NCBI RefSeq assembly: GCF_001427825.1 | Contig: NZ_LMGT01000009.1 | Location: 50,283 to 114,282, forward strand | Length of the DNA: 64,000 bases | Direction of reading: 5' to 3' | Source of the DNA: Brevundimonas sp. Root608 | GTDB taxonomy: Bacteria > Pseudomonadota > Alphaproteobacteria > Caulobacterales > Caulobacteraceae | Shown: positions 1 through 64,000 of the stretch, in pieces | Layout: each line of letters opens with the position of its first letter | Position numbering within the stretch: the first letter of the stretch is position 1 | The notes under the pieces: generated by a model | What the model was told of the DNA's origin: nothing | Seen by the model: only the letters and a program-made list of their open reading frames with translations | Database searches by the model: none | Position numbers and translations under genes: made by a program

Positions 1-241
<241 letters not shown>

Positions 242-267
242 TCTCTCGTCGAGGGCACGCCTAACAG

Positions 268-297
268 AGCCCCCGCCAGCGCAAGCCGGCGGGGGCT
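268..297 (+). terminator. Intrinsic terminator after tuf
   Basis: A perfect 10-bp G+C stem (268-277 with 288-297) and a 10-nt loop lie 27 bp after the tuf stop. There is no long T-run, as is common in high-GC genomes. It suggests tuf transcription ends here and does not run on to rpsJ. Confidence 0.7.
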
Positions 298-356
298 TCG
301 CGTAGATGGCCTTGCAGATACTGCTTCCCTCGATGTCCGACAGATGCCGTCAGCGC

Positions 357-2306
357 CTACTGGTCCCGCCTGAGTTCGGGCCAGTCGACGGATCGAAGGA
401 CCTGCTCTGCGGCGTGATAGCTCAGGTGGTCGGTGTCGATCAGAGCCGGCCTCCCCATCACCACCGTATGACAGCGACCGCGCGGACACAGGCTGTCGTA
501 GGGCCGGATTGTCAGCGTCGCCGGGTACTCGGCCAGCACGGCCGCCACCACCGCATCGCCTTTTTCGCCCGGTTTGGTGTGCGGATGGAGCACACAGTTC
601 GAGGCGGGCCTTCCCTGCCAGACCGGCCTGGCCAAGCAGCCGGGGAGAGGCAGAACAAACTCAGGCCCTGGTCCGATCACGGCGTTGATCAGGCCCATTC
701 GGGATAAATCGTCCAGTGTCGCTTCGAGGCCTTCGGCGAGCCGGTCCGCCGGGGCGTCGTCGCCCGAACCGGTCGGTCCCAGCATCATCAATTCGGGATC
801 GGTGCTGTCGAAGAAGAATCGGTTCCAGCGCGCACTCAGGATGACGAGCCTGACGCCGGGCGATCCCCTGAGCTCCTGGAGGACATCATCGTTGAATTTC
901 TGACAGTCAGCGCGGACGGCGCCTTGAGCCGAGGCCAATTCGGAATGAGGGAGGGGCGCACATCCGGCCAGACTGGCGATGCGCACGTCGAAGCCCCGCT
1001 CGCGTCCGAGGCCTGCCAAGGCCCGGTGATAGTGGGCCGCATGTGAATCGCCCCACAGCACAACGATTGGCAAGGCGGAGCGGGGGCACGAGGCCGGCCG
1101 ATTCGCAAACATTTCGCATGGGGTGGCCGGTGCAGGCGAAGCGCCAGGGGCGTCCAGCTGGTTCACCAGAGCCGGCGTCCGCCATTGTCCTCCATCCAGC
1201 AGCGGCGTCATTCCGAGAAGTACGGCCACCGCGATGGTCACGCTCAGCGTGACGGTTCGCGGCTGGCGACCCGAGCCGTGGTACGCCTTAGGGGGCCCGC
1301 GAAACGGTTGCTCCACGTACCGCCAGGACAATGTCGAAATGGCGAGGGCGGCGACGATCGACACCAGTAGTTCATCCGTCGCCAAGGCCCGCTGCAGCAC
1401 AATCTCCGGGAACGCCAGTAGCGGCCAGTGCCACAGATAAAGGGAATAGGAGATCAGACCGATCCAGACCAAGGGTCGTGCCGAAAGAAGATGAGAAACC
1501 GACGTCTTATTTCTGTCGCCCGACCAGAGGATCAACAAGGTTCCGATGCACACGGGCAGAGCGCCTAGACCGGGAAATCGGGTGTGATCGTCATACAGGA
1601 TCATGGGCGCGAGGATGAGCAACAGACCGCATATTCCCGCGACGTTTGCCAGGGACCTCCGGGGCGCCGGGCCCGGTGACCGGCAGGCCAGCCAGGCGCC
1701 GACCAGAAGTTCCCAGGCGCGCGTGGGAAGCAGATAGAAGGCCGCAGGCGGTGATCGGCTCAGCAGGACTTCCGCGAGGATCAGCGAAGCCAGTGCGGCG
1801 GTCATGATCAAGGCCGGCAAATGCCGCGACCATCCGAACCTGAAGATGATCGCCAGCGCGATCGGGAACAGGACATAATACTGTTCTTCGACCGCCAGAG
1901 ACCACGTATGCAACAGTGGATTGGCTTCAGCATCTGGCCCGAAATAGTCCGCCGATCGCCAGAAGAAGATGTTGGACGCGAAGAGAATCGCAGCGATGGA
2001 CGATCGGGCGAAAATACGCATCTCCGAGGGCAGGAGAAAAATGCAGGCCGCTATCGCGCTGAAGATCAGAAAGCATAGGAACGCCGGCAAGAGTCGCCGG
2101 ACGCGGCGATCGTAGAAGCGCCAGAGATCAAGGGGGCCCAGGCGAATTTCGGAGACCAAAAGCCTCGCGACGAGGAAGCCGGAAATCACGAAGAAGACGT
2201 CGACACCGACGAATCCGCCGGGAAACCACTCGCGGCGCGCATGGAACAATACGACCGGTATGACCGCAAGCGCCCGCAAGCCGTCAATATCACGACGATG
2301 TCTCAT
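357..2306 (-). CDS. OafA/YrhL-type acyltransferase with C-terminal SGNH domain
   Basis: Membrane O-acyltransferase likely to acylate a surface polysaccharide or peptidoglycan. Residues about 1-350 form an acyltransferase-3 domain: [21 protein letters not shown] at the N-terminus, [14 protein letters not shown], then about ten hydrophobic segments and [12 protein letters not shown]. The C-terminal part is an SGNH hydrolase-like domain with the block I motif [11 protein letters not shown] and a late [10 protein letters not shown] block. The start at 2306 is preferred because AGGGGC lies 6 bp upstream; the frame stays open to 2351. The base composition looks somewhat less G+C-rich than its neighbours, as is frequent for these surface-polysaccharide genes. 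The gene is alone, convergent with tuf. The acceptor is unknown. Confidence 0.9.
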
Positions 2307-2408
2307 GAGAGCCCCTACGCCAACCATCCACGCCGGCGTTCCGTCGCGCATTATGGGTCGAATCGCCTCGGCGCCTACAGGTCGCGATAGCCCTCGCCCG
2401 GGGGCGCC

Positions 2409-3503
2409 TCAGATAAACCGCACCACGACGCCCGGCCTGACCCCGGCGGCCAGCTGTTCGGCGTCCCAGTTGGTCAGGCGCACGCAGCCGTTCGAGGCGG
2501 TCTTGCCGATCTTCGACGGATCGGGCGACCCGTGGATGCCGTAGGTGTCGCGCGACAGGTCGATCCAGACCGTGCCCACGGGGTTGTTGGGGCCGGGGGG
2601 GATGACAATCTTCTCGTCGCCGCGGTCGTAGGTCACCCGGCTGGGGTCGTAGGTGTAGTTCGGCTCGGGTGCGACGCCGGTCACCGTGACCGTGCCCGAC
2701 GGCGCCGGGCGCTCGCTGGAGCCGATGGTGGCGGGATAGAAGGCCAGCAGCTTGCCTGCGGCGTCATAGGCCCGCGCGGAGCGTTCGGTCTTGTCGACGA
2801 CGATGCGGGCGACGCCGGCGAGGGGCGTGTCGGTCACCGCGGGGACGACGATGGTCTGGCCCGCGCGGCGGAAGTCGACGCCCGGGTTCAGGCCCTGAAG
2901 CAGGGCCTCCGTCATGTGGTAGCGCTCCGCCAGCCGTTCGAGGGCGCTGGCGTAGTTGACGCCGGACCGCGCCAGATCCGCCAGATCGCCGGTCGAGGGC
3001 GGGCTGAACGGCCCGGCCACATCCGCCTGGGTCAGGACGTACTGCGTCATGACCTTGCCGGTGTCCGCGGCGACGAGATGCTGGAGCAGGGCGGTGTCGG
3101 CGGCGTCGCCTTCGCCCAGACCGTTGGCCTTGCGGTAGGCCCCGATGGCCTGACGCGTGTTGTCGCCCGCCAGCCCGTCGATCATGCCGGGGGAGAACGG
3201 CGTCCGGTCCAGCAGGATCTGCAGTCGCACCAGTCCGGGGTCGGGCGCGGTCGTCGCGGCCGCGGCGCCTGTCTCGCCCGTGGCCGGGGCCGGAGCGGGC
3301 AGGGGGGACGCGCCCGACGCGGCCGGCGCGGGGGCGGCGGGCACGCCGGCCTCGATCTGGGCGACGGTGAGAACGGGCGGGCCCCCGGTCTGGCCCTGGG
3401 CCTGCTCTCCCGGCGCCGGTTGAGCGGGTTCGACGGGGTCGGGCGCGCCGCAGGCGGCGAGGGCGAGGAAACTGGCGGAGGCGAGGATCAGGCGAAGCGA
3501 CAT
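2409..3503 (-). CDS. L,D-transpeptidase lipoprotein (YkuD fold)
   Basis: Predicted to form 3-3 cross-links in peptidoglycan or to attach proteins to it. From the chosen ATG at 3503 the protein has a lipoprotein signal (LALAACG), a Pro/Ala-rich linker, a peptidoglycan-binding-like helical segment (LLDRTPFSPGMIDGLAGDNT), a LysM-like stretch (YHMTEALLQGLNPG) and a C-terminal YkuD domain. The catalytic signature is IHGSP followed by SNGCVRL, so the active Cys and the His are both present. An in-frame TTG at 3536 would add 11 residues before the signal and is less likely. It is transcribed toward the acyltransferase. Confidence 0.92.
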   Translation of the reverse strand: MSLRLILASASFLALAACGAPDPVEPAQPAPGEQAQGQTGGPPVLTVAQIEAGVPAAPAPAASGASPLPAPAPATGETGAAAATTAPDPGLVRLQILLDRTPFSPGMIDGLAGDNTRQAIGAYRKANGLGEGDAADTALLQHLVAADTGKVMTQYVLTQADVAGPFSPPSTGDLADLARSGVNYASALERLAERYHMTEALLQGLNPGVDFRRAGQTIVVPAVTDTPLAGVARIVVDKTERSARAYDAAGKLLAFYPATIGSSERPAPSGTVTVTGVAPEPNYTYDPSRVTYDRGDEKIVIPPGPNNPVGTVWIDLSRDTYGIHGSPDPSKIGKTASNGCVRLTNWDAEQLAAGVRPGVVVRFI

Positions 3504-3597
3504 GGGAATCCGGACAATGGCTGTGTCCGAACCCAATCCCCGGACGGCCGGGTCGTTCCGTGCGTAGATTCAGCGAAGGCTCGCGAGGCGGCCGGGA

Positions 3598-3768
3598 TCA
3601 GGGATTGGGCTTTCCCGTAGACGGATCGGTGGCGGTCTCGCCCGAGTTGGACGACCCTTCGGAACCCCTCGGTTCCGTGGCGGGCCGCGGCGGCTGGCCT
3701 TGCCGCGCGGGCGTGCGCTGGTCCTCGTTTTCGGTTTCACGGCTGGGCGGACGGCGGGGGTCGGTCAT
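3598..3768 (-). CDS. Small disordered hypothetical protein
   Basis: A 56-residue protein of low complexity, rich in Pro, Arg, Glu, Ser and Thr, starting MTDPRRPPSRETENEDQ and ending STGKPNP. No domain is recognisable and it is predicted to be intrinsically disordered. Support for a gene is a GGAG about 8 bp before the ATG and the way the frame fits exactly between its neighbours; short frames of this kind also occur by chance in GC-rich DNA. The same frame continues upstream opposite the GNAT gene, which is treated as an artefact. Function unknown. Confidence 0.5.
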   Translation of the reverse strand: MTDPRRPPSRETENEDQRTPARQGQPPRPATEPRGSEGSSNSGETATDPSTGKPNP

Positions 3769-3933
3769 GGCGGGCTCCGGACGGGGCGAAGGGGGACTGG
3801 ATGGGCAACGCCCGCCGCGGTGCGAGGCTCCGCACAGACTTCGTTCACCATGAACGCTCACCGGCCTGAAACGGGGCCTGTGCGACACAGGACCGGAAAC
3901 AGCGAGCCGTCGCGCCCGCCCAAGGGAAGCCGC

Positions 3934-5073
3934 ATGACCGGATTGAGGGTCGATATCGTCAAGGTCGATGCGCTGGAGGAGACCGCGTGGTCGGACTGGC
4001 GCGCCATGCTGGCCGCCGATCCGTCGTTGAACAGCCCCTATTTCCGGCCTGAGTTCGCCCAGGTCGCGGGCCGGATCAGTCCGGCCGCAGCGGTGGCGGT
4101 GTTCTCGCGCGGCGGGGAGACGGTCGGCTTCTTCCCCCACCAGCGGCGGGGCGGGGCGGTTCAGCCCCTGGCCGCGCCGATGAACGACTACCACGGCGTC
4201 ATCGCCTTCCCGCGTCAGGCGCCTTCGCTGGAAGAGGTCGCGCGGGCGCTGGGCGCGGCCCGGCTGAACGTCACGGCCTGGGTGGGCGAGACGGGTCTCG
4301 GCGAGGACCGCCGCACCGTCCAGGTGGAGCTGGGCGAGGGCGGCTATGAGGGCTGGTACGCCGAACGACGCGCGACCCAGGGCAAATTCTTCAAGGACAA
4401 GGAGCGCGCCCGACGCAGCATGGAGGCCGAGCTGGGTCCGCTGCGGGTCGAGCGGGGCCTGCGCGACCCGTCCCTGCTGGACTGGCTGATCGCGTTGAAG
4501 CGGGACCAGTACCGGCGCACGGCGCGGCACGACATCTTCGCCTGCGGCTGGACGGTCGACCTGCTGCACGCCCTGCTGAAGGACGGCCGCGACGGCTTCG
4601 GTGCCTCCATGGCGGGGCTGTGGGCCGGCGACCGGCTGACCGCGATCGAATATTCGCTGCATGCGGGCGACCAGTATCATTTCTGGTTCCCGGGCTATGA
4701 GCCCAGCCTGGCGCGCTGTTCGCCGGGCATCCTGCTGAGCATGGACACCATGCGGCTGGCGTCTGACCTCGGCTACCGGACCTTCGATTTCGGGTTCGAG
4801 GGCGAACACTACAAGAAGTATTTCTGCAATGGCGCGCGGATCGTGCGCGAGGCCGTGGTGCTGAAGCCCGGTCTGGGCGCGGCGGTCAGCGAGGCGGCGG
4901 TCGGCGTGCTGGGCGGGCGTGGCGTGCGGCTGCGCACCAGCGTGCGGCGGCGGTGGGCCGCCATCGAGGCCTGCGAAACGACGCCGGGGGCCCGCCTCAA
5001 GGGCGCGATGCACGCGGCCGGCGCCGCGCTTGCAAAGGCCCGCCAGAGTTCGATTCGACCCGTTCCGGCCTGA
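3934..5073 (+). CDS. GNAT-family acyltransferase, CelD/FemAB-like
   Basis: A 379-residue protein of the CelD/BcsL (Acetyltransf_6) type, a FemAB-related GNAT fold used in exopolysaccharide and holdfast modification in Caulobacterales. The middle segment (FFKDKERARRSMEAELG, then LIALKRDQYRRTARHDIF) and the C-terminal acyl-CoA-binding half (YHFWFPGYEP, SPGILLSMDTM, FDFGFEGEHYKKYFCN) are typical. The start at 3934 follows AAGGGAAG; earlier in-frame codons read through non-homologous sequence. The next gene starts 8 bp after its stop, so the two form an operon. The substrate is unknown; a role in surface polysaccharide is inferred from the family. Confidence 0.85.
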   Translation: MTGLRVDIVKVDALEETAWSDWRAMLAADPSLNSPYFRPEFAQVAGRISPAAAVAVFSRGGETVGFFPHQRRGGAVQPLAAPMNDYHGVIAFPRQAPSLEEVARALGAARLNVTAWVGETGLGEDRRTVQVELGEGGYEGWYAERRATQGKFFKDKERARRSMEAELGPLRVERGLRDPSLLDWLIALKRDQYRRTARHDIFACGWTVDLLHALLKDGRDGFGASMAGLWAGDRLTAIEYSLHAGDQYHFWFPGYEPSLARCSPGILLSMDTMRLASDLGYRTFDFGFEGEHYKKYFCNGARIVREAVVLKPGLGAAVSEAAVGVLGGRGVRLRTSVRRRWAAIEACETTPGARLKGAMHAAGAALAKARQSSIRPVPA

Positions 5074-5081
5074 GACACCCC

Positions 5082-5990
5082 ATGACTGACAAGCGCACCC
5101 GCTATTCCGGCCCGATCGAACGGGTCGAAGTCCATCCGCACAATCTGGTGGAGCAGGGCTTCGCCTCCGACGAAGCGCTGGCGGCGGTGCTGGACCGTTA
5201 TCCGGCCGGGCTGTTCGACATCAACCTCTATGACTACGACGAGGAGGGGCAGGTCTCGTTGCGCACCGGGGCGCGGGGGCGGCTGAACGGCGACGAACTG
5301 CTGGCGGCGATCCAGCAGGGCCGGCTGTGGGTCAATCTGCGCGAGGTCGAGACGGGCTGGCCCGAGCTGTGGGCCGCCGCCATGGCGGAGTTCCGCAAGG
5401 TTCAGGCCGCCTATCCGGGCCTGCGGGCGGTCAGAAACGCCGGACAGCTGATCCTGTCTTCGCCCCGGGCGCGGGTGCCCTATCATTTCGACGCCGCAGG
5501 CGTGGTGCTGTTCCATATGCGCGGCCGCAAGCGGATCTTCGTCTATCCGGGCGACGAGGCGCATCTGGCCGAGGCGGACATGGAACAGGTGGTGTCGCGC
5601 CAGACAACCGAGGAACTGCCCTATTCGCTGGCCTTCGAGGCGGACGCCCAGGTCATCGATCTCGAGCCGGGCCAGGCGCTGACCTGGCCGATCTACGCGC
5701 CGCACCGGGTCGAGAACCTGGACCGGTTCTGCGTCTCCCTGTCGATGGACTTCCAGACCTGGTCGTCGCGGCTCAGGAACGGGGCCCTCTATACCAATGC
5801 GGCGCTGCGCAGCCGGGGCGCCCGGCCCCGCATGACGGACCGAATGACGCCGCCCGAGCTGGCCGCCCGCTGGGCCGCGTCGCTGGCGCTGAAGCGGGCC
5901 GGGGCGTTGAAGAGCCGGATCGCGACGTTCGAGCGCGATTTCGAACCGGACGTCGGCGCGGCTGACGGGGCGGGTGCCCTGAAGGCCTGA
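5082..5990 (+). CDS. Cupin-like (JmjC-type) protein
   Basis: A 302-residue protein resembling bacterial JmjC/cupin-like Fe(II)/2-oxoglutarate oxygenases. The metal-binding pattern is visible as YHFDAAG (His-x-Asp) and a distal His in IYAPHRVENL, with the usual GRKRIFVYPG strand between them. The C-terminal 60 residues are Arg/Ala-rich and helical. It directly follows the CelD-like GNAT and both probably act in one pathway; such pairs occur near envelope polysaccharide genes. The substrate and even the catalytic activity are unproven. Confidence 0.75.
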   Translation: MTDKRTRYSGPIERVEVHPHNLVEQGFASDEALAAVLDRYPAGLFDINLYDYDEEGQVSLRTGARGRLNGDELLAAIQQGRLWVNLREVETGWPELWAAAMAEFRKVQAAYPGLRAVRNAGQLILSSPRARVPYHFDAAGVVLFHMRGRKRIFVYPGDEAHLAEADMEQVVSRQTTEELPYSLAFEADAQVIDLEPGQALTWPIYAPHRVENLDRFCVSLSMDFQTWSSRLRNGALYTNAALRSRGARPRMTDRMTPPELAARWAASLALKRAGALKSRIATFERDFEPDVGAADGAGALKA

Positions 5991-6163
5991 GCGGGAGCGG
6001 GAATCCGCCGGAGAATTGGACGACGGATTTCAAAGACTCCGACGACGGAATCCGGTGTGACACGGACGACTTCGGTGAATTCGAAGTCATGACCTCGTTT
6101 TAAGCTGACTTCAGTGTTGGTCAGCCGCACCTTCCCGGCACATTCCGGAGAGGGAACGCCGTC

Positions 6164-7051
6164 ATGAAACTCGCCATCGCATCCGCTGCCGCCATCGCCA
6201 TCGCCGCCGTGGCCGCCCCCGCCTTCGCCAAGGCGGGCCCGGAGGTCGATATCCGCCACGCCGTGGCCCGCGTCGCGGTCGTGGTCGAGGACCGCACCGA
6301 CATCGCCGTGGAGATCGAACAGGGGAGTTCCGGCCTGCCGCCGGTGCGGGTCACGCGGGACGGCGCCAATGTTCGCATCGACGGGGGGGTGCGTGGCCGG
6401 GGTCTGTTCAGCGGCGGCGACAACATCCGGAACTGCCGCCCGGGTCCCGAAACCGCCCAGCCCGGCGTCGGGGCGTCGGTCGAGGTCCGCAATGTGGGCC
6501 GGGTCAATCTGTCGGCCGCGCCGCTGATCGTCATCCGCACCCCCCGCGATGTGAACGTCGAGGCCTCCGGCGCCGTGTTCGGCTCCGTCGGGCGCGGCGC
6601 CGCCTCGATCGAGCTCGGCAACGGCGGATGCGGGACCTGGAATGTCGCCAACACCGAAGGCGAGATGTCGCTGGGCGTCTCCGGATCGGGGGATATCCGG
6701 GCCGGGACCTCGTCCGCGCTCGAGGCCAGCGTCTCGGGAGCCGGGTCCATCACGGCCGGCGCCACCCGCGACCTTGACGTCTCGGTGTCCGGCGCCGGCG
6801 ACGTCATCATCGCCCGTGTCGACGGGCCGGCCGAGATCAGCATCTCGGGCGCCGGGGACGTCGCCGTCCGGGCCGGAACGGCTCCGACCCTGAGCGTGAG
6901 CATCGCCGGCGTCGGCGATGTCGATTTCGACGGCGTCGCCGGCGACGTGGATGTCTCGCTCGCGGGGGCCGGCGATGTCAGCATCGCCCGCGCGACCGGT
7001 ACGGTGAGCCGTTCGATCGCCGGAGTCGGCGACATCCACATCGGCCAGTAG
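6164..7051 (+). CDS. Secreted GIN-domain (DUF2807) beta-solenoid protein
   Basis: A 295-residue exported protein. The signal peptide is clear (MKLAIASAAAIAIAAVAAPAFAKA). The C-terminal half carries at least seven copies of a [VIL]xGxG[DS][VI] motif (SGSGDI, SGAGSI, SGAGDV, SGAGDV, AGVGDV, AGAGDV, AGVGDI) spaced about 17-22 residues apart, as in the head-GIN/DUF2807 right-handed beta-solenoid. Two cysteines (NCRPG and GGCGTW) lie in the first half. SD-like GGAGAGGG precedes the ATG. It is a single gene, convergent with the next one. Function of the family is unknown; periplasmic or outer-surface location is inferred from the signal. Confidence 0.85.
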   Translation: MKLAIASAAAIAIAAVAAPAFAKAGPEVDIRHAVARVAVVVEDRTDIAVEIEQGSSGLPPVRVTRDGANVRIDGGVRGRGLFSGGDNIRNCRPGPETAQPGVGASVEVRNVGRVNLSAAPLIVIRTPRDVNVEASGAVFGSVGRGAASIELGNGGCGTWNVANTEGEMSLGVSGSGDIRAGTSSALEASVSGAGSITAGATRDLDVSVSGAGDVIIARVDGPAEISISGAGDVAVRAGTAPTLSVSIAGVGDVDFDGVAGDVDVSLAGAGDVSIARATGTVSRSIAGVGDIHIGQ

Positions 7052-7060
7052 GCCTGCGCC

Positions 7061-7315
7061 CTAGGCGGGCTCGAGCGTATCCATATGCGCGACCACCTCG
7101 GTGACGCACTGCAGATGCATGGAGATGCTGTAGTCGAGGCATTTTTTCCAGTTGCTGGAGCCTGCCTCGTGCATGTTGTCGCAGACGGCGATGCTGCGCT
7201 GCAGACCCGCGTTGCATCGCTGGATGCCAGGATGATCCGTCACTTGCGAGACGGTGGCGCCGGCGGAGGCGAGGGTGAGCGCGAGAGCGAGTGACAGCGT
7301 GGTGAGATGGCGCAT
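7061..7315 (-). CDS. Small secreted protein with twin CX10C motif
   Basis: An 84-residue protein with a signal peptide (LSLALALTLASAGATVS) and a mature part of about 60 residues. Four cysteines at positions 34, 45, 59 and 70 make two CX10C pairs separated by 13 residues, which would fit a helical hairpin held by two disulfides in the periplasm. A strong AAGGAGG lies 7 bp before the ATG. No family is recognised and no function is proposed. It is transcribed away from the rpsJ leader. Confidence 0.75.
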   Translation of the reverse strand: MRHLTTLSLALALTLASAGATVSQVTDHPGIQRCNAGLQRSIAVCDNMHEAGSSNWKKCLDYSISMHLQCVTEVVAHMDTLEPA

Positions 7316-7529
7316 GGGAAGCCTCCTTGTCGTCGTGGAGGCCAGTGGAGAAACCTTTCGTTAACCATGTCCATCACTCTCGCCTGACAGGGGTGTGGAC
7401 GCCGAAGGGTCTGGATGCGCAGATGCCCGACCCGGGCCTCCCGGCCGGGCGGCGTGGCGTGACGCTCGCTCGTCGACCCACAGTCCGGCGGAAACCGGCG
7501 GATCGCAGGCTCAGCCACAGTTTCGCCGC
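7316..7529. other. Gene-free stretch upstream of the S10 promoter
   Basis: No coding sequence is supported here. Both strands contain short open frames, but none has a ribosome-binding site or recognisable protein. It presumably holds the 5' region of the 84-residue secreted gene on the minus strand and upstream promoter sequence for rpsJ. Confidence 0.5.
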
Positions 7530-7558
7530 TTGACCAAATCGGAATCGACGGTCATAAG
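7530..7558 (+). promoter_or_regulatory. Putative sigma-70 promoter of the S10 operon
   Basis: TTGACC at 7530-7535 and CATAAG at 7553-7558 are separated by exactly 17 bp, giving 5/6 and 4/6 matches to the vegetative consensus. Transcription would start near 7565, about 235 nt before rpsJ. No comparable pair is seen closer to the gene. Confidence 0.6.
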
Positions 7559-7565
7559 CCCCCAC

Positions 7566-7801
7566 TCTTGTTGGACCGGCTGTGCATCCCGCGTGTTTTT
7601 GGGATGCAGACGCGGCCCGCAGGAACGACCTCGGACCTGTTCTTTGCAGTGACCCAGGACTTCAACGGCCTTCGCGGTTCGCTGCGTGGGCCGATCGTTT
7701 TTGCGGACGTGCGTACTCTGAAGGCCTCACGGCCTGAAGGCTCCGGTCTTTGAAATGGTTCACAGGGACGCAGGTTCGCCTGCTTGGGAAATACGACCGA
7801 T
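7566..7801 (+). promoter_or_regulatory. Long structured 5' leader of rpsJ
   Basis: The predicted leader is about 235 nt. It contains a perfect 8-bp stem (7583-7590 with 7601-7608) whose 10-nt loop ends in five T, and a 5-bp stem with a 4-nt loop (7722-7726 with 7731-7735). S10 operons are often controlled by a ribosomal protein binding the leader (L4 in enterobacteria); a similar role here is an inference. A short open frame at 7568-7753 is not considered coding. Confidence 0.45.
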
Positions 7802-8107
<306 letters not shown>

Positions 8108-8127
8108 TAAGAAAGAGGCGGGATCCG

Positions 8128-8889
8128 ATGCGCACGGGCGTGATCGCCAAGAAGCTGGGCATGACCCGCGTGTTCGCCGATGACGGCGCGCACGTACCGG
8201 TCACTGTGCTTCAGCTAGACGGCTGCCAGGTCGTCGGCCAACGTACCCAGGAGCGTGACGGCTACGTCGCTCTCCAGCTGGGCGCTGGCACCAAGAAGGC
8301 CAAGAACACCAACAAGGCTCAGCGCGAATCCTTCGCCAAGCTGGAAGTGGAACCCAAGGCCTATGTCACCGAGTTCCGCATCGATGCGGACGCCATGATG
8401 GATGTGGGCTCCGAGTTCTCGGCTGACCACTTCGTCGCCGGCCAGAAGGTCGACGTCCAGGCCGAGACCATCGGCAAGGGCTTCGCCGGCGCCATGAAGC
8501 GCTGGAACTTCGGCGGCCTGCGGGCGACCCACGGCGTCTCGGTCTCGCACCGTTCGCACGGTTCGACCGGTCAGCGTCAGGATCCGGGCAAGACGTTCAA
8601 GGGCAAGAAGATGGCCGGCCACTATGGCTGTGAAGTCGTCACCACCCAGAACCTCACCGTGTTCCGCGTCGACGCCGAGCGTGGCCTGCTGCTGATCAAG
8701 GGCGCTGTCCCCGGTCACGAAGGCACCTGGGTCAAGGTTCGCGACGCCGTCAAGAAGACCCGTCCGGCCGACGCTCCCTTCCCGGGCGGCGTCAAGTCCA
8801 AGGGCGGTTCGGCTGCTGCGGCTCAACCGGCTGAAACGCCGGCCGAGGAAGCCCCGGCCGTCGAAACCACCGAAGGCGGTGAAGCGTAA
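8128..8889 (+). CDS. rplC: 50S ribosomal protein L3
   Basis: L3 nucleates 50S assembly and reaches the peptidyl-transferase centre. Conserved blocks are [32 protein letters not shown] and [18 protein letters not shown]; the Gln in the [10 protein letters not shown] loop corresponds to the methylated Gln of other L3 proteins. At 253 residues it is about 40 longer than the Escherichia coli protein because of a C-terminal Ala/Pro/Glu-rich tail ([16 protein letters not shown]). GAGG precedes the start. Its stop overlaps the rplD start by 1 bp (TAATG). Confidence 0.98.
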
Positions 8890-9590
8890 TGAAACTCTCG
8901 GTCATCAAACTCGACGGCAAGGCCGCCGGTGACGTCGAACTGTCGGAGGCCGTCTTCGGCATCACCGACATTCGCGGCGACATCCTGGCCCGCTACGTCA
9001 ACTGGCAACTGGCCAAACGCCGCGCCGGCACCCACAAGGTCCAGACCCGGAACGAGAACTCTCGCACCGGCAAGAAGATGTACAAGCAGAAGGGAACCGG
9101 CGGCGCCCGTCACGGTTCGCGTCGCGCCCCGCAGTTCGTCGGTGGTTCGCGCGCCTTCGGCCCGGTCGTTCGCGACCACGGCTTCTCCCTGCCCAAGAAG
9201 GTCCGCGCCCTGGCCCTGCGTCATGCGCTGTCGGCCAAGGTCGTCGCCGGTGATCTGGTCGTCGTCGACAGCCTCTCGCTGAAGGACGCCAAGACCGCCG
9301 GTCTGCGCGAAACCCTCGGCAAGCTGGGCTGGACCCGCACGCTGATCATCGCCGGTCCGGAAGTCGACACGAACTTCGGCCTGGCCGCCCGCAACATCCC
9401 GATGGTCAACGTCCTGCCGAACGCCGGCCTGAACGTTTACGACATCCTGCGCGCCGACAAGCTGGTGCTGACCAAGGCGGCTGTCGAAGCCATCGAGGCC
9501 ACCTACAAGGACTACACCCCGTCGCGTCGTGAAGCCGAGGCCGCCTCGGCCGCCAAACCGGCTGCCAAGACGAAGAAGGAGGCCGCGTAA
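8889..9590 (+). CDS. rplD: 50S ribosomal protein L4
   Basis: L4 binds 23S rRNA domain I and lines the exit tunnel; in enterobacteria it also represses the S10 operon. The tunnel loop is visible as [20 protein letters not shown] followed by RRAPQFVGG, and the C-terminal globular part has [15 protein letters not shown] and [11 protein letters not shown]. The last 25 residues ([19 protein letters not shown]) are an Ala/Lys-rich tail beyond the usual family end. It is coupled by 1-bp stop/start overlaps to rplC and rplW. Confidence 0.98.
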
Positions 9591-9895
9591 TGGCTGGCGC
9601 CAATCCCACCGCAAAACACTACGACACCATCCTGGCCCCGATCATCACGGAAAAGGCCACGATCCTGTCGGAGCAGAACAAGGTCGTGTTCCGCGTCTCG
9701 GGCACCTCGACCAAGGATGAGATCGCAGCCGCGGTCGAAAGCCTGTTCAAGGTCAACGTCCTGAAGGTCAACACCCTGGTTCAAAAGGGCAAGACCAAGC
9801 GCTTCCGCGGCATCATGGGCCGTCGGGTCGACATCAAAAAAGCGATCGTGACGCTGGCTGAAGGCCAGTCGATCGACGTCACCACGGGGCTCTGA
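9590..9895 (+). CDS. rplW: 50S ribosomal protein L23
   Basis: L23 lies at the polypeptide exit and is a docking site for trigger factor and SRP. The 101-residue sequence has the typical start ([19 protein letters not shown]) and the [20 protein letters not shown] and [13 protein letters not shown] segments. It starts in the rplD stop codon (TAATG) and ends 4 bp before rplB. Confidence 0.98.
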
Positions 9896-9899
9896 TCAG

Positions 9900-10733
9900 A
9901 TGGCCTTGAAAACATACAATCCGACATCGCCGGGCCGTCGCGCCCTGGTGCTGATCGACCGTTCGGAGCTCCACAAGGGGCGTCCGGAAAAGTCGCTGAC
10001 CGAAGGCCTGACCAAGTCGGGCGGCCGGGGCGCCGGCGGTCGTATCGCCGTCCGCTTCCGCGGCGGCGGCGCCAAGACGCTGTACCGCAAGATCGACTTC
10101 AAGCGCCGGAAGTTCGCCACGGCGACCGTCGAGCGCCTGGAATACGATCCGAACCGGACCGCCTTCATCGCCCTCATCGTCTATGAGGACGGCGAAAAGG
10201 CCTACATCATCGCGCCGCAACGCCTGAAGGCGGGCGACACGGTCGTGGCCGGCGAGAAGGTCGACGTGAAGCCGGGCAATGCGATGCCGCTGCGCTCGGT
10301 GCCGGTCGGCACGATCATCCACAACGTCGAAATGAAGCCGGGCAAGGGCGCCCAGCTGGCCCGTTCGGCCGGCGCCTACGCCCAGCTGGTCGGTCGCGAT
10401 CAGGGCTACGCCCAGATCCGTCTCGGCTCGGGCGAGCTTCGCATGGTCCTGGACGGCTGCATGGCCACGGTGGGCGCGGTTTCGAACCCCGACCACATGA
10501 ACCAGAACCTCGGCAAGGCCGGCCGCGTCCGTCACATGGGCTGGCGTCCGCACGTTCGCGGCGTGGCCATGAACCCGATCGACCACCCGCACGGTGGTGG
10601 TGAAGGCCGGACCTCTGGCGGTCGCACCCCGGTTACGCCGTGGGGCAAGGACACCAAGGGCACCCGGACCCGCAAGAACAAGGCTACGGACAAGTACATC
10701 ATCCGTACCCGCCACGTTAAGAAGGCTCGCTAA
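9900..10733 (+). CDS. rplB: 50S ribosomal protein L2
   Basis: L2 is required for subunit association and peptidyl transfer. The 277-residue protein contains [19 protein letters not shown] near residue 45 and the C-terminal [19 protein letters not shown] block holding the conserved His near the peptidyl-transferase centre, then PVTPWGK. Length is normal for the family. It is followed after 2 bp by rpsS, so translation is probably coupled. Confidence 0.98.
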
Positions 10734-10735
10734 AG

Positions 10736-11014
10736 ATGGCCCGCTCCTCCTGGAAAGGCCCGTTTGTCGACGGGTATCTGCTGAAGAAGGCCGAGACGGC
10801 AGCGTCGTCGGGCCGCAAGGACGTGATCAAGACGTGGTCGCGCCGCTCCACCATCCTGCCGCAGTTTGTCGGCCTGACCTTCGGTGTCCACAACGGCCTC
10901 AAGCATGTGCCGGTGTCGGTTTCCGAAGAAATGGTCGGCATGAAGTTCGGCGAGTTCTCCCCGACCCGGTCGTTCCCCGGGCACGCGGCGGACAAGAAGG
11001 CCAAAAGGAAGTAA
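10736..11014 (+). CDS. rpsS: 30S ribosomal protein S19
   Basis: S19 binds the head of 16S rRNA with S13. The 92-residue sequence shows [38 protein letters not shown] and [20 protein letters not shown], all family hallmarks. It starts 2 bp after rplB and ends 3 bp before rplV. Confidence 0.98.
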
Positions 11015-11017
11015 CTG

Positions 11018-11398
11018 ATGGCCCAGACCAAAAACTCCCGTCGGGTCGCCCCGACCGAAGCGCGCGCCAAGCTGGTGAACGTCCGGATCAGCCCTCAGAA
11101 GCTGAACCTGGTCGCCCAGTCGATCCGCGGCCTGCCGGTGCAGAAGGCGCTGAACGAGCTGGAATTCAGCCGCAAGCGCATCGCCACCGACGTCCGCAAG
11201 GTGCTGTATTCGGCCGTGTCGAACGCCGAGAACAACCACAACCTCGACATCGACAACCTGGTCGTCGCCGAGGCCTTCGTGGGCAAGAACCTGGTGATGA
11301 AGCGTTTCGCGAGCCGTGCTCGCGGCCGTTCGTCGCGCATCCTGAAACCTTTCGCGGAGATCACCATCGTGGTCCGCGAAGCCGGTGAGGCCGCCTGA
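11018..11398 (+). CDS. rplV: 50S ribosomal protein L22
   Basis: L22 contacts all 23S rRNA domains; its hairpin lines the exit tunnel. The sequence has [20 protein letters not shown], the [14 protein letters not shown] segment and the beta-hairpin [20 protein letters not shown] with its Arg-rich tip. The length of 126 is normal for alphaproteobacteria. The stop overlaps the rpsC start (TGATG). Confidence 0.98.
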
Positions 11399-12150
11399 TG
11401 GGTCAGAAAGTCAATCCGATCGGTCTGCGCCTCGGCGTCAACCGTACGTGGGACAGCCGCTGGTTCGCCCGCGGCGCCGAATACGCCAACCTGCTGCACC
11501 AGGACCTCAAGCTGCGTACGTGGCTGAAGGAACGCCTGAACGCCGCCGGCGTGTCGCGCATCATCATCGAGCGTCCGCACAAGAAGTGCCGCGTGACGAT
11601 CTACGCCGCCCGTCCGGGCGTCGTGATCGGCAAGAAGGGCGCCGACATCGAGAAGCTCCGCAAGGACATCTCGGCGCGGACCGACGGCGAGGTTCACCTG
11701 AACATCGTCGAAGTGCGCAAGCCCGAGACGGACGCCCAGCTGATCGCCGAGAACATCGCGCAGCAGCTGGAACGCCGGATCGCCTTCCGCCGCGCCATGA
11801 AGCGCGCGATGCAGTCGGCCATGCGTCTCGGCGCCAAGGGCGTCCGCATCAACGTGTCGGGCCGCCTCGGCGGCGCGGAAATCGCGCGGATGGAATGGTA
11901 TCGCGAAGGCCGCGTGCCGCTGCACACCCTGCGCGCCGACATCGACTACGGCTTCATCCAGGCCAAGACGACCTACGGCATCATCGGTGTGAAGGTGTGG
12001 GTCTTCAAGGGCGAGGTCCTCGAGCACGATCCGATGGCGCAGGACAAGCGCTGGGCGATCGAGGCTTCGGGTCCTTCTTCGAACGAAGGCCGCGGCGGTG
12101 ATCGCGGCGGCCGCAACGATCGCGGTCAGCGTCGCGGGCGTGAGGGCTAA
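11398..12150 (+). CDS. rpsC: 30S ribosomal protein S3
   Basis: S3 forms part of the mRNA entry channel. It begins [20 protein letters not shown] and has a KH domain with the GxxG loop in [17 protein letters not shown], then [21 protein letters not shown] and [13 protein letters not shown] in the C-terminal domain. At 250 residues it carries an extra Gly/Arg-rich tail ([18 protein letters not shown]), which may contact RNA. It starts in the rplV stop. Confidence 0.98.
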
Positions 12151-12153
12151 GTC

Positions 12154-12597
12154 ATGCTGCAACCGAAAAAGACCAAGTATCGCAAGGCCTTCAAGGGCCG
12201 CATCCACGGCGCCGCCAAGGGCGGCTTCTCGCTGAACTTCGGGTCCTATGGCCTGAAGACGGTGGAGCCGGAACGCATCACCGCGCGTCAGATCGAGGCG
12301 GCACGCCGCGCGATCACCCGCCAGATGAAGCGTCAGGGCCGCGTCTGGATCCGCGTCTTCCCCGACCTGCCCGTCACGGGCAAGCCGGCCGAAGTCCGCA
12401 TGGGCAAGGGCAAGGGCGCGGTCGATCACTGGGCGGCGCGCTGCCACCCGGGCCGTATCCTGTTTGAAATCGACGGCGTGCCGGACGACGTGGCTCGCGA
12501 GGCCCTGCGTCTTGGCGCCGCCAAGCTGCCGGTCCGTACGAAGGTGGTCACCCGCCTCGACGCCGGTGTCTCGCACGTGGAGCACGTCGGAGCATGA
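12154..12597 (+). CDS. rplP: 50S ribosomal protein L16
   Basis: L16 sits at the A-site of the 50S subunit. The sequence has [21 protein letters not shown] in the first residues, [20 protein letters not shown], and the signature [20 protein letters not shown]. The 147-residue length is slightly above the usual 136-144 because of the VSHVEHVGA end, whose last codons overlap rpmC by 4 bp (ATGA). Confidence 0.98.
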
Positions 12598-12791
12598 CCA
12601 AGATCGCCGACCTCCGGGCCCAGACGCCCGACCAGCTGTCCGACGAGCTGCTGAAGCTCAAGAAGGAACAGTTCAACCTGCGCTTCCAGGCCGCCACCGG
12701 CCAGATGGAAAAGACCCATCGGGTCTCGGAAGTGCGCAAGGACATCGCCCGTATTTCCACGCTTCTGCGTGCGAACCGCGCGGCGGGTTAA
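12594..12791 (+). CDS. rpmC: 50S ribosomal protein L29
   Basis: L29 is a two-helix protein at the tunnel exit beside L23. The 65-residue sequence has [38 protein letters not shown] and [11 protein letters not shown], all diagnostic. ATGA overlap with rplP indicates translational coupling. Confidence 0.97.
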
Positions 12792-12801
12792 GGAAACGAA
12801 G

Positions 12802-13050
12802 ATGCCCAAACGAGTTCTCGAAGGCGTGGTCGTCTCCGACAAGGGCGACAAGACTGTCGTCGTCGTCGTCCAACGCACGCTGCTGCACCCGGTCCTTAAA
12901 AAGATCGTGCGCCTGTCCAAGAAGTACCACGCTCACGACGAAGCCAACGCCCTCAAGGTGGGTGATCAGGCCCGCATCATCGAGTGCGCCCCCAAGTCCA
13001 AGCTGAAGCGCTGGGAAGTCCTGTCGGACTCCTCGGCCTCGGCTTCGTAA
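12802..13050 (+). CDS. rpsQ: 30S ribosomal protein S17
   Basis: S17 binds 16S rRNA early in assembly. The 82-residue protein reads [20 protein letters not shown], then [15 protein letters not shown] and [15 protein letters not shown], an OB fold. The ATG at 12802 after AAGGAAAC gives the family start; an upstream in-frame start at 12769 lies inside rpmC and is rejected. A short Ser/Ala tail ends the protein. Confidence 0.97.
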
Positions 13051-13068
13051 TCAGAAAGATCTGATCAT

Positions 13069-13437
13069 ATGATCCAGATGCAAACTAACCTGGAGGTAGC
13101 CGACAATTCGGGTGCTCGCCGGGTCATGTGCATCAAGGTGTTGGGCGGCTCCAAGCGCCGCTACGCCTCGGTGGGCGACACGATTGTCGCTTCGGTGAAG
13201 GAAGCGATTCCGCGCGGCCGCGTGAAGAAGGGCGACGTCGTTCGCGCCATCGTCGTGCGCACCGCCAAGGACATCATGCGCAAGGACGGCTCTGTCATCC
13301 GTTTCGACAAGTCGGCCGCCGTCATCGTCAACAAGCAGAACGAGCCCGTCGGCACGCGGATCTTCGGCCCGGTTCCCCGCGAACTGCGCGCCAAGAACCA
13401 CATGAAGATCATCTCTCTGGCTCCGGAGGTCCTGTAG
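13069..13437 (+). CDS. rplN: 50S ribosomal protein L14
   Basis: L14 forms inter-subunit bridges. The sequence [40 protein letters not shown] and [23 protein letters not shown] matches the family over its full 122 residues. It opens the spc part of the operon, 18 bp after rpsQ, with no separate promoter evident. Confidence 0.98.
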
Positions 13438-13439
13438 TC

Positions 13440-13748
13440 ATGGCCGCCAAGATCAAAACGGGCGACAACGTCGTCGTCCTGACCGGCAAGGACAAGGGCC
13501 GCACCGGCAAGGTGACCAAGGTCCTGCCGGCGACGAACCGCGTGATGGTGCAAGGCATCAACATGGTTCAGCGCCACACCCGCCCGACCCAGGCCGACCC
13601 CCAGGGCGGCATCAAGAACAAGGAAGCGTCGCTTCACCTGTCGAACGTCGCGATCGCCGACGCCAACGGCAAGGCGGCCCGCGTCGGCTTCCGCATGGAA
13701 GGCGACAAGAAGGTTCGCTTCGCCAAGACGACGGGAGACGTCATCTGA
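13440..13748 (+). CDS. rplX: 50S ribosomal protein L24
   Basis: L24 initiates 50S assembly. The KOW motif is seen as [20 protein letters not shown] near the N-terminus, followed by [15 protein letters not shown] and [15 protein letters not shown]. The ATG at 13440, 2 bp after the rplN stop, gives a normal 102-residue protein. Its stop overlaps rplE by 1 bp (TGATG). Confidence 0.97.
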
Positions 13749-14308
13749 TGGCCGAGACCAAATACACCCCCCGCCTCAAGGGCGAGTACAACGACCGCAT
13801 CAAGGGCGTGCTGACCGAGAAATTCGGCTACACCAACCCGATGCAGATGCCCAGGCTGGACAAGATCGTCCTCAACATGGGCATCGGTGAAGCTGTGGCC
13901 GACTCCAAGAAGGCCACCGCGGCCCTCAAGGACCTGGCCGCCATCGCCGGTCAGAAGCCCGTCGCCACCAAGGCCCGCAACTCCATCGCCGGCTTCAAGC
14001 TGCGCGAAGGCATGGTCATCGGCGGCAAGGTCACGCTGCGCGGCGACCAGATGTACGAGTTCCTGGACCGCCTGATCACGATCGCGCTGCCGCGCGTGAA
14101 GGATTTCCGCGGCCTGAAGCCGACCTCGTTCGACGGTCGCGGCAACTACGCCATGGGCCTCAAGGAACACATCGTGTTCCCCGAGATCAACTACGACCAG
14201 ATCGACCAGATGTGGGGCATGGACATCATCGTCTGCACCACGGCCAAGACCGATGACGAGGCGCGCGCGCTTCTCACCGAGTTCAAGTTCCCGTTCGTGA
14301 CGAACTGA
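13748..14308 (+). CDS. rplE: 50S ribosomal protein L5
   Basis: L5 binds 5S rRNA and contacts P-site tRNA. Visible blocks are [80 protein letters not shown] and [19 protein letters not shown]. The length of 186 fits. It starts in the rplX stop. Confidence 0.98.
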
Positions 14309-14327
14309 GCGGGAAGGGAAAGAAACC

Positions 14328-14633
14328 ATGGCTAAGAAAAGCGCCGTAAACCGCAACGAGATGGTCAAGGCCCTCGTCGCGAAATACGCCGACAAGCGGG
14401 CCGCCCTGAAGGCGACCGCCAACAACGAATCCCTGCCTCTCGAGGAGCGTTTCGAAGCGCGCCTCAAGCTGGCCAAGCTGCCGCGCAACTCGGCCGCCAA
14501 CCGGATTCGCAACCGCTGCGAAGTGACGGGCCGTCCGCGGGCCTTCTATCGCAAGCTCAAGATGAGCCGTATCGCGCTTCGTGAACTCGGCAACCTGGGT
14601 CAGATCCCGGGTCTGACCAAGTCCAGCTGGTAA
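14328..14633 (+). CDS. rpsN: 30S ribosomal protein S14 (zinc-independent form)
   Basis: S14 is assembled late in the 30S head. The 101-residue form lacks the CxxC zinc knuckle of the short version: only one Cys (NRCEVTG) remains. The C-terminal [20 protein letters not shown] and [11 protein letters not shown] are signatures of the family. GGGAAGGGAAAG precedes the start, 19 bp after rplE. Confidence 0.97.
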
Positions 14634-14647
14634 GGGGAGCGACAGAC

Positions 14648-15046
14648 ATGATGATCAACGATCCCCTGAGCGACATGATCGCCCGCATCCGGAACGCGCA
14701 CATGCGCAAACGTTCCAAGGTGCTCACCCCGGCTTCCCGCCTGCGCCAGCGCGTCCTCGACGTGCTGCAGGACGAGGGCTACATCCGCGGCTATTCGCTG
14801 GTTCAGAACCCCGGCGAGTTCCCGCAGTTCGAGATCGAGCTCAAATACTTCGACGGCCAGCCGGTCATCGCCGAGATCGCCCGCGTGTCCAAGCCGGGCC
14901 GCCGCGTCTACTCCGCGATCTCCGACCTGAAGCCGATCAAGAACGGCCTCGGCATCTCGATCCTCTCCACGTCCAAGGGCGTCATGTCGGACACCGCGGC
15001 TCGCGAAGCCAAGGTGGGCGGCGAAGTCCTCTGCAGGGTCTACTAA
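14648..15046 (+). CDS. rpsH: 30S ribosomal protein S8
   Basis: S8 binds the central domain of 16S rRNA; in enterobacteria it represses the spc operon. The sequence has [31 protein letters not shown] and the C-terminal [29 protein letters not shown]. Two consecutive ATG codons open the frame (14648 and 14651); AGGGGAG fits the first. One base separates it from rplF. Confidence 0.97.
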
Positions 15047-15047
15047 G

Positions 15048-15581
15048 ATGTCCCGTATCGGAAAACGCACCGTTGAAGTGCCGAAGGGCGTGACTGTCAC
15101 GCTCGACGGCCAGACCGTCACAGTGAAGGGTCCCAAGGGCGAACGCTCCTGGACCGTCGCCGACGAGATCGAAGTCACCCAGGGCGACGACGGCCTGAAC
15201 CTGGCCATCCGCGAGGACAACCAGCGTTCGCGCGCCATGTGGGGCCTGTCCCGCACCCTGGTCGACAACATGGTCGTCGGCGTCACCACGGGCTTTGAAA
15301 AGAGCCTGGATCTGGTCGGCGTCGGTTACCGCGCCGCGATGAAGGGCAACGCCCTGTCGCTGCAGCTCGGCTTCTCGCACGACGTCAACATCGAACCGCC
15401 CGCCGGCGTCACCTTCGCGGTGCCCAAGCAGACGGAAATCAAGATCACCGGCGCCGACAAGCAGGCCGTCGGTCAGATCGCCGCCGTCATCCGCAAGCTG
15501 CGTCCGCCGGAGCCCTACAAGGGCAAGGGCGTCCGCTACACGGGCGAAAAGGTCCGGCGCAAGGAAGGCAAGAAGAAGTAA
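15048..15581 (+). CDS. rplF: 50S ribosomal protein L6
   Basis: L6 lies near the factor-binding stalk base. The 177-residue protein reads [32 protein letters not shown], then [20 protein letters not shown] and the second repeat ending [20 protein letters not shown]. It starts directly after rpsH and ends 3 bp before rplR. Confidence 0.98.
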
Positions 15582-15584
15582 GTC

Positions 15585-15947
15585 ATGGCTCTCTCTCTTC
15601 GACAACAAGCCCAGCGCCGTACGGAGCGCACCCGCCGCCGCCTGAAGGCTGTCGCCAACGGCCGTCTGCGCCTGTCGGTGCACCGTTCGGACAAGAACAT
15701 CTCGGCCCAGATCATCGACGACCTGAACGGCGTCACGATCGCCTCGGCCTCCTCGCTGGAAGGCGAGAAGGGCAAGAAGGCCAAGGGTTCGGACGTCGCG
15801 GCCGCCGCTCTGATCGGCAAGCTGGTCGCCGAACGCGCCCTCGAGAAGGGCATCAAGGATGTCGTCTTCGATCGCGGCGGCTACATCTATCACGGACGGG
15901 TGAAGGCGCTGGCTGATGCCGCGCGTGAAGCCGGCCTGAACTTCTAA
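15585..15947 (+). CDS. rplR: 50S ribosomal protein L18
   Basis: L18 brings 5S rRNA to the 50S subunit with L5. The sequence has a basic N-terminus ([20 protein letters not shown]), [19 protein letters not shown], and the C-terminal [20 protein letters not shown], followed by AAREAGLNF. The 120-residue length is normal. Confidence 0.98.
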
Positions 15948-15958
15948 GGACGCGACAG

Positions 15959-16579
15959 ATGGCGCAAACTCCCCAACGTGGCGGCGGCGGCAACGATCGC
16001 AACCGTCGTGACAACCGCAACGCTCCCCAGGCCGACGGTCCGGATTCGGACATCGTCGAGAAGCTGGTGCACATCAACCGTGTCGCCGCCACCGTCAAAG
16101 GCGGCCGCCGGTTCTCGTTCGCGGCCCTGATGGTCGTCGGCGACGGCAAGGGCCGCGTCGGCTTCGGTCACGGCAAGGCGCGCGAAGTGCCGGAAGCCAT
16201 CCGCAAGGCGACCGAAGAAGCCAAGAAGACCATGATCCGCGTTCCGCTGCGCGAGAACCGCACCCTGCACCACGACGGCAACGGCCGTTGGGGCGCCGGC
16301 AAGATCATGATGCGCGCCGCCCCTCCCGGGACCGGCGTCATCGCGGGCGGTCCGATGCGCGCCGTGCTCGAAACCCTCGGCGTCCAGGACGTCGTCGGCA
16401 AGTCGACCGGTTCGTCGAACCCCTACAACATGATCCGCGCCACGTTCGAGGCCCTCAAGGTCCAGTCGTCGCCCCGTCAGGTCGCGTCCAAGCGCGGCAA
16501 GAAGGTCGCCGATCTGATGGGCCGCCGCAACGACGGCGCCTCGGCTCCGGAAGCGGCGCCTGAAGCCCAGGAAGCCTGA
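15959..16579 (+). CDS. rpsE: 30S ribosomal protein S5
   Basis: S5 supports decoding fidelity and mRNA helicase activity. The double-stranded RNA-binding part shows [40 protein letters not shown] and [18 protein letters not shown]; the C-terminal part has [19 protein letters not shown] and [15 protein letters not shown]. It has a Gly/Asn/Arg-rich N-terminal extension and an Ala/Glu-rich C-terminal tail ([12 protein letters not shown]). Confidence 0.98.
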
Positions 16580-16583
16580 GACC

Positions 16584-16781
16584 ATGGCCAAGACTGAAAC
16601 CAAGACCACCGTCACCATCCGCCAGACGGGCAGCCCGATCCGCCGCAAGTCGGACCAGCGCGCCACCCTGATGGGTCTGGGTCTCAACCGCATGGGCCGC
16701 GAGTCCACGCTGGAAGACACCCCCTCGGTCCGCGGGATGATCGCCAAGGTCGCCCACCTGACCGAGATCGTCGAGAAGTAA
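16584..16781 (+). CDS. rpmD: 50S ribosomal protein L30
   Basis: L30 is a small 50S protein. The 65-residue frame contains [20 protein letters not shown] and [20 protein letters not shown], then [14 protein letters not shown], matching the family. It lies 4 bp after rpsE. The gap that follows it (143 bp) is the longest within the rpsJ-to-secY stretch and holds two hairpins. Confidence 0.97.
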
Positions 16782-16789
16782 GCCGTTTC

Positions 16790-16860
16790 GCCCTCTCCCT
16801 GACCGGGGGGAGGGCGTCTCGTGTCTTGCGATGCTGAAGGGGGCCGCCTAGAAGCGGCCC
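16790..16860 (+). terminator. Two hairpins between rpmD and rplO
   Basis: Hairpin 1 spans 16790-16815: a 9-bp G+C stem with one bulged T and a 7-nt loop. Hairpin 2 pairs 16841-16847 with 16854-16860 (7 bp, 6-nt loop) and is followed by TTCAATTATTTC. They could attenuate or process the transcript between rpmD and rplO; full termination is unlikely because rplO, secY and adk have no obvious promoter in the gap. Confidence 0.45.
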
Positions 16861-16924
16861 TTCAATTATTTCAACGCCGAGTCCGGGTCTGACCCGGGCG
16901 CTAGCACCCGAAAGGATCAGGCAC

Positions 16925-17524
16925 ATGAAACTGAACGAAATTCGCGACAACGAAGGCGCCCACAAGAAGCGCATGCGCGTCGGCCGCGGCCCGGGTTCGG
17001 GCAAGGGCAAGACCGCAGGCCGCGGCGTCAAGGGCCAGAAGTCCCGTTCGGGCGTCGCCATCGGCGGCTTCGAAGGCGGCCAGATGCCGCTGTACATGCG
17101 GATGCCCAAGCGCGGCTTCAATAATCCCGGCGCGCTGAAGCTGGCCGAAGTGAACCTGTGGCGCCTGCAGGACGCCATCGACGCCAAGAAGCTGGACATC
17201 AAGGGCGAGATCAAGGGCGACGCCCTGGTCGCCGCCGGCGTGATCCGTCGCGTCAAGGACGGCGTCCGAATCCTGGGCACCGGCGAGATCAAGTCCAAGC
17301 TGAACCTGGTCGTCTGGTCGGCCTCGGCCGGCGCCGTCAAGGCCATCGAGGCCGCCGGCGGCACCGTCGTCCAGGAGCGCATCGCCGCTGAAGCCAAGGC
17401 CGCCGCGCGCGTCGAGAAGCGCAACGCCGCCAAGGGCAAGGCTCCGGCCGCCAAGGCGCCGCGCGGCGACGCCAACAAGATCTCGGCCCGTACGACCCGC
17501 ACCGCGGCTCGCACTGCAAAATAA
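16925..17524 (+). CDS. rplO: 50S ribosomal protein L15
   Basis: L15 is a late-assembly 50S protein. It reads [40 protein letters not shown] and [19 protein letters not shown], then [20 protein letters not shown]. At 199 residues it is about 40 longer than most L15 proteins because of an Ala/Lys/Arg-rich tail ([20 protein letters not shown]). AAAGGATCAG lies before the ATG. It is bordered on both sides by hairpins. Confidence 0.97.
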
Positions 17525-17531
17525 GCTTGAG

Positions 17532-17556
17532 GGGCGCTCTCGCTAAGAGGGCGCCC
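17532..17556 (+). terminator. Hairpin after rplO
   Basis: A 10-bp stem with one G-T pair (17532-17541 with 17547-17556) and a 5-nt loop, followed by TTCG. Placed 8 bp after the rplO stop and about 70 bp before secY. It may partly terminate transcription and lower secY expression relative to the ribosomal genes. Confidence 0.5.
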
Positions 17557-17628
17557 TTCGCCTATCTGGACGCTGGCGCCGGATTCCTGTCCGATGCGCC
17601 GCCTTCTGATCAGTCGGGGTGACGACAC

Positions 17629-19017
17629 ATGGCTTCGGCCGCCGAACAACTCGCAGCAAACATGAACATGGGCTCGTTCGCGAAAGCGACCGAGCTTCAC
17701 AAGCGTCTGCTGTTCACGATCCTGGCCCTGCTGGTCTACCGCATCGGCACCTATGTGCCGATCCCGGGCATCAACTCCGAAGCCTTCCTGCAGTTCTTCC
17801 AGAACCCGGATGGCCAGCGCGGCATCCTGGACATGTTCAACATGTTCTCCGGCGGCGCCGTCGAGCGCATGGCCGTGTTCGCCCTGAACGTCATGCCCTA
17901 CATCTCGGCCTCGATCATCGTCCAGCTGATGGGCGCTGTGTATCCGCCGTGGGAGAAGCTGCGGAAGGAAGGCGGCGAGAGCGGCCGCAAGCAGCTGAAC
18001 CAGTACACCCGCTATCTGACCGTGGTCCTGGCCCTGTTCCAGTCGACCGGCATCGCCATCGGCCTGAACGCCCAGCCCGGCCTGATCGACAGCCCCGGCC
18101 TGTTCTTCATCGTCTCGACCATCACCACCCTGACCGGCGGGACCATGTTCCTGATGTGGCTGGGTGAGCAGGTCACCGCGCGCGGCGTCGGCAACGGCAT
18201 CTCGCTGATCATCTTCGCCGGCATCGTCGCCGTTCTGCCGGGCACGATCGCCCGTCTGTTCGGCCTGGCCCAGCAGGGCCAGATGTCCGCCTTCACCCTG
18301 CTGTTCATCGCCGCCATGATGATCGGCGTCGTGGTCTTCATCGTCTTCATGGAGCGGGCCCAGCGCCGGTTGCTGATCCAGTATCCCAAGCGCCAGGAAG
18401 GCAACCGCATGGCCGGGGGCGAGCGCTCGTTCCTGCCGCTGAAGGTCAACACAGCCGGCGTCATCCCGCCGATCTTCGCCTCGTCGCTGCTGATGCTGCC
18501 GACCACGGTGGCGCAGATGACCGCCAATGCGAACCTGCCGTCGTGGATGGGCTGGCTGCCGCTGGTCACCGCCCAGATGCAGCACGGCCAGCCGGTCTTC
18601 ATGCTGCTGTACGGCGCGCTGATCGTCTTCTTCTGCTTCTTCTACACCTCGATCACCTTCAACCCCGAGGACACGGCCGAGAACCTGCGCAAATACGGCG
18701 GCTTCCTGCCGGGCATCCGCCCGGGCAAGCGCACGGCGGAATATCTGGACTATGTCCTGACCCGCCTGACCGTGATCGGCGCCGCCTACATCACCGCCGT
18801 CTGCCTGCTGCCGGAAATGGTCATCGCCAACTTCGGCTCGGGCCTGGCCTTCGGCGGCACCTCCATCCTGATCGTGGTCTCGGTGACCATGGACACGGTG
18901 GCGCAGATCCAGTCGCAGCTGCTGGCTCACCAGTACGAAGGCCTGATCAAGAAGGCCAAGCTGCGCGGACGCGGCAAGATTGCGGGCAAGGGCGTCACCG
19001 CCCCGGCCCGGCGCTAG
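17629..19017 (+). CDS. secY: Protein translocase subunit SecY
   Basis: SecY is the channel of the Sec translocon in the inner membrane. The 462-residue protein has about ten membrane segments and the conserved GTYVPIPGINSEAF in TM1, GGAVERMAVFALNVMPYISA (plug/TM2), NPEDTAENLRKYGGFLPGIR and GKRTAEYLDYVLTRLT near the C-terminus. It is the normal partner downstream of rplO, with adk following 22 bp later. Confidence 0.98.
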   Translation: MASAAEQLAANMNMGSFAKATELHKRLLFTILALLVYRIGTYVPIPGINSEAFLQFFQNPDGQRGILDMFNMFSGGAVERMAVFALNVMPYISASIIVQLMGAVYPPWEKLRKEGGESGRKQLNQYTRYLTVVLALFQSTGIAIGLNAQPGLIDSPGLFFIVSTITTLTGGTMFLMWLGEQVTARGVGNGISLIIFAGIVAVLPGTIARLFGLAQQGQMSAFTLLFIAAMMIGVVVFIVFMERAQRRLLIQYPKRQEGNRMAGGERSFLPLKVNTAGVIPPIFASSLLMLPTTVAQMTANANLPSWMGWLPLVTAQMQHGQPVFMLLYGALIVFFCFFYTSITFNPEDTAENLRKYGGFLPGIRPGKRTAEYLDYVLTRLTVIGAAYITAVCLLPEMVIANFGSGLAFGGTSILIVVSVTMDTVAQIQSQLLAHQYEGLIKKAKLRGRGKIAGKGVTAPARR

Positions 19018-19039
19018 AACCTTCGGGGGAGGGGCGGCG

Positions 19040-19612
19040 ATGAACCTGATCCTGTTCGGACCGCCCGCGGCGGGCAAGGGAACGCAGGCCAAGCGGCTGG
19101 TCGAGTCCCGCGGCATGGTCCAGCTGTCGACCGGCGACATGCTGCGTGAAGCCATCGCCTCGGGCTCCGAGCTGGGTCTCGAGTGCAAGGCCATCATGTC
19201 GCGCGGCGACCTGGTGTCCGACGCCATCGTCATCGCCCTGATCGAGGCCCGGCTGAAGGAGGCCGAGGACGCCGGCGGAGCCATCTTCGACGGCTTCCCC
19301 CGCACCGTGGCCCAGGCCCAGGCGCTGGACGCCATGCTGGCCAAGCTGGGCAAGCAGATCGACCGGGTCGTCCGGCTCAAGGTCGACGACGCGGCCCTGC
19401 TGGAGCGGGTCGCGGTCCGCTTCGCCGATCAGGGGCGTCCCGACGACAATCCCGAGAGCTTCAAGGTCCGGCTGGACGCCTACAACCGCAACACCGCGCC
19501 GCTGCTGCCCTACTATGCCGACAAGGGCCTGCTGACCGAGATCGACGGCATGGGCGCGATCGCCGAGGTGGCCAGGGCCATCGACGCGGCGCTGGACGGC
19601 GCCGCTAGCTGA
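19040..19612 (+). CDS. adk: Adenylate kinase
   Basis: Converts ATP and AMP to two ADP in the cytoplasm. The P-loop is GPPAAGKGTQAKRL, the AMP site LSTGDMLREAIASGSELG, and GFPRTVAQAQALD the catalytic DGFPR block. At 190 residues with FADQGRPDDNPESFKVRL directly after the LID position, it is the short-LID form lacking the zinc-type insertion. The ATG at 19040 follows GGGGAGGGGCG; a start at 18980 inside secY is rejected. Confidence 0.97.
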   Translation: MNLILFGPPAAGKGTQAKRLVESRGMVQLSTGDMLREAIASGSELGLECKAIMSRGDLVSDAIVIALIEARLKEAEDAGGAIFDGFPRTVAQAQALDAMLAKLGKQIDRVVRLKVDDAALLERVAVRFADQGRPDDNPESFKVRLDAYNRNTAPLLPYYADKGLLTEIDGMGAIAEVARAIDAALDGAAS

Positions 19613-19669
19613 ACAACGCCTGACCTTTTGTCGCGTCACGCGTTCATGTCCGAGTGATAGGACGAGAGC

Positions 19670-20386
19670 GTGCGGATCCAACCTCCATATCTGACGAAAA
19701 AGCGCCTGCGCACGGCCGGCGTCGTCGTGGGCGTTTCGGCGGCGCACCTGCTGGTGTTCGCAGTGATCGCGCGCACCCAGGCCGATATTCCGATGCTGCC
19801 GCCGGCGCCGCCCATAAACGTGGTGCTGTTCCGCCCGACGCCGCCGCCCCCTCCGCCGCCGCCGCCGCTGCAGCCCACGCCCGATCCGGGCGGCGGCAAG
19901 CCGGCCGCGCCGTCCCGCGTCCACGTCACGCCCAAGCCGGCAGACAAGCCGCGTGAACTGCCCGCGCCGCCGCGACCGGCGCCCGAACCCACGCTGGTGG
20001 TCGGCGCGGCCCCGGTCGCCAGCCCGACGCCCGGAATGGGGCAGGGCGGCACGGGCAATGGCACGGGAACCGGCGACGGGGACGGCGAAGGATCGGGATC
20101 GGGCGGCATCGGCCCCCGGTTCGTCCGCGGCGCGTCCCAGGCCGAAATCTTCAGCGTCGTACCCCGCGGCCGCCGCCCGGGGCGGGGGTCGGTCAATTGC
20201 GTCATCCGCCTGGACGAACGGCTGGACGACTGCCGCGTGGTCAACGAGACGCCGCCGGGGCTGAACTACGGCGCCGCCGCCGTGACGGTGGCGGAGGCCT
20301 ATTTCCGCTTCCGGCCGCCGATGAGCGCCTCGGGGCGGCCCGTCGAGGGCCAGCGCGTCACCGTCTTCGTCCAGTTCGGGCGCTGA
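19670..20386 (+). CDS. TonB-like energy transducer protein
   Basis: A 238-residue protein with a GTG start, a short cytoplasmic N-terminus, one membrane anchor ([20 protein letters not shown]), a periplasmic Pro-rich spacer including nine consecutive prolines, and a C-terminal TonB-like domain ([20 protein letters not shown], then [16 protein letters not shown]). The family transmits proton-motive force to outer-membrane transporters or stiffens the envelope. It sits between adk and rpsM, an unusual place. Two cysteines in the C-domain may form a disulfide. No ExbB/ExbD genes are nearby, so its partners are unknown. Confidence 0.8.
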
Positions 20387-20413
20387 CGGGCCCTTCCGAA
20401 ACCGCGTCAGGCG

Positions 20414-20441
20414 TTGACGCGACGGGAATCCCCTGTATAAG
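20414..20441 (+). promoter_or_regulatory. Putative sigma-70 promoter before rpsM
   Basis: TTGACG (20414-20419) and TATAAG (20436-20441) are separated by 16 bp, a good vegetative match. Transcription would start near 20448, about 80 nt before the rpsM start. It would let rpsM-rpsK-rpoA-rplQ be expressed independently of the upstream S10/spc genes. Confidence 0.6.
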
Positions 20442-20526
20442 GCGCGCTTCCGCGAAGGACGTCGGCGCTCCTGGTCTGTTGACCGGAGCGTTTGTTGCGT
20501 CCGTCAACGCGTATCTGGAGAGCTTC

Positions 20527-20895
20527 GTGGCCCGTATCGCTGGTGTCAACATCCCGACCAACAAGCGCGTAGAGATCGCGCTGCAGTACATCCATGGCAT
20601 CGGCGCCCACGCCGCCAAGGAAATCACGACCAAGGTCGGCATCGAGCCCGCTCGCCGGGTGAACCAGCTGACCGACGCCGAGGTGCTGCAGATCCGCGAG
20701 ACCATCGACCGCGATCACACCGTCGAGGGCGACCTGCGCCGCGAGACGTCGATGAACATCAAGCGTCTGATGGACCTGGCCTGCTACCGCGGCCTGCGTC
20801 ACCGCAAGGGCCTTCCGGTCCGCGGCCAGCGCACCCACACCAACGCCCGCACCCGCAAGGGTCCCGCCAAGCCGATCGCCGGCAAGAAGAAGTAA
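20527..20895 (+). CDS. rpsM: 30S ribosomal protein S13
   Basis: S13 bridges the 30S head to the 50S subunit and P-site tRNA. The protein starts with GTG after GGAG and reads [32 protein letters not shown], then [20 protein letters not shown] and [13 protein letters not shown]. The 122-residue length is typical. It leads the alpha part of the operon behind its own promoter. Confidence 0.97.
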
Positions 20896-20904
20896 GACAG
20901 ACAC

Positions 20905-21294
20905 ATGGCCAAGGAACCGGGTCGCGTAAAGAAGCGCGAGCGCAAGAACATCACCTCGGGCGTCGCCCACGTGAATGCGTCCTTCAACAACACCATGATC
21001 ACGATCACCGATGCCCAGGGCAACGCGATCTCGTGGTCGTCGGCCGGACACATGGGCTTCAAGGGTTCGCGCAAATCGACCCCTTACGCCGCCCAGATGG
21101 CCGCCGAGGACGCGGGCAAGAAGGCCCAGGAACACGGCGTCAAGACGCTGGAAGTCAACGTTTCGGGTCCCGGCTCCGGCCGCGAGTCGGCCCTGCGCGC
21201 CCTGCAGTCGGTCGGCCTGACCATCACCACCATCCGCGACGTCACGCCGATGCCGCACAACGGTTGCCGTCCGCCCAAGCGCCGCCGCGTCTAA
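20905..21294 (+). CDS. rpsK: 30S ribosomal protein S11
   Basis: S11 lies on the 30S platform near the E-site. It contains [40 protein letters not shown] and the C-terminal [20 protein letters not shown] with the conserved PHNGC. The length of 129 is typical. It starts 9 bp after rpsM. Confidence 0.98.
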
Positions 21295-21385
21295 AGCGAA
21301 CCAAGACCGACTACCTATCTCCGCCGGTCCTGGCGCGCCTGACGAGGGGCGAGGGACCGGCGAACTCCGTTTTCGAGGGACACCC

Positions 21386-22405
21386 ATGATCGAACGTAAC
21401 TGGCAAGAGCTGATCCGTCCCGAGAAGCCGCAGATCGAGGCGAGCTCCGACCCGCAGCGCAAGTCGCGCCTGGTTGCAGAGCCCCTGGAACGCGGCTTCG
21501 GCGTGACGCTCGGCAACGCCCTGCGCCGCGTTCTCCTGTCGTCGCTGCAAGGCGCCGCCGTGACCGCGATCCAGATCGACGGCGTGGTCCATGAATTCTC
21601 GTCGCTGGAAGGCGTGCGCGAGGACGTGGTCGACATCGTTCTGAACATCAAGCAACTGGCGCTGCGCATGCACGCCGAAGGCCCCAAGCGCATGACCCTG
21701 CGCGCCACGGGCCCCGGCGCCGTCACGGCCGGCCAGATCGACGTCCCCGCGGACATCGAGGTGCTGAACCCCGACCACGTGATCTGCACGCTGGACGAGG
21801 GCGCTTCGGTGCGCATGGAACTGACCGTCCAGAACGGCAAGGGCTATGTCGCCTCCGAGCTGAACCGTCCGGAAGACGCCCCGATCGGCCTGATCGCCGT
21901 CGACGCCCTGTATTCGCCGGTCAAGCGCGTCGCCTATCGCGTCGAGCCGACCCGTCAGGGCCAGTCGCTGGACTATGACAAGCTGATCCTCGAGGTCGAG
22001 ACGAACGGCGCGGTCTCGCCGGTGGACGCCGTGGCCTACGCCTCGCGCATCCTCCAGGACCAGCTGCAGATCTTCATCACCTTCGACGAGCCGAAGAAGG
22101 CCGTGGAAGCCGCGGACGGCAAGCCCGACCTGCCCTTCAACCCGGCCCTGCTGAAGAAGGTGGACGAGCTGGAACTGTCGGTGCGTTCGGCCAACTGCCT
22201 GAAGAACGACAACATCGTCTACATCGGCGACCTGATCCAGAAGACCGAGGGCGAAATGCTTCGCACCCCGAACTTCGGCCGCAAGTCGCTGAACGAGATC
22301 AAGGAAGTCCTGATGACGATGGGGCTCAGCCTCGGCATGGATGTGCCGAACTGGCCGCCTGAAAACATCGAGGATCTGGCCAAGAAGTTCGACGACCAGA
22401 TCTAG
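21386..22405 (+). CDS. rpoA: RNA polymerase alpha subunit
   Basis: The alpha dimer nucleates RNA polymerase assembly, and its C-terminal domain binds UP elements and activators. Residues about 1-230 are the alpha-NTD ([36 protein letters not shown]); residues about 250-330 are the alpha-CTD ([34 protein letters not shown]). The 339-residue length matches alphaproteobacterial proteins. It follows rpsK by 91 bp and has GAGGGACACCC before the ATG. Confidence 0.98.
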
Positions 22406-22507
22406 TTTCAACCCTCCGCCCTTGATCCACCCGGATCGCGGAGCGGTTAGAATGAGAAAGCCCCAGGTCCGCGAGCCGGATACCAGGGTTGAGTAGGAGA
22501 GACCCCG

Positions 22508-22927
22508 ATGCGCCACGGCGCCGCCTATCGCAAGCTCGGTCGTACGAGCGCACACCGGACCGCCATGTTCGCCAACATGGCTGCGTCGCTGATCAAGCAC
22601 GAGCAGATCACGACCACGCTTCCCAAGGCGAAGGAACTGCGTCCCTTCGTCGAGAAGCTGGTCACGCTCGCCAAGAAGGGCGACCTGCACGCACGCCGTC
22701 AGGCCATCAGCCAGGTCCGTGACGTTCCGCAGGTCGGCAAGCTGTTCGAGACGATCGGCCCGCGCTACGCCGAACGCAACGGCGGCTACATCCGCATCAT
22801 GAAGGCCGGCTATCGCCACGGCGACAACGCCGCCATGGCCGTGATCGAGTTCGTCGATCGCGACGCCGACGCCAAGGGCCTGGACTCGGGCCCGGTCTAC
22901 GCCATCGAGGGCGACGACGAGGCGTAA
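22508..22927 (+). CDS. rplQ: 50S ribosomal protein L17
   Basis: L17 lies near the tunnel exit. The sequence [40 protein letters not shown] and [20 protein letters not shown] matches the family; the C-terminal 20 residues ([10 protein letters not shown]) are acidic. It is the last gene of the superoperon, 102 bp after rpoA, and is followed by a strong terminator. Confidence 0.97.
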
Positions 22928-22954
22928 GCTTCGGCCGTTGGGGCCACGACAAAG

Positions 22955-22985
22955 GGGCGGCCGGTGCGAACCGGCCGCCCTTTTT
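22955..22985 (+). terminator. Intrinsic terminator of the ribosomal operon
   Basis: A perfect 10-bp all-G+C stem (22955-22964 with 22971-22980), a 6-nt loop and five T at 22981-22985, 27 bp after the rplQ stop. This is a classical rho-independent terminator. Confidence 0.9.
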
Positions 22986-23025
22986 AATGCCTGAAAGCAC
23001 CCCAGACAGACCCTTGGAGGGCTCC

Positions 23026-23493
23026 ATGCCGACCGTCGTTGAGATCGTTTCCTACAGACCCGACCACGCCGCGGCCTGGCGCGCGCTGAACGAGGACTGG
23101 CTGGTCGCCGGGGGCTATGCGCTCGAACCCAAGGACCAGCTGGTGCTGGGCGATCCGCAGGGGTCGATCCTCGACAAGGGCGGCCACGTCTTCATCGCCG
23201 AGCGCGAGGGCCAACCGGTCGGCTGCTGCTCGCTGATGGCCATGGCCGACGGCGGCTATGAGGTCGGCAAGATGGCGGTCGCGGATGGCGCGCGCGGTCT
23301 GAACCTCGGCTGGCGGCTGCTGGAGGCCTGCGAGGCGGCGGCGCGGGCGGCGGGCGGCCATCGCCTGTATCTGGAGACCAACAGGGCCCAGACCCACGCC
23401 ATCGCCCTGTACCGCCGCTTCGGCTTCGTCGATCTGCCGCCGCAGCCGACGCCGTATGCGCGCTGCGACGTGTGGATGGAGAAGCGGTTGTGA
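23026..23493 (+). CDS. GNAT-family N-acetyltransferase
   Basis: A 155-residue single-domain acetyltransferase. The fold is seen in HVFIAEREGQPVGCCSLMAM, the acetyl-CoA-binding KMAVADGARGLNLGWRLLEA helix and the late strand RLYLETNRAQTHAIALYRRF, ending GFVDLPP. The start at 23026 is supported by GGAGG 5 bp upstream; an in-frame ATG at 22987 lies next to the rplQ terminator T-run and is rejected. Its substrate is unknown. It is convergent with the ABC permease gene, 3 bp apart. Confidence 0.85.
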   Translation: MPTVVEIVSYRPDHAAAWRALNEDWLVAGGYALEPKDQLVLGDPQGSILDKGGHVFIAEREGQPVGCCSLMAMADGGYEVGKMAVADGARGLNLGWRLLEACEAAARAAGGHRLYLETNRAQTHAIALYRRFGFVDLPPQPTPYARCDVWMEKRL

Positions 23494-23496
23494 GCG

Positions 23497-24357
23497 CTAC
23501 TCCTTCGACAGATCCTGCCGTTTGAACCACGCCAGCGCCCCGACCAGGGGCAGGACCGTCCAGAGTCCGAGCCCGGTGAGGGAGCGCCACACCGTCCCGT
23601 CGGTATAGGGCGCGGGCAGGGCTCCGGGCGCGACCGCCGCCTTCAGCGTGTCATAGGCCAAGCCGGGCAGCAGCAGCTGCGGCAACCACATCTGCGGCTC
23701 CCATCCCAGCAGCGGCATGGCCGTGCCGGCGATTCCCTGCACGAAGCCGAGGGCCCAGGGCACGAACAGGGCGGCCAGCAGCGACCGCGTCATGACCGCC
23801 GTCAGCAGGGCGATCATCGTGAACTGGACGATGCGGACATAGGACAACAGCCCGACCAGGGCCGCGCGCCCGGCCTCGGCGCCGTCCATCGCGAAGCTCA
23901 GGTCGCGCTGGTAGATCACCGCCTCGGCGATCAGGAAGACGAAGGTGGCCGCCAGGAACAGCAGGCTCACGGCGATGGCCAGCATCTTGACCAGCCCGAC
24001 CTTAGCGAGGATCAGCGAGACCCGGTCATTGCGCGCGCTGATCAGCCGCCACGACTCCCAGCGGTAGTCGCCCGCATAGATCGTCGCCGCGCCGATCAGC
24101 ATGCAGATCAGTATCACGCCGTTGGCGCTGGCCGAGGCCGCGAACGAGAAGGCCTCCGCGAGATTGAGCGGCTCGACCGACGGGGGGAGGGTCAGGCCGA
24201 TGTTCCCGGCGGCCTCGTCGCCCTTGGACTTGCTGACCAGGTGGAAGAAGACGCCGCCGACGGCGAACAGCAGCGGCGTCAGCACGACGCTGACGAACAC
24301 CTGCAGCCGGTTGAGCGAGAATCGATAGGCCTCGGCCCGGATTGCATCAGCCAGCAT
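23497..24357 (-). CDS. ABC-2 type transporter permease
   Basis: A 286-residue membrane protein with about six hydrophobic segments. It starts MLADAIRAEAYRFSLNRLQV, then FVSVVLTPLLFAVGGVFFHL (TM1) and ASANGVILICMLIGAATIYA (TM2). It overlaps the ATP-binding gene upstream by 11 bp, so the two form an exporter of the ABC-2 class. Such pairs export drugs, lipids or peptides; the substrate cannot be read from the sequence. Confidence 0.85.
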   Translation of the reverse strand: MLADAIRAEAYRFSLNRLQVFVSVVLTPLLFAVGGVFFHLVSKSKGDEAAGNIGLTLPPSVEPLNLAEAFSFAASASANGVILICMLIGAATIYAGDYRWESWRLISARNDRVSLILAKVGLVKMLAIAVSLLFLAATFVFLIAEAVIYQRDLSFAMDGAEAGRAALVGLLSYVRIVQFTMIALLTAVMTRSLLAALFVPWALGFVQGIAGTAMPLLGWEPQMWLPQLLLPGLAYDTLKAAVAPGALPAPYTDGTVWRSLTGLGLWTVLPLVGALAWFKRQDLSKE

Positions 24358-25258
24358 GGGGTGTCTCCGGCGCGCGGATGGAGCCTGTTTCGGTGAAGAA
24401 GACGCTTTCCAGATCGGCGCCGACCCAGCGGGCCTCGTCGATCTCGATCCCCGCCTCGACGAGGGCGCGGATCAGCGCGGGCCCTTCGGCGCGCGGCACA
24501 TTGGCCAGGACGCCGGCCCCGTCGCGCACACCGCGGGATCCGAGGATGGCGATGACCCGGTCCGCCGCGGTCACCGACAGGCGCAGCTGCTCGCCGGACG
24601 CCGTCAGCTCGCTGACCGCGCCTTCGCGCACCAGCCGGCCCCGGTGCAGGATGGCCACGCGGTCGCAGATGCGCTGCACCTCCTGAAGCTGGTGGCTGGC
24701 CAGGACGACGGTGACGCCGTCGTGGTCGGCCAGGGAGCGGATCAGGGCCCGCATCTCCTGGATCCCGGGGGGATCCATGCCGCTGGTCGGCTCGTCCAGA
24801 ATGACCAGTTCGGGCTTGCTCATCAGCGCCGCGGCGACGCCCAGCCGCTGCAGCATGCCGACCGAGAAGCCCTTGACCTTGCGGTCGGCCGCCTCGGTCA
24901 GGCCGACGCGCTCCAGCCAGTTCGGAATATCGACCTCGGCCCCGACGCCGTGCTCCAGCGCCAGCCAGCGCAGCACCTGGCGCGCGGTCATATAGGGCGG
25001 GAAGCGCGGGGTCTCGATCATCGAGCCCATGCGGCGCATCGAGGCGACCTGGCCCACGGGTCCGCCCATCACCGTCGCCGAGCCCTCCGTCGGCCGGATC
25101 AGGCCCAGAAGGATGCGGAACAGGGTCGACTTGCCGGCCCCGTTCGGCCCCAGCACGCCGTATACGCCGCCCCGGGGGATGGTCAGGTGCAGCCCGTCGA
25201 GGGCGCGCACGGTTCCGTAGGTCTTGGTCAGGCCCCGGGCTTCTATCACGGTTGTCAT
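24347..25258 (-). CDS. ABC transporter ATP-binding protein
   Basis: A 303-residue ATPase of the drug/antibiotic exporter class. Walker A is GPNGAGKST, the signature region reads FSVGMLQRLGVAAAL (a variant of LSGGQ, with SVGML), Walker B is LVILDEPTSGMDP, and the switch His is in LASHQL. A C-terminal domain of about 90 residues follows. The ATG at 25258 gives the standard N-terminus (TTVIEARGLTKTYGTV); a TTG at 25294 would add 12 unrelated residues. It overlaps the permease. Confidence 0.92.
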   Translation of the reverse strand: MTTVIEARGLTKTYGTVRALDGLHLTIPRGGVYGVLGPNGAGKSTLFRILLGLIRPTEGSATVMGGPVGQVASMRRMGSMIETPRFPPYMTARQVLRWLALEHGVGAEVDIPNWLERVGLTEAADRKVKGFSVGMLQRLGVAAALMSKPELVILDEPTSGMDPPGIQEMRALIRSLADHDGVTVVLASHQLQEVQRICDRVAILHRGRLVREGAVSELTASGEQLRLSVTAADRVIAILGSRGVRDGAGVLANVPRAEGPALIRALVEAGIEIDEARWVGADLESVFFTETGSIRAPETPHAG

Positions 25259-25306
25259 GGCGGCAGCTTGGCCTTGCGCCGTCGTTTCGCGCAAGACGTC
25301 CCGGGA

Positions 25307-25699
25307 TTAAGGTTTCGCAACCTCGGCTTGCGGCATGGCCATGCCGAAGGCGATCAGCTCGCCGTCCGGCGCCAGCACCAGCAGCTCCCTCTGGCCGTAG
25401 GGCTTGTCCGCCGGCCCGTGGACGTCGCGGGAGGGCAGGGTGTCCAGTTTCGGCTTCAGCTCCGCGTACAGGGCGTCCACGTCGCGCACGTCGATGTAGT
25501 AGGCGAAGCGGCGATGGCCCGGCGTGAGCTCGCCATCTTCGGCCTGAAGCAGCCGGAACCCGACCGTCTCGCGGTGGATGTAGGCGTATCCGTCCTTCCG
25601 GAAGGGCACGCTGAAACCAAGGATGTCCGTGAAGAAGTCGAGCGCCTTCTGCAGGTCCGCGACGTGCAGGAAGGGCGTCACCTGAAGGAAGTTGGTCAT
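25307..25699 (-). CDS. VOC-family (glyoxalase/bleomycin resistance-like) protein
   Basis: A 130-residue protein of the vicinal oxygen chelate fold, with two beta-alpha-beta-beta-beta units: VTPFLHVADLQKALDFFTDI followed by LGFSVPF, and RFAYYIDVRDVDALYAELKP followed by LLVLAPDGELIAFG. The usual metal ligands at these positions are only partly present, so enzymatic function is uncertain. It is divergent from the MFS gene, with 84 bp between them. Confidence 0.8.
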   Translation of the reverse strand: MTNFLQVTPFLHVADLQKALDFFTDILGFSVPFRKDGYAYIHRETVGFRLLQAEDGELTPGHRRFAYYIDVRDVDALYAELKPKLDTLPSRDVHGPADKPYGQRELLVLAPDGELIAFGMAMPQAEVAKP

Positions 25700-25783
25700 G
25701 AGGGCCTCCGCCCCAAGGGTACCACAGGGCTGACGGGCGCGCCCGGGTCGGCTAGAAGGCGCGTCCCTCCACGAAGCCCGCCC

Positions 25784-27046
25784 ATGTCAGCCCTCAACCG
25801 CCTCCGCACCCACCGCGCCGCGCTCGCCTTCATCTTCGTGACGGCGGTGCTCGATATCGTGGCCATGGGCATCATCATCCCGGTGCTGCCCCGCCTGATC
25901 GAGGACTTCGTCGGCTCCAACGCCCGGGCCGGGGTGATCAACGGCGTCTTCGTGGCGCTGTGGGCGCTGATGCAGTTCGTCTGCTCGCCGATCATCGGCT
26001 CGCTGTCGGACAAGTACGGACGCCGCCCGGTCATCCTGATCAGCTGCGCGGGGCTGGCGCTGGACTATGTGTTGATGGCCGTCGCGCCGGACCTGTGGTG
26101 GCTGGCGCTGGGGCGGATCATCGCCGGGATCACCTCGTCCAGCTTCACGACGGTCTACGCCTATATGGCCGACATCACCGCGCCCGAGAAACGGGCCAAG
26201 GCCTATGGCCTGATCGGCGCCGCCTTTTCGTTCGGATTCGTGCTGGGCCCGGTGCTGGGCGGCTTCCTCGGCGGGTTCGGCCCGCGCGTGCCCTTCTGGT
26301 TCGCCGCCGGCCTGTCGACCCTGGCCTTCCTCTACGGCCTTCTGGTTCTGCCGGAGAGCCTGCCGGTCGAGAAGCGGATGGATTTCAGCTGGAAGCGGGC
26401 CAATCCGTTGGGGTCCCTGATCCTGCTGCGCCGCCACCCGGAGCTCAGCGGCCTGGCCGTCGTGAACTTCCTGCTCTATTTCGCCCACCACGTCTTTTCG
26501 GCGGTGTTCGTGCTCTACGCCGCCTGGCGTTACGGCTGGGGCCCGCGCGAGGTCGGCCTGCTGCTGGCCCTCGTCGGCGTGCTGGACATGGTGGTGCAGG
26601 GCGGTCTGGTGGGGCCGGTCGTCAAGCGGCTGGGCGACCGGGCGACCATGGTGCTGGGTCTGGTCGGCGGCACGGTCGGGATCGCGGCCATGGGCTGGGC
26701 GCCCGACGGCCTGATGTTCGTCCTCGCCATGCTGCCCAACGCCCTGTGGGGTCTGGCCATGCCGACCCTGCAAGCCCTGATGACCCGCCGCGTCGGCGAG
26801 GACGAACAGGGCCAGCTGCAGGGCGCCAACATGAGCGTCGCCTCGATCGCCGGTGTGATGTCGCCGCTGTTCTTCGGCTGGGTCTATTCGCTGTCGGTCG
26901 GCGAGCACGCGGTCATCCAGATGCCGGGCCTGGCCTTCTATCTGGCCGCCGTCGTCCTGCTGCTGGCGGCGGTCATCGGCTGGCTCGTGGGGCGCGGGCA
27001 GGAACGCCGCGACGCCGGAGCCGTTGAGGCCCCGCCGACGCCTTGA
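25784..27046 (+). CDS. MFS transporter, TetA-like drug:H+ antiporter class
   Basis: A 420-residue inner-membrane protein with 12 predicted segments. MFS motif A is GSLSDKYGRRPVIL in loop 2-3, the antiporter motif C is GFVLGPVLGGFLGG in TM5, and FVTAVLDIVAMGIIIPVLP is the typical TM1 of the TetA/YdeR group. The true start is 25784; the same frame stays open far upstream through the ABC genes but reads as antisense. The real substrate is unknown, so a resistance role should not be assumed. Confidence 0.88.
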   Translation: MSALNRLRTHRAALAFIFVTAVLDIVAMGIIIPVLPRLIEDFVGSNARAGVINGVFVALWALMQFVCSPIIGSLSDKYGRRPVILISCAGLALDYVLMAVAPDLWWLALGRIIAGITSSSFTTVYAYMADITAPEKRAKAYGLIGAAFSFGFVLGPVLGGFLGGFGPRVPFWFAAGLSTLAFLYGLLVLPESLPVEKRMDFSWKRANPLGSLILLRRHPELSGLAVVNFLLYFAHHVFSAVFVLYAAWRYGWGPREVGLLLALVGVLDMVVQGGLVGPVVKRLGDRATMVLGLVGGTVGIAAMGWAPDGLMFVLAMLPNALWGLAMPTLQALMTRRVGEDEQGQLQGANMSVASIAGVMSPLFFGWVYSLSVGEHAVIQMPGLAFYLAAVVLLLAAVIGWLVGRGQERRDAGAVEAPPTP

Positions 27047-27102
27047 TCCGGTCCAAAAGCCGGTGCGGAATGGCGGCGCTTGTGCCTTTCTGACTGAACC
27101 GG

Positions 27103-28482
<1,380 letters not shown>

Positions 28483-28510
28483 TCCGGGCCCCGGCCCAGG
28501 ACGCGGCCGC

Positions 28511-28927
28511 CTAGGTCCGGAGCGGCGATCCGATCGACCAGGTGTGGCCGAACGGGTCGCGCAACTGGCCGTAGCGGTCGCCCCAGAACTGGTCCGCGAT
28601 CGGGAACAGGGGCACGCCCCCGGCCAGGATGGCGCGGTTCCACCATTCGTCGGCGTCGTCGACCTGGAGATGGATGGTCACCCCCTTGGGCACGATGTCC
28701 TGCTCGCCGTTGAACTCGGGGAATTCGTCGTTGAGCATGACGGCGCCGCCGTTGATCATCAGATAGGCGTGCATCAGCCGCTCGCCGTCGTCGGCCATGT
28801 GCCGCCGCACTTCCTCGGCCCCGAAGGCGCGGGTGTAGAATTCGATCGCCGCCTGGCCGCCGCGCGACGGGATGGTCAGGTGCGGCGTGACGCCCGCTGC
28901 GGGGCCTTGCGCTTCGGGGTCGGTCAT
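28511..28927 (-). CDS. VOC-family protein, PhnB-like
   Basis: A 138-residue PhnB/glyoxalase-fold protein. Marker segments are VTPHLTIPSRGGQAAIEFYT, RAFGAEEV, MHAYLMINGGAVMLNDEFPE and FWGDRYGQLRDPFGHTWSIG. Despite the name, PhnB-like proteins are mostly uncharacterised. It is convergent with the protease and divergent from rarA. Confidence 0.85.
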   Translation of the reverse strand: MTDPEAQGPAAGVTPHLTIPSRGGQAAIEFYTRAFGAEEVRRHMADDGERLMHAYLMINGGAVMLNDEFPEFNGEQDIVPKGVTIHLQVDDADEWWNRAILAGGVPLFPIADQFWGDRYGQLRDPFGHTWSIGSPLRT

Positions 28928-29002
28928 GGCGCGGTCTCCTCGGTTCGGATGTCGATACTAACGCGTGAAAACCGCGCCGCGAACGCCTATCTGTGAGCGT
29001 CC

Positions 29003-30316
29003 ATGACCGACCTGTTCGAAGCCTCCGGCATCCATCCCCCCGACGCGCCCCTGGCCGACCGTCTGAGGCCCCGCACGCTCGACGAGGTGGTGGGCCAGGA
29101 TCATCTGCTGGGACCCGGCGGGCCGATCCGGCGCATGGTCGAGGCCGGGCGTCTGGGGTCGATGATCCTGTGGGGGCCGCCCGGCACCGGCAAGACCACC
29201 ATCGCCCGCCTGCTGGCCCAGGCGGCGGGCTATCAGTTCCAGCAGATCAGCGCCGTCTTCTCCGGCGTCGCCGATCTCAAGAAGGCGTTCGAGGCCGCCC
29301 GCATGCGGCGCGCCGCCGGACAGTCGACCCTGCTGTTCGTCGACGAGATCCACCGCTTCAACCGCGCCCAGCAGGACGGCTTCCTGCCGTTCGTGGAGGA
29401 GGGGATCGTCACCCTCGTCGGGGCCACGACCGAGAACCCGTCGTTCGAACTGAACGGCGCCCTGCTGTCGCGGTCGCAGGTCTATGTGCTGAAACGGCTG
29501 GATGATGCGGCCCTCGATCAACTGTTGATTCGGGCCGAGGCGCAGGAGGGGATGACGCTCCCGCTGACTCCGGAATCGCGTCAGGCGTTGCTGGCCCTGG
29601 CCGACGGCGACGGCCGCTATCTGCTGACCATGTCCGAGGTTCTGTTCGACCTGACCTCAAGCGATCCGCTGGACGTCCAGGCCCTGGCCGGCGTCCTGCA
29701 GAAGCGCGCACCCGCTTACGACAAGAGCAGAGAAGAACACTACAACCTCATATCTGCGCTGCATAAATCGGTGCGAGGGTCAGACCCTGACGCCGCCCTC
29801 TACTGGCTGGCTCGGATGCTGAACGGCGGCGAGGATCCGCTCTATCTGGCCCGCCGCATCGTGCGCATGGCGGTCGAGGACATCGGCGAGGCCGACCCCC
29901 TGTCCCTGCTGGTCGCCAACGCGGCCAAGGACACCTACGACTTCCTCGGAAGCCCCGAGGGCGAGCTGGCCCTGGCCCAGGCCGTGGTCCACCTGGCCAC
30001 CGCGCCCAAGTCCGTGGGCGTCTACGAGGCGTTCAAGGCGGCGAAGAAGGCGGCGGCCGAGACCGGCTCGCTCATGCCGCCCGCCCATATCCGCAACGCC
30101 CCGACGAAGCTGATGAAACAGCTCGGTTACGGCAAGGGCTACCAGTACGACCCCTCGACCCCCGAGGGCTTCTCCGGCGCCAACTTCTTCCCCGACGACA
30201 TGGAGCGCCGCGTCTTCTACGCGCCGAAGGGCGAGGGGCATGAGGCCAAGGTGAAGGAGCGGCTCGACCGCTGGGCCGCGATGCGGGCGTCGATGACCGA
30301 CGACGGCGCCGCTTAG
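29003..30316 (+). CDS. rarA: Replication-associated recombination protein A
   Basis: A AAA+ ATPase (RarA/MgsA, homologue of WRNIP1) acting at stalled replication forks. It starts PLADRLRPRTLDEVVGQDHL, Walker A is WGPPGTGKTTIARLLA, Walker B FVDEIHRFNRAQQD, sensor ATTENPSFELN, and the C-terminal tetramerisation part has LARRIVRMAVEDIGEADPLS and the final GYQYDPSTPEGFSG, NFFPD. The 437-residue length is typical. TATCTG lies 9 bp before the ATG, so the transcript may have almost no leader. Confidence 0.95.
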   Translation: MTDLFEASGIHPPDAPLADRLRPRTLDEVVGQDHLLGPGGPIRRMVEAGRLGSMILWGPPGTGKTTIARLLAQAAGYQFQQISAVFSGVADLKKAFEAARMRRAAGQSTLLFVDEIHRFNRAQQDGFLPFVEEGIVTLVGATTENPSFELNGALLSRSQVYVLKRLDDAALDQLLIRAEAQEGMTLPLTPESRQALLALADGDGRYLLTMSEVLFDLTSSDPLDVQALAGVLQKRAPAYDKSREEHYNLISALHKSVRGSDPDAALYWLARMLNGGEDPLYLARRIVRMAVEDIGEADPLSLLVANAAKDTYDFLGSPEGELALAQAVVHLATAPKSVGVYEAFKAAKKAAAETGSLMPPAHIRNAPTKLMKQLGYGKGYQYDPSTPEGFSGANFFPDDMERRVFYAPKGEGHEAKVKERLDRWAAMRASMTDDGAA

Positions 30317-30378
30317 CGTTGCCGTAACGCCGGTTTTGGGGTTAGCCTCCCGCCATCGATCAACCTTGGGAGGGGATG

Positions 30379-30828
30379 ATGACCGATACGACAAGAGCCG
30401 CGGTTCCGTGGCATCTCTGGGCGGTGGGCGTGCTCTCGCTGCTGTGGAACGGCTTCGGCGCCTATGACTTCGTGATGAGCCTGACGCAGCGCGAAACCTA
30501 CTGGCGCGCCTCGGGCATGACCGACGCGATGATCGCCTATTACAACGCCATGCCGACCTGGATGTACGTTCCCTGGGTCCTCGGCGTCTGGGGCGCGGTG
30601 GCGGGCTCGATCCTGCTGTTGATGCGGAGCCGCTTCGCCGTTCACGCCTTCGCCCTGTCGCTGCTCGGCGCGGCGGTCAGCCTTCTGTACGGCGCTGTCA
30701 TCGACAAGGCCCCGGCGCCGCCGCCCGAATTGGCGATGATGGCTTGGATGCCGTACGTCATCACCCTGATCGCCGCCTTCCTGGCCTGGTACGCCTGGAC
30801 CATGCGCAAGCAGGGGGTGCTGGCATGA
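30379..30828 (+). CDS. Four-TM membrane protein, tandem paralogue 1
   Basis: A 149-residue protein with four predicted membrane segments: WHLWAVGVLSLLWNGFGAYD, VPWVLGVWGAVAGSILLLMR, HAFALSLLGAAVSLLYGAVI and YVITLIAAFLAWYAWTM. It is the first of three consecutive homologues sharing PWHLW, LLWNGFG or LWNGFGC, Y(F)NAMP, WGA/GLLG and AWYAWTM. GGGAGGGG precedes two successive ATG codons (30376, 30379); the second gives better spacing. It overlaps the next gene by ATGA. The family is not one I can name and the function is unknown. Confidence 0.8.
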   Translation: MTDTTRAAVPWHLWAVGVLSLLWNGFGAYDFVMSLTQRETYWRASGMTDAMIAYYNAMPTWMYVPWVLGVWGAVAGSILLLMRSRFAVHAFALSLLGAAVSLLYGAVIDKAPAPPPELAMMAWMPYVITLIAAFLAWYAWTMRKQGVLA

Positions 30829-31274
30829 GCGGCATGGGCATGGCCGAACGCGTCCGCACGCCGTGGCACCTGTGGATCGTCGGGATCCTCGCGGCCCTGT
30901 GGAACGGCTTCGGCTGCATCGACTATGTGATGACCCAGACGCGGCAGGACGAATGGTTCGCCCAGATGGGCATGACCGAGGCGCAGATCGCCTATTTCAA
31001 CGCCATGCCGGCCTGGACCCACGGGGCCTGGGCCATCGGCGTATGGGGCGGGCTGCTGGGCGCCATCCTGCTGTTGCTGCGCCGCAAATGGGCGACGCCG
31101 GTCTTCGTGATTTCCTTCCTCGGCTGGCTGGCGGGCGCGGTCTACGCCTTCGCCCTGTCAGGCGGGATGGAGGCCATGGGACCGATGTGGCCGATGCAGA
31201 TCGTGATCGGCGGCGCCTGCGTCTTCTTCATCTGGTACGCCTGGATGCTCGGCAAGAGGGGCGTCCTGCGTTGA
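30825..31274 (+). CDS. Four-TM membrane protein, tandem paralogue 2
   Basis: A 149-residue homologue of the preceding gene: PWHLWIVGILAALWNGFGCI, DYVMTQTRQDEWFAQMGMTE, AYFNAMPAWTHGAWAIGVWG, then GLLGAILLLLRRKWATPVFV, and FFIWYAWMLGKRGVLR at the end. The start at 30825 overlaps the previous stop by 4 bp (ATGA) and the stop overlaps the next start. It is closer to paralogue 3 than to paralogue 1 (shared WATPVFV, FLGWLAGA and AWTHGAWAI). Confidence 0.8.
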   Translation: MSGMGMAERVRTPWHLWIVGILAALWNGFGCIDYVMTQTRQDEWFAQMGMTEAQIAYFNAMPAWTHGAWAIGVWGGLLGAILLLLRRKWATPVFVISFLGWLAGAVYAFALSGGMEAMGPMWPMQIVIGGACVFFIWYAWMLGKRGVLR

Positions 31275-31708
31275 GCAGCGGCCGTTCCCCGGCGCCCTGG
31301 CATCTCCCGGTCGTCGGGGCCGTCGCCCTGCTGTGGAACGGGCTCGGCTGTCTCGACTACGCCATGACCCAGGTGCAGGGCGACGCCTGGCTCGCCAATA
31401 TGGACCCGACCGAGCTGCAGATGGCGTATTTCCACGCCATGCCCGCGTGGACGCACGGCGCCTGGGCGATCCTTGTCTGGGGCGGGCTGCTCGGCGGGGT
31501 CCTGCTGCTGCTCCGGCGCAGCTGGGCCACGCCGGTCTTCGTTGTGTCCTTCCTCGGCTGGCTGGCCGGCGCGATCTACGCCATCGGCCTGTCCAACGGG
31601 ATGCAGGCCATGGGGCCCTGGTGGCCGATGCTGATCGCCAAGGGCGCGATCTGCGCCTTCTTCGTCTGGTACGCCTGGACCATGGGCAGGAAGGGCGTGC
31701 TGCGGTGA
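31271..31708 (+). CDS. Four-TM membrane protein, tandem paralogue 3
   Basis: A 145-residue homologue: PWHLPVVGAVALLWNGLGCL, DYAMTQVQGDAWLANMDPTE, AYFHAMPAWTHGAWAILVWG, RRSWATPVFVVSFLGWLAGA and the final FFVWYAWTMGRKGVLR. It starts with TTG in a TTGA overlap with paralogue 2. The three genes are therefore translationally coupled and probably act together, for example as a hetero-oligomer; this is an inference from order and coupling alone. Confidence 0.78.
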   Translation: MSSGRSPAPWHLPVVGAVALLWNGLGCLDYAMTQVQGDAWLANMDPTELQMAYFHAMPAWTHGAWAILVWGGLLGGVLLLLRRSWATPVFVVSFLGWLAGAIYAIGLSNGMQAMGPWWPMLIAKGAICAFFVWYAWTMGRKGVLR

Positions 31709-31748
31709 GGGGCTGACGGACGGTCGGTCTTTCGCCTATGCAGGCGCG

Positions 31749-32474
31749 GTGACCGACCGTTCCCCCGTTTCCCTGTCCGACGCCGACATCGCCGCCGTCC
31801 GCTCGTGGATCATCCACGAGGACGAGGCCGTGATCGCCTTCAACAAGCCCGCCGGCCTGTCCAGCCAGGGCGGCCGCATCCAGGCCCATACCCTGGACGA
31901 CCTGCTGTGGGCCTTCGCCCGATCCAACGGCAAACGGCCCGATCTGGTGCACCGGCTCGACCGCGACACCTCCGGCGTCATCCTCGCGGCGAAGACCAGG
32001 CCGGCGGCCGGCTTCCTCGGCAAGGCCCTGCAGGCGCGGCGGTTCAGGAAGACCTATCTGGCCCTCGTCTCCGCCGCGCCGGAGCCGACCTCCGGCGTCA
32101 TCGACAAGCCGCTGTTGCGTCAGGAGATCGGCCGCGAAAGCTATATGCGCGCGGTCGCCCCCGACACGCCGGGCGCCCAGCCCGCCCTCAGCCGCTACCG
32201 CACCCTGTCGGCCACGGAGGACGGGGCCCTGGTCGAGCTGGACCCGGCGACGGGCCGCATGCACCAGCTGCGCGTCCACATGGCCTCCCTCGGCCGCCCG
32301 CTGGCGGGAGACGCCCGTTACGGCGGAGCCCTGACCTTCGCCGGCCGCGCCGCGCCCCGGCTGATGCTGCACGCCGCGAAACTGGTGTTTCCCCATCCCG
32401 AAGGCGGCTACCGCACCGTGGAGGCGCCCCCGCCCGCGGATTTCGAGGCCCTCAAGGCGGCGGCGGGGCTCTAG
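31749..32474 (+). CDS. RluA-family pseudouridine synthase
   Basis: A 241-residue RNA pseudouridine synthase without an S4 domain. The catalytic motif is DLVHRLDRDTSGVIL, with the conserved Asp in RLDRD; other family marks are EAVIAFNKPAGLSSQGG, ATGRMHQLRVHMASLGRPLA and GDARYGG. It starts with GTG at 31749; TATGCA lies 6 bp upstream, which would give a nearly leaderless transcript. The RNA target cannot be told. Its bases 31791-31814 are identical to the junction of the broken hydrolase gene at 33131-33154. Confidence 0.9.
   Translation: MTDRSPVSLSDADIAAVRSWIIHEDEAVIAFNKPAGLSSQGGRIQAHTLDDLLWAFARSNGKRPDLVHRLDRDTSGVILAAKTRPAAGFLGKALQARRFRKTYLALVSAAPEPTSGVIDKPLLRQEIGRESYMRAVAPDTPGAQPALSRYRTLSATEDGALVELDPATGRMHQLRVHMASLGRPLAGDARYGGALTFAGRAAPRLMLHAAKLVFPHPEGGYRTVEAPPPADFEALKAAAGL
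31791..31814. repeat. 24-bp exact repeat, copy within the RluA-like gene
   Basis: These 24 bases encode AAVRSWII in the pseudouridine synthase and recur exactly at 33131-33154. Here the repeat is an ordinary part of an intact gene, so it looks like the source copy. Confidence 0.8.
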
Positions 32475-32552
32475 GCGCCTCCGTATCGGCTGGCGGACAC
32501 AGGAACCTCCGACACCGCCCGGCGCTAATTCACACACGCCCGGAGATCCGCC

Positions 32553-33068
32553 ATGACCCGCTTCGCCCTGCCCCTGATCGCCGCCGCCGGGCTCGCCCTG
32601 TCGGCCTGCGCCAGCTTGGCCCCCTACGGCGCCCAGACTTCGCCGGGCGGGCAGGGCTATGCCGAGCAGCGCATCGAATCCAACCGCTTCCGCGTCACCT
32701 ACAACGGCGTCGGCGCAGCGGGTCCCGTGGCCGACATGGCCCTGCTGCGCGCGGCCGAGCTGACGACCTCGCAAGGCTATGACTGGTTCGAGGTCACCCA
32801 GCGCTGGATCGACGGACGGCCCGACAGCGCCGGCGGCATGCGCCCCAGCGTCGGCGTCGGCTACGGCTCCAGCCGCTACGACGGCCGCTACGGCAACTAC
32901 TCGGCCTCGGGCGTCGGGGTGGGCGTGGGCCTGAATTTCAGCGGCCCCTCGGCGACCTCGACCACGCTGGAGGTCGTCATGGGCAACGGCCAGAAGCCCG
33001 ACCGCCCGGACGCCTATGACGCCCGCGGCGTTCAGGACGCCCTGCGGCCTCGCCTCAGGGCTGGCTAG
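32553..33068 (+). CDS. CC0125/CC1285-family lipoprotein
   Basis: A 171-residue lipoprotein with lipobox LALSACAS near residue 20 and a mature part showing FRVTYNGVGAAGPVADMALL, ELTTSQGYDWFEVTQRWIDG and a Gly/Tyr/Ser-rich region (SSRYDGRYGNYSASG). The core matches the small lipoprotein family named after Caulobacter CC0125/CC1285; function unknown. The stop TAG overlaps the stop of the convergent broken hydrolase gene. Confidence 0.85.
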   Translation: MTRFALPLIAAAGLALSACASLAPYGAQTSPGGQGYAEQRIESNRFRVTYNGVGAAGPVADMALLRAAELTTSQGYDWFEVTQRWIDGRPDSAGGMRPSVGVGYGSSRYDGRYGNYSASGVGVGVGLNFSGPSATSTTLEVVMGNGQKPDRPDAYDARGVQDALRPRLRAG

Positions 33069-33384
33069 AGGCCGTTCACGAACGCGCCGACGGTGCGCCA
33101 CAGTTCAGCATCGTGGCCGATCCACAGGTGGCCGCCGTCCGCTCGTGGATCATCAGGACCGGCGGGCCTGGGCGGACGTCGGCGTATTCAATCTCTCCCC
33201 ACGGGCTGCCGACCACCCGGCTGCGCACCGACACGTGATCGCGGGCCTCGTCCATGTCCTGATGGAAAACGAGGGCGGCAGTCACGACGGCGGCGGTGAC
33301 CGCCACGCCGGCGATGACGAGCAGGCCGCGTCGGCGCGCCCTGGCCCGGCGCCGACGCATCCGTGGTTCGCCGAACAGATCCAT
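33065..33384 (-). pseudogene. Alpha/beta hydrolase remnant with internal deletion
   Basis: The 5' part encodes a basic N-terminus, a membrane anchor (LLVIAGVAVTAAVVTAALVF) and the first strands of an alpha/beta hydrolase (SRVVGSPWGEIEYADV, GPPVLMIH). Immediately after MIH the frame meets, shifted, what looks like the natural C-terminus: DGGHLWIGHDAELWRTVGAF, VNGL, stop at 33065. The whole catalytic core, about 200 residues in this family, is missing. In the first frame a 102-residue product would end at 33076. The junction (33131-33154) equals 24 bp of the RluA-like gene 1.3 kb away. Confidence 0.8.
33131..33154. repeat. 24-bp exact repeat at the hydrolase deletion junction
   Basis: Identical to 31791-31814 and in the same orientation. 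On the minus strand the ends of this segment suit the hydrolase on both sides (ATGATCCAC for MIH, GACGGCGGC for DGG), while the middle GAGC fits neither and comes from the other copy. It therefore looks like a templated patch. Confidence 0.75.
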
Positions 33385-33458
33385 AGCCGCCTCCGGTGCG
33401 GACGGGACCCTGTCCCGCCGCCACCGAGGCGTCCTTGACGAGAGTCAAATGCGGGCGA

Positions 33459-34655
33459 TCAGCGCCCGCCGCGCGTCAGCGCCCGGTATTCGACCAGCCG
33501 CTCCTTGTCGCGCCGCACCTGGTCGGCGACGGCGTTGTCGACGTCCAGCGAGGCGTAGCGGACCCAGCCGTCGACCCCCAGCTTGTCCTGGACCGCCGCC
33601 ACCGGCGTGCGCCAGCGGAAATAGGACAGCCAGCTGACCAGCAGGCCCAGCAAGGCGGCCAGTCCCTGCAGGGCGCGGAAACCGGCCTCGCCGGTGGCCG
33701 GCGCGGGCTCCAGCGCCAGGGCGGCCAGGCCGACGATCAGCACCAGCGGCGTCATCAGCCGCTGGGCCCAGCGCATCCAGTAGCGTTCGCGGCGCACGCG
33801 CCACAACTCCATCTGGACGTGCTTCTCGAGGTATTCCATCCGCGCGCCCAGCCACATGGTCAGCCGGGTCAGATACATGGCGCGCTGGCCCCAGCCCTTG
33901 CCGTCCTGCTGGAACTGGGTCTCGGCCTGGTCGGCCATGGCCCGGGCCGAGGTGAACAGGTTCTGCAGCTCGCGTGTCCTCTGAACGATCTCGCGCGACA
34001 GTTCGTAGGAGTCGTTCTCCAGCTGGAACCGGTACTGGATGAACAGCACCGCCTGCAGGCCCCAGTAGAGACCCAGCACCGCCAGCATGGCGCCCGCGGC
34101 CAGAGCCAGGCCCGTGGTCTCCGATCCGGTCCAGCCGGCGAACAGGCCGGGCCCGAGGATCGCCAGCGCGGCGAAGGCCGCCAGCGCCCCCGCCTGGCTC
34201 AGCCGCTTGACCGTCACGTGGACGATCAGCGCCCGGAAGACGCGCCGGCCATAGCTGTGGATCCGGCTGCGGATGTCCTGGTCGACCGGAAACCGTTCCT
34301 CGATCTGACGGCTGAACAGGACGTGGAACCGGTCCGGCTTGGCGTCGGTCTCCCAGAAGGGGAAGATGTCCAGCGGCTGGTTGAAATACTCGTCGATGTG
34401 GGACGAGACGATCGCCTCGGCCTCGGGCGTGGCGGCGAAATACTCGCTGTCCTGGATCGGGCGCAGGATGCCGTCGGCCGACCGCAGCGGCCCGCCGCGG
34501 GAGGCCGGCGTCGGCGGCGGCACGGCCCGATGGGCGCTGTCTTCCGCTCCGGGAGGCGGCGGATTCGGCGCCGCCTGCAGCCGCGCGTCATGGCCCTGAC
34601 CGCCGTGGCCGCCGTCCAGCGGCGTCGAGCCGGGTGTGTGATCGTCCTGCGACAT
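33459..34655 (-). CDS. Hypothetical membrane protein with coiled coil
   Basis: A 398-residue protein. The N-terminal 70 residues are Pro/Gly-rich and disordered; then RSADGILRPIQDSEYF, a soluble segment, two membrane helices (AGALAAFAALAILGPGLFAG; AMLAVLGLYWGLQAVLFI), a long helical region likely to form a coiled coil (YELSREIVQRTRELQNLFTS to LEKHVQMELWRVRRERYWMR) and two more membrane helices before a charged C-terminus. No family is recognised. The ATG at 34655 is chosen over the frame opening at 34763 because the intervening residues show no conserved character. Confidence 0.75.
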   Translation of the reverse strand: MSQDDHTPGSTPLDGGHGGQGHDARLQAAPNPPPPGAEDSAHRAVPPPTPASRGGPLRSADGILRPIQDSEYFAATPEAEAIVSSHIDEYFNQPLDIFPFWETDAKPDRFHVLFSRQIEERFPVDQDIRSRIHSYGRRVFRALIVHVTVKRLSQAGALAAFAALAILGPGLFAGWTGSETTGLALAAGAMLAVLGLYWGLQAVLFIQYRFQLENDSYELSREIVQRTRELQNLFTSARAMADQAETQFQQDGKGWGQRAMYLTRLTMWLGARMEYLEKHVQMELWRVRRERYWMRWAQRLMTPLVLIVGLAALALEPAPATGEAGFRALQGLAALLGLLVSWLSYFRWRTPVAAVQDKLGVDGWVRYASLDVDNAVADQVRRDKERLVEYRALTRGGR

Positions 34656-34833
34656 ACGCTTCGGCGGTCCCTGAAACTTGAACCCGGCAGTATGGCGGAA
34701 CGCCGCCGCCGGGCGATGATCTTCCCTCACAGCGCGAAGCGGCGCTGTAGCCTCAGGTATCACCGTTAACCCTGCGCCTCGGCAAGTGAAGTTTCGGTCA
34801 GGCGGCGCGCCTTCGCTTTCCCGGCGGGTCCGC

Positions 34834-34839
34834 TATAAG
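34834..34839 (+). promoter_or_regulatory. Putative -10 element of a leaderless crcB transcript
   Basis: TATAAG ends 7 bp before the crcB ATG, so transcription would start at or next to the initiation codon. No good -35 is seen. No fluoride riboswitch could be recognised upstream. Confidence 0.4.
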
Positions 34840-34846
34840 CCCCGCC

Positions 34847-35230
34847 ATGACCCGTTTCCTGATCGTCGCAGCCGGAGGCGCCCTCGGCGCCGTGGCCCGC
34901 TACGGCCTCGGCCGCCTCCTGCCGGCGACGGCCTGGCCGTGGGCGACCCTGACGGCCAACGTCGTGGGCGGCCTGCTGATGGGCCTGCTGGCCGGATGGC
35001 TGGCCTTCCGGGGCGGCGTGCACGGCGAGAGCCTGCGCCTGTTCGCCGCCGTCGGCGTGCTGGGCGGCTTCACCACCTTCTCGGCCTTCTCGCTCGAAAC
35101 CGCCCTGATGATCGAGCGCCGTCAATTGGCCATGGCGGGCGGTTACGTGGCCGCCTCGGTGGCGCTTTCGGTGCTCGCCCTCTTCATCGGCCTGATGGTC
35201 GCCCGCCGCGCCTTCGGAGCCGCCCTTTGA
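34847..35230 (+). CDS. crcB: Fluoride efflux channel CrcB (Fluc)
   Basis: A 127-residue inner-membrane fluoride channel with four helices. Family motifs are GGALGAVARYGLGRL at the start, TLTANVVGGLLMGLLAGWL with the conserved Asn in TM2, and GGFTTFSAFSLETALMIE with the Phe-box and sodium-site region. It works as a dual-topology dimer. Its TGA overlaps the TTG start of the next gene. Confidence 0.95.
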   Translation: MTRFLIVAAGGALGAVARYGLGRLLPATAWPWATLTANVVGGLLMGLLAGWLAFRGGVHGESLRLFAAVGVLGGFTTFSAFSLETALMIERRQLAMAGGYVAASVALSVLALFIGLMVARRAFGAAL

Positions 35231-36261
35231 CCGACGAACCCATTCAAGAGTCCGAACCCGCCCCGAAACGCGAGGTCCAGACCCTCTATGTCGCCGAGGC
35301 CGAGGACGGCATCCGTCTTGACCGCTGGTTCCGCCGGCGCTGGCCGCACCTGTCCAACATCCAGGTGCAGAAGATGGCCCGCAGCGGCCAGATCCGCGTC
35401 GACGGCGCCCGCATCAAGCCGGAAGGCCGCCTGACCGCCGGCGCCGCCGTGCGCGTGCCGCCGATCCCGGACGACACCTCGCGCCAGGCCGGCGACGTCC
35501 ACACCCTCAGCGCCCAGGACATCAAGTTCGCCAAATCCCTCGTCCTCTATGAGGACGACATGGTCATCGCCATCAACAAGCCGCACGGCCTCGCCGTCCA
35601 GGGCGGCACCAAGACCAGCCGCCACGTCGACCGGCTGCTGTCGGCCTGGGGGGAGGGGATGGACCGGCCGCGTCTGGTCCACCGGCTCGACCGCGACACC
35701 TCCGGCGTGCTGCTGCTCGGCAAGGGCCCCGAGGCGGCCAAGCGGCTGGCCGGGGCCTTCGCGCGGCGGCAGGCGAAGAAGACCTACTGGGCCATCGTCA
35801 TCGGCAACCCCAAGCCCTCGGCCGGCCAGATCGACATGCCGCTGAAGAAGACCGGCATCAACGACTTCGAGATGATGCGTCCCGCCGACCGCAAGGACCC
35901 GCGGGCCGAACCCGCCGAGACCGCCTTCGCCACCATCAGCCGCGCGGCTCACCGGGCCAGCTGGATGGCGCTGCGGCCCTTCACCGGCCGGACCCACCAG
36001 CTGCGCGCCCACATGGCCGGCATCGGCCATCCGATCCTCGGCGATCCGAAATATGGCGACGAGAAATCGAAGGAGCTGTCAGGCCCGCTGAAGCTGCAGT
36101 TGCACGCCCGCCGCATCGAGCTGGAGCATCCGCGCGGCGGCATGCTGGTGGTCGAGGCGCCGCTGTCGCCCGAGATGCGCGCCGGCTTCGCCCATTTCGG
36201 CTTCGAGGAGGCCGAGGGCAACGAGAGCGATCCGTTCGAAGGGGTGAAGCGGCTGAGATGA
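35227..36261 (+). CDS. RluC/RluD-type pseudouridine synthase with S4 domain
   Basis: A 344-residue 23S rRNA pseudouridine synthase. The N-terminal S4 domain is GIRLDRWFRRRWPHLSNIQV, QKMARSGQIRVDGAR; the catalytic motif is RLVHRLDRDTSGVLLLGKG; later marks are PFTGRTHQLRAHMAGIGHPI and GDPKYGD. It starts with TTG, overlapping crcB by TTGA. Architecture suits RluC (U955/2504/2580), but RluD cannot be excluded. Confidence 0.92.
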   Translation: MTDEPIQESEPAPKREVQTLYVAEAEDGIRLDRWFRRRWPHLSNIQVQKMARSGQIRVDGARIKPEGRLTAGAAVRVPPIPDDTSRQAGDVHTLSAQDIKFAKSLVLYEDDMVIAINKPHGLAVQGGTKTSRHVDRLLSAWGEGMDRPRLVHRLDRDTSGVLLLGKGPEAAKRLAGAFARRQAKKTYWAIVIGNPKPSAGQIDMPLKKTGINDFEMMRPADRKDPRAEPAETAFATISRAAHRASWMALRPFTGRTHQLRAHMAGIGHPILGDPKYGDEKSKELSGPLKLQLHARRIELEHPRGGMLVVEAPLSPEMRAGFAHFGFEEAEGNESDPFEGVKRLR

Positions 36262-36295
36262 TCGCCTTTTACTCCGATGCACGGGGAGGGGTGCG

Positions 36296-36973
36296 ATGAC
36301 CCGGCCCCTGGCCGTCTTCGACATCGACGGCACCCTCGTCGACAGCCGCGCCTCGATCCATCGCGCCGCCTGCGAGGCCGCGCGCGACATCGGCCTGCCC
36401 GAGCCCGACTACGACCGCGTCCGCCAGATCGTCGGCCTGTCTCTGGAGCACGCCATGGCGGTGCTGGAGCCGGGCCTCGATGCGCCAACCCTGGCCCGCT
36501 TCGTCGCCGGCTTCCGCGCCAGCTTCAACCGCATGTACGCCGAGGGCCACGAGGAGCCGCTCTATCCCGAAGCCATGACCACCCTGCGCCGGCTGCACCG
36601 CGACGGCTGGCGGCTCGCCCTGGCCACGGGCCAGAACCGCCGCGGCGTGGCCCGCAACCTGGCCCGCCAGGGCTGGGCCGACCTGTTCCTCTCGTCCCAC
36701 TGCGCCGAGGACGGGCCCGGCAAGCCCGATCCGGCCATGCTGCACGCCGCCATGGCCGCCTGCGACGCCGAACCCTCGCAAACCGTGATGATCGGCGACA
36801 CCGCCCACGACATCACCATGGCGGTCAACGCCGGAGTCCTGCCGCTGGGCGTCGCCTGGGGCTTCCACACCGTCGAGGAACAGCAGGCCGCCGGGGCCCG
36901 CCACGTCGCCCGATCCTTCTCCGAACTGACCGTGGTGCTGGACGGCTTCGCCGACCTGACCCGCGCCGCCTGA
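36296..36973 (+). CDS. HAD-family hydrolase, phosphoglycolate phosphatase-like
   Basis: A 225-residue HAD phosphatase. Motif I is VFDIDGTLVDS (nucleophile Asp and acid Asp), motif II LALATGQNR, motif III the Lys in GPGKPDP, and motif IV MIGDTAHDITMA. The cap domain between residues 15 and 85 is of the small helical type found in Gph and PpaX proteins. GGGGAGGGG precedes the start. It lies 34 bp after the pseudouridine synthase and 7 bp before the ATP12 gene, probably one operon. Confidence 0.9.
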   Translation: MTRPLAVFDIDGTLVDSRASIHRAACEAARDIGLPEPDYDRVRQIVGLSLEHAMAVLEPGLDAPTLARFVAGFRASFNRMYAEGHEEPLYPEAMTTLRRLHRDGWRLALATGQNRRGVARNLARQGWADLFLSSHCAEDGPGKPDPAMLHAAMAACDAEPSQTVMIGDTAHDITMAVNAGVLPLGVAWGFHTVEEQQAAGARHVARSFSELTVVLDGFADLTRAA

Positions 36974-36980
36974 GATCTTC

Positions 36981-37742
36981 ATGAGCCACATCCCGCCCCT
37001 CGATCCGAATGTCGCCGCCCGCAAGGGTTTCCGCGAGTCCGAAGAGCGCCTCAAACGCTTCTGGACCACGGCCGATGTGGCGGAGCGGGAAGGGGGCTGG
37101 GCGGTCACCCTCGACGGCCGCACGCCGAAAACCCCGGCCCACGCCCCGCTGCTCCTCCCCACCGGAGCCGCCGCCCGCCTCGTGGCCGAGGAATGGGCCG
37201 CCCAGGGCGAGTTCATCGACCCCGCCACCATGCCCGCCACCCGTCTGGCCTCCACCGCCATCGACCGGGTCAGCCAGGCCCGCGAACCGGTGGCCGAAGA
37301 GATCGCCGCCTTCGCCGGCTCGGACCTGCTCTGCTACCTCGCTGACCATCCGACCTCGCTGGCGGCCGAACAGGCCCGCGAGTGGACGCCCTGGCGCGAC
37401 TGGGCGGCGCTCGAGCTCGGCGTTCATCTGGAGCCCGCCGAGGGCATCATCCACCGGCCCCAGGATCCCGCCGCTATCGCTCGCGTGCGTGATCTGGCCC
37501 TGCGGCTGGACGATTTCGCCCTGACCGGTCTGGCGACCGCCGTGCCCCTGCTGGGGTCCGCCGTCCTCGGCCTCGCCGTCCAGCGCGGCGTCCTGTCGGG
37601 GGAGGCGGCCTTCGACCTCAGCCGGCTCGACGAGGCCTTTCAGGAACGCCAGTGGGGCGTCGACGCCGAGGCCGCCGAACGCACCGCCGGCCGGCGCGCG
37701 GAAGCCCTCCTGCTGGACCGGTGGTTCCGGGCCCTCGAATAA
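36981..37742 (+). CDS. ATP12-family F1-ATPase assembly chaperone
   Basis: A 253-residue homologue of mitochondrial Atp12, which assists F1 alpha-subunit assembly and is common in alphaproteobacteria. Typical segments are KRFWTTADVAEREGGWAVTL, DGRTPKTPAHAPLLLPT, EWAAQGEFIDPATMPATRLA and SDLLCYLADHP. The stop codon falls inside the first inverted repeat of the following intergenic region. Confidence 0.92.
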   Translation: MSHIPPLDPNVAARKGFRESEERLKRFWTTADVAEREGGWAVTLDGRTPKTPAHAPLLLPTGAAARLVAEEWAAQGEFIDPATMPATRLASTAIDRVSQAREPVAEEIAAFAGSDLLCYLADHPTSLAAEQAREWTPWRDWAALELGVHLEPAEGIIHRPQDPAAIARVRDLALRLDDFALTGLATAVPLLGSAVLGLAVQRGVLSGEAAFDLSRLDEAFQERQWGVDAEAAERTAGRRAEALLLDRWFRALE

Positions 37743-37810
37743 CTTTCCATGCCGGAAAGTTATCACTTGACGATCTGGAAAATCACACTCACTTTCCAGA
37801 TCAGAAAGTG
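37739..37810. promoter_or_regulatory. Array of inverted repeats, putative operators
   Basis: Three perfect inverted repeats occur in 72 bp. IR1, 37739-37763, has 10-bp arms and a 5-bp spacer. IR3, 37772-37802, has 10-bp arms and an 11-bp spacer. IR2, 37790-37810, has 7-bp arms and overlaps IR3. IR1 and IR2 share the same core, CTTTC-N7-GAAAG. A -35-like TTGACG lies at 37767-37772. The array immediately precedes a membrane protein/winged-helix gene pair and probably binds that regulator. Confidence 0.6.
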
Positions 37811-37821
37811 AGGAACGCCCA

Positions 37822-38298
37822 ATGACCGACGACCACCCGCAGCAGTCCGGCCCCACGCCGGCCGAGGCGCTCGCCGCCATCGCCAGCTCCCGCAAGACCG
37901 TCCATGACCGCGTCGCCGTCGGCGGCTGGCGCTATGATCTGACCTATGCCGCCATCATGGCCGTGATGGTCGGGGGGCAGGCCTTCGACAACCCATGGAA
38001 CGTGACCGCCAGTTCGCTTGGCGTCCTGGCGCTGGTCGTGCTGTTCCAGCACGAGGCGCGCCGCACCGGCCTGCGCATCACCGGGGTGTCACCGCGCCAC
38101 GCCCGATGGGTCGCCATCGCCATCGGCCTGGCCGCCGCGGCCATCATCGTCGGCGTGACCATCGTCCGCCGCCAGTCCCCGGAGACCGACGTCGCGGTCG
38201 TCGCCGCCCTCGCCGGCGCCGCGGCCTTCGTCGCGGCCCTGGTCGGCTCCCGCATCTGGCGTCGCGTCTATCGCGCCGAAATGGGTGCGAAAACGTGA
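37822..38298 (+). CDS. Hypothetical four-TM membrane protein
   Basis: A 158-residue protein with predicted helices at ALAAIASSRKTVHDRVAVGG (amphipathic start), YDLTYAAIMAVMVGGQAFDN, LGVLALVVLFQH, ARWVAIAIGLAAAAIIVGVT and VVAALAGAAAFVAALVGSRI. No family is recognised. AAAGTGAGGAACG lies before the ATG. Its last codons overlap the GTG start of the winged-helix gene (GTGA), so it is probably the partner or target of that regulator. Confidence 0.75.
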   Translation: MTDDHPQQSGPTPAEALAAIASSRKTVHDRVAVGGWRYDLTYAAIMAVMVGGQAFDNPWNVTASSLGVLALVVLFQHEARRTGLRITGVSPRHARWVAIAIGLAAAAIIVGVTIVRRQSPETDVAVVAALAGAAAFVAALVGSRIWRRVYRAEMGAKT

Positions 38299-38621
38299 GC
38301 GGCGTGCCCCGGTTCGACCCGGTCATCCACGCGCCCGGCCGCCTCCAGATCTGCGCCATCCTCTCGGCCGCCGACGAGGCCGAGTTCGCCATGGTCCGAG
38401 ACGCCATCGCCGTGTCCGACTCGGTCCTGTCCAAACATCTGAAACAGCTCGAGGACGCCGGCTATATCAAGCTGCGCAAGGTCGCCAGCGGAGGCCGCCA
38501 GCGCACCTGGGCCGCCTTCACCCCCGCCGGCCGCGACGCCTTCGCCGCTCACGTCGCGGAGCTGACCCGTCTGGCCGGCATGACCGCGCCGCCGACGCTG
38601 GGCGAGGGCTTCTCGGGCTAG
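38295..38621 (+). CDS. Winged-helix transcriptional regulator (MarR/ArsR-like)
   Basis: A 108-residue DNA-binding protein consisting of a single winged helix: [40 protein letters not shown] (recognition helix region) and [20 protein letters not shown] (wing). It starts with GTG in a GTGA overlap with the membrane protein gene. A pairing of a membrane protein and such a regulator, preceded by inverted repeats, suggests autoregulation. The signal is unknown. Confidence 0.85.
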
Positions 38622-38676
38622 CGTCGCTTGCCACCGCCAGCGCGTCTCCTTAAGCCAGCGCTCAAGGAGACGCCGC

Positions 38677-40205
<1,529 letters not shown>

Positions 40206-40209
<4 letters not shown>

Positions 40210-41069
40210 CGGACTCACACATCTTTATTAGCTGGTCTTTGCCAGCAAGTCAGAAAACGGCCCAAAAAGTCTACGAATTTTTTCGAAGACTATTTCCAAC
40301 CTTTGGATTCTTTATTTCTTCGGAAAATATAAGCAGCGGCCAGCGCTGGTATGATGTGATCTCGGAGAAGCTCGATGCATGTAATGTTGGCATTGTCGTC
40401 GTAACTGCGGAAAATCATTTAAGGCCTTGGATCCACTATGAAGCCGGCGCGCTAGCCAAGGTTGTTACAAAAGCGCGCGTTATGCCGCTGTTATGTGGCG
40501 TTCCAACTCGGTTGATCGCCGACACGCCCCTCAGTGCCTTCCAAGCAGCGGACCTGAACAAGTTTGGAATCCAGCGGATTGCTGACTCGATCCGCGAGAT
40601 GACGGGCTACGGTCAGTTGGACGCGGACTTCTCTGAACATTTCGAGTCGCTTTGGTCCCGTTACGGAGAAGCGCTTTGTGAAGTGCATAGGCCGGACAGC
40701 GAGAGCAATACGCCGGCTCCCGAGCCGGTCAGTCCCGTTGACTCGGAAACGAATTCTCGCCTCGACCAGTTGACCGAAATCGTGCGCTCTATGGAAGCTC
40801 GCCTTCCTCATCGCCCACTTACTGAGGCTGATGTCGCACGCATTGCTGGAAATCACTTCAGCGCGGGCATCGTTGGCCAAGGCGAACTGGCCACAATGAG
40901 CGTTGAAGAAGTAGTCAAAGCTCTTGGCCGAGATACGCTCTCGCCACGCGCTCGAAATGCCTTGGCGAACTGGGACACTGTGTCCAACGCACTCGCCGCG
41001 AATCCAACTGTGAAGAATCCGCCGAGACGCGGACTTCTCAGCCCGGACGAACCTTCTGATTCTAACTAA
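40206..41069 (+). CDS. TIR-like domain protein, candidate defence NADase
   Basis: A 287-residue protein. Residues 5 to about 155 look like a bacterial TIR-like domain: [60 protein letters not shown] with the putative catalytic Glu79, and [15 protein letters not shown]. The C-terminal 130 residues have a Pro/Ser linker and a helical segment ([20 protein letters not shown]) without a known fold. Many such TIR proteins consume NAD or bind nucleotide signals in antiphage systems. The gene is visibly richer in A+T than all neighbours, especially in the first 250 bp, and starts inside the pccB stop (ATGA), which suggests horizontal insertion. No partner gene is adjacent. Confidence 0.8.
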
Positions 41070-41077
41070 ATCTCATC

Positions 41078-41642
41078 CTGACCAACCTCCTCTTCCTCTG
41101 CTCCCGCAACCGCCTCCGCTCCCCCACGGCCGAGCAGGTGTTCGCGTCCCACCCCGGAGTCGGGACCGCCTCCGCCGGCCTGGCGCCCGACCTTCCTTTC
41201 GTCATCCTCCGGCAAGCCGCGCCTTCGCGGCGCAGACCGGGGGACCCAGCGGCGCGCGAGAGCGCGAACCTGTCCCGGACTCCGTCGTCAAACAGCGTGC
41301 CTGAACAGATCGCCTTCGGCGCCGCTGGGTCCCCCGGTCTCGCTGCGCTCGCCGGAGGATGACGAAAGGACAACAGGACGGGCCCACCTCATCTTCGTCA
41401 TGGAGCGCGCCCACCGCGCCAAACTCCTGCGCCGCTTCAAACCGCAGCTGAAGCGCGCCCGCGTCATCCGCCTCGACATCCCCGACGACGACGCCTTCAT
41501 GCAGCCCGAGCTGGTGGCGCTGCTGGAGAAGAAGGCCGGGTCGTTCCTCTGGCGTCCTTCTCCCGCAAGGGGGAACGGCGCGGGGTCGCCTGCGTCCGCT
41601 TTTGACGTACCGGCCGGCTATCATCCCAGTCCAGGTCTTTGA
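41078..41642 (+). pseudogene. Low-molecular-weight phosphatase-like gene, interrupted
   Basis: The 5' fragment reads TNLLFLCSRNRLRSPTAEQV, FASHPGVGTASAGLAPD, with the phosphatase P-loop CSRNRLRS. The 3' fragment, in another frame, reads LIFVMERAHRAKLLRRF, then VIRLDIPDD, AFMQPELVALLEKKAG. Both belong to a short (about 110-residue) protein tyrosine phosphatase-like family. Between them a 177-bp palindromic element replaces roughly a dozen residues. The usual start codon is absent: the fragment begins with CTG 8 bp after the TIR stop. The 3' frame runs past the normal end to 41642. Confidence 0.8.
41194..41370. repeat. 177-bp palindromic element inside the phosphatase gene
   Basis: Perfect 19-bp terminal inverted repeats (41194-41212 and 41352-41370) enclose a second perfect 22-bp inverted pair (41234-41255 and 41319-41340). 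A small hairpin (41216-41221 with 41226-41231) lies in the left arm. It could fold into a long cruciform. No coding sequence and no clear target duplication are seen. It resembles non-autonomous palindromic repeats of alphaproteobacteria; no second copy was found in the window. Confidence 0.75.
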
Positions 41643-41754
41643 CAACCGAACCCCGTCGCGCCGTAGAGGCGCGCCGCCGCCCGTCCGGTGGACGAGTTGG
41701 ACGACCTGGACCGTGTTTTTTCGCGGAACCGTCCATGCGCCGACCGCGCTGACC
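41643..41754. other. Intergenic stretch between phosphatase remnant and merR-like gene
   Basis: No gene is supported. It contains a 6-bp stem with a 5-nt loop (41657-41662 with 41668-41673) and the first copy of a repeated sequence described separately (41688-41723). Confidence 0.5.
41688..41723. repeat. Interspersed GAGTTGGAC-type repeat, copy A
   Basis: A 36-bp segment made of 9-bp units of the type GAGTTGGAC followed by GTGTTTTTT. Copy B (47116-47150) differs at four positions and one T. It lies 31 bp beyond the stop codon of the minus-strand merR-like gene. Confidence 0.6.
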
Positions 41755-42159
41755 TCACCCCTCGAACGCCTCCAGGATCGGGCAGGGCCCTTTCCCCCCG
41801 CCCGCGCAAGCCCCCGCCAGTCGCCGCAGCGCCGCGCGCGCCGCCTCCAGTTCGGCGATCCGGGCATCCAGCTCCGCCAGCCGCGCCTCGGCCAGGGCCA
41901 GCGCCCGGCCGCGGTCCTCGCCCGCGTCCAGCGCCAGCAGCTCCCCGATCTGCTCGAGGGTGAAGCCCGCCCCCTGCGCCTGGCGGATGAACCTCAGCCG
42001 CCGCACATCCTCCGCCCCGTAGCGCCGCACGCCGCCGCCGAGCCCCGCGCCCTCCGGTCGCGGCGGCGTCTCCAGCAGGCCGCGCCGCTGGTAGTAGCGC
42101 ACCGTCTCCACGCCCACGCCGCCGGCCCTGGCCAGCCGCGCGATGGTCATACCGGTCAT
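41755..42159 (-). CDS. MerR-family transcriptional regulator
   Basis: A 134-residue regulator. The helix-turn-helix and wing are TIARLARAGGVGVETVRYYQ, RRGLLETPPRP and GGVRRYGAEDVRRLRFIRQA; a dimerisation helix (RALALAEARLAELDARIAEL) and the metal-binding end CAGGGKGPCPILEAF follow. The two C-terminal cysteines match Cys117 and Cys126 of mercury MerR, but the position of Cys82 reads LDAGEDRGRAL without Cys, so mercury sensing is doubtful. The start at 42159 is supported by GGAG 7 nt upstream; MTIAR at 42150 is an alternative. It is divergent from the glutaredoxin/MauE gene. Confidence 0.88.
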   Translation of the reverse strand: MTGMTIARLARAGGVGVETVRYYQRRGLLETPPRPEGAGLGGGVRRYGAEDVRRLRFIRQAQGAGFTLEQIGELLALDAGEDRGRALALAEARLAELDARIAELEAARAALRRLAGACAGGGKGPCPILEAFEG

Positions 42160-42162
42160 GCC

Positions 42163-42194
42163 TTGACTCCGTACCATGGTCCGGACCCTACATG
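42163..42194 (+). promoter_or_regulatory. MerR-type promoter and operator
   Basis: TTGACT (42163-42168) and a weak TACATG (42189-42194) are separated by 20 bp, the over-long spacer typical of MerR-controlled promoters. The spacer holds a near-perfect dyad, TCCGTACCA/TGGTCCGGA (42168-42185, one mismatch). It would drive the glutaredoxin/MauE gene and cover the merR-like start region. Confidence 0.7.
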
Positions 42195-42228
42195 GGGGGC
42201 GGATCGTTATCGGCAACAGGAGAAACCC

Positions 42229-43002
42229 ATGTCCGACCAGACCGCCGCCGCCCCCAGGACCGCCGTCCTCCACCGCATGGTCATGGCCGACCACGTCTGC
42301 CCCTATGGCCGGAAGTCGCTCTGGCTGCTGCGCCGCAAGGGCTACGCCGTCCAGGACCACCATCTGAAGACCCGCGAGGAGACCGACGCCTTCAAGGCCG
42401 TGCACGGCGTCAGGACCACGCCCCAGACCTTCATCGGCGGCGTCCGCATCGGCGGCCATGACGACCTGCGCCGCTTCTTCGGCGAGACGGTCCCGGAGGA
42501 GGGGGCGACCAGCTACACCCCCGTGCTGGCCGTCTTCGCCGTCGCCGCCCTGATCGCCCTGGCGATCGACTGGCTGTCGCTGCGGGCGATCACCGCGATG
42601 GTCCTGCCCAATTTCATCGCCACGGCCATGTGTCTGCTGGCCATGCTGAAGCTGCAGGACGTCGAGAAATTCTCGACCATGTTCCTCAACTACGACCTGC
42701 TGGCCCGGCGCTGGGTGCCCTACGGCTACATCTATCCCTTCGCCGAGCTGGGCGCAGGCGTGCTGATGCTGGCCGGCGCCCTGACCTGGCTGTCGGCCCC
42801 GGTCGCCCTGTTCATCGGCGGGATCGGCGCGGTGTCGGTGTTCAAGGCCGTCTATGTCGACAAGCGCGAGCTCAAATGCGCCTGCGTCGGCGGCGCCTCC
42901 AATGTCCCGCTGGGTTTCGTCTCCCTTACCGAGAACCTGATGATGGTCGTCATGGCGGTGTGGATGCTGGCGGCGGCGGCCTCGGGCTTGACTCACCCAT
43001 AA
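42229..43002 (+). CDS. Glutaredoxin-MauE fusion membrane protein
   Basis: A 257-residue protein. Residues about 10-85 form a glutaredoxin domain with VCPYGRKSLWLLRRKG (only the first active Cys is kept) and VRTTPQTFIGGVRIGGHDDL. The rest has four to five membrane helices of the MauE/DoxX type (YTPVLAVFAVAALIALAIDW, WVPYGYIYPFAELGAGVLML) with a CAC pair in ELKCACVGGASNVPLG. It probably moves reducing equivalents across the inner membrane. AACAGGAG precedes the ATG. Control by the divergent MerR protein is indicated by the promoter between them. Confidence 0.85.
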   Translation: MSDQTAAAPRTAVLHRMVMADHVCPYGRKSLWLLRRKGYAVQDHHLKTREETDAFKAVHGVRTTPQTFIGGVRIGGHDDLRRFFGETVPEEGATSYTPVLAVFAVAALIALAIDWLSLRAITAMVLPNFIATAMCLLAMLKLQDVEKFSTMFLNYDLLARRWVPYGYIYPFAELGAGVLMLAGALTWLSAPVALFIGGIGAVSVFKAVYVDKRELKCACVGGASNVPLGFVSLTENLMMVVMAVWMLAAAASGLTHP

Positions 43003-43047
43003 CCCGCCAGCTATGCGTCCAATCCATAGCTCTGGAGTTATGGATTG
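42988..43047 (+). promoter_or_regulatory. Promoter and operator palindrome of the ArsR-type gene
   Basis: TTGACT (42988-42993) and TATGCG (43012-43017) are 18 bp apart. Directly downstream lies a 28-bp dyad (43020-43047): perfect 9-bp outer arms, one mismatch, then a 2-bp inner match around CTGG. Its right arm contains the SD-proximal region and the TTG start codon of the regulator gene, so binding would block both transcription and translation start. Confidence 0.65.
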
Positions 43048-43374
43048 AACCCGCCGCCCGCCCACGACGTCCTGTTCCGGACCCTCGCCGACCCCACCCG
43101 GCGGGCCCTGTTCGAACGTCTGTGCCGCGACGGCGAGACCACGGTCGGGGTGCTGACGGCCCAGGCCGGGGTGTCGCAGCCGGCCGTGTCCAGACATCTC
43201 GGGGTGCTGAAACAGGCCGGGCTGGTGCGTGACCGGCCCGACGGCCGCCAGACCCACTACAGCGCCCGGCTCGAGGCCCTCGCCCCGCTGGCGGACTGGA
43301 CCGGCCGCATGACCGGCTTCTGGGAAGCCCGCATCGACCACCTCGAGGACCTGCTCAAAAGGATGGACCAATGA
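43045..43374 (+). CDS. ArsR-family transcriptional regulator
   Basis: A 109-residue winged-helix protein: LFRTLADPTRRALFERLCRD, VGVLTAQAGVSQPAVSRHLG (recognition helix) and VLKQAGLVRDRPDGRQTHYS (wing). No metal-binding Cys cluster is present, which fits the ArsR subgroup linked to SRPBCC/AHSA1 genes. The TTG start at 43045 is supported by GGAG 8 nt upstream and by its position within the operator dyad. It overlaps the next gene by ATGA. Confidence 0.9.
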   Translation: MNPPPAHDVLFRTLADPTRRALFERLCRDGETTVGVLTAQAGVSQPAVSRHLGVLKQAGLVRDRPDGRQTHYSARLEALAPLADWTGRMTGFWEARIDHLEDLLKRMDQ

Positions 43375-43802
43375 CCGCCGCCGCGACCGAAACCCGCTCC
43401 GTCGTCATCGAGCGGGACATCCCGTTTCCGCCCGGGAAGCTGTGGCGCGCCCTGACGCAGCCGCACCTGATCGAGGAATGGCTGATGAAGAACGACTTCC
43501 GGCCGGTGGTCGGCCACAGCTTCAGGCTCAGCGGCGACTGGGGCGGGGTGCTGGACTGCGAGGTCCTGACCGTCGAGCCGGAGAGGACTCTCTCCTACAC
43601 CTGGGACTACGCCCACGACGATCCGGCCTATGCGATGAAGAGCGTGGTGACCTTCACCCTGACCCCGACGGACGCGGGAACGCATCTGCGCGTGGAGCAG
43701 GCCGGCTTCCGCCCCGATCAGAAACAGGCCTTCGGCGGCGCCAACGCCGGCTGGCGGCAGTTCCTCGCGAAGCTGGAACAGGTGGTGGCGCGGGCCGATT
43801 GA
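43371..43802 (+). CDS. SRPBCC (AHSA1) domain protein
   Basis: A 143-residue protein of the Aha1-C/SRPBCC helix-grip fold: VIERDIPFPPGKLWRALTQP, HLIEEWLMKNDFRPVVGHSF and DWGGVLDCEVLTVEPERTLS. Such proteins bind small hydrophobic ligands. It follows the ArsR regulator with a 4-bp overlap, a very common pairing, and may sense or process the ligand of the system. Confidence 0.88.
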   Translation: MTAAATETRSVVIERDIPFPPGKLWRALTQPHLIEEWLMKNDFRPVVGHSFRLSGDWGGVLDCEVLTVEPERTLSYTWDYAHDDPAYAMKSVVTFTLTPTDAGTHLRVEQAGFRPDQKQAFGGANAGWRQFLAKLEQVVARAD

Positions 43803-43814
43803 GGAGGCGACCTG

Positions 43815-44234
43815 ATGACCGACAAGCCAGAGAAACCCGTCCTGCTCTCGGGCGGCAATCCCCAGATCCCCAAGGGCCATGGCGACGCCCCGGTCCAGGC
43901 GTGGATCGCCGCCGCCCCGGGCTGGAAAAGCGACGCCGCCCGCCGCCTCGACGCCCTGATCACGCGCATGGTTCCCGGCGTGCGGAAGGCGGTCAAATGG
44001 AACACCCCGCTGTACGGCGTCGAGGAGGGGGCCTGGTTTGCCGGCTTCCACGCCTTCGACCGCTATCTGAAGCTGGCCTTCTACCGCGGCGCGTCGCTGG
44101 ACCCCGTTCCGCCCGTGGGCTCGAAGCACAAGGACGTGCGCTATTTCCACATCCACGAGGGCGACCCGCTCGACGAGACTCGACTGGCCGACTGGATCCG
44201 GCAGGCCAGCCGGCTGCCCGGCGAGCGCATGTGA
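43815..44234 (+). CDS. DUF1801 protein, first copy
   Basis: A 139-residue DUF1801 (YdhG/Fe-S cluster-associated fold) protein with VRKAVKWNTPLYGVEEGAWF, AGFHAFDRYLKLAFYRGASL and a C-terminal LADWIRQASRLP helix. GGAGG precedes the start. It lies in one operon with the ArsR and SRPBCC genes and is followed by a second DUF1801 gene. Function unknown. Confidence 0.82.
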   Translation: MTDKPEKPVLLSGGNPQIPKGHGDAPVQAWIAAAPGWKSDAARRLDALITRMVPGVRKAVKWNTPLYGVEEGAWFAGFHAFDRYLKLAFYRGASLDPVPPVGSKHKDVRYFHIHEGDPLDETRLADWIRQASRLPGERM

Positions 44235-44247
44235 CGGAGGAACGACC

Positions 44248-44667
44248 ATGGGAAAGATGGACATCGACCCGGCCGAGGCCGGTCTTTCCGCCCCGCAACG
44301 GATCGACGCGAAGATCGCGGCCCTCGGCGACTGGCGCGGCCGGACCCTCGCCCGCATCCGCGCCCTCGTCCACGAGGCTGACCCGGAGGTGGTCGAGACG
44401 GTGAAATGGGGCCGCGTCCCGGTGTGGGAGCGCGCCGGCATCCTCACCACCGGCGAGGTCTACAAGACCGCCGTCAAGATGACCTTCGCCAAGGGCGCCG
44501 CGCTGGAGGACCCCTCCGGCCTGTTCAACGCCAGCCTCGAGGGAAGCACCCGCCGCGCCGTCGATTTCCACGAGGGGGACGTGATCGACGCGGAGGCCCT
44601 GAAGGCCCTCGTCCGCGCCGCCGTGGCGCTGAACCTCTCCAACACAACTAAAGCGAGAAAAAAGTAG
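44248..44667 (+). CDS. DUF1801 protein, second copy
   Basis: A 139-residue DUF1801 protein with RIRALVHEADPEVVETVKWG, VPVWERAGILTTGEVYKTAV, KMTFAKGAALEDPSGLFN and a final VRAAVALN helix. It shares the VKW core with its neighbour but is clearly diverged. GGAGGAACG precedes the ATG. It ends with a basic KARKK tail. It is the last gene of the ArsR-led operon. Confidence 0.82.
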   Translation: MGKMDIDPAEAGLSAPQRIDAKIAALGDWRGRTLARIRALVHEADPEVVETVKWGRVPVWERAGILTTGEVYKTAVKMTFAKGAALEDPSGLFNASLEGSTRRAVDFHEGDVIDAEALKALVRAAVALNLSNTTKARKK

Positions 44668-44728
44668 CTCGCGGTCACAACCTGTGATAACCCTTGGTTG
44701 TCTTCAACCGACACCAAGGGAGGTCATC

Positions 44729-45214
44729 ATGCTTTACGACAACGTAGCGGCGCAGTTCTTCACCTCGGCCGGCGACGACCGCGGCACCAGCGCCTATTTC
44801 GTCTATCCGGGCGGGATCCTGAGGGCCAAGACGGCGACGCACACCCTGCATGTGCGGCCGGGCAAGAACCTCTGCTTCGTCCGCTCGGCCGACGCCGACA
44901 CCGTGCTGCAGCGGGGCGTCGCCAGCGTGGCGCACAACGGCGGCGCCGTCACCCTGACCCTCGGCAACGCCGCGACCGTGGCGGCCCGCAAGGCCTCGGG
45001 CGGCGGTTACGACACCCCGGTCGACTTCTTCCTCGAGGATGACGGGACCTACGACAGCGGCCGGCACGTCGGCCACGCCATCACCGGCGCCTTCGACGCG
45101 GGCAACAGCGGCATCACCCTGGCCGACATCAACCGGGTCAAGGCGACCCAGGTGAACGGGACCGACACCGCCATCACCGGCGCCAACGCCGATGTGAATA
45201 TCGACCACCAGTGA
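44729..45214 (+). CDS. Hypothetical beta-rich protein
   Basis: A 161-residue protein without signal peptide or recognised domain: MLYDNVAAQFFTSAGDDRGT, YFVYPGGILRAKTATHTLHV, VRPGKNLCFVRSADADTVLQ, then VTLTLGNAATVAA and a Thr/Asn/Ala-rich end (TQVNGTDTAITGANADVN). The pattern of short strands suggests a beta sandwich or repeat. The start at 44729 is well supported by AAGGGAGG; an earlier start at 44684 is not. It is followed by a bidirectional terminator. Confidence 0.7.
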   Translation: MLYDNVAAQFFTSAGDDRGTSAYFVYPGGILRAKTATHTLHVRPGKNLCFVRSADADTVLQRGVASVAHNGGAVTLTLGNAATVAARKASGGGYDTPVDFFLEDDGTYDSGRHVGHAITGAFDAGNSGITLADINRVKATQVNGTDTAITGANADVNIDHQ

Positions 45215-45222
45215 GCGACCTT

Positions 45223-45245
45223 CCTTCTCCCCTTTCGGGAGAAGG
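45223..45245. terminator. Bidirectional terminator hairpin
   Basis: A perfect 9-bp stem (45223-45231 with 45237-45245) with a 5-nt loop between two convergent genes, 9 bp after the plus-strand stop and 8 bp before the minus-strand stop at 45254. Confidence 0.65.
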
Positions 45246-45253
45246 GCAGGGGC

Positions 45254-45694
45254 TCATCCCACCTGCCGCAAACCCGCCCGCAGCGCGTCCCCGGCGCCGG
45301 CCAGTCCGGCCTCGATCGCCCCATGCTCGCGCACCCAGATCGGCGTGGCCGCCGCCAGCAGCGCCCGACCCGCGTCGGTCAGGGCCGGACGGCGGCTGCG
45401 CCGGTCCTTCGGATCGACGCCGAGGACGACCGCGCCCATCCGCTCCAGCGGCTTCAGATTGGCCGTCACCGTCGACCGGTCCATGGCCAGCAGCGCCGCC
45501 ACCGCGCCTATGGTCGGCGGCTCGGGCCGGTTCAGTCCGTTCAGCAGCGAGAACTGGCCGCTGGTGATGCCCAGGCCGCGAAAGGCCTCGTCGAACCGCC
45601 GCGACAGGGTCCGCGCCGCGCGCTGGGCATGCAGGCACAGGCAATGGTCGCGGATGTGCAGGGTGGCGGCGAAGGCGGCGGGCACGTTTGACAT
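45254..45694 (-). CDS. MarR-family transcriptional regulator
   Basis: A 146-residue regulator: HIRDHCLCLHAQRAARTLSR at the N-terminus with two close cysteines, GITSGQFSLLNGLNRPEPPT, VAALLAMDRSTVTANLKPLE (recognition helix) and VDPKDRRSRRPALTDAG (wing). The cysteines may allow redox sensing, as in other MarR proteins with an N-terminal Cys; this is an inference. It is divergent from the GST gene with the operator between them. Confidence 0.9.
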   Translation of the reverse strand: MSNVPAAFAATLHIRDHCLCLHAQRAARTLSRRFDEAFRGLGITSGQFSLLNGLNRPEPPTIGAVAALLAMDRSTVTANLKPLERMGAVVLGVDPKDRRSRRPALTDAGRALLAAATPIWVREHGAIEAGLAGAGDALRAGLRQVG

Positions 45695-45729
45695 GGCGTC
45701 AATTATGTTGATATCAACGCAACTGTCAA
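45688..45729. promoter_or_regulatory. Divergent promoters sharing one operator
   Basis: Minus strand (marR-like): TTGACA at 45729-45724 and CATAAT at 45707-45702, spacer 16 bp. Plus strand (GST): TTGACA at 45688-45693 and TATCAA at 45712-45717, spacer 18 bp. A perfect palindrome, GTTGATATCAAC (45707-45718), overlaps the spacer of one and the -10 of the other, so a bound MarR dimer would repress both. Confidence 0.7.
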
Positions 45730-45746
45730 ACGGGAGGGAGCCCGCC

Positions 45747-46424
<678 letters not shown>

Positions 46425-46442
46425 ACAGGGGGAGTTTCCGGC

Positions 46443-46973
46443 ATGGCCCGGCTCGTGTTTGGAATGAATGTGTCGCTCGACGGCTACGTCGACCACGAGA
46501 AGTTCGCGCCCGATCCGGTGCTCTTTCGTCACTGGATAGAACAGGTGCGGGGCGCGACGGGCAGCATCTACGGCCGCCGCCTGTATGAAATCATGCGCTA
46601 CTGGGAACAGGACGATCCCGACTGGACCCCGGATCTTCAGGCGTTCGCGGCGGCGTGGCGCGCCGAACGCAAATGGGTCGTGTCGCGCTCCCTGACCTCG
46701 GTCGGTCCCAACGCCACCCTTGTCTCAGGCGACATGGAGGGCGTGATCCGCGGGCTGAAGACCGACCTGGAGGGCGACATCCACGTCGGCGGGCCGGTTC
46801 TGGCGCAAAGCCTGACCGACCTCGGTCTGATCGATGAATATCGCCTCTACCTCCATCCCGTCGTCCTGGGTCAGGGCGCTCCGTTCTTCGCCGTCCCCCG
46901 GCCGCCGCTCCGCCTTGTCGCCCATGACCGGATCGGCGGGGAAGCGATCCGGTTGACCTATGTGCCCGCGTGA
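46443..46973 (+). CDS. Dihydrofolate reductase-family (RibD C-domain) protein
   Basis: A 176-residue protein with the RibD-C/DHFR-like fold: RLVFGMNVSLDGYVDHEKFA, RRLYEIMRYWEQDDPDW, WVVSRSL and IHVGGPVLAQSLTDLGLIDE, YRLYLHPVVLGQGAPFF. These proteins bind NADPH, but most are of unknown substrate. It lies 18 bp after the GST and probably shares its transcript. Confidence 0.88.
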   Translation: MARLVFGMNVSLDGYVDHEKFAPDPVLFRHWIEQVRGATGSIYGRRLYEIMRYWEQDDPDWTPDLQAFAAAWRAERKWVVSRSLTSVGPNATLVSGDMEGVIRGLKTDLEGDIHVGGPVLAQSLTDLGLIDEYRLYLHPVVLGQGAPFFAVPRPPLRLVAHDRIGGEAIRLTYVPA

Positions 46974-47154
46974 TGGCGTCACGCCGCGATGCGACCGATT
47001 CTGACGCACCGGGCTGATACGGTGCGTCCCTGGGCCTTCGATCGAACGCCTCTCAGCCCGGCGAAGGCGCACGCCGTGCACGCCCATTCCGGAGAAGCGG
47101 ACGGAGCGGACTCTTTGGACGAGTTGGACGAGTTGGACGGTGTTTTTCGGAGTC
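46974..47154. other. Intergenic region with repeat copy B
   Basis: No gene is supported in these 181 bp. The only clear structure is the GAGTTGGAC-type repeat at 47116-47150, which ends 4 bp before the stop codon of the minus-strand pseudouridine synthase gene. Confidence 0.5.
47116..47150. repeat. Interspersed GAGTTGGAC-type repeat, copy B
   Basis: Three consecutive TTGGAC units at 9-bp period followed by GGTGTTTTT. It matches copy A (41688-41723) with four substitutions and one missing T, and like it lies just past the 3' end of a minus-strand gene. Confidence 0.6.
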
Positions 47155-47910
47155 TCAGCCGACCAGCGCCGCCCGCTCCTCGGCGGTCAGCATCCGCCAT
47201 TTGCCCTCGGGCAGATTGTCCAGTTTCAGTGGCCCGATCCGTACACGGATCAAATCCACAACCTCCAGATCCACCATCTCGCACATCCGCCGGATCTGCC
47301 GGTTGCGACCCTCGCGCAGGATGAATTTCAGCCGGAAGGACTCCATCCGGCTGACGTAGGCGGGCTTCAGCTGACGCCCGTCCAGCATCAGGCCGTGGCG
47401 CAGGATCTTCAGCTTCTTCTCGGTCACGTCGCCGGCGACGCGGACCAGATATTCCTTGTCCAGATCGGATTGCGGCCCGATCACCGCCTTGGCCACCACC
47501 CCGTCCGACGACAGCAGCAGCAGGCCCCGCGAATCCTCATCCAGCCGGCCGATCGGGGGCAGGGAGGCGTCCTCGGGCGGGACCGCGCCCTCGCCGACCC
47601 GGTTGGCCTCGGTGATCAGCCGCACCGCCGGGATCTTGTCCGGCTCCGGCTGGCCCGAGACGTACCCCAGCGGCTTGTGCATGACGATGGTCACGCCCTC
47701 GGCCAGGGCCGCCGTCGCCCGGTCGTTCAGCGTCAGCGTCTGTCCGGTTTCCAGCTTGCGGCCCGCGTCGGTCACCACCTCGCCGTCGACCGAGACGAGG
47801 CCGTCGGCGATCAGGGCGTCGGCCTCGCGCCGCGAGCAGACGCCGGTCTGGCCCAGCCATTTGTTGATCCGGACCGGCTCGGGGCCGTCATAGGTGCGGG
47901 AAAACGCCAT
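47155..47910 (-). CDS. RsuA/RluB/RluF-family pseudouridine synthase
   Basis: A 251-residue synthase with an N-terminal S4 domain (RINKWLGQTGVCSRREADAL, IADGLVSVDGE) and the catalytic PPIGRLDEDSRGLLLLSSDG with the active Asp. The later blocks DKEYLVRVAGDVTEKKL and LREGRNRQIRRMCEMVDLEV are typical. Segment order and VMHKPLGYVSGQ suggest the RluF branch (23S rRNA U2604), but RluB cannot be excluded. Confidence 0.9.
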   Translation of the reverse strand: MAFSRTYDGPEPVRINKWLGQTGVCSRREADALIADGLVSVDGEVVTDAGRKLETGQTLTLNDRATAALAEGVTIVMHKPLGYVSGQPEPDKIPAVRLITEANRVGEGAVPPEDASLPPIGRLDEDSRGLLLLSSDGVVAKAVIGPQSDLDKEYLVRVAGDVTEKKLKILRHGLMLDGRQLKPAYVSRMESFRLKFILREGRNRQIRRMCEMVDLEVVDLIRVRIGPLKLDNLPEGKWRMLTAEERAALVG

Positions 47911-47952
47911 GCGGGTCCGTAGCCGCAGGGCGAAGCCGGGTCCAGCCGCCGA

Positions 47953-48468
47953 TCAGCCGCCGAGGGCGGCGGCTATGGCGGCTCGCGCGACCTCGTCGTC
48001 CTGCGCCGAGGATGCGCCAGAGACGCCGATGGCTCCGACCACCCGGCCGTCGACCACGATCGGTACGCCGCCGGCGACGGGCACGATCCCGTCGATGGCC
48101 AGCAGGGCGATGCGCCCTGCGGCCAGCCGCTCCTCCGCCGAGGCGGAGGCGGTGCGGAACCGGGCCGCGGACCGGGCCTTGGCCTGGGCGACAGTGATCG
48201 AGCCGTACTGGACGTCGTCCATCCGCCCGAAGGCCACCAGCTCCCCCGATGGCTCGACCACGGCGATGGCCAGGCGGAAACCGCGGGCGCGGCCCGCCTC
48301 GACGGCGCGATCGATCAGCGCCTGCGCCGCCTCCAGCCCGATCGGCGCGCCATAGGGCGGAGCCGGAGCCGGAGCCGGAGCAGCGGCCGGCGCGGCCGTC
48401 GGCGGCGTCTGCCCCCACGCCGGAGCCGCGGTGGCCAGAACAGCCAGAACAAGGAGGAGACGTTTCAT
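47953..48468 (-). CDS. Secreted heme-binding-like (GlcG/HbpS, DUF336) protein
   Basis: A 171-residue exported protein: signal peptide LLLVLAVLATAAPAWGQ, an Ala/Pro-rich linker, then the GlcG/HbpS domain (AQALIDRAVEAGRARGFRLA, IAVVEPSGELVAFGRMDDVQ, GGVPIVVDGRVVGAIGVSGA, SSAQDDEVARAA). Family members bind heme or act in redox sensing; the ligand here is not known. Confidence 0.88.
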   Translation of the reverse strand: MKRLLLVLAVLATAAPAWGQTPPTAAPAAAPAPAPAPPYGAPIGLEAAQALIDRAVEAGRARGFRLAIAVVEPSGELVAFGRMDDVQYGSITVAQAKARSAARFRTASASAEERLAAGRIALLAIDGIVPVAGGVPIVVDGRVVGAIGVSGASSAQDDEVARAAIAAALGG

Positions 48469-48543
48469 GTCGGCGCTTTCGATCAGGTTCAGCCAAGCTT
48501 GGGGTCGATGCCCTCACATCTCCGCCGGAAGCACAAGGGCCGG

Positions 48544-49176
48544 TCAGACCCGCCGGAACAACAGCATCAGATTGTTCGCCGGCATCTCGACCCGCCGTGT
48601 CAGAGCCAGCCCTTCCACCTTCGCCGCCGCCGCAACCTCGTCCCGGTCTCTCAGTCCCCAAGCCGGATGGCGGGCTTTCAGGCTCTCGTCGAAGGCCGCG
48701 TTCGACGCCGCCAGCGGCATCTCCGGCTCGCGATACGGCCCGTACAGGACCAGCAGGCCGCCGACGGCCAGCCGGCTCCCGGCCAGCGCCATCAGCCCCT
48801 CCGTCGCCGCCCAGGGGCTGATGTGGATCATGTTTATGCAGACCACGACCCGCAGCGGTCCCTCCGGCCAGGTTGCGGGGTCCAGCACGTCCAGCGCCAG
48901 CGGCGCGCGCAGATTGGGCAGGCCCGCCCCCGCGGCCCAGGCCGCGATGCTGGCCCGGGCCTCGACCGACGGATCGCTGGGCGTCCAGTCCAGGCCGGGC
49001 AGGGCCCCGGCGAAGGCCACGGCGTGTTCGCCCGAACCCGCCGCGATCTCCAGCACCCGTCCCCGGGCCGGCAGATGGGCCCGCAGAATCTGCAGGATCG
49101 GCCCGGTGTTCCGCGCGACGGCGGGCGAGGCGAGGGCGCCGGAGGGAGTCGGGGAAACGGAGTCCATCGTCTGCAT
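48544..49176 (-). CDS. DUF938 SAM-dependent methyltransferase-like protein
   Basis: A 210-residue protein. Motif I of class I methyltransferases is RVLEIAAGSGEHAVAFAGAL, followed by LDWTPSDPSVEARASIAAWA and the family-specific VVVCINMIHISPWAATEGLM and LYGPYREPEMPLAASNAAFD. DUF938 proteins are uncharacterised. It is divergent from pckG, with 207 bp between the starts. Confidence 0.88.
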   Translation of the reverse strand: MQTMDSVSPTPSGALASPAVARNTGPILQILRAHLPARGRVLEIAAGSGEHAVAFAGALPGLDWTPSDPSVEARASIAAWAAGAGLPNLRAPLALDVLDPATWPEGPLRVVVCINMIHISPWAATEGLMALAGSRLAVGGLLVLYGPYREPEMPLAASNAAFDESLKARHPAWGLRDRDEVAAAAKVEGLALTRRVEMPANNLMLLFRRV

Positions 49177-49383
49177 GCCTGTCCGGATACTCCGCGCGGC
49201 CGCCCGCAGGGAACGGAAATATGCAGGGGCAGCCGGGCGTTCGGCCTGCGAGAGGTTGAAACGTGCATCGGTTGACGCGGCGTCCGCTTCGGTGTCATTC
49301 CGGCTGAAACATTGCGTGATGAGCCACGCAAGGGAAGAGCCACGGCGGCGTCAGATCGCCGGGCGACGTTCAGGAGAGTGCGC

Positions 49384-51228
49384 GTGACGGACACCATTCC
49401 CGGCCTGCATCCGGCCCCCACCAACCACGCCGGCCTGGTCGCCTGGGTCGGGCAGATCGCCGCCCTGACGAAGCCGGCGCGCGTCCACTGGTGCGACGGC
49501 TCGGAGGCCGAAAAGGCCGCCATCGTCGCCGACCTGATCGGCAAGGGCACGCTGCGCGAGCTCGACCAGACCAAACGCCCCGGCTGCTACTACGCCGCCT
49601 CGGACCCGAAGGACGTGGCCCGCGTCGAGAGCCGCACCTTCATCTGCTCGGCCAACCAGATCGACGCCGGCCCGACCAACAACTGGTCTGACCCGGTCGA
49701 GATGCGCGCGCGGCTCAACGGCCTGTTCGACGGCTGCATGGCCGGCCGGACGATGTACGTCGTGCCCTTCTCCATGGGCCCGCTGGGCTCGAAGATCAGC
49801 GCCCTCGGCGTCGAGATCACCGACAGCGGCTATGTCGCCGTGTCGATGGGCATCATGACCCGCATGGGCCAGCCGGCGCTGGACGTGCTGGGCGATGACG
49901 GCGTCTTCGTGCCCGCCGTCCACACCCTGGGCGCGCCCCTGGCGGAGGGTCAGGCCGACGTGCCGTGGCCCTGCAACGACGACAAGTGGATCGTCCACTA
50001 TCCCGAGACCCGCGAGATCTGGTCCTATGGCTCCGGCTATGGCGGCAACGCCCTGCTGGGCAAGAAATGCTACGCCCTGCGCATCGCCTCGGTCATGGCC
50101 CGCGACGAGGGCTGGCTGGCCGAGCACATGCTGATCCTCAAGCTGACCGATCCGAAGGGCCGCGCCAAATACGTCGCCGCCGCCTTCCCCTCGGCCTGCG
50201 GCAAGACCAACCTGGCCATGCTCCAGCCGACCATCCCCGGCTGGAAGGCCGAAACCATCGGCGACGACATCGCCTGGATGCGCTTCGGCGACGACGGCCG
50301 CCTGTACGCCGTGAACCCGGAGGCCGGGTTCTTCGGCGTCGCTCCCGGCACCAGCCGCAACACCAACGGCAACGCCCTGGCGACGATGGCGACCAACACC
50401 GTCTTCACCAACACCGCCCTGACCCATGACAACGACGTCTGGTGGGAAGGCCTGTCCAGGGAGGCGCCCGAGGGCCTGACGAACTGGAAAGGCGCCGCCC
50501 ATGACGCCGCGTCCGGCGAGCCGGCCGCGCATCCGAACGCGCGCTTCGCCGCCCCGGCCAGCCAGTGCCCGACCATCGCGCCGGAATGGGAAGATCCCCG
50601 GGGCGTGCCCATCGACGCCATCCTGTTCGGCGGCCGCCGCGCCTCGGCCGTGCCGCTGGTGACCGAGGCCTTCGACTGGGAGCACGGCGTCTTCATGGGC
50701 TCCTCGGTGGCCTCGGAAGGCACCGCCGCGGCCGAGAACGCCATCGGGACCCTGCGCCGCGATCCCTTCGCCATGCTGCCGTTCTGCGGCTACAACATGG
50801 GCGACTATTTCGCCCACTGGCTGTCGATGGCCGGGAAGACCGAGGCGGCGAACCTGCCGCGCCTCTACTTCGTCAACTGGTTCCGCAAGAACGAGGACGG
50901 CCAATTCGTCTGGCCGGGCTTCGGCGACAACGCCCGCGTCCTGAAGTGGATTTCGGAACGCCTGGACGGCGAGGCCGCGGCCGTCGATACGCCGGTCGGC
51001 CGTGTGCCGACGCGCGAGGCGCTGGATCTGACGGGCCTGACGCTTTCGGACGCCGACCTGTCGATCCTGCTCGACGTCGATGCCGAGGTCTGGGCCGAGG
51101 AGGCCTCGCTGATCCCGGATTTCTACGCCCAGTTCGGCGACCGCCTGCCGCAGGCCCTGTGGGACCAGCACGAGGCTCTCACCGCTCGCATTGACGCGAA
51201 CCGCGCCGCCGCGATTGCTGCGGAGTAG
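49384..51228 (+). CDS. pckG: Phosphoenolpyruvate carboxykinase (GTP)
   Basis: Converts oxaloacetate and GTP to PEP, CO2 and GDP in gluconeogenesis. The 614-residue protein shows [20 protein letters not shown], the nucleotide-binding P-loop [20 protein letters not shown] with a reactive Cys, [16 protein letters not shown] and [20 protein letters not shown]. The GTG start at 49384 is supported by GGAG 9 nt upstream; 24 more in-frame codons upstream to 49312 show no conservation. A TTGACG at 49272-49277 may belong to its promoter, but no good -10 was found. Confidence 0.95.
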
Positions 51229-51266
51229 GCTTGCATTCCAGTCGCGGGGGGTCGATCTGGTCGCCC

Positions 51267-52277
51267 GTGACTTCTTCCCCGGATGTAATCGTCATCGGCG
51301 CCGGCGTGCTCGGCCTGTGTTCGGCCGCCGAGCTGGGCGCGCGGGGGCATGCCGTCACCGTCATCGACCCCGGCGGCCCCAATGCCAGCTCCGCCGCCGC
51401 CGGCATGATCGCCCCGGCGCTGGAAAGCCTGTCTGACGACTCCACGCCCGAGCGGGCCGCCTTGCTGAAGCGCGCCCGCGACCGGTGGCCGGGCTTCGCC
51501 GAGACCTTTGGCCTGACCCTGCATCGCGACGGCGTCGACTGGCGCGGTCCCGACATCCCCGCAGCCCTCACGCGCCTGGCCGCCATGGGCTTCGCCGCCA
51601 GCCGCAGCCCCGCGGGACTGACCTCGCCCGAGGACTGGCGCGTCGAGGTGGCGACCGCCCTCAAGGCGCTCGCCCGCGCCCCCGGCGTCACCGTCATTCG
51701 CTCTTCCGTGGCGCGCCTGTCCGCCGATGCGCGTCGCTGGAGGGTCGAGGCCGAGGACGGGCGGACATGGTTCGCGCCGACGGTCGTGCTCGCCACGGGC
51801 GTCGCGGCCCCGCTTCCGGGCTTGCCCGAGCGGGCCGCCGCCGCCGTCGCCGCCGTCGAACCCTTTCGCGGCCAACTGACGCCGGTTTCCGCTCCCCCGC
51901 CGCCGCGGACGCTGCGGACTCCCGACCTCTATATCGTCCCCGCCGCCGGGGGCGTGGTCATCGGGGCCACCATGGAGCGGGGGCGCCGGGATATCGAACC
52001 GGACCTGGCCGAGTCGGCGCGCCGCGTGACGGCAGGCCTGGCCCTGCTTGGCGCCGCAGGCGAGGCCGGGTCGCCACGGGTGGGGGTCCGGGGCGCTTCG
52101 CCGGACGGCCTGCCGCTGGCCGGTTCCGCCGGCGAGCCAGGCCTCCACCTGGCCCTGGCCCCGTTCCGCAACGGCTGGCTGCTGGGGCCGCTGGTCGCCC
52201 AGGTCGTCGCCGACGGGGTCGAGGGCAGGGCGCCCGTGGCGGACGCCGCCGCCCTCGACCCGCTCAGGTTCGCCTGA
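51267..52277 (+). CDS. FAD-dependent oxidoreductase (DAO/ThiO-like)
   Basis: A 336-residue flavoprotein of the D-amino-acid-oxidase fold. The N-terminal dinucleotide motif is VIVIGAGVLGLCSAAELGAR, followed by HAVTVIDPGGPNASSAAAGM, VVLATGVAAPLPGLPERA and near the end GVRGASPDGLPLAGSAGEPG, LHLALAPFRNGWLLGP. It could be a glycine oxidase for thiamine synthesis, but no thi genes are nearby. GTG at 51267 gives a standard N-terminus; TTG at 51231 is an alternative. Confidence 0.85.
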   Translation: MTSSPDVIVIGAGVLGLCSAAELGARGHAVTVIDPGGPNASSAAAGMIAPALESLSDDSTPERAALLKRARDRWPGFAETFGLTLHRDGVDWRGPDIPAALTRLAAMGFAASRSPAGLTSPEDWRVEVATALKALARAPGVTVIRSSVARLSADARRWRVEAEDGRTWFAPTVVLATGVAAPLPGLPERAAAAVAAVEPFRGQLTPVSAPPPPRTLRTPDLYIVPAAGGVVIGATMERGRRDIEPDLAESARRVTAGLALLGAAGEAGSPRVGVRGASPDGLPLAGSAGEPGLHLALAPFRNGWLLGPLVAQVVADGVEGRAPVADAAALDPLRFA

Positions 52278-53003
52278 TCAGTCTTCCGGCAGGGTGAAGC
52301 GCAGGTTGATGCTGACCCGCGACCCCTCCGCCGCGCCGTCCACGGTGCGCGGGTTGACCCGGAAATGGCGCGACAGGCTCCGCGCCGCGCCACCGAACCC
52401 GTAGCCGGGCGTCTCACGCGTGACGCTGCAGTCCGTCACCGCTCCCGTGGGCAGGACCAGACAGTTCAGCGAGGCCGAGCCTTCGACCTCCGCCTGGAGC
52501 GCCCGCTTCGGATAGGCTTCCATCATCTGGGCGGCGGACGGCTGGCGCGACCAGCTGGGGTTCCGGATCAACGGCGCGGGCGTGTCCACCGGTTCGGCGG
52601 AAGGGCTGTCAGGCACGACAATGTCGACGGGCCTGTCCATCGTGAACACTGTCGTATCGCCGACTGGCTTGTCGGTTGAGGCCGTCGGCAGGGTCTCGAC
52701 CGGCGTCGTGGGAATCGGTGTGTCGTTGACGTTGGGGTTCGGCGCCGGAGGGGTCTTCGCCTCGACCGGCTTCGGAGGAGGAGGCGACCGCCGGAAGATC
52801 ACTTCGATGGGCTTTCTCTCAGTCGGGACGGCCACGGCCGGCATCTCGAACCGCTGATAGTAGAGGGCGACTCCCAATCCGGCGTGAGCCGCCACCACGA
52901 TCCCCGTTGCGATCCAGGTCGCGCGGGAAAACCGGGGTCGTCTGCGTTCGTTGAAATCGAGCGGATGCACCAGTCCGGGTCCGCCAGCGGTCGTCATCAT
53001 CAT
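52278..53003 (-). CDS. TonB energy transducer
   Basis: A 241-residue protein with an N-terminal cytoplasmic part (LDFNERRRPRFSRATWIATG), one membrane anchor (IVVAAHAGLGVALYYQRFE), a Pro-rich periplasmic spacer (RRSPPPPKPVEAKTPPAPNP) and a C-terminal TonB domain (SRQPSAAQMMEAYPKRALQA, VEGSASLNCLVLPTGAVTDC). The start at 53003 is backed by GGGAG at suitable distance; three consecutive ATG codons open the frame. Its stop abuts the FAD oxidase stop on the other strand. No ExbBD genes are nearby. Confidence 0.88.
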   Translation of the reverse strand: MMMTTAGGPGLVHPLDFNERRRPRFSRATWIATGIVVAAHAGLGVALYYQRFEMPAVAVPTERKPIEVIFRRSPPPPKPVEAKTPPAPNPNVNDTPIPTTPVETLPTASTDKPVGDTTVFTMDRPVDIVVPDSPSAEPVDTPAPLIRNPSWSRQPSAAQMMEAYPKRALQAEVEGSASLNCLVLPTGAVTDCSVTRETPGYGFGGAARSLSRHFRVNPRTVDGAAEGSRVSINLRFTLPED

Positions 53004-53199
53004 GGCCGTCACTCCCTGTCTCTCGCCGTCCCCACAGCGTCCCACGGGGAAGTTGAGCGCTGGTCTTGCGGCAAGTTTTGGACGAGCGTGGCCATGGAAA
53101 CGCCACCGGACCGCGCACCACCGGCCAGGGTTAAGGGACTGTGGACGTTAATCCTGGCGTTAGGATTTGATTAACCACGGTCCCCCAGCCTCGTGACTC

Positions 53200-53997
53200 A
53201 TGAACATCGGAGCGATTCCTTCCTCTGGCGGAGTCGAGGCGGCCATCCGGCGCGCCTCGAACGCCACTGGCGTGGACGCCGATTTCCTGGTCCGGACGGC
53301 CCGCCGCGAAAGCGCGATGAACCCGTCGGCCAAGGCCCGGACGTCATCGGCCGCCGGCCTGTTCCAGTTCATCGAACAGACCTGGCTGGGTACGGTGAAG
53401 GCGCACGGCGCCAAGCACGGCTACGGCCAGTACGCCGACCTGATCTATCGTGGCGGCGACGGCCGCTGGCGCGTCGAGGGCTCGGCCCGCAACGTGGTGC
53501 TGGACCTTCGCTTCGATCCCCAGGCAGCCTCGACCATGGCGGCCGAGCTGACCGCCTCCAACGCCGCCTATCTTCGCGGCCGGTCGGGCCGTGAGCCGGG
53601 GGCCGGGGACCTCTACGCCGCTCACTTTCTCGGACCGGCGGGCGCCGCCCAGCTGATGGACGCCATGGACCGGCGGCCTGGAAGTCCCGCGGCGGCCATC
53701 TTCCCCGAGGCCGCGTCGGCCAACCGGTCGATCTTCTATCGCGACGGCCGGCCGGCGACGGTGGCCGAGGTTCACGCCAATCTGCAGCGCAGCGCCGGCG
53801 ACGGGGCGCCGGCGGCCGCTTCCGGTTCCGGTCAGACGGCCCCCGATCTGACCGAGCGGGACCAGATGCTCGCCGCTCGTCTGGATCGGCTCAAACAGGA
53901 TCAGAGCCTGCTGGCCTTGCTGCTGGGACAGGACGGCGAGGGCAAGAACGGCGGTTTCGGCGGCGCTTTCGGGCCGGAGGCGGAGACGCGCATCTGA
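53200..53997 (+). CDS. SLT-domain lytic transglycosylase-like protein
   Basis: A 265-residue protein whose residues about 10-150 form a transglycosylase SLT domain: IRRASNATGVDADFLVRTAR, RESAMNPSAKARTSSAAGLF with the catalytic Glu in RRES, and QFIEQTWLGTVKAHG. No signal peptide is seen, which is usual for flagellum-associated cytosolic-start enzymes of Caulobacterales exported by other routes. A C-terminal helical part (MLAARLDRLKQDQSLLALLL) ends in a Gly-rich tail. It may open the wall for a surface structure; this is inferred from the family. Confidence 0.82.
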   Translation: MNIGAIPSSGGVEAAIRRASNATGVDADFLVRTARRESAMNPSAKARTSSAAGLFQFIEQTWLGTVKAHGAKHGYGQYADLIYRGGDGRWRVEGSARNVVLDLRFDPQAASTMAAELTASNAAYLRGRSGREPGAGDLYAAHFLGPAGAAQLMDAMDRRPGSPAAAIFPEAASANRSIFYRDGRPATVAEVHANLQRSAGDGAPAAASGSGQTAPDLTERDQMLAARLDRLKQDQSLLALLLGQDGEGKNGGFGGAFGPEAETRI

Positions 53998-54072
53998 TCG
54001 CGAATCCGGTGATGGTAAACCGCCCGTTAGGGATGACGGGTTGATGTTGCCCGGCAACTGCCTGGATCGCCC

Positions 54073-55215
54073 ATGACCGCCTATCGCGCCCGTCTGACCG
54101 AAATCGACATCCATCGCCTGATCAAGGCGACCGATGAGGACGAGCGCGCGGCTGCGGCCCACAAGCTGTGCCGCAGCATGGACAAGGCCCCCCTCGGCGA
54201 GGACGACCGGGCGGCGGCGCAGAAGATCCTGCGCATGCTGTCCCAGGACGCGGCCGAACTGGTCCGCCGGGCCATGGCGGTGACGCTGAAGGCCTCGGAC
54301 CTGATTCCCCGCGATGTGGCGCGGCGCATGGCGGCCGACGTGGACAGCGTGGCCCTGCCGATGATCAATTTTTCGCCCGTCTTCACCGACGAGGACCTGA
54401 TCGAGATCGTACGGGCCGGGTCGGCCGTCCGGCAGGTGGCTGTCGCCAGCCGTCCGAAGGTCGGCCGGGACGTGGCCGGGGCGGTGGCTGAAGTGGGCTG
54501 CGAACAGGCCGTGCGGGCACTGGCGGCGAACGACAACGCCGATGTGGCCGAAGCCGCCCTGGGGCGCTGCATCGACCGGTTTGGGGCCTCGCCCGAGATC
54601 GTGGCGGCCATCGCCTGGCGTCAGGTGCTGCCGTTGACGGTGACCGAGCGACTGGTCGAGCTGGCCTCCGACGCGGTGCGGGAACACCTGGTCACCCGCC
54701 ATGCCGTCGCGCCGGAGACGGCGATCCGCCTTTCCGCCTTCGCGCGTGAGCGGGCCACGGTCGATCTGGTCGATCAGGCGGCGAGCCATGCGGACCTGCC
54801 GCTGTTCGTGGCCAGTCTGAACGCCCGCCGCACCCTGACCCCGTCGCTGCTGCTTCGCGCGCTGGCCCGGGGGCAGATGACCCTGTTCGAGCACGGCGTG
54901 GCCGAACTCGCCGGAACCCCGCTGGCTCGCGCATCGCTGATGATCCATGACGCCGGCCCGCTCGGTCTCAAGGCCGTCTATGATCGCGCAGGCCTGCCGC
55001 CGCGTCTGTTTCAGGCTTTCCGCGCCGGGGTCGACACCTGGCGCCAGCTTCAGGCCGAGGGGGTGGATACGTCGGGCGACGACTTCCGTCACCGGATGCT
55101 GGAACGGTTCCTGACCCAGCGGCCGAACGCGCCGCGAGAGGATCTGGCCTATCTGATGGAGCGGCTGGACCACGATCCGCTGCCCGCCAAGGCCCGGCTC
55201 ACCGCCGCCGCCTGA
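54073..55215 (+). CDS. DUF2336 protein, copy 1
   Basis: A 380-residue all-helical protein of the DUF2336 family, abundant in Caulobacterales and probably of HEAT-like repeats: IKATDEDERAAAAHKLCRSM, DAAELVRRAMAVTLKASDLI, EDLIEIVRAGSAVRQVAVAS, then RPKVGRDVAGAVAEVGCEQA and similar units. The function is unknown. A second DUF2336 gene lies at 56624-57769. It is followed by a hairpin and is convergent with the Hpt gene. Confidence 0.85.
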   Translation: MTAYRARLTEIDIHRLIKATDEDERAAAAHKLCRSMDKAPLGEDDRAAAQKILRMLSQDAAELVRRAMAVTLKASDLIPRDVARRMAADVDSVALPMINFSPVFTDEDLIEIVRAGSAVRQVAVASRPKVGRDVAGAVAEVGCEQAVRALAANDNADVAEAALGRCIDRFGASPEIVAAIAWRQVLPLTVTERLVELASDAVREHLVTRHAVAPETAIRLSAFARERATVDLVDQAASHADLPLFVASLNARRTLTPSLLLRALARGQMTLFEHGVAELAGTPLARASLMIHDAGPLGLKAVYDRAGLPPRLFQAFRAGVDTWRQLQAEGVDTSGDDFRHRMLERFLTQRPNAPREDLAYLMERLDHDPLPAKARLTAAA

Positions 55216-55221
55216 CGGCAG

Positions 55222-55246
55222 AACGCCCGCCGGTCAGGCGGGCGTT
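55222..55246. terminator. Bidirectional terminator hairpin
   Basis: A perfect 10-bp stem (55222-55231 with 55237-55246) with a 5-nt loop, 6 bp after the DUF2336 stop and 22 bp before the stop of the convergent Hpt gene. Confidence 0.7.
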
Positions 55247-55268
55247 GACTTCGGCCGGAACGGGCCGG

Positions 55269-55745
55269 TCAGCCCAGGTGTTCGGCGACGCGGGCTTCGA
55301 GGGTTTCGGCCAGGACCCGGCCGACCGGGTGGTCGTCGGTCTGGATCTGGTCGCGCACGACAGCCTTGATGGCGTCGATGTGGGCGTCAAGGATGACGAC
55401 CGGGGCGGCCATGCGTTTGACCGGGTCGTCCATCATCCGGCAAAGCGAGCCCGCCAGACGGGTCACCAGCGGATACTGATAGGTCGTGCCAAGGCCCTTC
55501 AGGTCGTGGGCGCGGAAATACAGCGCCTCGGCGGTCTGGGGGTTGTAGCCTTCACGGCGGATGTCGGCCTGGGCGCTGTCCAGCTTGACGATCTCGTCCT
55601 GCAGCCACTGGCCGAACTGGGACGACATGGCCTTGAGAGCGGCTTCCGCCTTGGCGATGGCCCCGGCGTCGATTCCGCCAAAGGCTCCGCCGACCTTCAT
55701 GCGAAGGGTGTTCGGCGGACGAATGACCTGGGCCGGGTTGCTCAC
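55269..55745 (-). CDS. Histidine phosphotransfer (Hpt) domain protein
   Basis: A 158-residue protein with a C-terminal four-helix Hpt module. The phosphorylated His is in YFRAHDLKGLGTTYQYPLVT, matching the HxxKG signature, and RLAGSLCRMMDDPVKR follows. It could pass phosphate between a hybrid kinase and a response regulator, neither of which is in the window. The GTG start at 55745 is supported by AGGAG 7 nt upstream; the frame stays open to 55805. It is transcribed after nadK on the same strand. Confidence 0.85.
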   Translation of the reverse strand: MSNPAQVIRPPNTLRMKVGGAFGGIDAGAIAKAEAALKAMSSQFGQWLQDEIVKLDSAQADIRREGYNPQTAEALYFRAHDLKGLGTTYQYPLVTRLAGSLCRMMDDPVKRMAAPVVILDAHIDAIKAVVRDQIQTDDHPVGRVLAETLEARVAEHLG

Positions 55746-55809
55746 GGCGGACTCCTGAAGTGGATTGGCGGCAGTCTGGGCCTCTGTCCCTAAAAAACCG
55801 TGCACGGCC

Positions 55810-56592
55810 TCAGGAGGCGAATTGTTCGGCCAGCACCCGCTCCTCGAACGATCGTCCGGCGTCGAACAACATGGTCAGGGCGATATCGCGGCGTTCCCGG
55901 ACCTCGACGCGCGCGACGCGGCGGACCTCGAAACTGTCGGCGGTGGCGCTGACCGGCCTCTTGTCCGCCTCCAGCACCTCGAAACAGACCTTGGCCTGAT
56001 GCGGGAGCAGGGCCCCCCGCCACCGACGCGGGCGGAAGGCGCTGATGGGAGTCAGGGCCAGCACCCGCGAATCCAGCGGGATAATCGGGCCGTGCGCCGA
56101 AAGGTTATAGGCCGTCGATCCGGCCGCCGTGGACAGCAGGCAGCCGTCGCAGGACAGCTCCTCCAGGCGCACGCGACCGTCGACGCTGATGCGCAGCTTG
56201 GCGCTCTGACGGGTCTGTCGAAGCAGGGAAACCTCGTTGATGGCCAGCCCGCTGTGGACCTGGCCGGCTTCGGTCCAGGCGTCCATTTGCAGGGGGTGGA
56301 TCACCGCCCGCCCGGCGCCCGCCAGTCGTTCCCGCAGCCCTTCCTCGCCATAGTCGTTCATCAGGAAACCGACGGATCCCCGGTTCATCCCGAACACGGG
56401 GATGCGCCGGTCCATGACCGTATGCAGGGTTTCCAGCATGAAGCCGTCGCCGCCCAGGGCGACGATGACCTCGGCCTGGTCGGGCTCGACGGAGCCATAG
56501 AGGGACGCCAGCCGTTCCCGGGCGGCCTGCGCCTCGGGTCGGTCCGAGGCCACGAAGGCCAGGCGCAGGTCCGGATCGGGGAGTTCGCTCAC
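55810..56592 (-). CDS. nadK: NAD kinase
   Basis: Phosphorylates NAD to NADP. The 260-residue protein has the motif [20 protein letters not shown] (GGDG), [34 protein letters not shown] and [40 protein letters not shown] at 56592 is preferred because it gives the usual short N-terminus; a TTG at 56604 is also possible. It lies between the Hpt gene and the second DUF2336 gene, all on the minus strand. Confidence 0.95.
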
Positions 56593-56623
56593 CCGCCCAC
56601 GCAAGCCGAGCCGGCCGGCGAAG

Positions 56624-57769
56624 TCAAACGGCGGCTTTGAGTGCGCGGTGACTATCGGCGACCAGCACGCGGAACGCGCGTGCCGCGGAGTTGGCGGACA
56701 GGGCGCCGCGCAGCCAGACCGCGTCGCCCCTGTCGCCCGGCAGGGACTGGTTGAGCTTGCGCAACTCGGCCAGCAGGGTCGGGAACACGGCGCGGTCGAT
56801 GCCGACGGCCGCGCATGCGTAGTAGAGGGCTTCCGGCGTCGGGGCGATCAGCGCCCCGCGGATATCCCCGGCCGCGAAACCGCCCAGGGCGGCCAGGCCA
56901 TGGACGAACAGGCTCAAACGCTTCTCGCGGACGGCGCGGATGAGGAAGCCGGCCCGCAACTGTCCCGCGGACTGCAATTTGTCGATCAGCCGCCGTTCCA
57001 TCTCGTCCCGGTCGGGATCGTCCTGCGGGAGGACGTCGTCCGCGCGCGCGTGGCGGATCACGCCTTCGACAGCGTCGTAGACCGCGGCGCCCAGCGCCTT
57101 TTCATCGACATTGAAGCGGGCGGAGATCGACTGCCGCAGCGCCGTGCCGACCCAATGGTACATCTGCTCCGCCAGCTCCTCGGTCAGGCGCGGATGGCGC
57201 GTCAGCGGCGCCCGGAGGGCGGCGATACGGCGCGAATGGTCGACCAGCCGGCGAATGCCGTCGGCGCTCAGCTCGGCCGTCCGGTTGGTGGCCAAGGCGG
57301 TCAGCACCGCCGGCTCGCCGCGCTCGATCACCGCGTCCGCGACCCGCCCGCTGATCTGCGGACGGCGCGCGATCGCGATCTTGTGCTCCAGCGACGACTC
57401 GATCATCACGCGCAGCAGGTCGTCGTCCTGCAGAATGGGACTTGCCGCGAGAATGGGGCGGGCGATTTCTATCTCGTCCAGCGCGAGGACGTTCACCAGC
57501 GCCGCGGGCGCCCAGTCGGCATGCGCCAGCTTCTCGGACAGGACCTTGCGCACCTCCCGCTCGGCCTGGCGAGCGAGGGTCAGGAAGATTTCACCCAGAA
57601 CGGGCGAGAGTTCGCCCGAGGGCGGACTGGCGTCGCACAGGGCCACGACGCCCAGCAGAAGTCGTTGCCGCGCATCCGGAGTGCTGTTGCGAGCCAGGTT
57701 CAGTAGCTCGCTGGCCCGAGGAAGGGCGGCCTCGGAGCGGACGGGGGGGACCAGTTGAACGAGGACCAC
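56624..57769 (-). CDS. DUF2336 protein, copy 2
   Basis: A 381-residue helical repeat protein of the same family as 54073-55215: [80 protein letters not shown], then [14 protein letters not shown]. It starts with GTG. It heads a minus-strand run with nadK (31 bp gap) and the Hpt gene, so the three may be co-transcribed. Function unknown. Confidence 0.85.
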
Positions 57770-57904
57770 GGACGTCTCCGATGAACCGACGGGATTCGAC
57801 GTGACCCATCCTGGGACGACGGGGCTAAGAGGCGGTTAACGGAAGCTGAATCTTGACGTCGGCGTCGCCCGGCGCGAGCGTGCGCCACCACAGGGAAAGC
57901 GATC

Positions 57905-58669
57905 ATGGCCGACGGCGCGACAGCAACGCTCAAGTCGAGGGTGTCAGAGGCGGAGTGGAACGCCCGCGTCGAGCTGGCGGCGCTTTACCGGCTCGTCGCC
58001 CTGCACGGCTGGGACGACATGATATTCACACACATCTCGGCGCGCGTCCCCGGGCCCGAGCGCCATTTCCTGATCAACCCGTATGGCTGGTATTTCGAGG
58101 AGATGACCGCCTCGTCACTGGTGAAGGTCGATCTGGACGGGAACATCGTTCAGGAGACGACCAGCTTCATCAATCCGGCCGGCTTCACCATCCACTCCGC
58201 CATCCATGCGGCGCGGGAGGACGCGCATTTCGTCATCCATCTGCACACCGTGGCGGGCGTCGGCGTGGCGGCGCAGCAGGAGGGCCTCTTGCCGATCGGC
58301 CAGAACGCCTGCCTGCTGCAGCACCAGGTCGCCTATCACGGCTATGAGGGGCTGGCCCTGAACCTGGAGGAGCGTGAGCGGCTGGTGGCGGATCTCGGCG
58401 ACAGGCCGCTGATGCTGCTGCGCAATCACGGCACCCTCGCGGTCGGCCAGACGGCGGCACAGGCCTGGATCGGCATGTTCTTCCTCGAGCGCGCGTGCGC
58501 CCAGCAGGTGGCGGCGCTGTCGGGCGGGCGGGAGCATGTGCTGTTCGCGCCCGATGCCGCCCAGGCCGAGACAAAGGAGCAGGGCAGGGGGATCGGCTTC
58601 GTCTCCGCCCTGGCCTGGCCCGGCGCGCTGCGGATGCTGGACCGGAAATCCCCGGGCTACGACGCTTGA
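57905..58669 (+). CDS. Class II aldolase/adducin-family protein
   Basis: A 254-residue protein with the class II aldolase fold. The zinc ligands are seen in FVIHLHTVAGVGVAAQQEG (HLH) and LLRNHGTLAVGQTAAQAWI; DDMIFTHISARVPGPERHFL is the N-terminal glycine/substrate loop. The substrate may be a sugar phosphate, but adducin-like members often lack a known reaction. Its stop overlaps the TTG start of the next gene. Confidence 0.9.
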   Translation: MADGATATLKSRVSEAEWNARVELAALYRLVALHGWDDMIFTHISARVPGPERHFLINPYGWYFEEMTASSLVKVDLDGNIVQETTSFINPAGFTIHSAIHAAREDAHFVIHLHTVAGVGVAAQQEGLLPIGQNACLLQHQVAYHGYEGLALNLEERERLVADLGDRPLMLLRNHGTLAVGQTAAQAWIGMFFLERACAQQVAALSGGREHVLFAPDAAQAETKEQGRGIGFVSALAWPGALRMLDRKSPGYDA

Positions 58670-59445
58670 GACCGGCCGGGGGGCTGCTGTTCGGACTGGC
58701 GGCTCTCGCGTGCGCGGGGACCGCCGAGGCGGGCCCCTGGACCCAGCCCGGTGGGCAAGGGCAGGTGATCGTCAAATACGAGGATATGCGAGCCGACCGC
58801 GGCTTCGACATGGACGGCTCCCTCGCCGACCTGCCGGCCGAACGCCGCGACTCGGCCTTCAGCCTGTTCGCCGAATACGGCGTCACGGACCGGTTGACGG
58901 TACAGTTCAAGGGCGACTGGCAATCGGGCGAGGACGCCTTCATCGACTATGAAGGCCGCGGTCCGCTCGAGATCGGCGTCACCTGGCAGGCCTGGCGCGA
59001 CGACCGCGCCGCCGTCAGCCTCTACGCGGGCTATGCGGACGGCGGCGAGGGTCGAAACGCCGGCTACGCCGCCCCGGGGCAGGGCGACAGCGACTGGGAG
59101 CTGCGGGCCTCGGTCGGGCGGTCGTTCGGCGGATCGGGCGGGCGCTGGGGTTCCAGCGGCGGGTTTGTCGAACTGCAGGCCGCCCGCCGCATGCGTCAGG
59201 GGCTGCCGGACGAGACCCGGGTCGACGCCACGGCCGGCGCGCATTTCGGTGACGACTGGATGGTGCTGGCCCAGGCCTATGGGGGACAGGCCGACGACGC
59301 CGGCCCCCGCTGGCTGTCGGTCGAGGCCTCGGTGGTCCGCGATCTGGGCGACTGGAGTCTGCAGGCCGGATGGCGTCAGGCGATCGCCGGCCGCGAGACG
59401 CCCGAAAGCGGTGGACCGGTCATCGCCCTGTGGCGCCGGTTCTGA
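58666..59445 (+). CDS. Secreted beta-barrel-like hypothetical protein
   Basis: A 259-residue exported protein: signal peptide LRPAGGLLFGLAALACAGTA followed by EAGPW, then alternating short strands (FSLFAEYGVTDRLTVQFKGD, VTWQAWRDDRAAVSLYAGYA, WELRASVGRSFG) and a C-terminal aromatic residue (VIALWRRF) as in outer-membrane barrels. It starts with TTG in a TTGA overlap with the aldolase gene. No family is named with certainty; outer-membrane location is an inference. Confidence 0.75.
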   Translation: MRPAGGLLFGLAALACAGTAEAGPWTQPGGQGQVIVKYEDMRADRGFDMDGSLADLPAERRDSAFSLFAEYGVTDRLTVQFKGDWQSGEDAFIDYEGRGPLEIGVTWQAWRDDRAAVSLYAGYADGGEGRNAGYAAPGQGDSDWELRASVGRSFGGSGGRWGSSGGFVELQAARRMRQGLPDETRVDATAGAHFGDDWMVLAQAYGGQADDAGPRWLSVEASVVRDLGDWSLQAGWRQAIAGRETPESGGPVIALWRRF

Positions 59446-59568
59446 CCGCGACATTCCGGCGCGGCTCGCGGCGACGGAAACGCAAACAGCAGCCGTTACA
59501 GGGACTCTAGTTGCGTCGACGGCGTCAGCCGCTAAGTCGGCTCGTCCCATCGCCAGAGAGCCCTCCGC

Positions 59569-60708
59569 GTGATCAAACGCCACTTCTTCCTCGCCGCCGC
59601 CGCCGTCCTGCTGGGCCTGATGGTCGTGGCGGTCATCCTGCGCATGGCCTTCGCCGGCGACGAGAAGGCGGGCGGGGGTCCCGGCGGCCGGGGCGGGCCC
59701 GGTGGCGGGCGCGGACAGACGGTGTCCGAGGCGGTGGTCGGCGCGCGCTCCTTCACCGACGAAATCCGGGTCCTGGGCGTGGCGCGCGGCCGCCGGTCGG
59801 TCAACATCACCTCCTCCACCAGCGAACTGATCACCCGCGTCCTTTTCACCGACGGCCAGAGGGTCGCGGCGGGCGCGCCCCTCGTCGAACTGCAGGCGCG
59901 CGAAGAGGACGCCGGCATCATCGAGGCTCGGGCCCAGGTGGCCCAGGCCCAGCGGCAGTACGACCGCTACAAGGCTCTGGCCGACCGCGGCATCGCCCCG
60001 CGCGTGACGGCCGAGGACGCCGAAACATCGCTGGCCACGGCCCGGGCCTCGCTGAACGCCGCCCAGGCGCGCCGCGGCGACCGGCTGATCCGGGCGCCGT
60101 TCGCCGGTGTCCTGGGTCTCAGCTCTGTCACGGCGGGCACGCTGGTCAATCCGGGCGGGATCATCACGACACTGGACGACATCGATGTCGTCCGCGTCGA
60201 TTTCCCGGTGCCGGAGCGGTACCTGGGCGTGCTGCGGGCCGGGACGCCGATCACGGCGACGATCGACGCCTATGCCAACCAGGTCTTCACTGGACGCATC
60301 GCCCTGATCGACACCCGCATCAACGAACAGACCCGCGCCGTCACGGCCCGGGCCGAAATTCCCAATCCCGGCGGACGCATCCGTCCCGGCATGGCGGTCC
60401 GGGTCGCCGTCCAGCAAGGCCAGCGCACCGCGCCGGCGGCGCCCGAGGCGGCCGTGCAGTACGAAGGCGACGGGGCCTTCGTCTATCGCATCGCCAAAGG
60501 CGACAAGGGCTCGACCGCCCAGCGGGTCGAGGTCGAGACGGGCTCGGTCGAAGGCGGATTCGTGGAGATCGTGTCCGGGCTGAACGTCGGTGATCGGATC
60601 GTCGGCTCGGGGCTGAATCGCATCCAGCCGGGCGCGCCGGTCAGCGTCGCCGGCCAGGGCGGACGTCGTCCGGCCGGCGCCGCTTCCGCAAGGGGCGCCG
60701 CCCGATGA
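59569..60708 (+). CDS. RND efflux periplasmic adaptor subunit
   Basis: A 379-residue membrane fusion protein (MexE/AcrA class) linking an RND pump to an outer-membrane channel. It has one N-terminal anchor (HFFLAAAAVLLGLMVVAVIL), a Gly-rich linker, a lipoyl half (TRVLFTDGQRVAAGAPLVEL), a coiled coil (GIIEARAQVAQAQRQYDRYK region), RLIRAPFAGVLGLSSVTAGT and the beta-barrel/MP domains ending with SGLNVGDRIVGSGLNRIQPG. It starts with GTG. It overlaps the pump gene by 4 bp (ATGA). Confidence 0.92.
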   Translation: MIKRHFFLAAAAVLLGLMVVAVILRMAFAGDEKAGGGPGGRGGPGGGRGQTVSEAVVGARSFTDEIRVLGVARGRRSVNITSSTSELITRVLFTDGQRVAAGAPLVELQAREEDAGIIEARAQVAQAQRQYDRYKALADRGIAPRVTAEDAETSLATARASLNAAQARRGDRLIRAPFAGVLGLSSVTAGTLVNPGGIITTLDDIDVVRVDFPVPERYLGVLRAGTPITATIDAYANQVFTGRIALIDTRINEQTRAVTARAEIPNPGGRIRPGMAVRVAVQQGQRTAPAAPEAAVQYEGDGAFVYRIAKGDKGSTAQRVEVETGSVEGGFVEIVSGLNVGDRIVGSGLNRIQPGAPVSVAGQGGRRPAGAASARGAAR

Positions 60709-63700
60709 TGCTGTCCGATCTCGCCGTCCGCCGCCCGGTCTTCGCGGCGGTGGCCGCCATCGTGCTGTGCGTGATCGGGGCCGCGGCCTTCTTCTTCCTG
60801 CCGGTACGCGAGCTGCCGGATGTGGACCCGCCCATCGTCTCGGTCAGCACCAGCTACGCCGGCGCCTCCGCGGAGGTGATCGAAAGCCGGATCACCGAGC
60901 CCATCGAGCAGCAGATCGCCGGCATCCAGGGCGTGGAGCGGATTAACTCGTCCAGCCGCGACGGTCGATCCAACGTCTCGATCGAGTTCTCGCTGGACCG
61001 CAATATCGACGACGCAGCCAATGATGTGCGCGACCGGGTGTCGCGTGTCGTCGGGCGCCTGCCGGATCAGGCCCAGCCGCCCGAGGTGTCCAAGGCCGAC
61101 ACCGACAGCCAGCCCATCATGATCCTGTTCCTTCGCTCCACGACCATGAATCGACTGGAGCTGACGGACTATGCCGACCGCTATCTGATCGACCGCCTGG
61201 CGACCGTGCCGGGGGTGGCCCAGGTCCAGATCTACGGCGAGCAGCGCTATGCCATGCGCATCTGGCTGGACGCCGCCGCCCTGGCCGCGCGGGGTCTGAC
61301 CGTCAACGATGTCGAAACGGCCCTCACGACCCAGAACGTCGAACTGCCGGCGGGCCAGCTGGAGTCTGGCCAGAAGGATTACACCGTCCGCGTCGCCCGC
61401 ACCTACGCCCGCGCCGAGGACTTCCGCCAGCTGCCCATCGGCACGCGCGGCTCCGGCGGCGCCGCGACCGCCCAGACCGGCGCGGCCTCGAGCGCGACGG
61501 CCCTGCCCAGCGGCGCTTCGGGCGCCATCCAGGGCCAGTCCGCCTATGTCACCCGACTGGGCGACATCGCCCGCATCGAGGAGGCTCCGGCCGAAGATCG
61601 CCGCCTGTTCCGCGGCAATGGACAGGACCAGATCGGTCTGGCCGTCACCCGTCAGGCCCAGTCCAACGACCTGGCCATCTCCAGGGGCGTCGAGGAGATG
61701 CTGGAGCAGGTCCGCCCCAGCCTGCCGCAGGGCGCCGAACTGGTCGTCGGCTCCGACAACTCGGTCTTCACCTCGCACGCCATCGACGAGGTCTGGATCA
61801 CCATCGGCATTTCGCTGGCGCTCGTGGCGCTGGTGAACTTCATATTTCTGGGCAGCATGCGGGCGGCCTTCATTCCGTCGATCGTGGCGCCGATCTGTCT
61901 GCTGTCGACCTTCATCGTCCTGGCCCCGCTGGGCTTCTCCCTGAACCTTCTGACCTTGCTGGCGCTGGTGTTGGCCATCGGCCTGGTGGTGGACGACGCC
62001 ATCGTCGTGACCGAGAACATCCAGCGCCGCCTGGACCATGGCGAGCCGCCGCTGGTGGCCGCCGAACGGGGCACGCGGCAGGTGTTCTTCGCCGTCGTGG
62101 CGACGACCATCGTTCTGCTGGCCGTGTTCGCGCCGCTGCTGTTCCTGCCGGGCTATGTCGGGCGGCTGTTCGTGGAGCTGGCCGCGGCGATCGCGGCGGC
62201 CGTGGCCTTCTCGGCCTTCCTGGCCCTGACATTGTCGCCCATGCTGGCCTCGCGCATTCTGAAGCCGGCTTCGGGCGGAGGCTGGCTGGCGCGAAAGGTC
62301 GATCGCGCCATGGAGGCGCTGCGGAATTCCTACCAGAATTCGCTTCAGGCCTTGCTGGGCAAGCGGATTGCGGTCGTCGGCGTGGCGGTCCTGGTTCTCG
62401 GGGTGGCCGGCGGCGCGGCGGCCATGTTCTTCGCCCTGCCCAACGAACTGGTTCCGGCGGAAGACCGCGGCCGCGTGCAGATCCGGGTCCAGGGGCCCGA
62501 GGGCGCCGGCTTCGACTACACCCGCAGGATCATGATGGGGATCGAGCCCATCCTCGCCGAATACAAGGCCAGCGGCGAGGCGGACAGCTATCTGATTTCC
62601 GCCCCCGGCTTCGGCGGCGGCAGTTTCAACTCGGGTAACGGCAGCCTGATCCTCAGCGACTGGTCGGAACGCGACCGGGCCGCCGACGAGATCGCCCAGG
62701 AACTGAATGGCAAGCTGCGCGGCCAGACCGACGCCCAGGTCAACGCCTCGGTTCCCGGCGCCTTCCAGCGCGGCGGCGGCAACTCCAACTCGATCGAAAT
62801 GGTCGTCACGGGCGCCGAATACGAGGACATCTACAACTGGCTTCAGCCCGTCCTGGCGGCGTCGCTGGACAATCCCGGCTTCTCGCGGCCGCGTCTGAAC
62901 TATGAGCCCAACGCGCCGCGCCTGCTGGTCGACGTCGACCCGGAAAAGGCGGCCGCGCTCGGCGTGTCGTCCCAGGCGGTCGGCCGCACGCTGGAGACCA
63001 TGTTCGGCTCACGCCGGGCCACCACCTATCTGCGCGGTGGGCAGGAATACGACGTCATCCTGCAGACCCAGAGGGACGACCGGCGCAGCGTGGGCGATCT
63101 GGAAGCCCTGTATGTCGCCACCGGCTCGGGGCAACTGGTGCCACTGTCCGCCGTGGTCACGACCCAGACGTCGGGCGATACGCCGGACCGGCGGCGGCTG
63201 GACCGTCAGCGGGCCATTTCGATCTCCGCCGACCTCAACCCCGGCACGACCCTGGCCGACGCCACGGAATTCATGACCCGGGTGTCGCGCGAACAGCCGC
63301 AGGGCGTCGTCACCACCCAGTGGGGCGGCGCCGCGCGCGACCAGCAGGAGGCGGGCGGCGCGGTCGCGGCGGCCTTCGGCCTGGCCCTGCTGCTGGTCTT
63401 CCTGGTGCTTGCGGCGCAGTTCGAAAGCTGGATCACGCCGGCGGTCATCATGCTGACCGTGCCCCTGGCCGCGGCCGGCGGCCTGTTCGGCCTGATGATG
63501 GCGGGCTCGAGCCTGAACATCTACTCGCAGATCGGTCTGATCATCCTGATCGGCGTGGCGGCCAAGAACGGCATCCTGATCGTCGAATTCGCCAACCAGC
63601 TGCGCGATCAGGGCCGGTCGATCCATGACGCGATCATCGAATCCTCGACCCTGCGCCTGCGGCCCATCATCATGACCTCGATCGCCACGGCCTTCGGCGC

Positions 63701-63932
63701 CCTGCCGCTGGTGCTGTGGCAGGGCGCGGGCGCGGGCAGTCGACAGACCATCGGCGTGGTCATCTTCGCCGGCGCGATGTTCGCGACCCTGCTGACCCTG
63801 TTCGTGGTCCCGGTGATCTACGGCGTGCTGGCGCGCTTCACCAAATCGCCCGAATACACCGCCCGCAAGATCGAGGAATGGGAAGCCACCGAGGCCACCG
63901 CCAACGACGCCGTGCCGGCCGCGGCGGAGTAG
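60705..63932 (+). CDS. RND efflux pump, inner-membrane subunit (AcrB/MexF class)
   Basis: A 1075-residue proton-driven pump with 12 membrane helices and two large periplasmic loops. Marks are MMLSDLAVRRPVFAAVAAIV, PEVSKADTDSQPIMILFL, the proton-relay Asp pair in AIGLVVDDAIVVTENIQRRL (TM4) and GVAAKNGILIVEFANQLRDQ, RPIIMTSIATAFGALPLVL in the second half. It starts inside the adaptor stop (ATGA); the second ATG (60708) is an alternative. No outer-membrane channel gene follows in the window. The substrate range is unknown. Confidence 0.95.
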   Translation: MMLSDLAVRRPVFAAVAAIVLCVIGAAAFFFLPVRELPDVDPPIVSVSTSYAGASAEVIESRITEPIEQQIAGIQGVERINSSSRDGRSNVSIEFSLDRNIDDAANDVRDRVSRVVGRLPDQAQPPEVSKADTDSQPIMILFLRSTTMNRLELTDYADRYLIDRLATVPGVAQVQIYGEQRYAMRIWLDAAALAARGLTVNDVETALTTQNVELPAGQLESGQKDYTVRVARTYARAEDFRQLPIGTRGSGGAATAQTGAASSATALPSGASGAIQGQSAYVTRLGDIARIEEAPAEDRRLFRGNGQDQIGLAVTRQAQSNDLAISRGVEEMLEQVRPSLPQGAELVVGSDNSVFTSHAIDEVWITIGISLALVALVNFIFLGSMRAAFIPSIVAPICLLSTFIVLAPLGFSLNLLTLLALVLAIGLVVDDAIVVTENIQRRLDHGEPPLVAAERGTRQVFFAVVATTIVLLAVFAPLLFLPGYVGRLFVELAAAIAAAVAFSAFLALTLSPMLASRILKPASGGGWLARKVDRAMEALRNSYQNSLQALLGKRIAVVGVAVLVLGVAGGAAAMFFALPNELVPAEDRGRVQIRVQGPEGAGFDYTRRIMMGIEPILAEYKASGEADSYLISAPGFGGGSFNSGNGSLILSDWSERDRAADEIAQELNGKLRGQTDAQVNASVPGAFQRGGGNSNSIEMVVTGAEYEDIYNWLQPVLAASLDNPGFSRPRLNYEPNAPRLLVDVDPEKAAALGVSSQAVGRTLETMFGSRRATTYLRGGQEYDVILQTQRDDRRSVGDLEALYVATGSGQLVPLSAVVTTQTSGDTPDRRRLDRQRAISISADLNPGTTLADATEFMTRVSREQPQGVVTTQWGGAARDQQEAGGAVAAAFGLALLLVFLVLAAQFESWITPAVIMLTVPLAAAGGLFGLMMAGSSLNIYSQIGLIILIGVAAKNGILIVEFANQLRDQGRSIHDAIIESSTLRLRPIIMTSIATAFGALPLVLWQGAGAGSRQTIGVVIFAGAMFATLLTLFVVPVIYGVLARFTKSPEYTARKIEEWEATEATANDAVPAAAE

Positions 63933-64000
63933 TCAGGCAGCCGGTGGCGTGTAGCCGGTCTCGACCTTCAGATACGCGATCACGTCCCGACGGTCGGTCG
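63933..64000 (-). CDS. Probable c-type cytochrome, 3' end only
   Basis: Only the last 21 codons are visible: TDRRDVIAYLKVETGYTPPA, then A and TGA at 63935-63933. The phrase RRDVIAYLK is typical of the last helix of small class I cytochromes c. Heme motif and start lie outside the window, so the identification is tentative. It is convergent with the RND pump gene, directly adjacent. Confidence 0.55.
   Translation of the reverse strand, partial: TDRRDVIAYLKVETGYTPPAA

Follow-up and report, generated by a model that had tools for sequence, protein, structure and literature searches.

At the locus described here, within a 64-kb window (the whole stretch of DNA that was analysed), an intact gene for a pseudouridine synthase of the RluA type (31749-32474, + strand; PF00849, E 8e-30) and the remains of an alpha/beta-hydrolase gene lie on either side of an open frame for a lipoprotein-like protein (32553-33068, + strand; no Pfam family at E 0.1), the stop codon of which overlaps that of the hydrolase. 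Two parts of the hydrolase gene are left, both on the - strand. The N-terminal part, codons 1-80 ending in GPPVLMIH (33145-33384), is an open frame with 67.5% amino acid identity to the hydrolase of a related genome, G134. The C-terminal part, DGGHLWIGHDAELWRTVGAFVNGL (DGGHLW..., 24 codons and a stop; 33065-33139), shows 91.7% identity to the same protein; its codons occupy 33068-33139 and its stop 33065-33067, in a frame that differs from that of the N-terminal part. The open reading frame that runs from the hydrolase start across the seam is 102 aa long and matches no Pfam family over the cut-off. The initial annotation of this DNA described the N- and C-terminus of an alpha/beta-hydrolase fused with loss of the core and the frame, and this description holds: 80 and 24 codons are joined in different frames, and the gene is unbroken in relatives. 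No other hydrolase is matched in this genome at E 1e-30, and the genome is rated 100% complete.

The seam is formed by 24 bp (33131-33154) that are identical at all 24 positions to a segment near the start of the RluA-type gene (31791-31814, + strand), in the same (direct) orientation and 1340 bp apart. The exact 24-mer occurs twice in the whole genome (2,789,653 bases, 11 contigs), at the joint and in the RluA-type gene, which bears out the identity first noted from the window; a repeated genomic element as its source is ruled out by the copy number of two. Ranked by length, the 24-mer is second among the direct exact matches of the window, the longest (29 nt) being shared by two RluA-type paralogues.

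The hydrolase gene in related genomes

The locus was located in relatives through the lipoprotein-like neighbour, for which some match, close or distant, was obtained in all 131 genomes of the genus (E 0.001, this genome included). A hydrolase gene is present at the locus in five genomes (G131, G134, G136, G104 and G116) and is whole in three of these: the sister species G131 (aligned over residues 1-336), G104 (3-337) and G134, the 337-aa protein of which carries the Abhydrolase_1 domain (PF00561, E 1.8e-23). The G136 hydrolase is matched from residue 27 only, the locus being short there, apparently at a contig end. The match in G116 (locus L017) covers residues 8-301, with a 1-nt gap near the 3' end that is perhaps a frameshift and perhaps an independent loss. 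Weaker homologues are found in G122 (52%) and G098 (44%), and at E 1e-30 there is no match in the remaining 123 genus genomes or in this one.

A midpoint-rooted FastTree phylogeny was built from the RluA-type and lipoprotein-like genes of 29 taxa, namely this genome plus 28 relatives; the locus had been returned for 29 relatives, one of which was without a match. This genome groups with G131 (support 1.0) and then with G134 (0.795). Since both the sister G131 and G134 have a whole hydrolase, the simple reading of tree and gene content is that the gene would have been lost on this lineage's own branch. The junction, with up to 3 mismatches allowed, is found in 1 of the 131 genus genomes, which is this one.

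The remnant is closer in DNA to G134 (81% identity, Ks 0.41) than to G131 (75%, Ks 0.75), which makes G134 the preferable model of the ancestral gene. Both can be taken as proxies for the sequence before the deletion, and they differ in the codon at the right end of the joint, which gives a match of 7 bp with G131 vs 11 bp with G134. In its nearness to G134 rather than to the sister species, the remnant at 33145-33384 is unlike the flanking RluA-type and lipoprotein-like genes, and recombination between species might have contributed to this pattern.

Over the 80 codons of the N-terminal part, Ka/Ks on this branch is 0.70 vs 0.26 (G131) and 0.24 (G134), and 989 of the 1000 bootstraps give this branch the higher value; adding the C-terminal part lowers the ratio to 0.44 and the bootstrap count to 894 of 1000. 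For five nearby genes the ratio on this branch is 0.10-0.31, and two of these five lean in the same direction as the remnant (RluA, 919/1000 bootstraps; the gene at 33462-34763, 866/1000). These ratios hint weakly at a real, old pseudogene with some relaxed selection, and against an assembly fault.

Structure of the joint and its donor

Alignment with the relatives' hydrolase genes brought out both of the microhomologies that had been predicted for the ends of the joint. With G134 as reference, the left one, common to the hydrolase C-side and the donor, is 9 bp long (33131-33139), and the right one, common to the hydrolase N-side and the donor, is 11 bp long (33144-33154); between them lie the donor-only bases CGCT (33140-33143). 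On the + strand, the G134 hydrolase reads GGCCGCCGTC-GGGATAC on its C-side and CTGC-CGTGGATCATCAGGACC on its N-side, and the joint in the window reads GGCCGCCGTC-CGCT-CGTGGATCATCAGGACC. Hydrolase and RluA thus share the 9 bp to the left and the 11 bp to the right; CGCT occurs in RluA only. Relative to G134, 689 nt were lost and 4 nt (CGCT) gained. If the ancestor had the G131 codon, the left match extends to 33141 (11 bp) and the donor-only bases shrink to CT (33142-33143). Short homology is therefore present at each presumed switch point, 9 (or 11) and 11 bp by the G134 gene and 11 and 7 bp by that of G131.

For the sequence between the switch points the identifiable nearby template is RluA 31791-31814, of which 2-4 nt of the 24 are donor-specific and diagnostic, the rest being present in the hydrolase ends of relatives. 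Because the 9-11 bp on the left and the 11 bp on the right are also hydrolase sequence, copying of all 24 bp is not needed. The initial annotation had proposed that the 24 bp were copied from the RluA-type gene, with ends that suit the hydrolase and a middle that suits only the donor. The donor bases at the joint and both microhomologies agree with this, but what must have been copied, and what fits the donor only, narrows to CGCT or CT. A native place for the 24-mer in the intact hydrolase, an origin allowed for beforehand, is ruled out, as it occurs in none of the five relatives' hydrolases (best match 14/24, in that of G134); within the five loci, no place outside the matching RluA site exceeds 16/24.

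The donor segment is itself conserved. In the RluA genes of the 28 aligned relatives 18-24 of the 24 positions are kept, and RluA is accordingly the donor of the core and not the recipient; receipt of hydrolase sequence by RluA is ruled out for the core by the same counts. The exact 24-mer is found in 2 of the 29 aligned RluA genes (this genome and G021) and is missing from 27. RluA of G131 differs from the window at 1 of the 24 positions and that of G134 at 2, and since the 24-mer is incomplete in both, a G-to-A change in RluA of this genome is probably young. This change (Val-to-Ile), absent from RluA of G131 and G134, completes the 24-bp identity. Given the 1-base difference of G131, the donor match at the time of the event was perhaps 18 bp followed by a mismatch, and the identity may in part be younger than the event. 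A scar written in both directions has also been considered: annealing of RluA and hydrolase strands would have splinted the deletion, and mismatch repair of the heteroduplex would have edited RluA from G to A (Val to Ile). This elaboration is very doubtful; if true, a single third-strand event would have killed one gene and edited another.

Frequency of comparable matches

Maximal direct exact matches in the window number 695 at a length of 12, 35 at 15 and 5 at 17, a fall of ~2.7-fold per base. A first control consisted of 60,000 pseudo-junctions, each a random deletion of 300-1500 nt with a 2-nt random filler, searched on the direct strand. A match spanning the junction within 2 kb was at least 14 nt long in 58 of the 60,000, at least 18 nt in 2 and at least 20 nt in none; when the match could lie anywhere in the 64 kb, 1 of the 60,000 reached 24 nt. 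By our extrapolation of this tail, a 24-nt spanning match within 2 kb would arise by chance with a frequency of ~5e-8. The view that a chance match of 24 bp is very improbable is therefore well founded, none of the pseudo-junctions reaching even 20 nt within 2 kb. An 18-bp donor match, as it would have been had the RluA G-to-A change come later, is also rare (2/60,000 within 2 kb).

Splint configurations were counted in a second control, with the G134 gene as proxy for the ancestor, which makes the scan independent of the observed deletion. With a left match of at least 9, a gap of at most 4, a right match of at least 11 and a deletion of at least 100, thresholds that were set after the event had been seen, 415,416 endpoint pairs yielded 3 configurations on the direct strand within 6 kb; over the whole 64 kb, with both strands counted, there were 14. 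The real deletion, with the right filler, is one of the three within 6 kb, and two of the three, the real one included, use the same RluA site. At 9 + 9 the counts rise to 7 (6 kb) and 159 (64 kb), and at 8 + 8 to 66 and 1667; the observed event, with a left match of 9 in G134, drops out of the 10 + 10 set.

A second deletion 1.65 kb away provides a comparison. A DUF2214 membrane-protein gene (PF09980), which was read in G131 and by alignment is present in G134, has been lost at 34802-34805, where the joint contains the 4-nt filler GCGG and has no ectopic match longer than 12 nt within the 64-kb window. As a second splinted deletion this joint was not borne out, its best ectopic match in the window being 12 nt; it is what an ordinary joint looks like in this genome. 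For other deletions in the 64 kb, two places were viewed in alignment and one was tested for a splint.

Origin of the joint and its setting

From the comparison of these sequences, the hydrolase gene was probably inactivated on this lineage's own branch by a single event in which the RluA-type gene 1.3 kb away acted as a splint. The best explanation, a double template switch guided by microhomology or an annealing to a splint, has RluA as the third strand and would account for all the features in one event. On the hydrolase C-side, a 3' end or a single strand with GCCGCCGTC(CG) at its terminus would anneal to the same bases in RluA, where its extension would add a few bases: CGCT or CT at the least, and probably on through CGTGG.... 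Re-annealing at the second match, CGTGGATCATC, in the hydrolase N-side ~0.69 kb further on would then produce the outcome, in which 689 nt are lost and 4 nt gained (vs G134) together with the frame. From the scar we infer the direction and order of these events, the polymerase or annealing step and the singleness of the event. Of the template-switching error put forward in the initial annotation, the RluA-guided deletion is well supported by the relatives and the chance controls, but the same letters can also come from a duplication followed by a deletion.

By that two-step route, a tandem duplication of ~1.34 kb would first join the hydrolase C-side to RluA at GCCGCCGTC(CG). A deletion would then remove what lies between the second RluA copy and the hydrolase N-side, by way of the 11-bp repeat CGTGGATCATC, and the final sequence would not differ in a single letter. 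The route relies on the same pair of short direct repeats, both present and in the same orientation, and short repeats are frequent sites of duplication and deletion in bacterial genomes. Junctions of this kind at short repeats are described for E. coli in the excerpted text of PMC3161906. Two events are needed instead of one, however, and the intermediate must persist; no duplication is left here, nor did the loci of the five relatives, about 3-3.5 kb long, show one. We regard the two-step route as unlikely.

Other joining routes exist in this organism, as Ku is encoded and a LigD polymerase domain is present in a 912-residue open frame. In plain Ku/LigD end joining, the broken hydrolase would have been rejoined with 2-4 untemplated bases and the RluA match would be a coincidence. 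The deletion with a few added bases resembles bacterial NHEJ with filler, as does the neighbouring deletion at 34802-34805, the 4-nt filler of which has no donor in the window. The filler in the hydrolase, however, is spanned by a 24-bp match to a neighbour, which NHEJ does not predict, and is thus unlike the untemplated filler of that route; the coincidence would be one of ~5e-8 within 2 kb by the extrapolation above, and even an 18-nt match was obtained in only 2 of 60,000 pseudo-junctions. End joining is therefore an improbable source of the joint. An assembly or library chimera, offered as an alternative in the initial annotation, is highly improbable: the joint is known from a single assembly of 11 contigs, and a search of genome_contigs, which may omit the records of this genome itself, did not find it, but the homology of its ends, 9-11 bp to the splint and by eye ~5 bp to one another, is far below the usual assembler words, no intact hydrolase is found elsewhere in the assembly, and the Ka/Ks of the remnant gives a weak sign of relaxed selection.

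Microhomology-mediated template switching arises in replication or break-induced synthesis and depends on a polymerase. The proposed RluA-splinted deletion resembles its long-distance form in E. coli, or MMBIR, in its two direct switches, short homologies, use of nearby sequence and embedded deletion. For E. coli, the excerpts of PMC3161906 describe two direct template switches that leave an embedded deletion; the microhomologies there are 3 to 30 bp long at the joints of embedded inverted duplications, and three unselected deletions have 1 to 4 bp. The E. coli products in those excerpts are mostly selected kilobase amplifications, whereas here the middle is at most 24 bp, the deletion kills a gene and the genome is a natural one.

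In SPDIR, short ectopic DNA, also intragenomic, is joined in via microhomology on both sides, through annealing of ssDNA independent of RecA, and replaces short patches; Harms et al. 2016 is said to be its founding paper. The joint agrees with this in having an ectopic short patch with microhomology on both sides, and differs in that no patch of similar size was replaced, 689 nt being lost and 4 nt gained vs G134. SPDIR is named in the excerpted text of PMC7192050, and Harms et al. 2016 is cited in that of PMC8116780; the excerpts of PMC5312590 and PMC4437187 speak only of homology-facilitated and double illegitimate recombination. No description of a natural bacterial splinted deletion was recognised among the matches listed in the literature on SPDIR, template switching and kindred subjects, most subscription papers lying outside that scope.

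The type of mutation is thus already known, and the present joint is a clean natural example of it. In natural genomes a splinted deletion usually escapes notice for want of the ancestral sequence; here relatives keep the whole gene, so that each microhomology and the bases of the donor can be made out. A scan for this signature over many pseudogenes could tell how often bacterial gene loss passes through a third template.

A promoter and terminator scan of 31700-33500 found none. Upstream of the RluA-type gene, 30376-31708 holds three tandem paralogous small membrane-protein-like genes, for which DNA identity to the middle copy is 65-78%; no Pfam family is matched by the first of them at E 0.01. 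Further along the window, 41194-41370 contains nested inverted repeats with arms of 24 and 22 nt, perhaps a mobile or regulatory hairpin.
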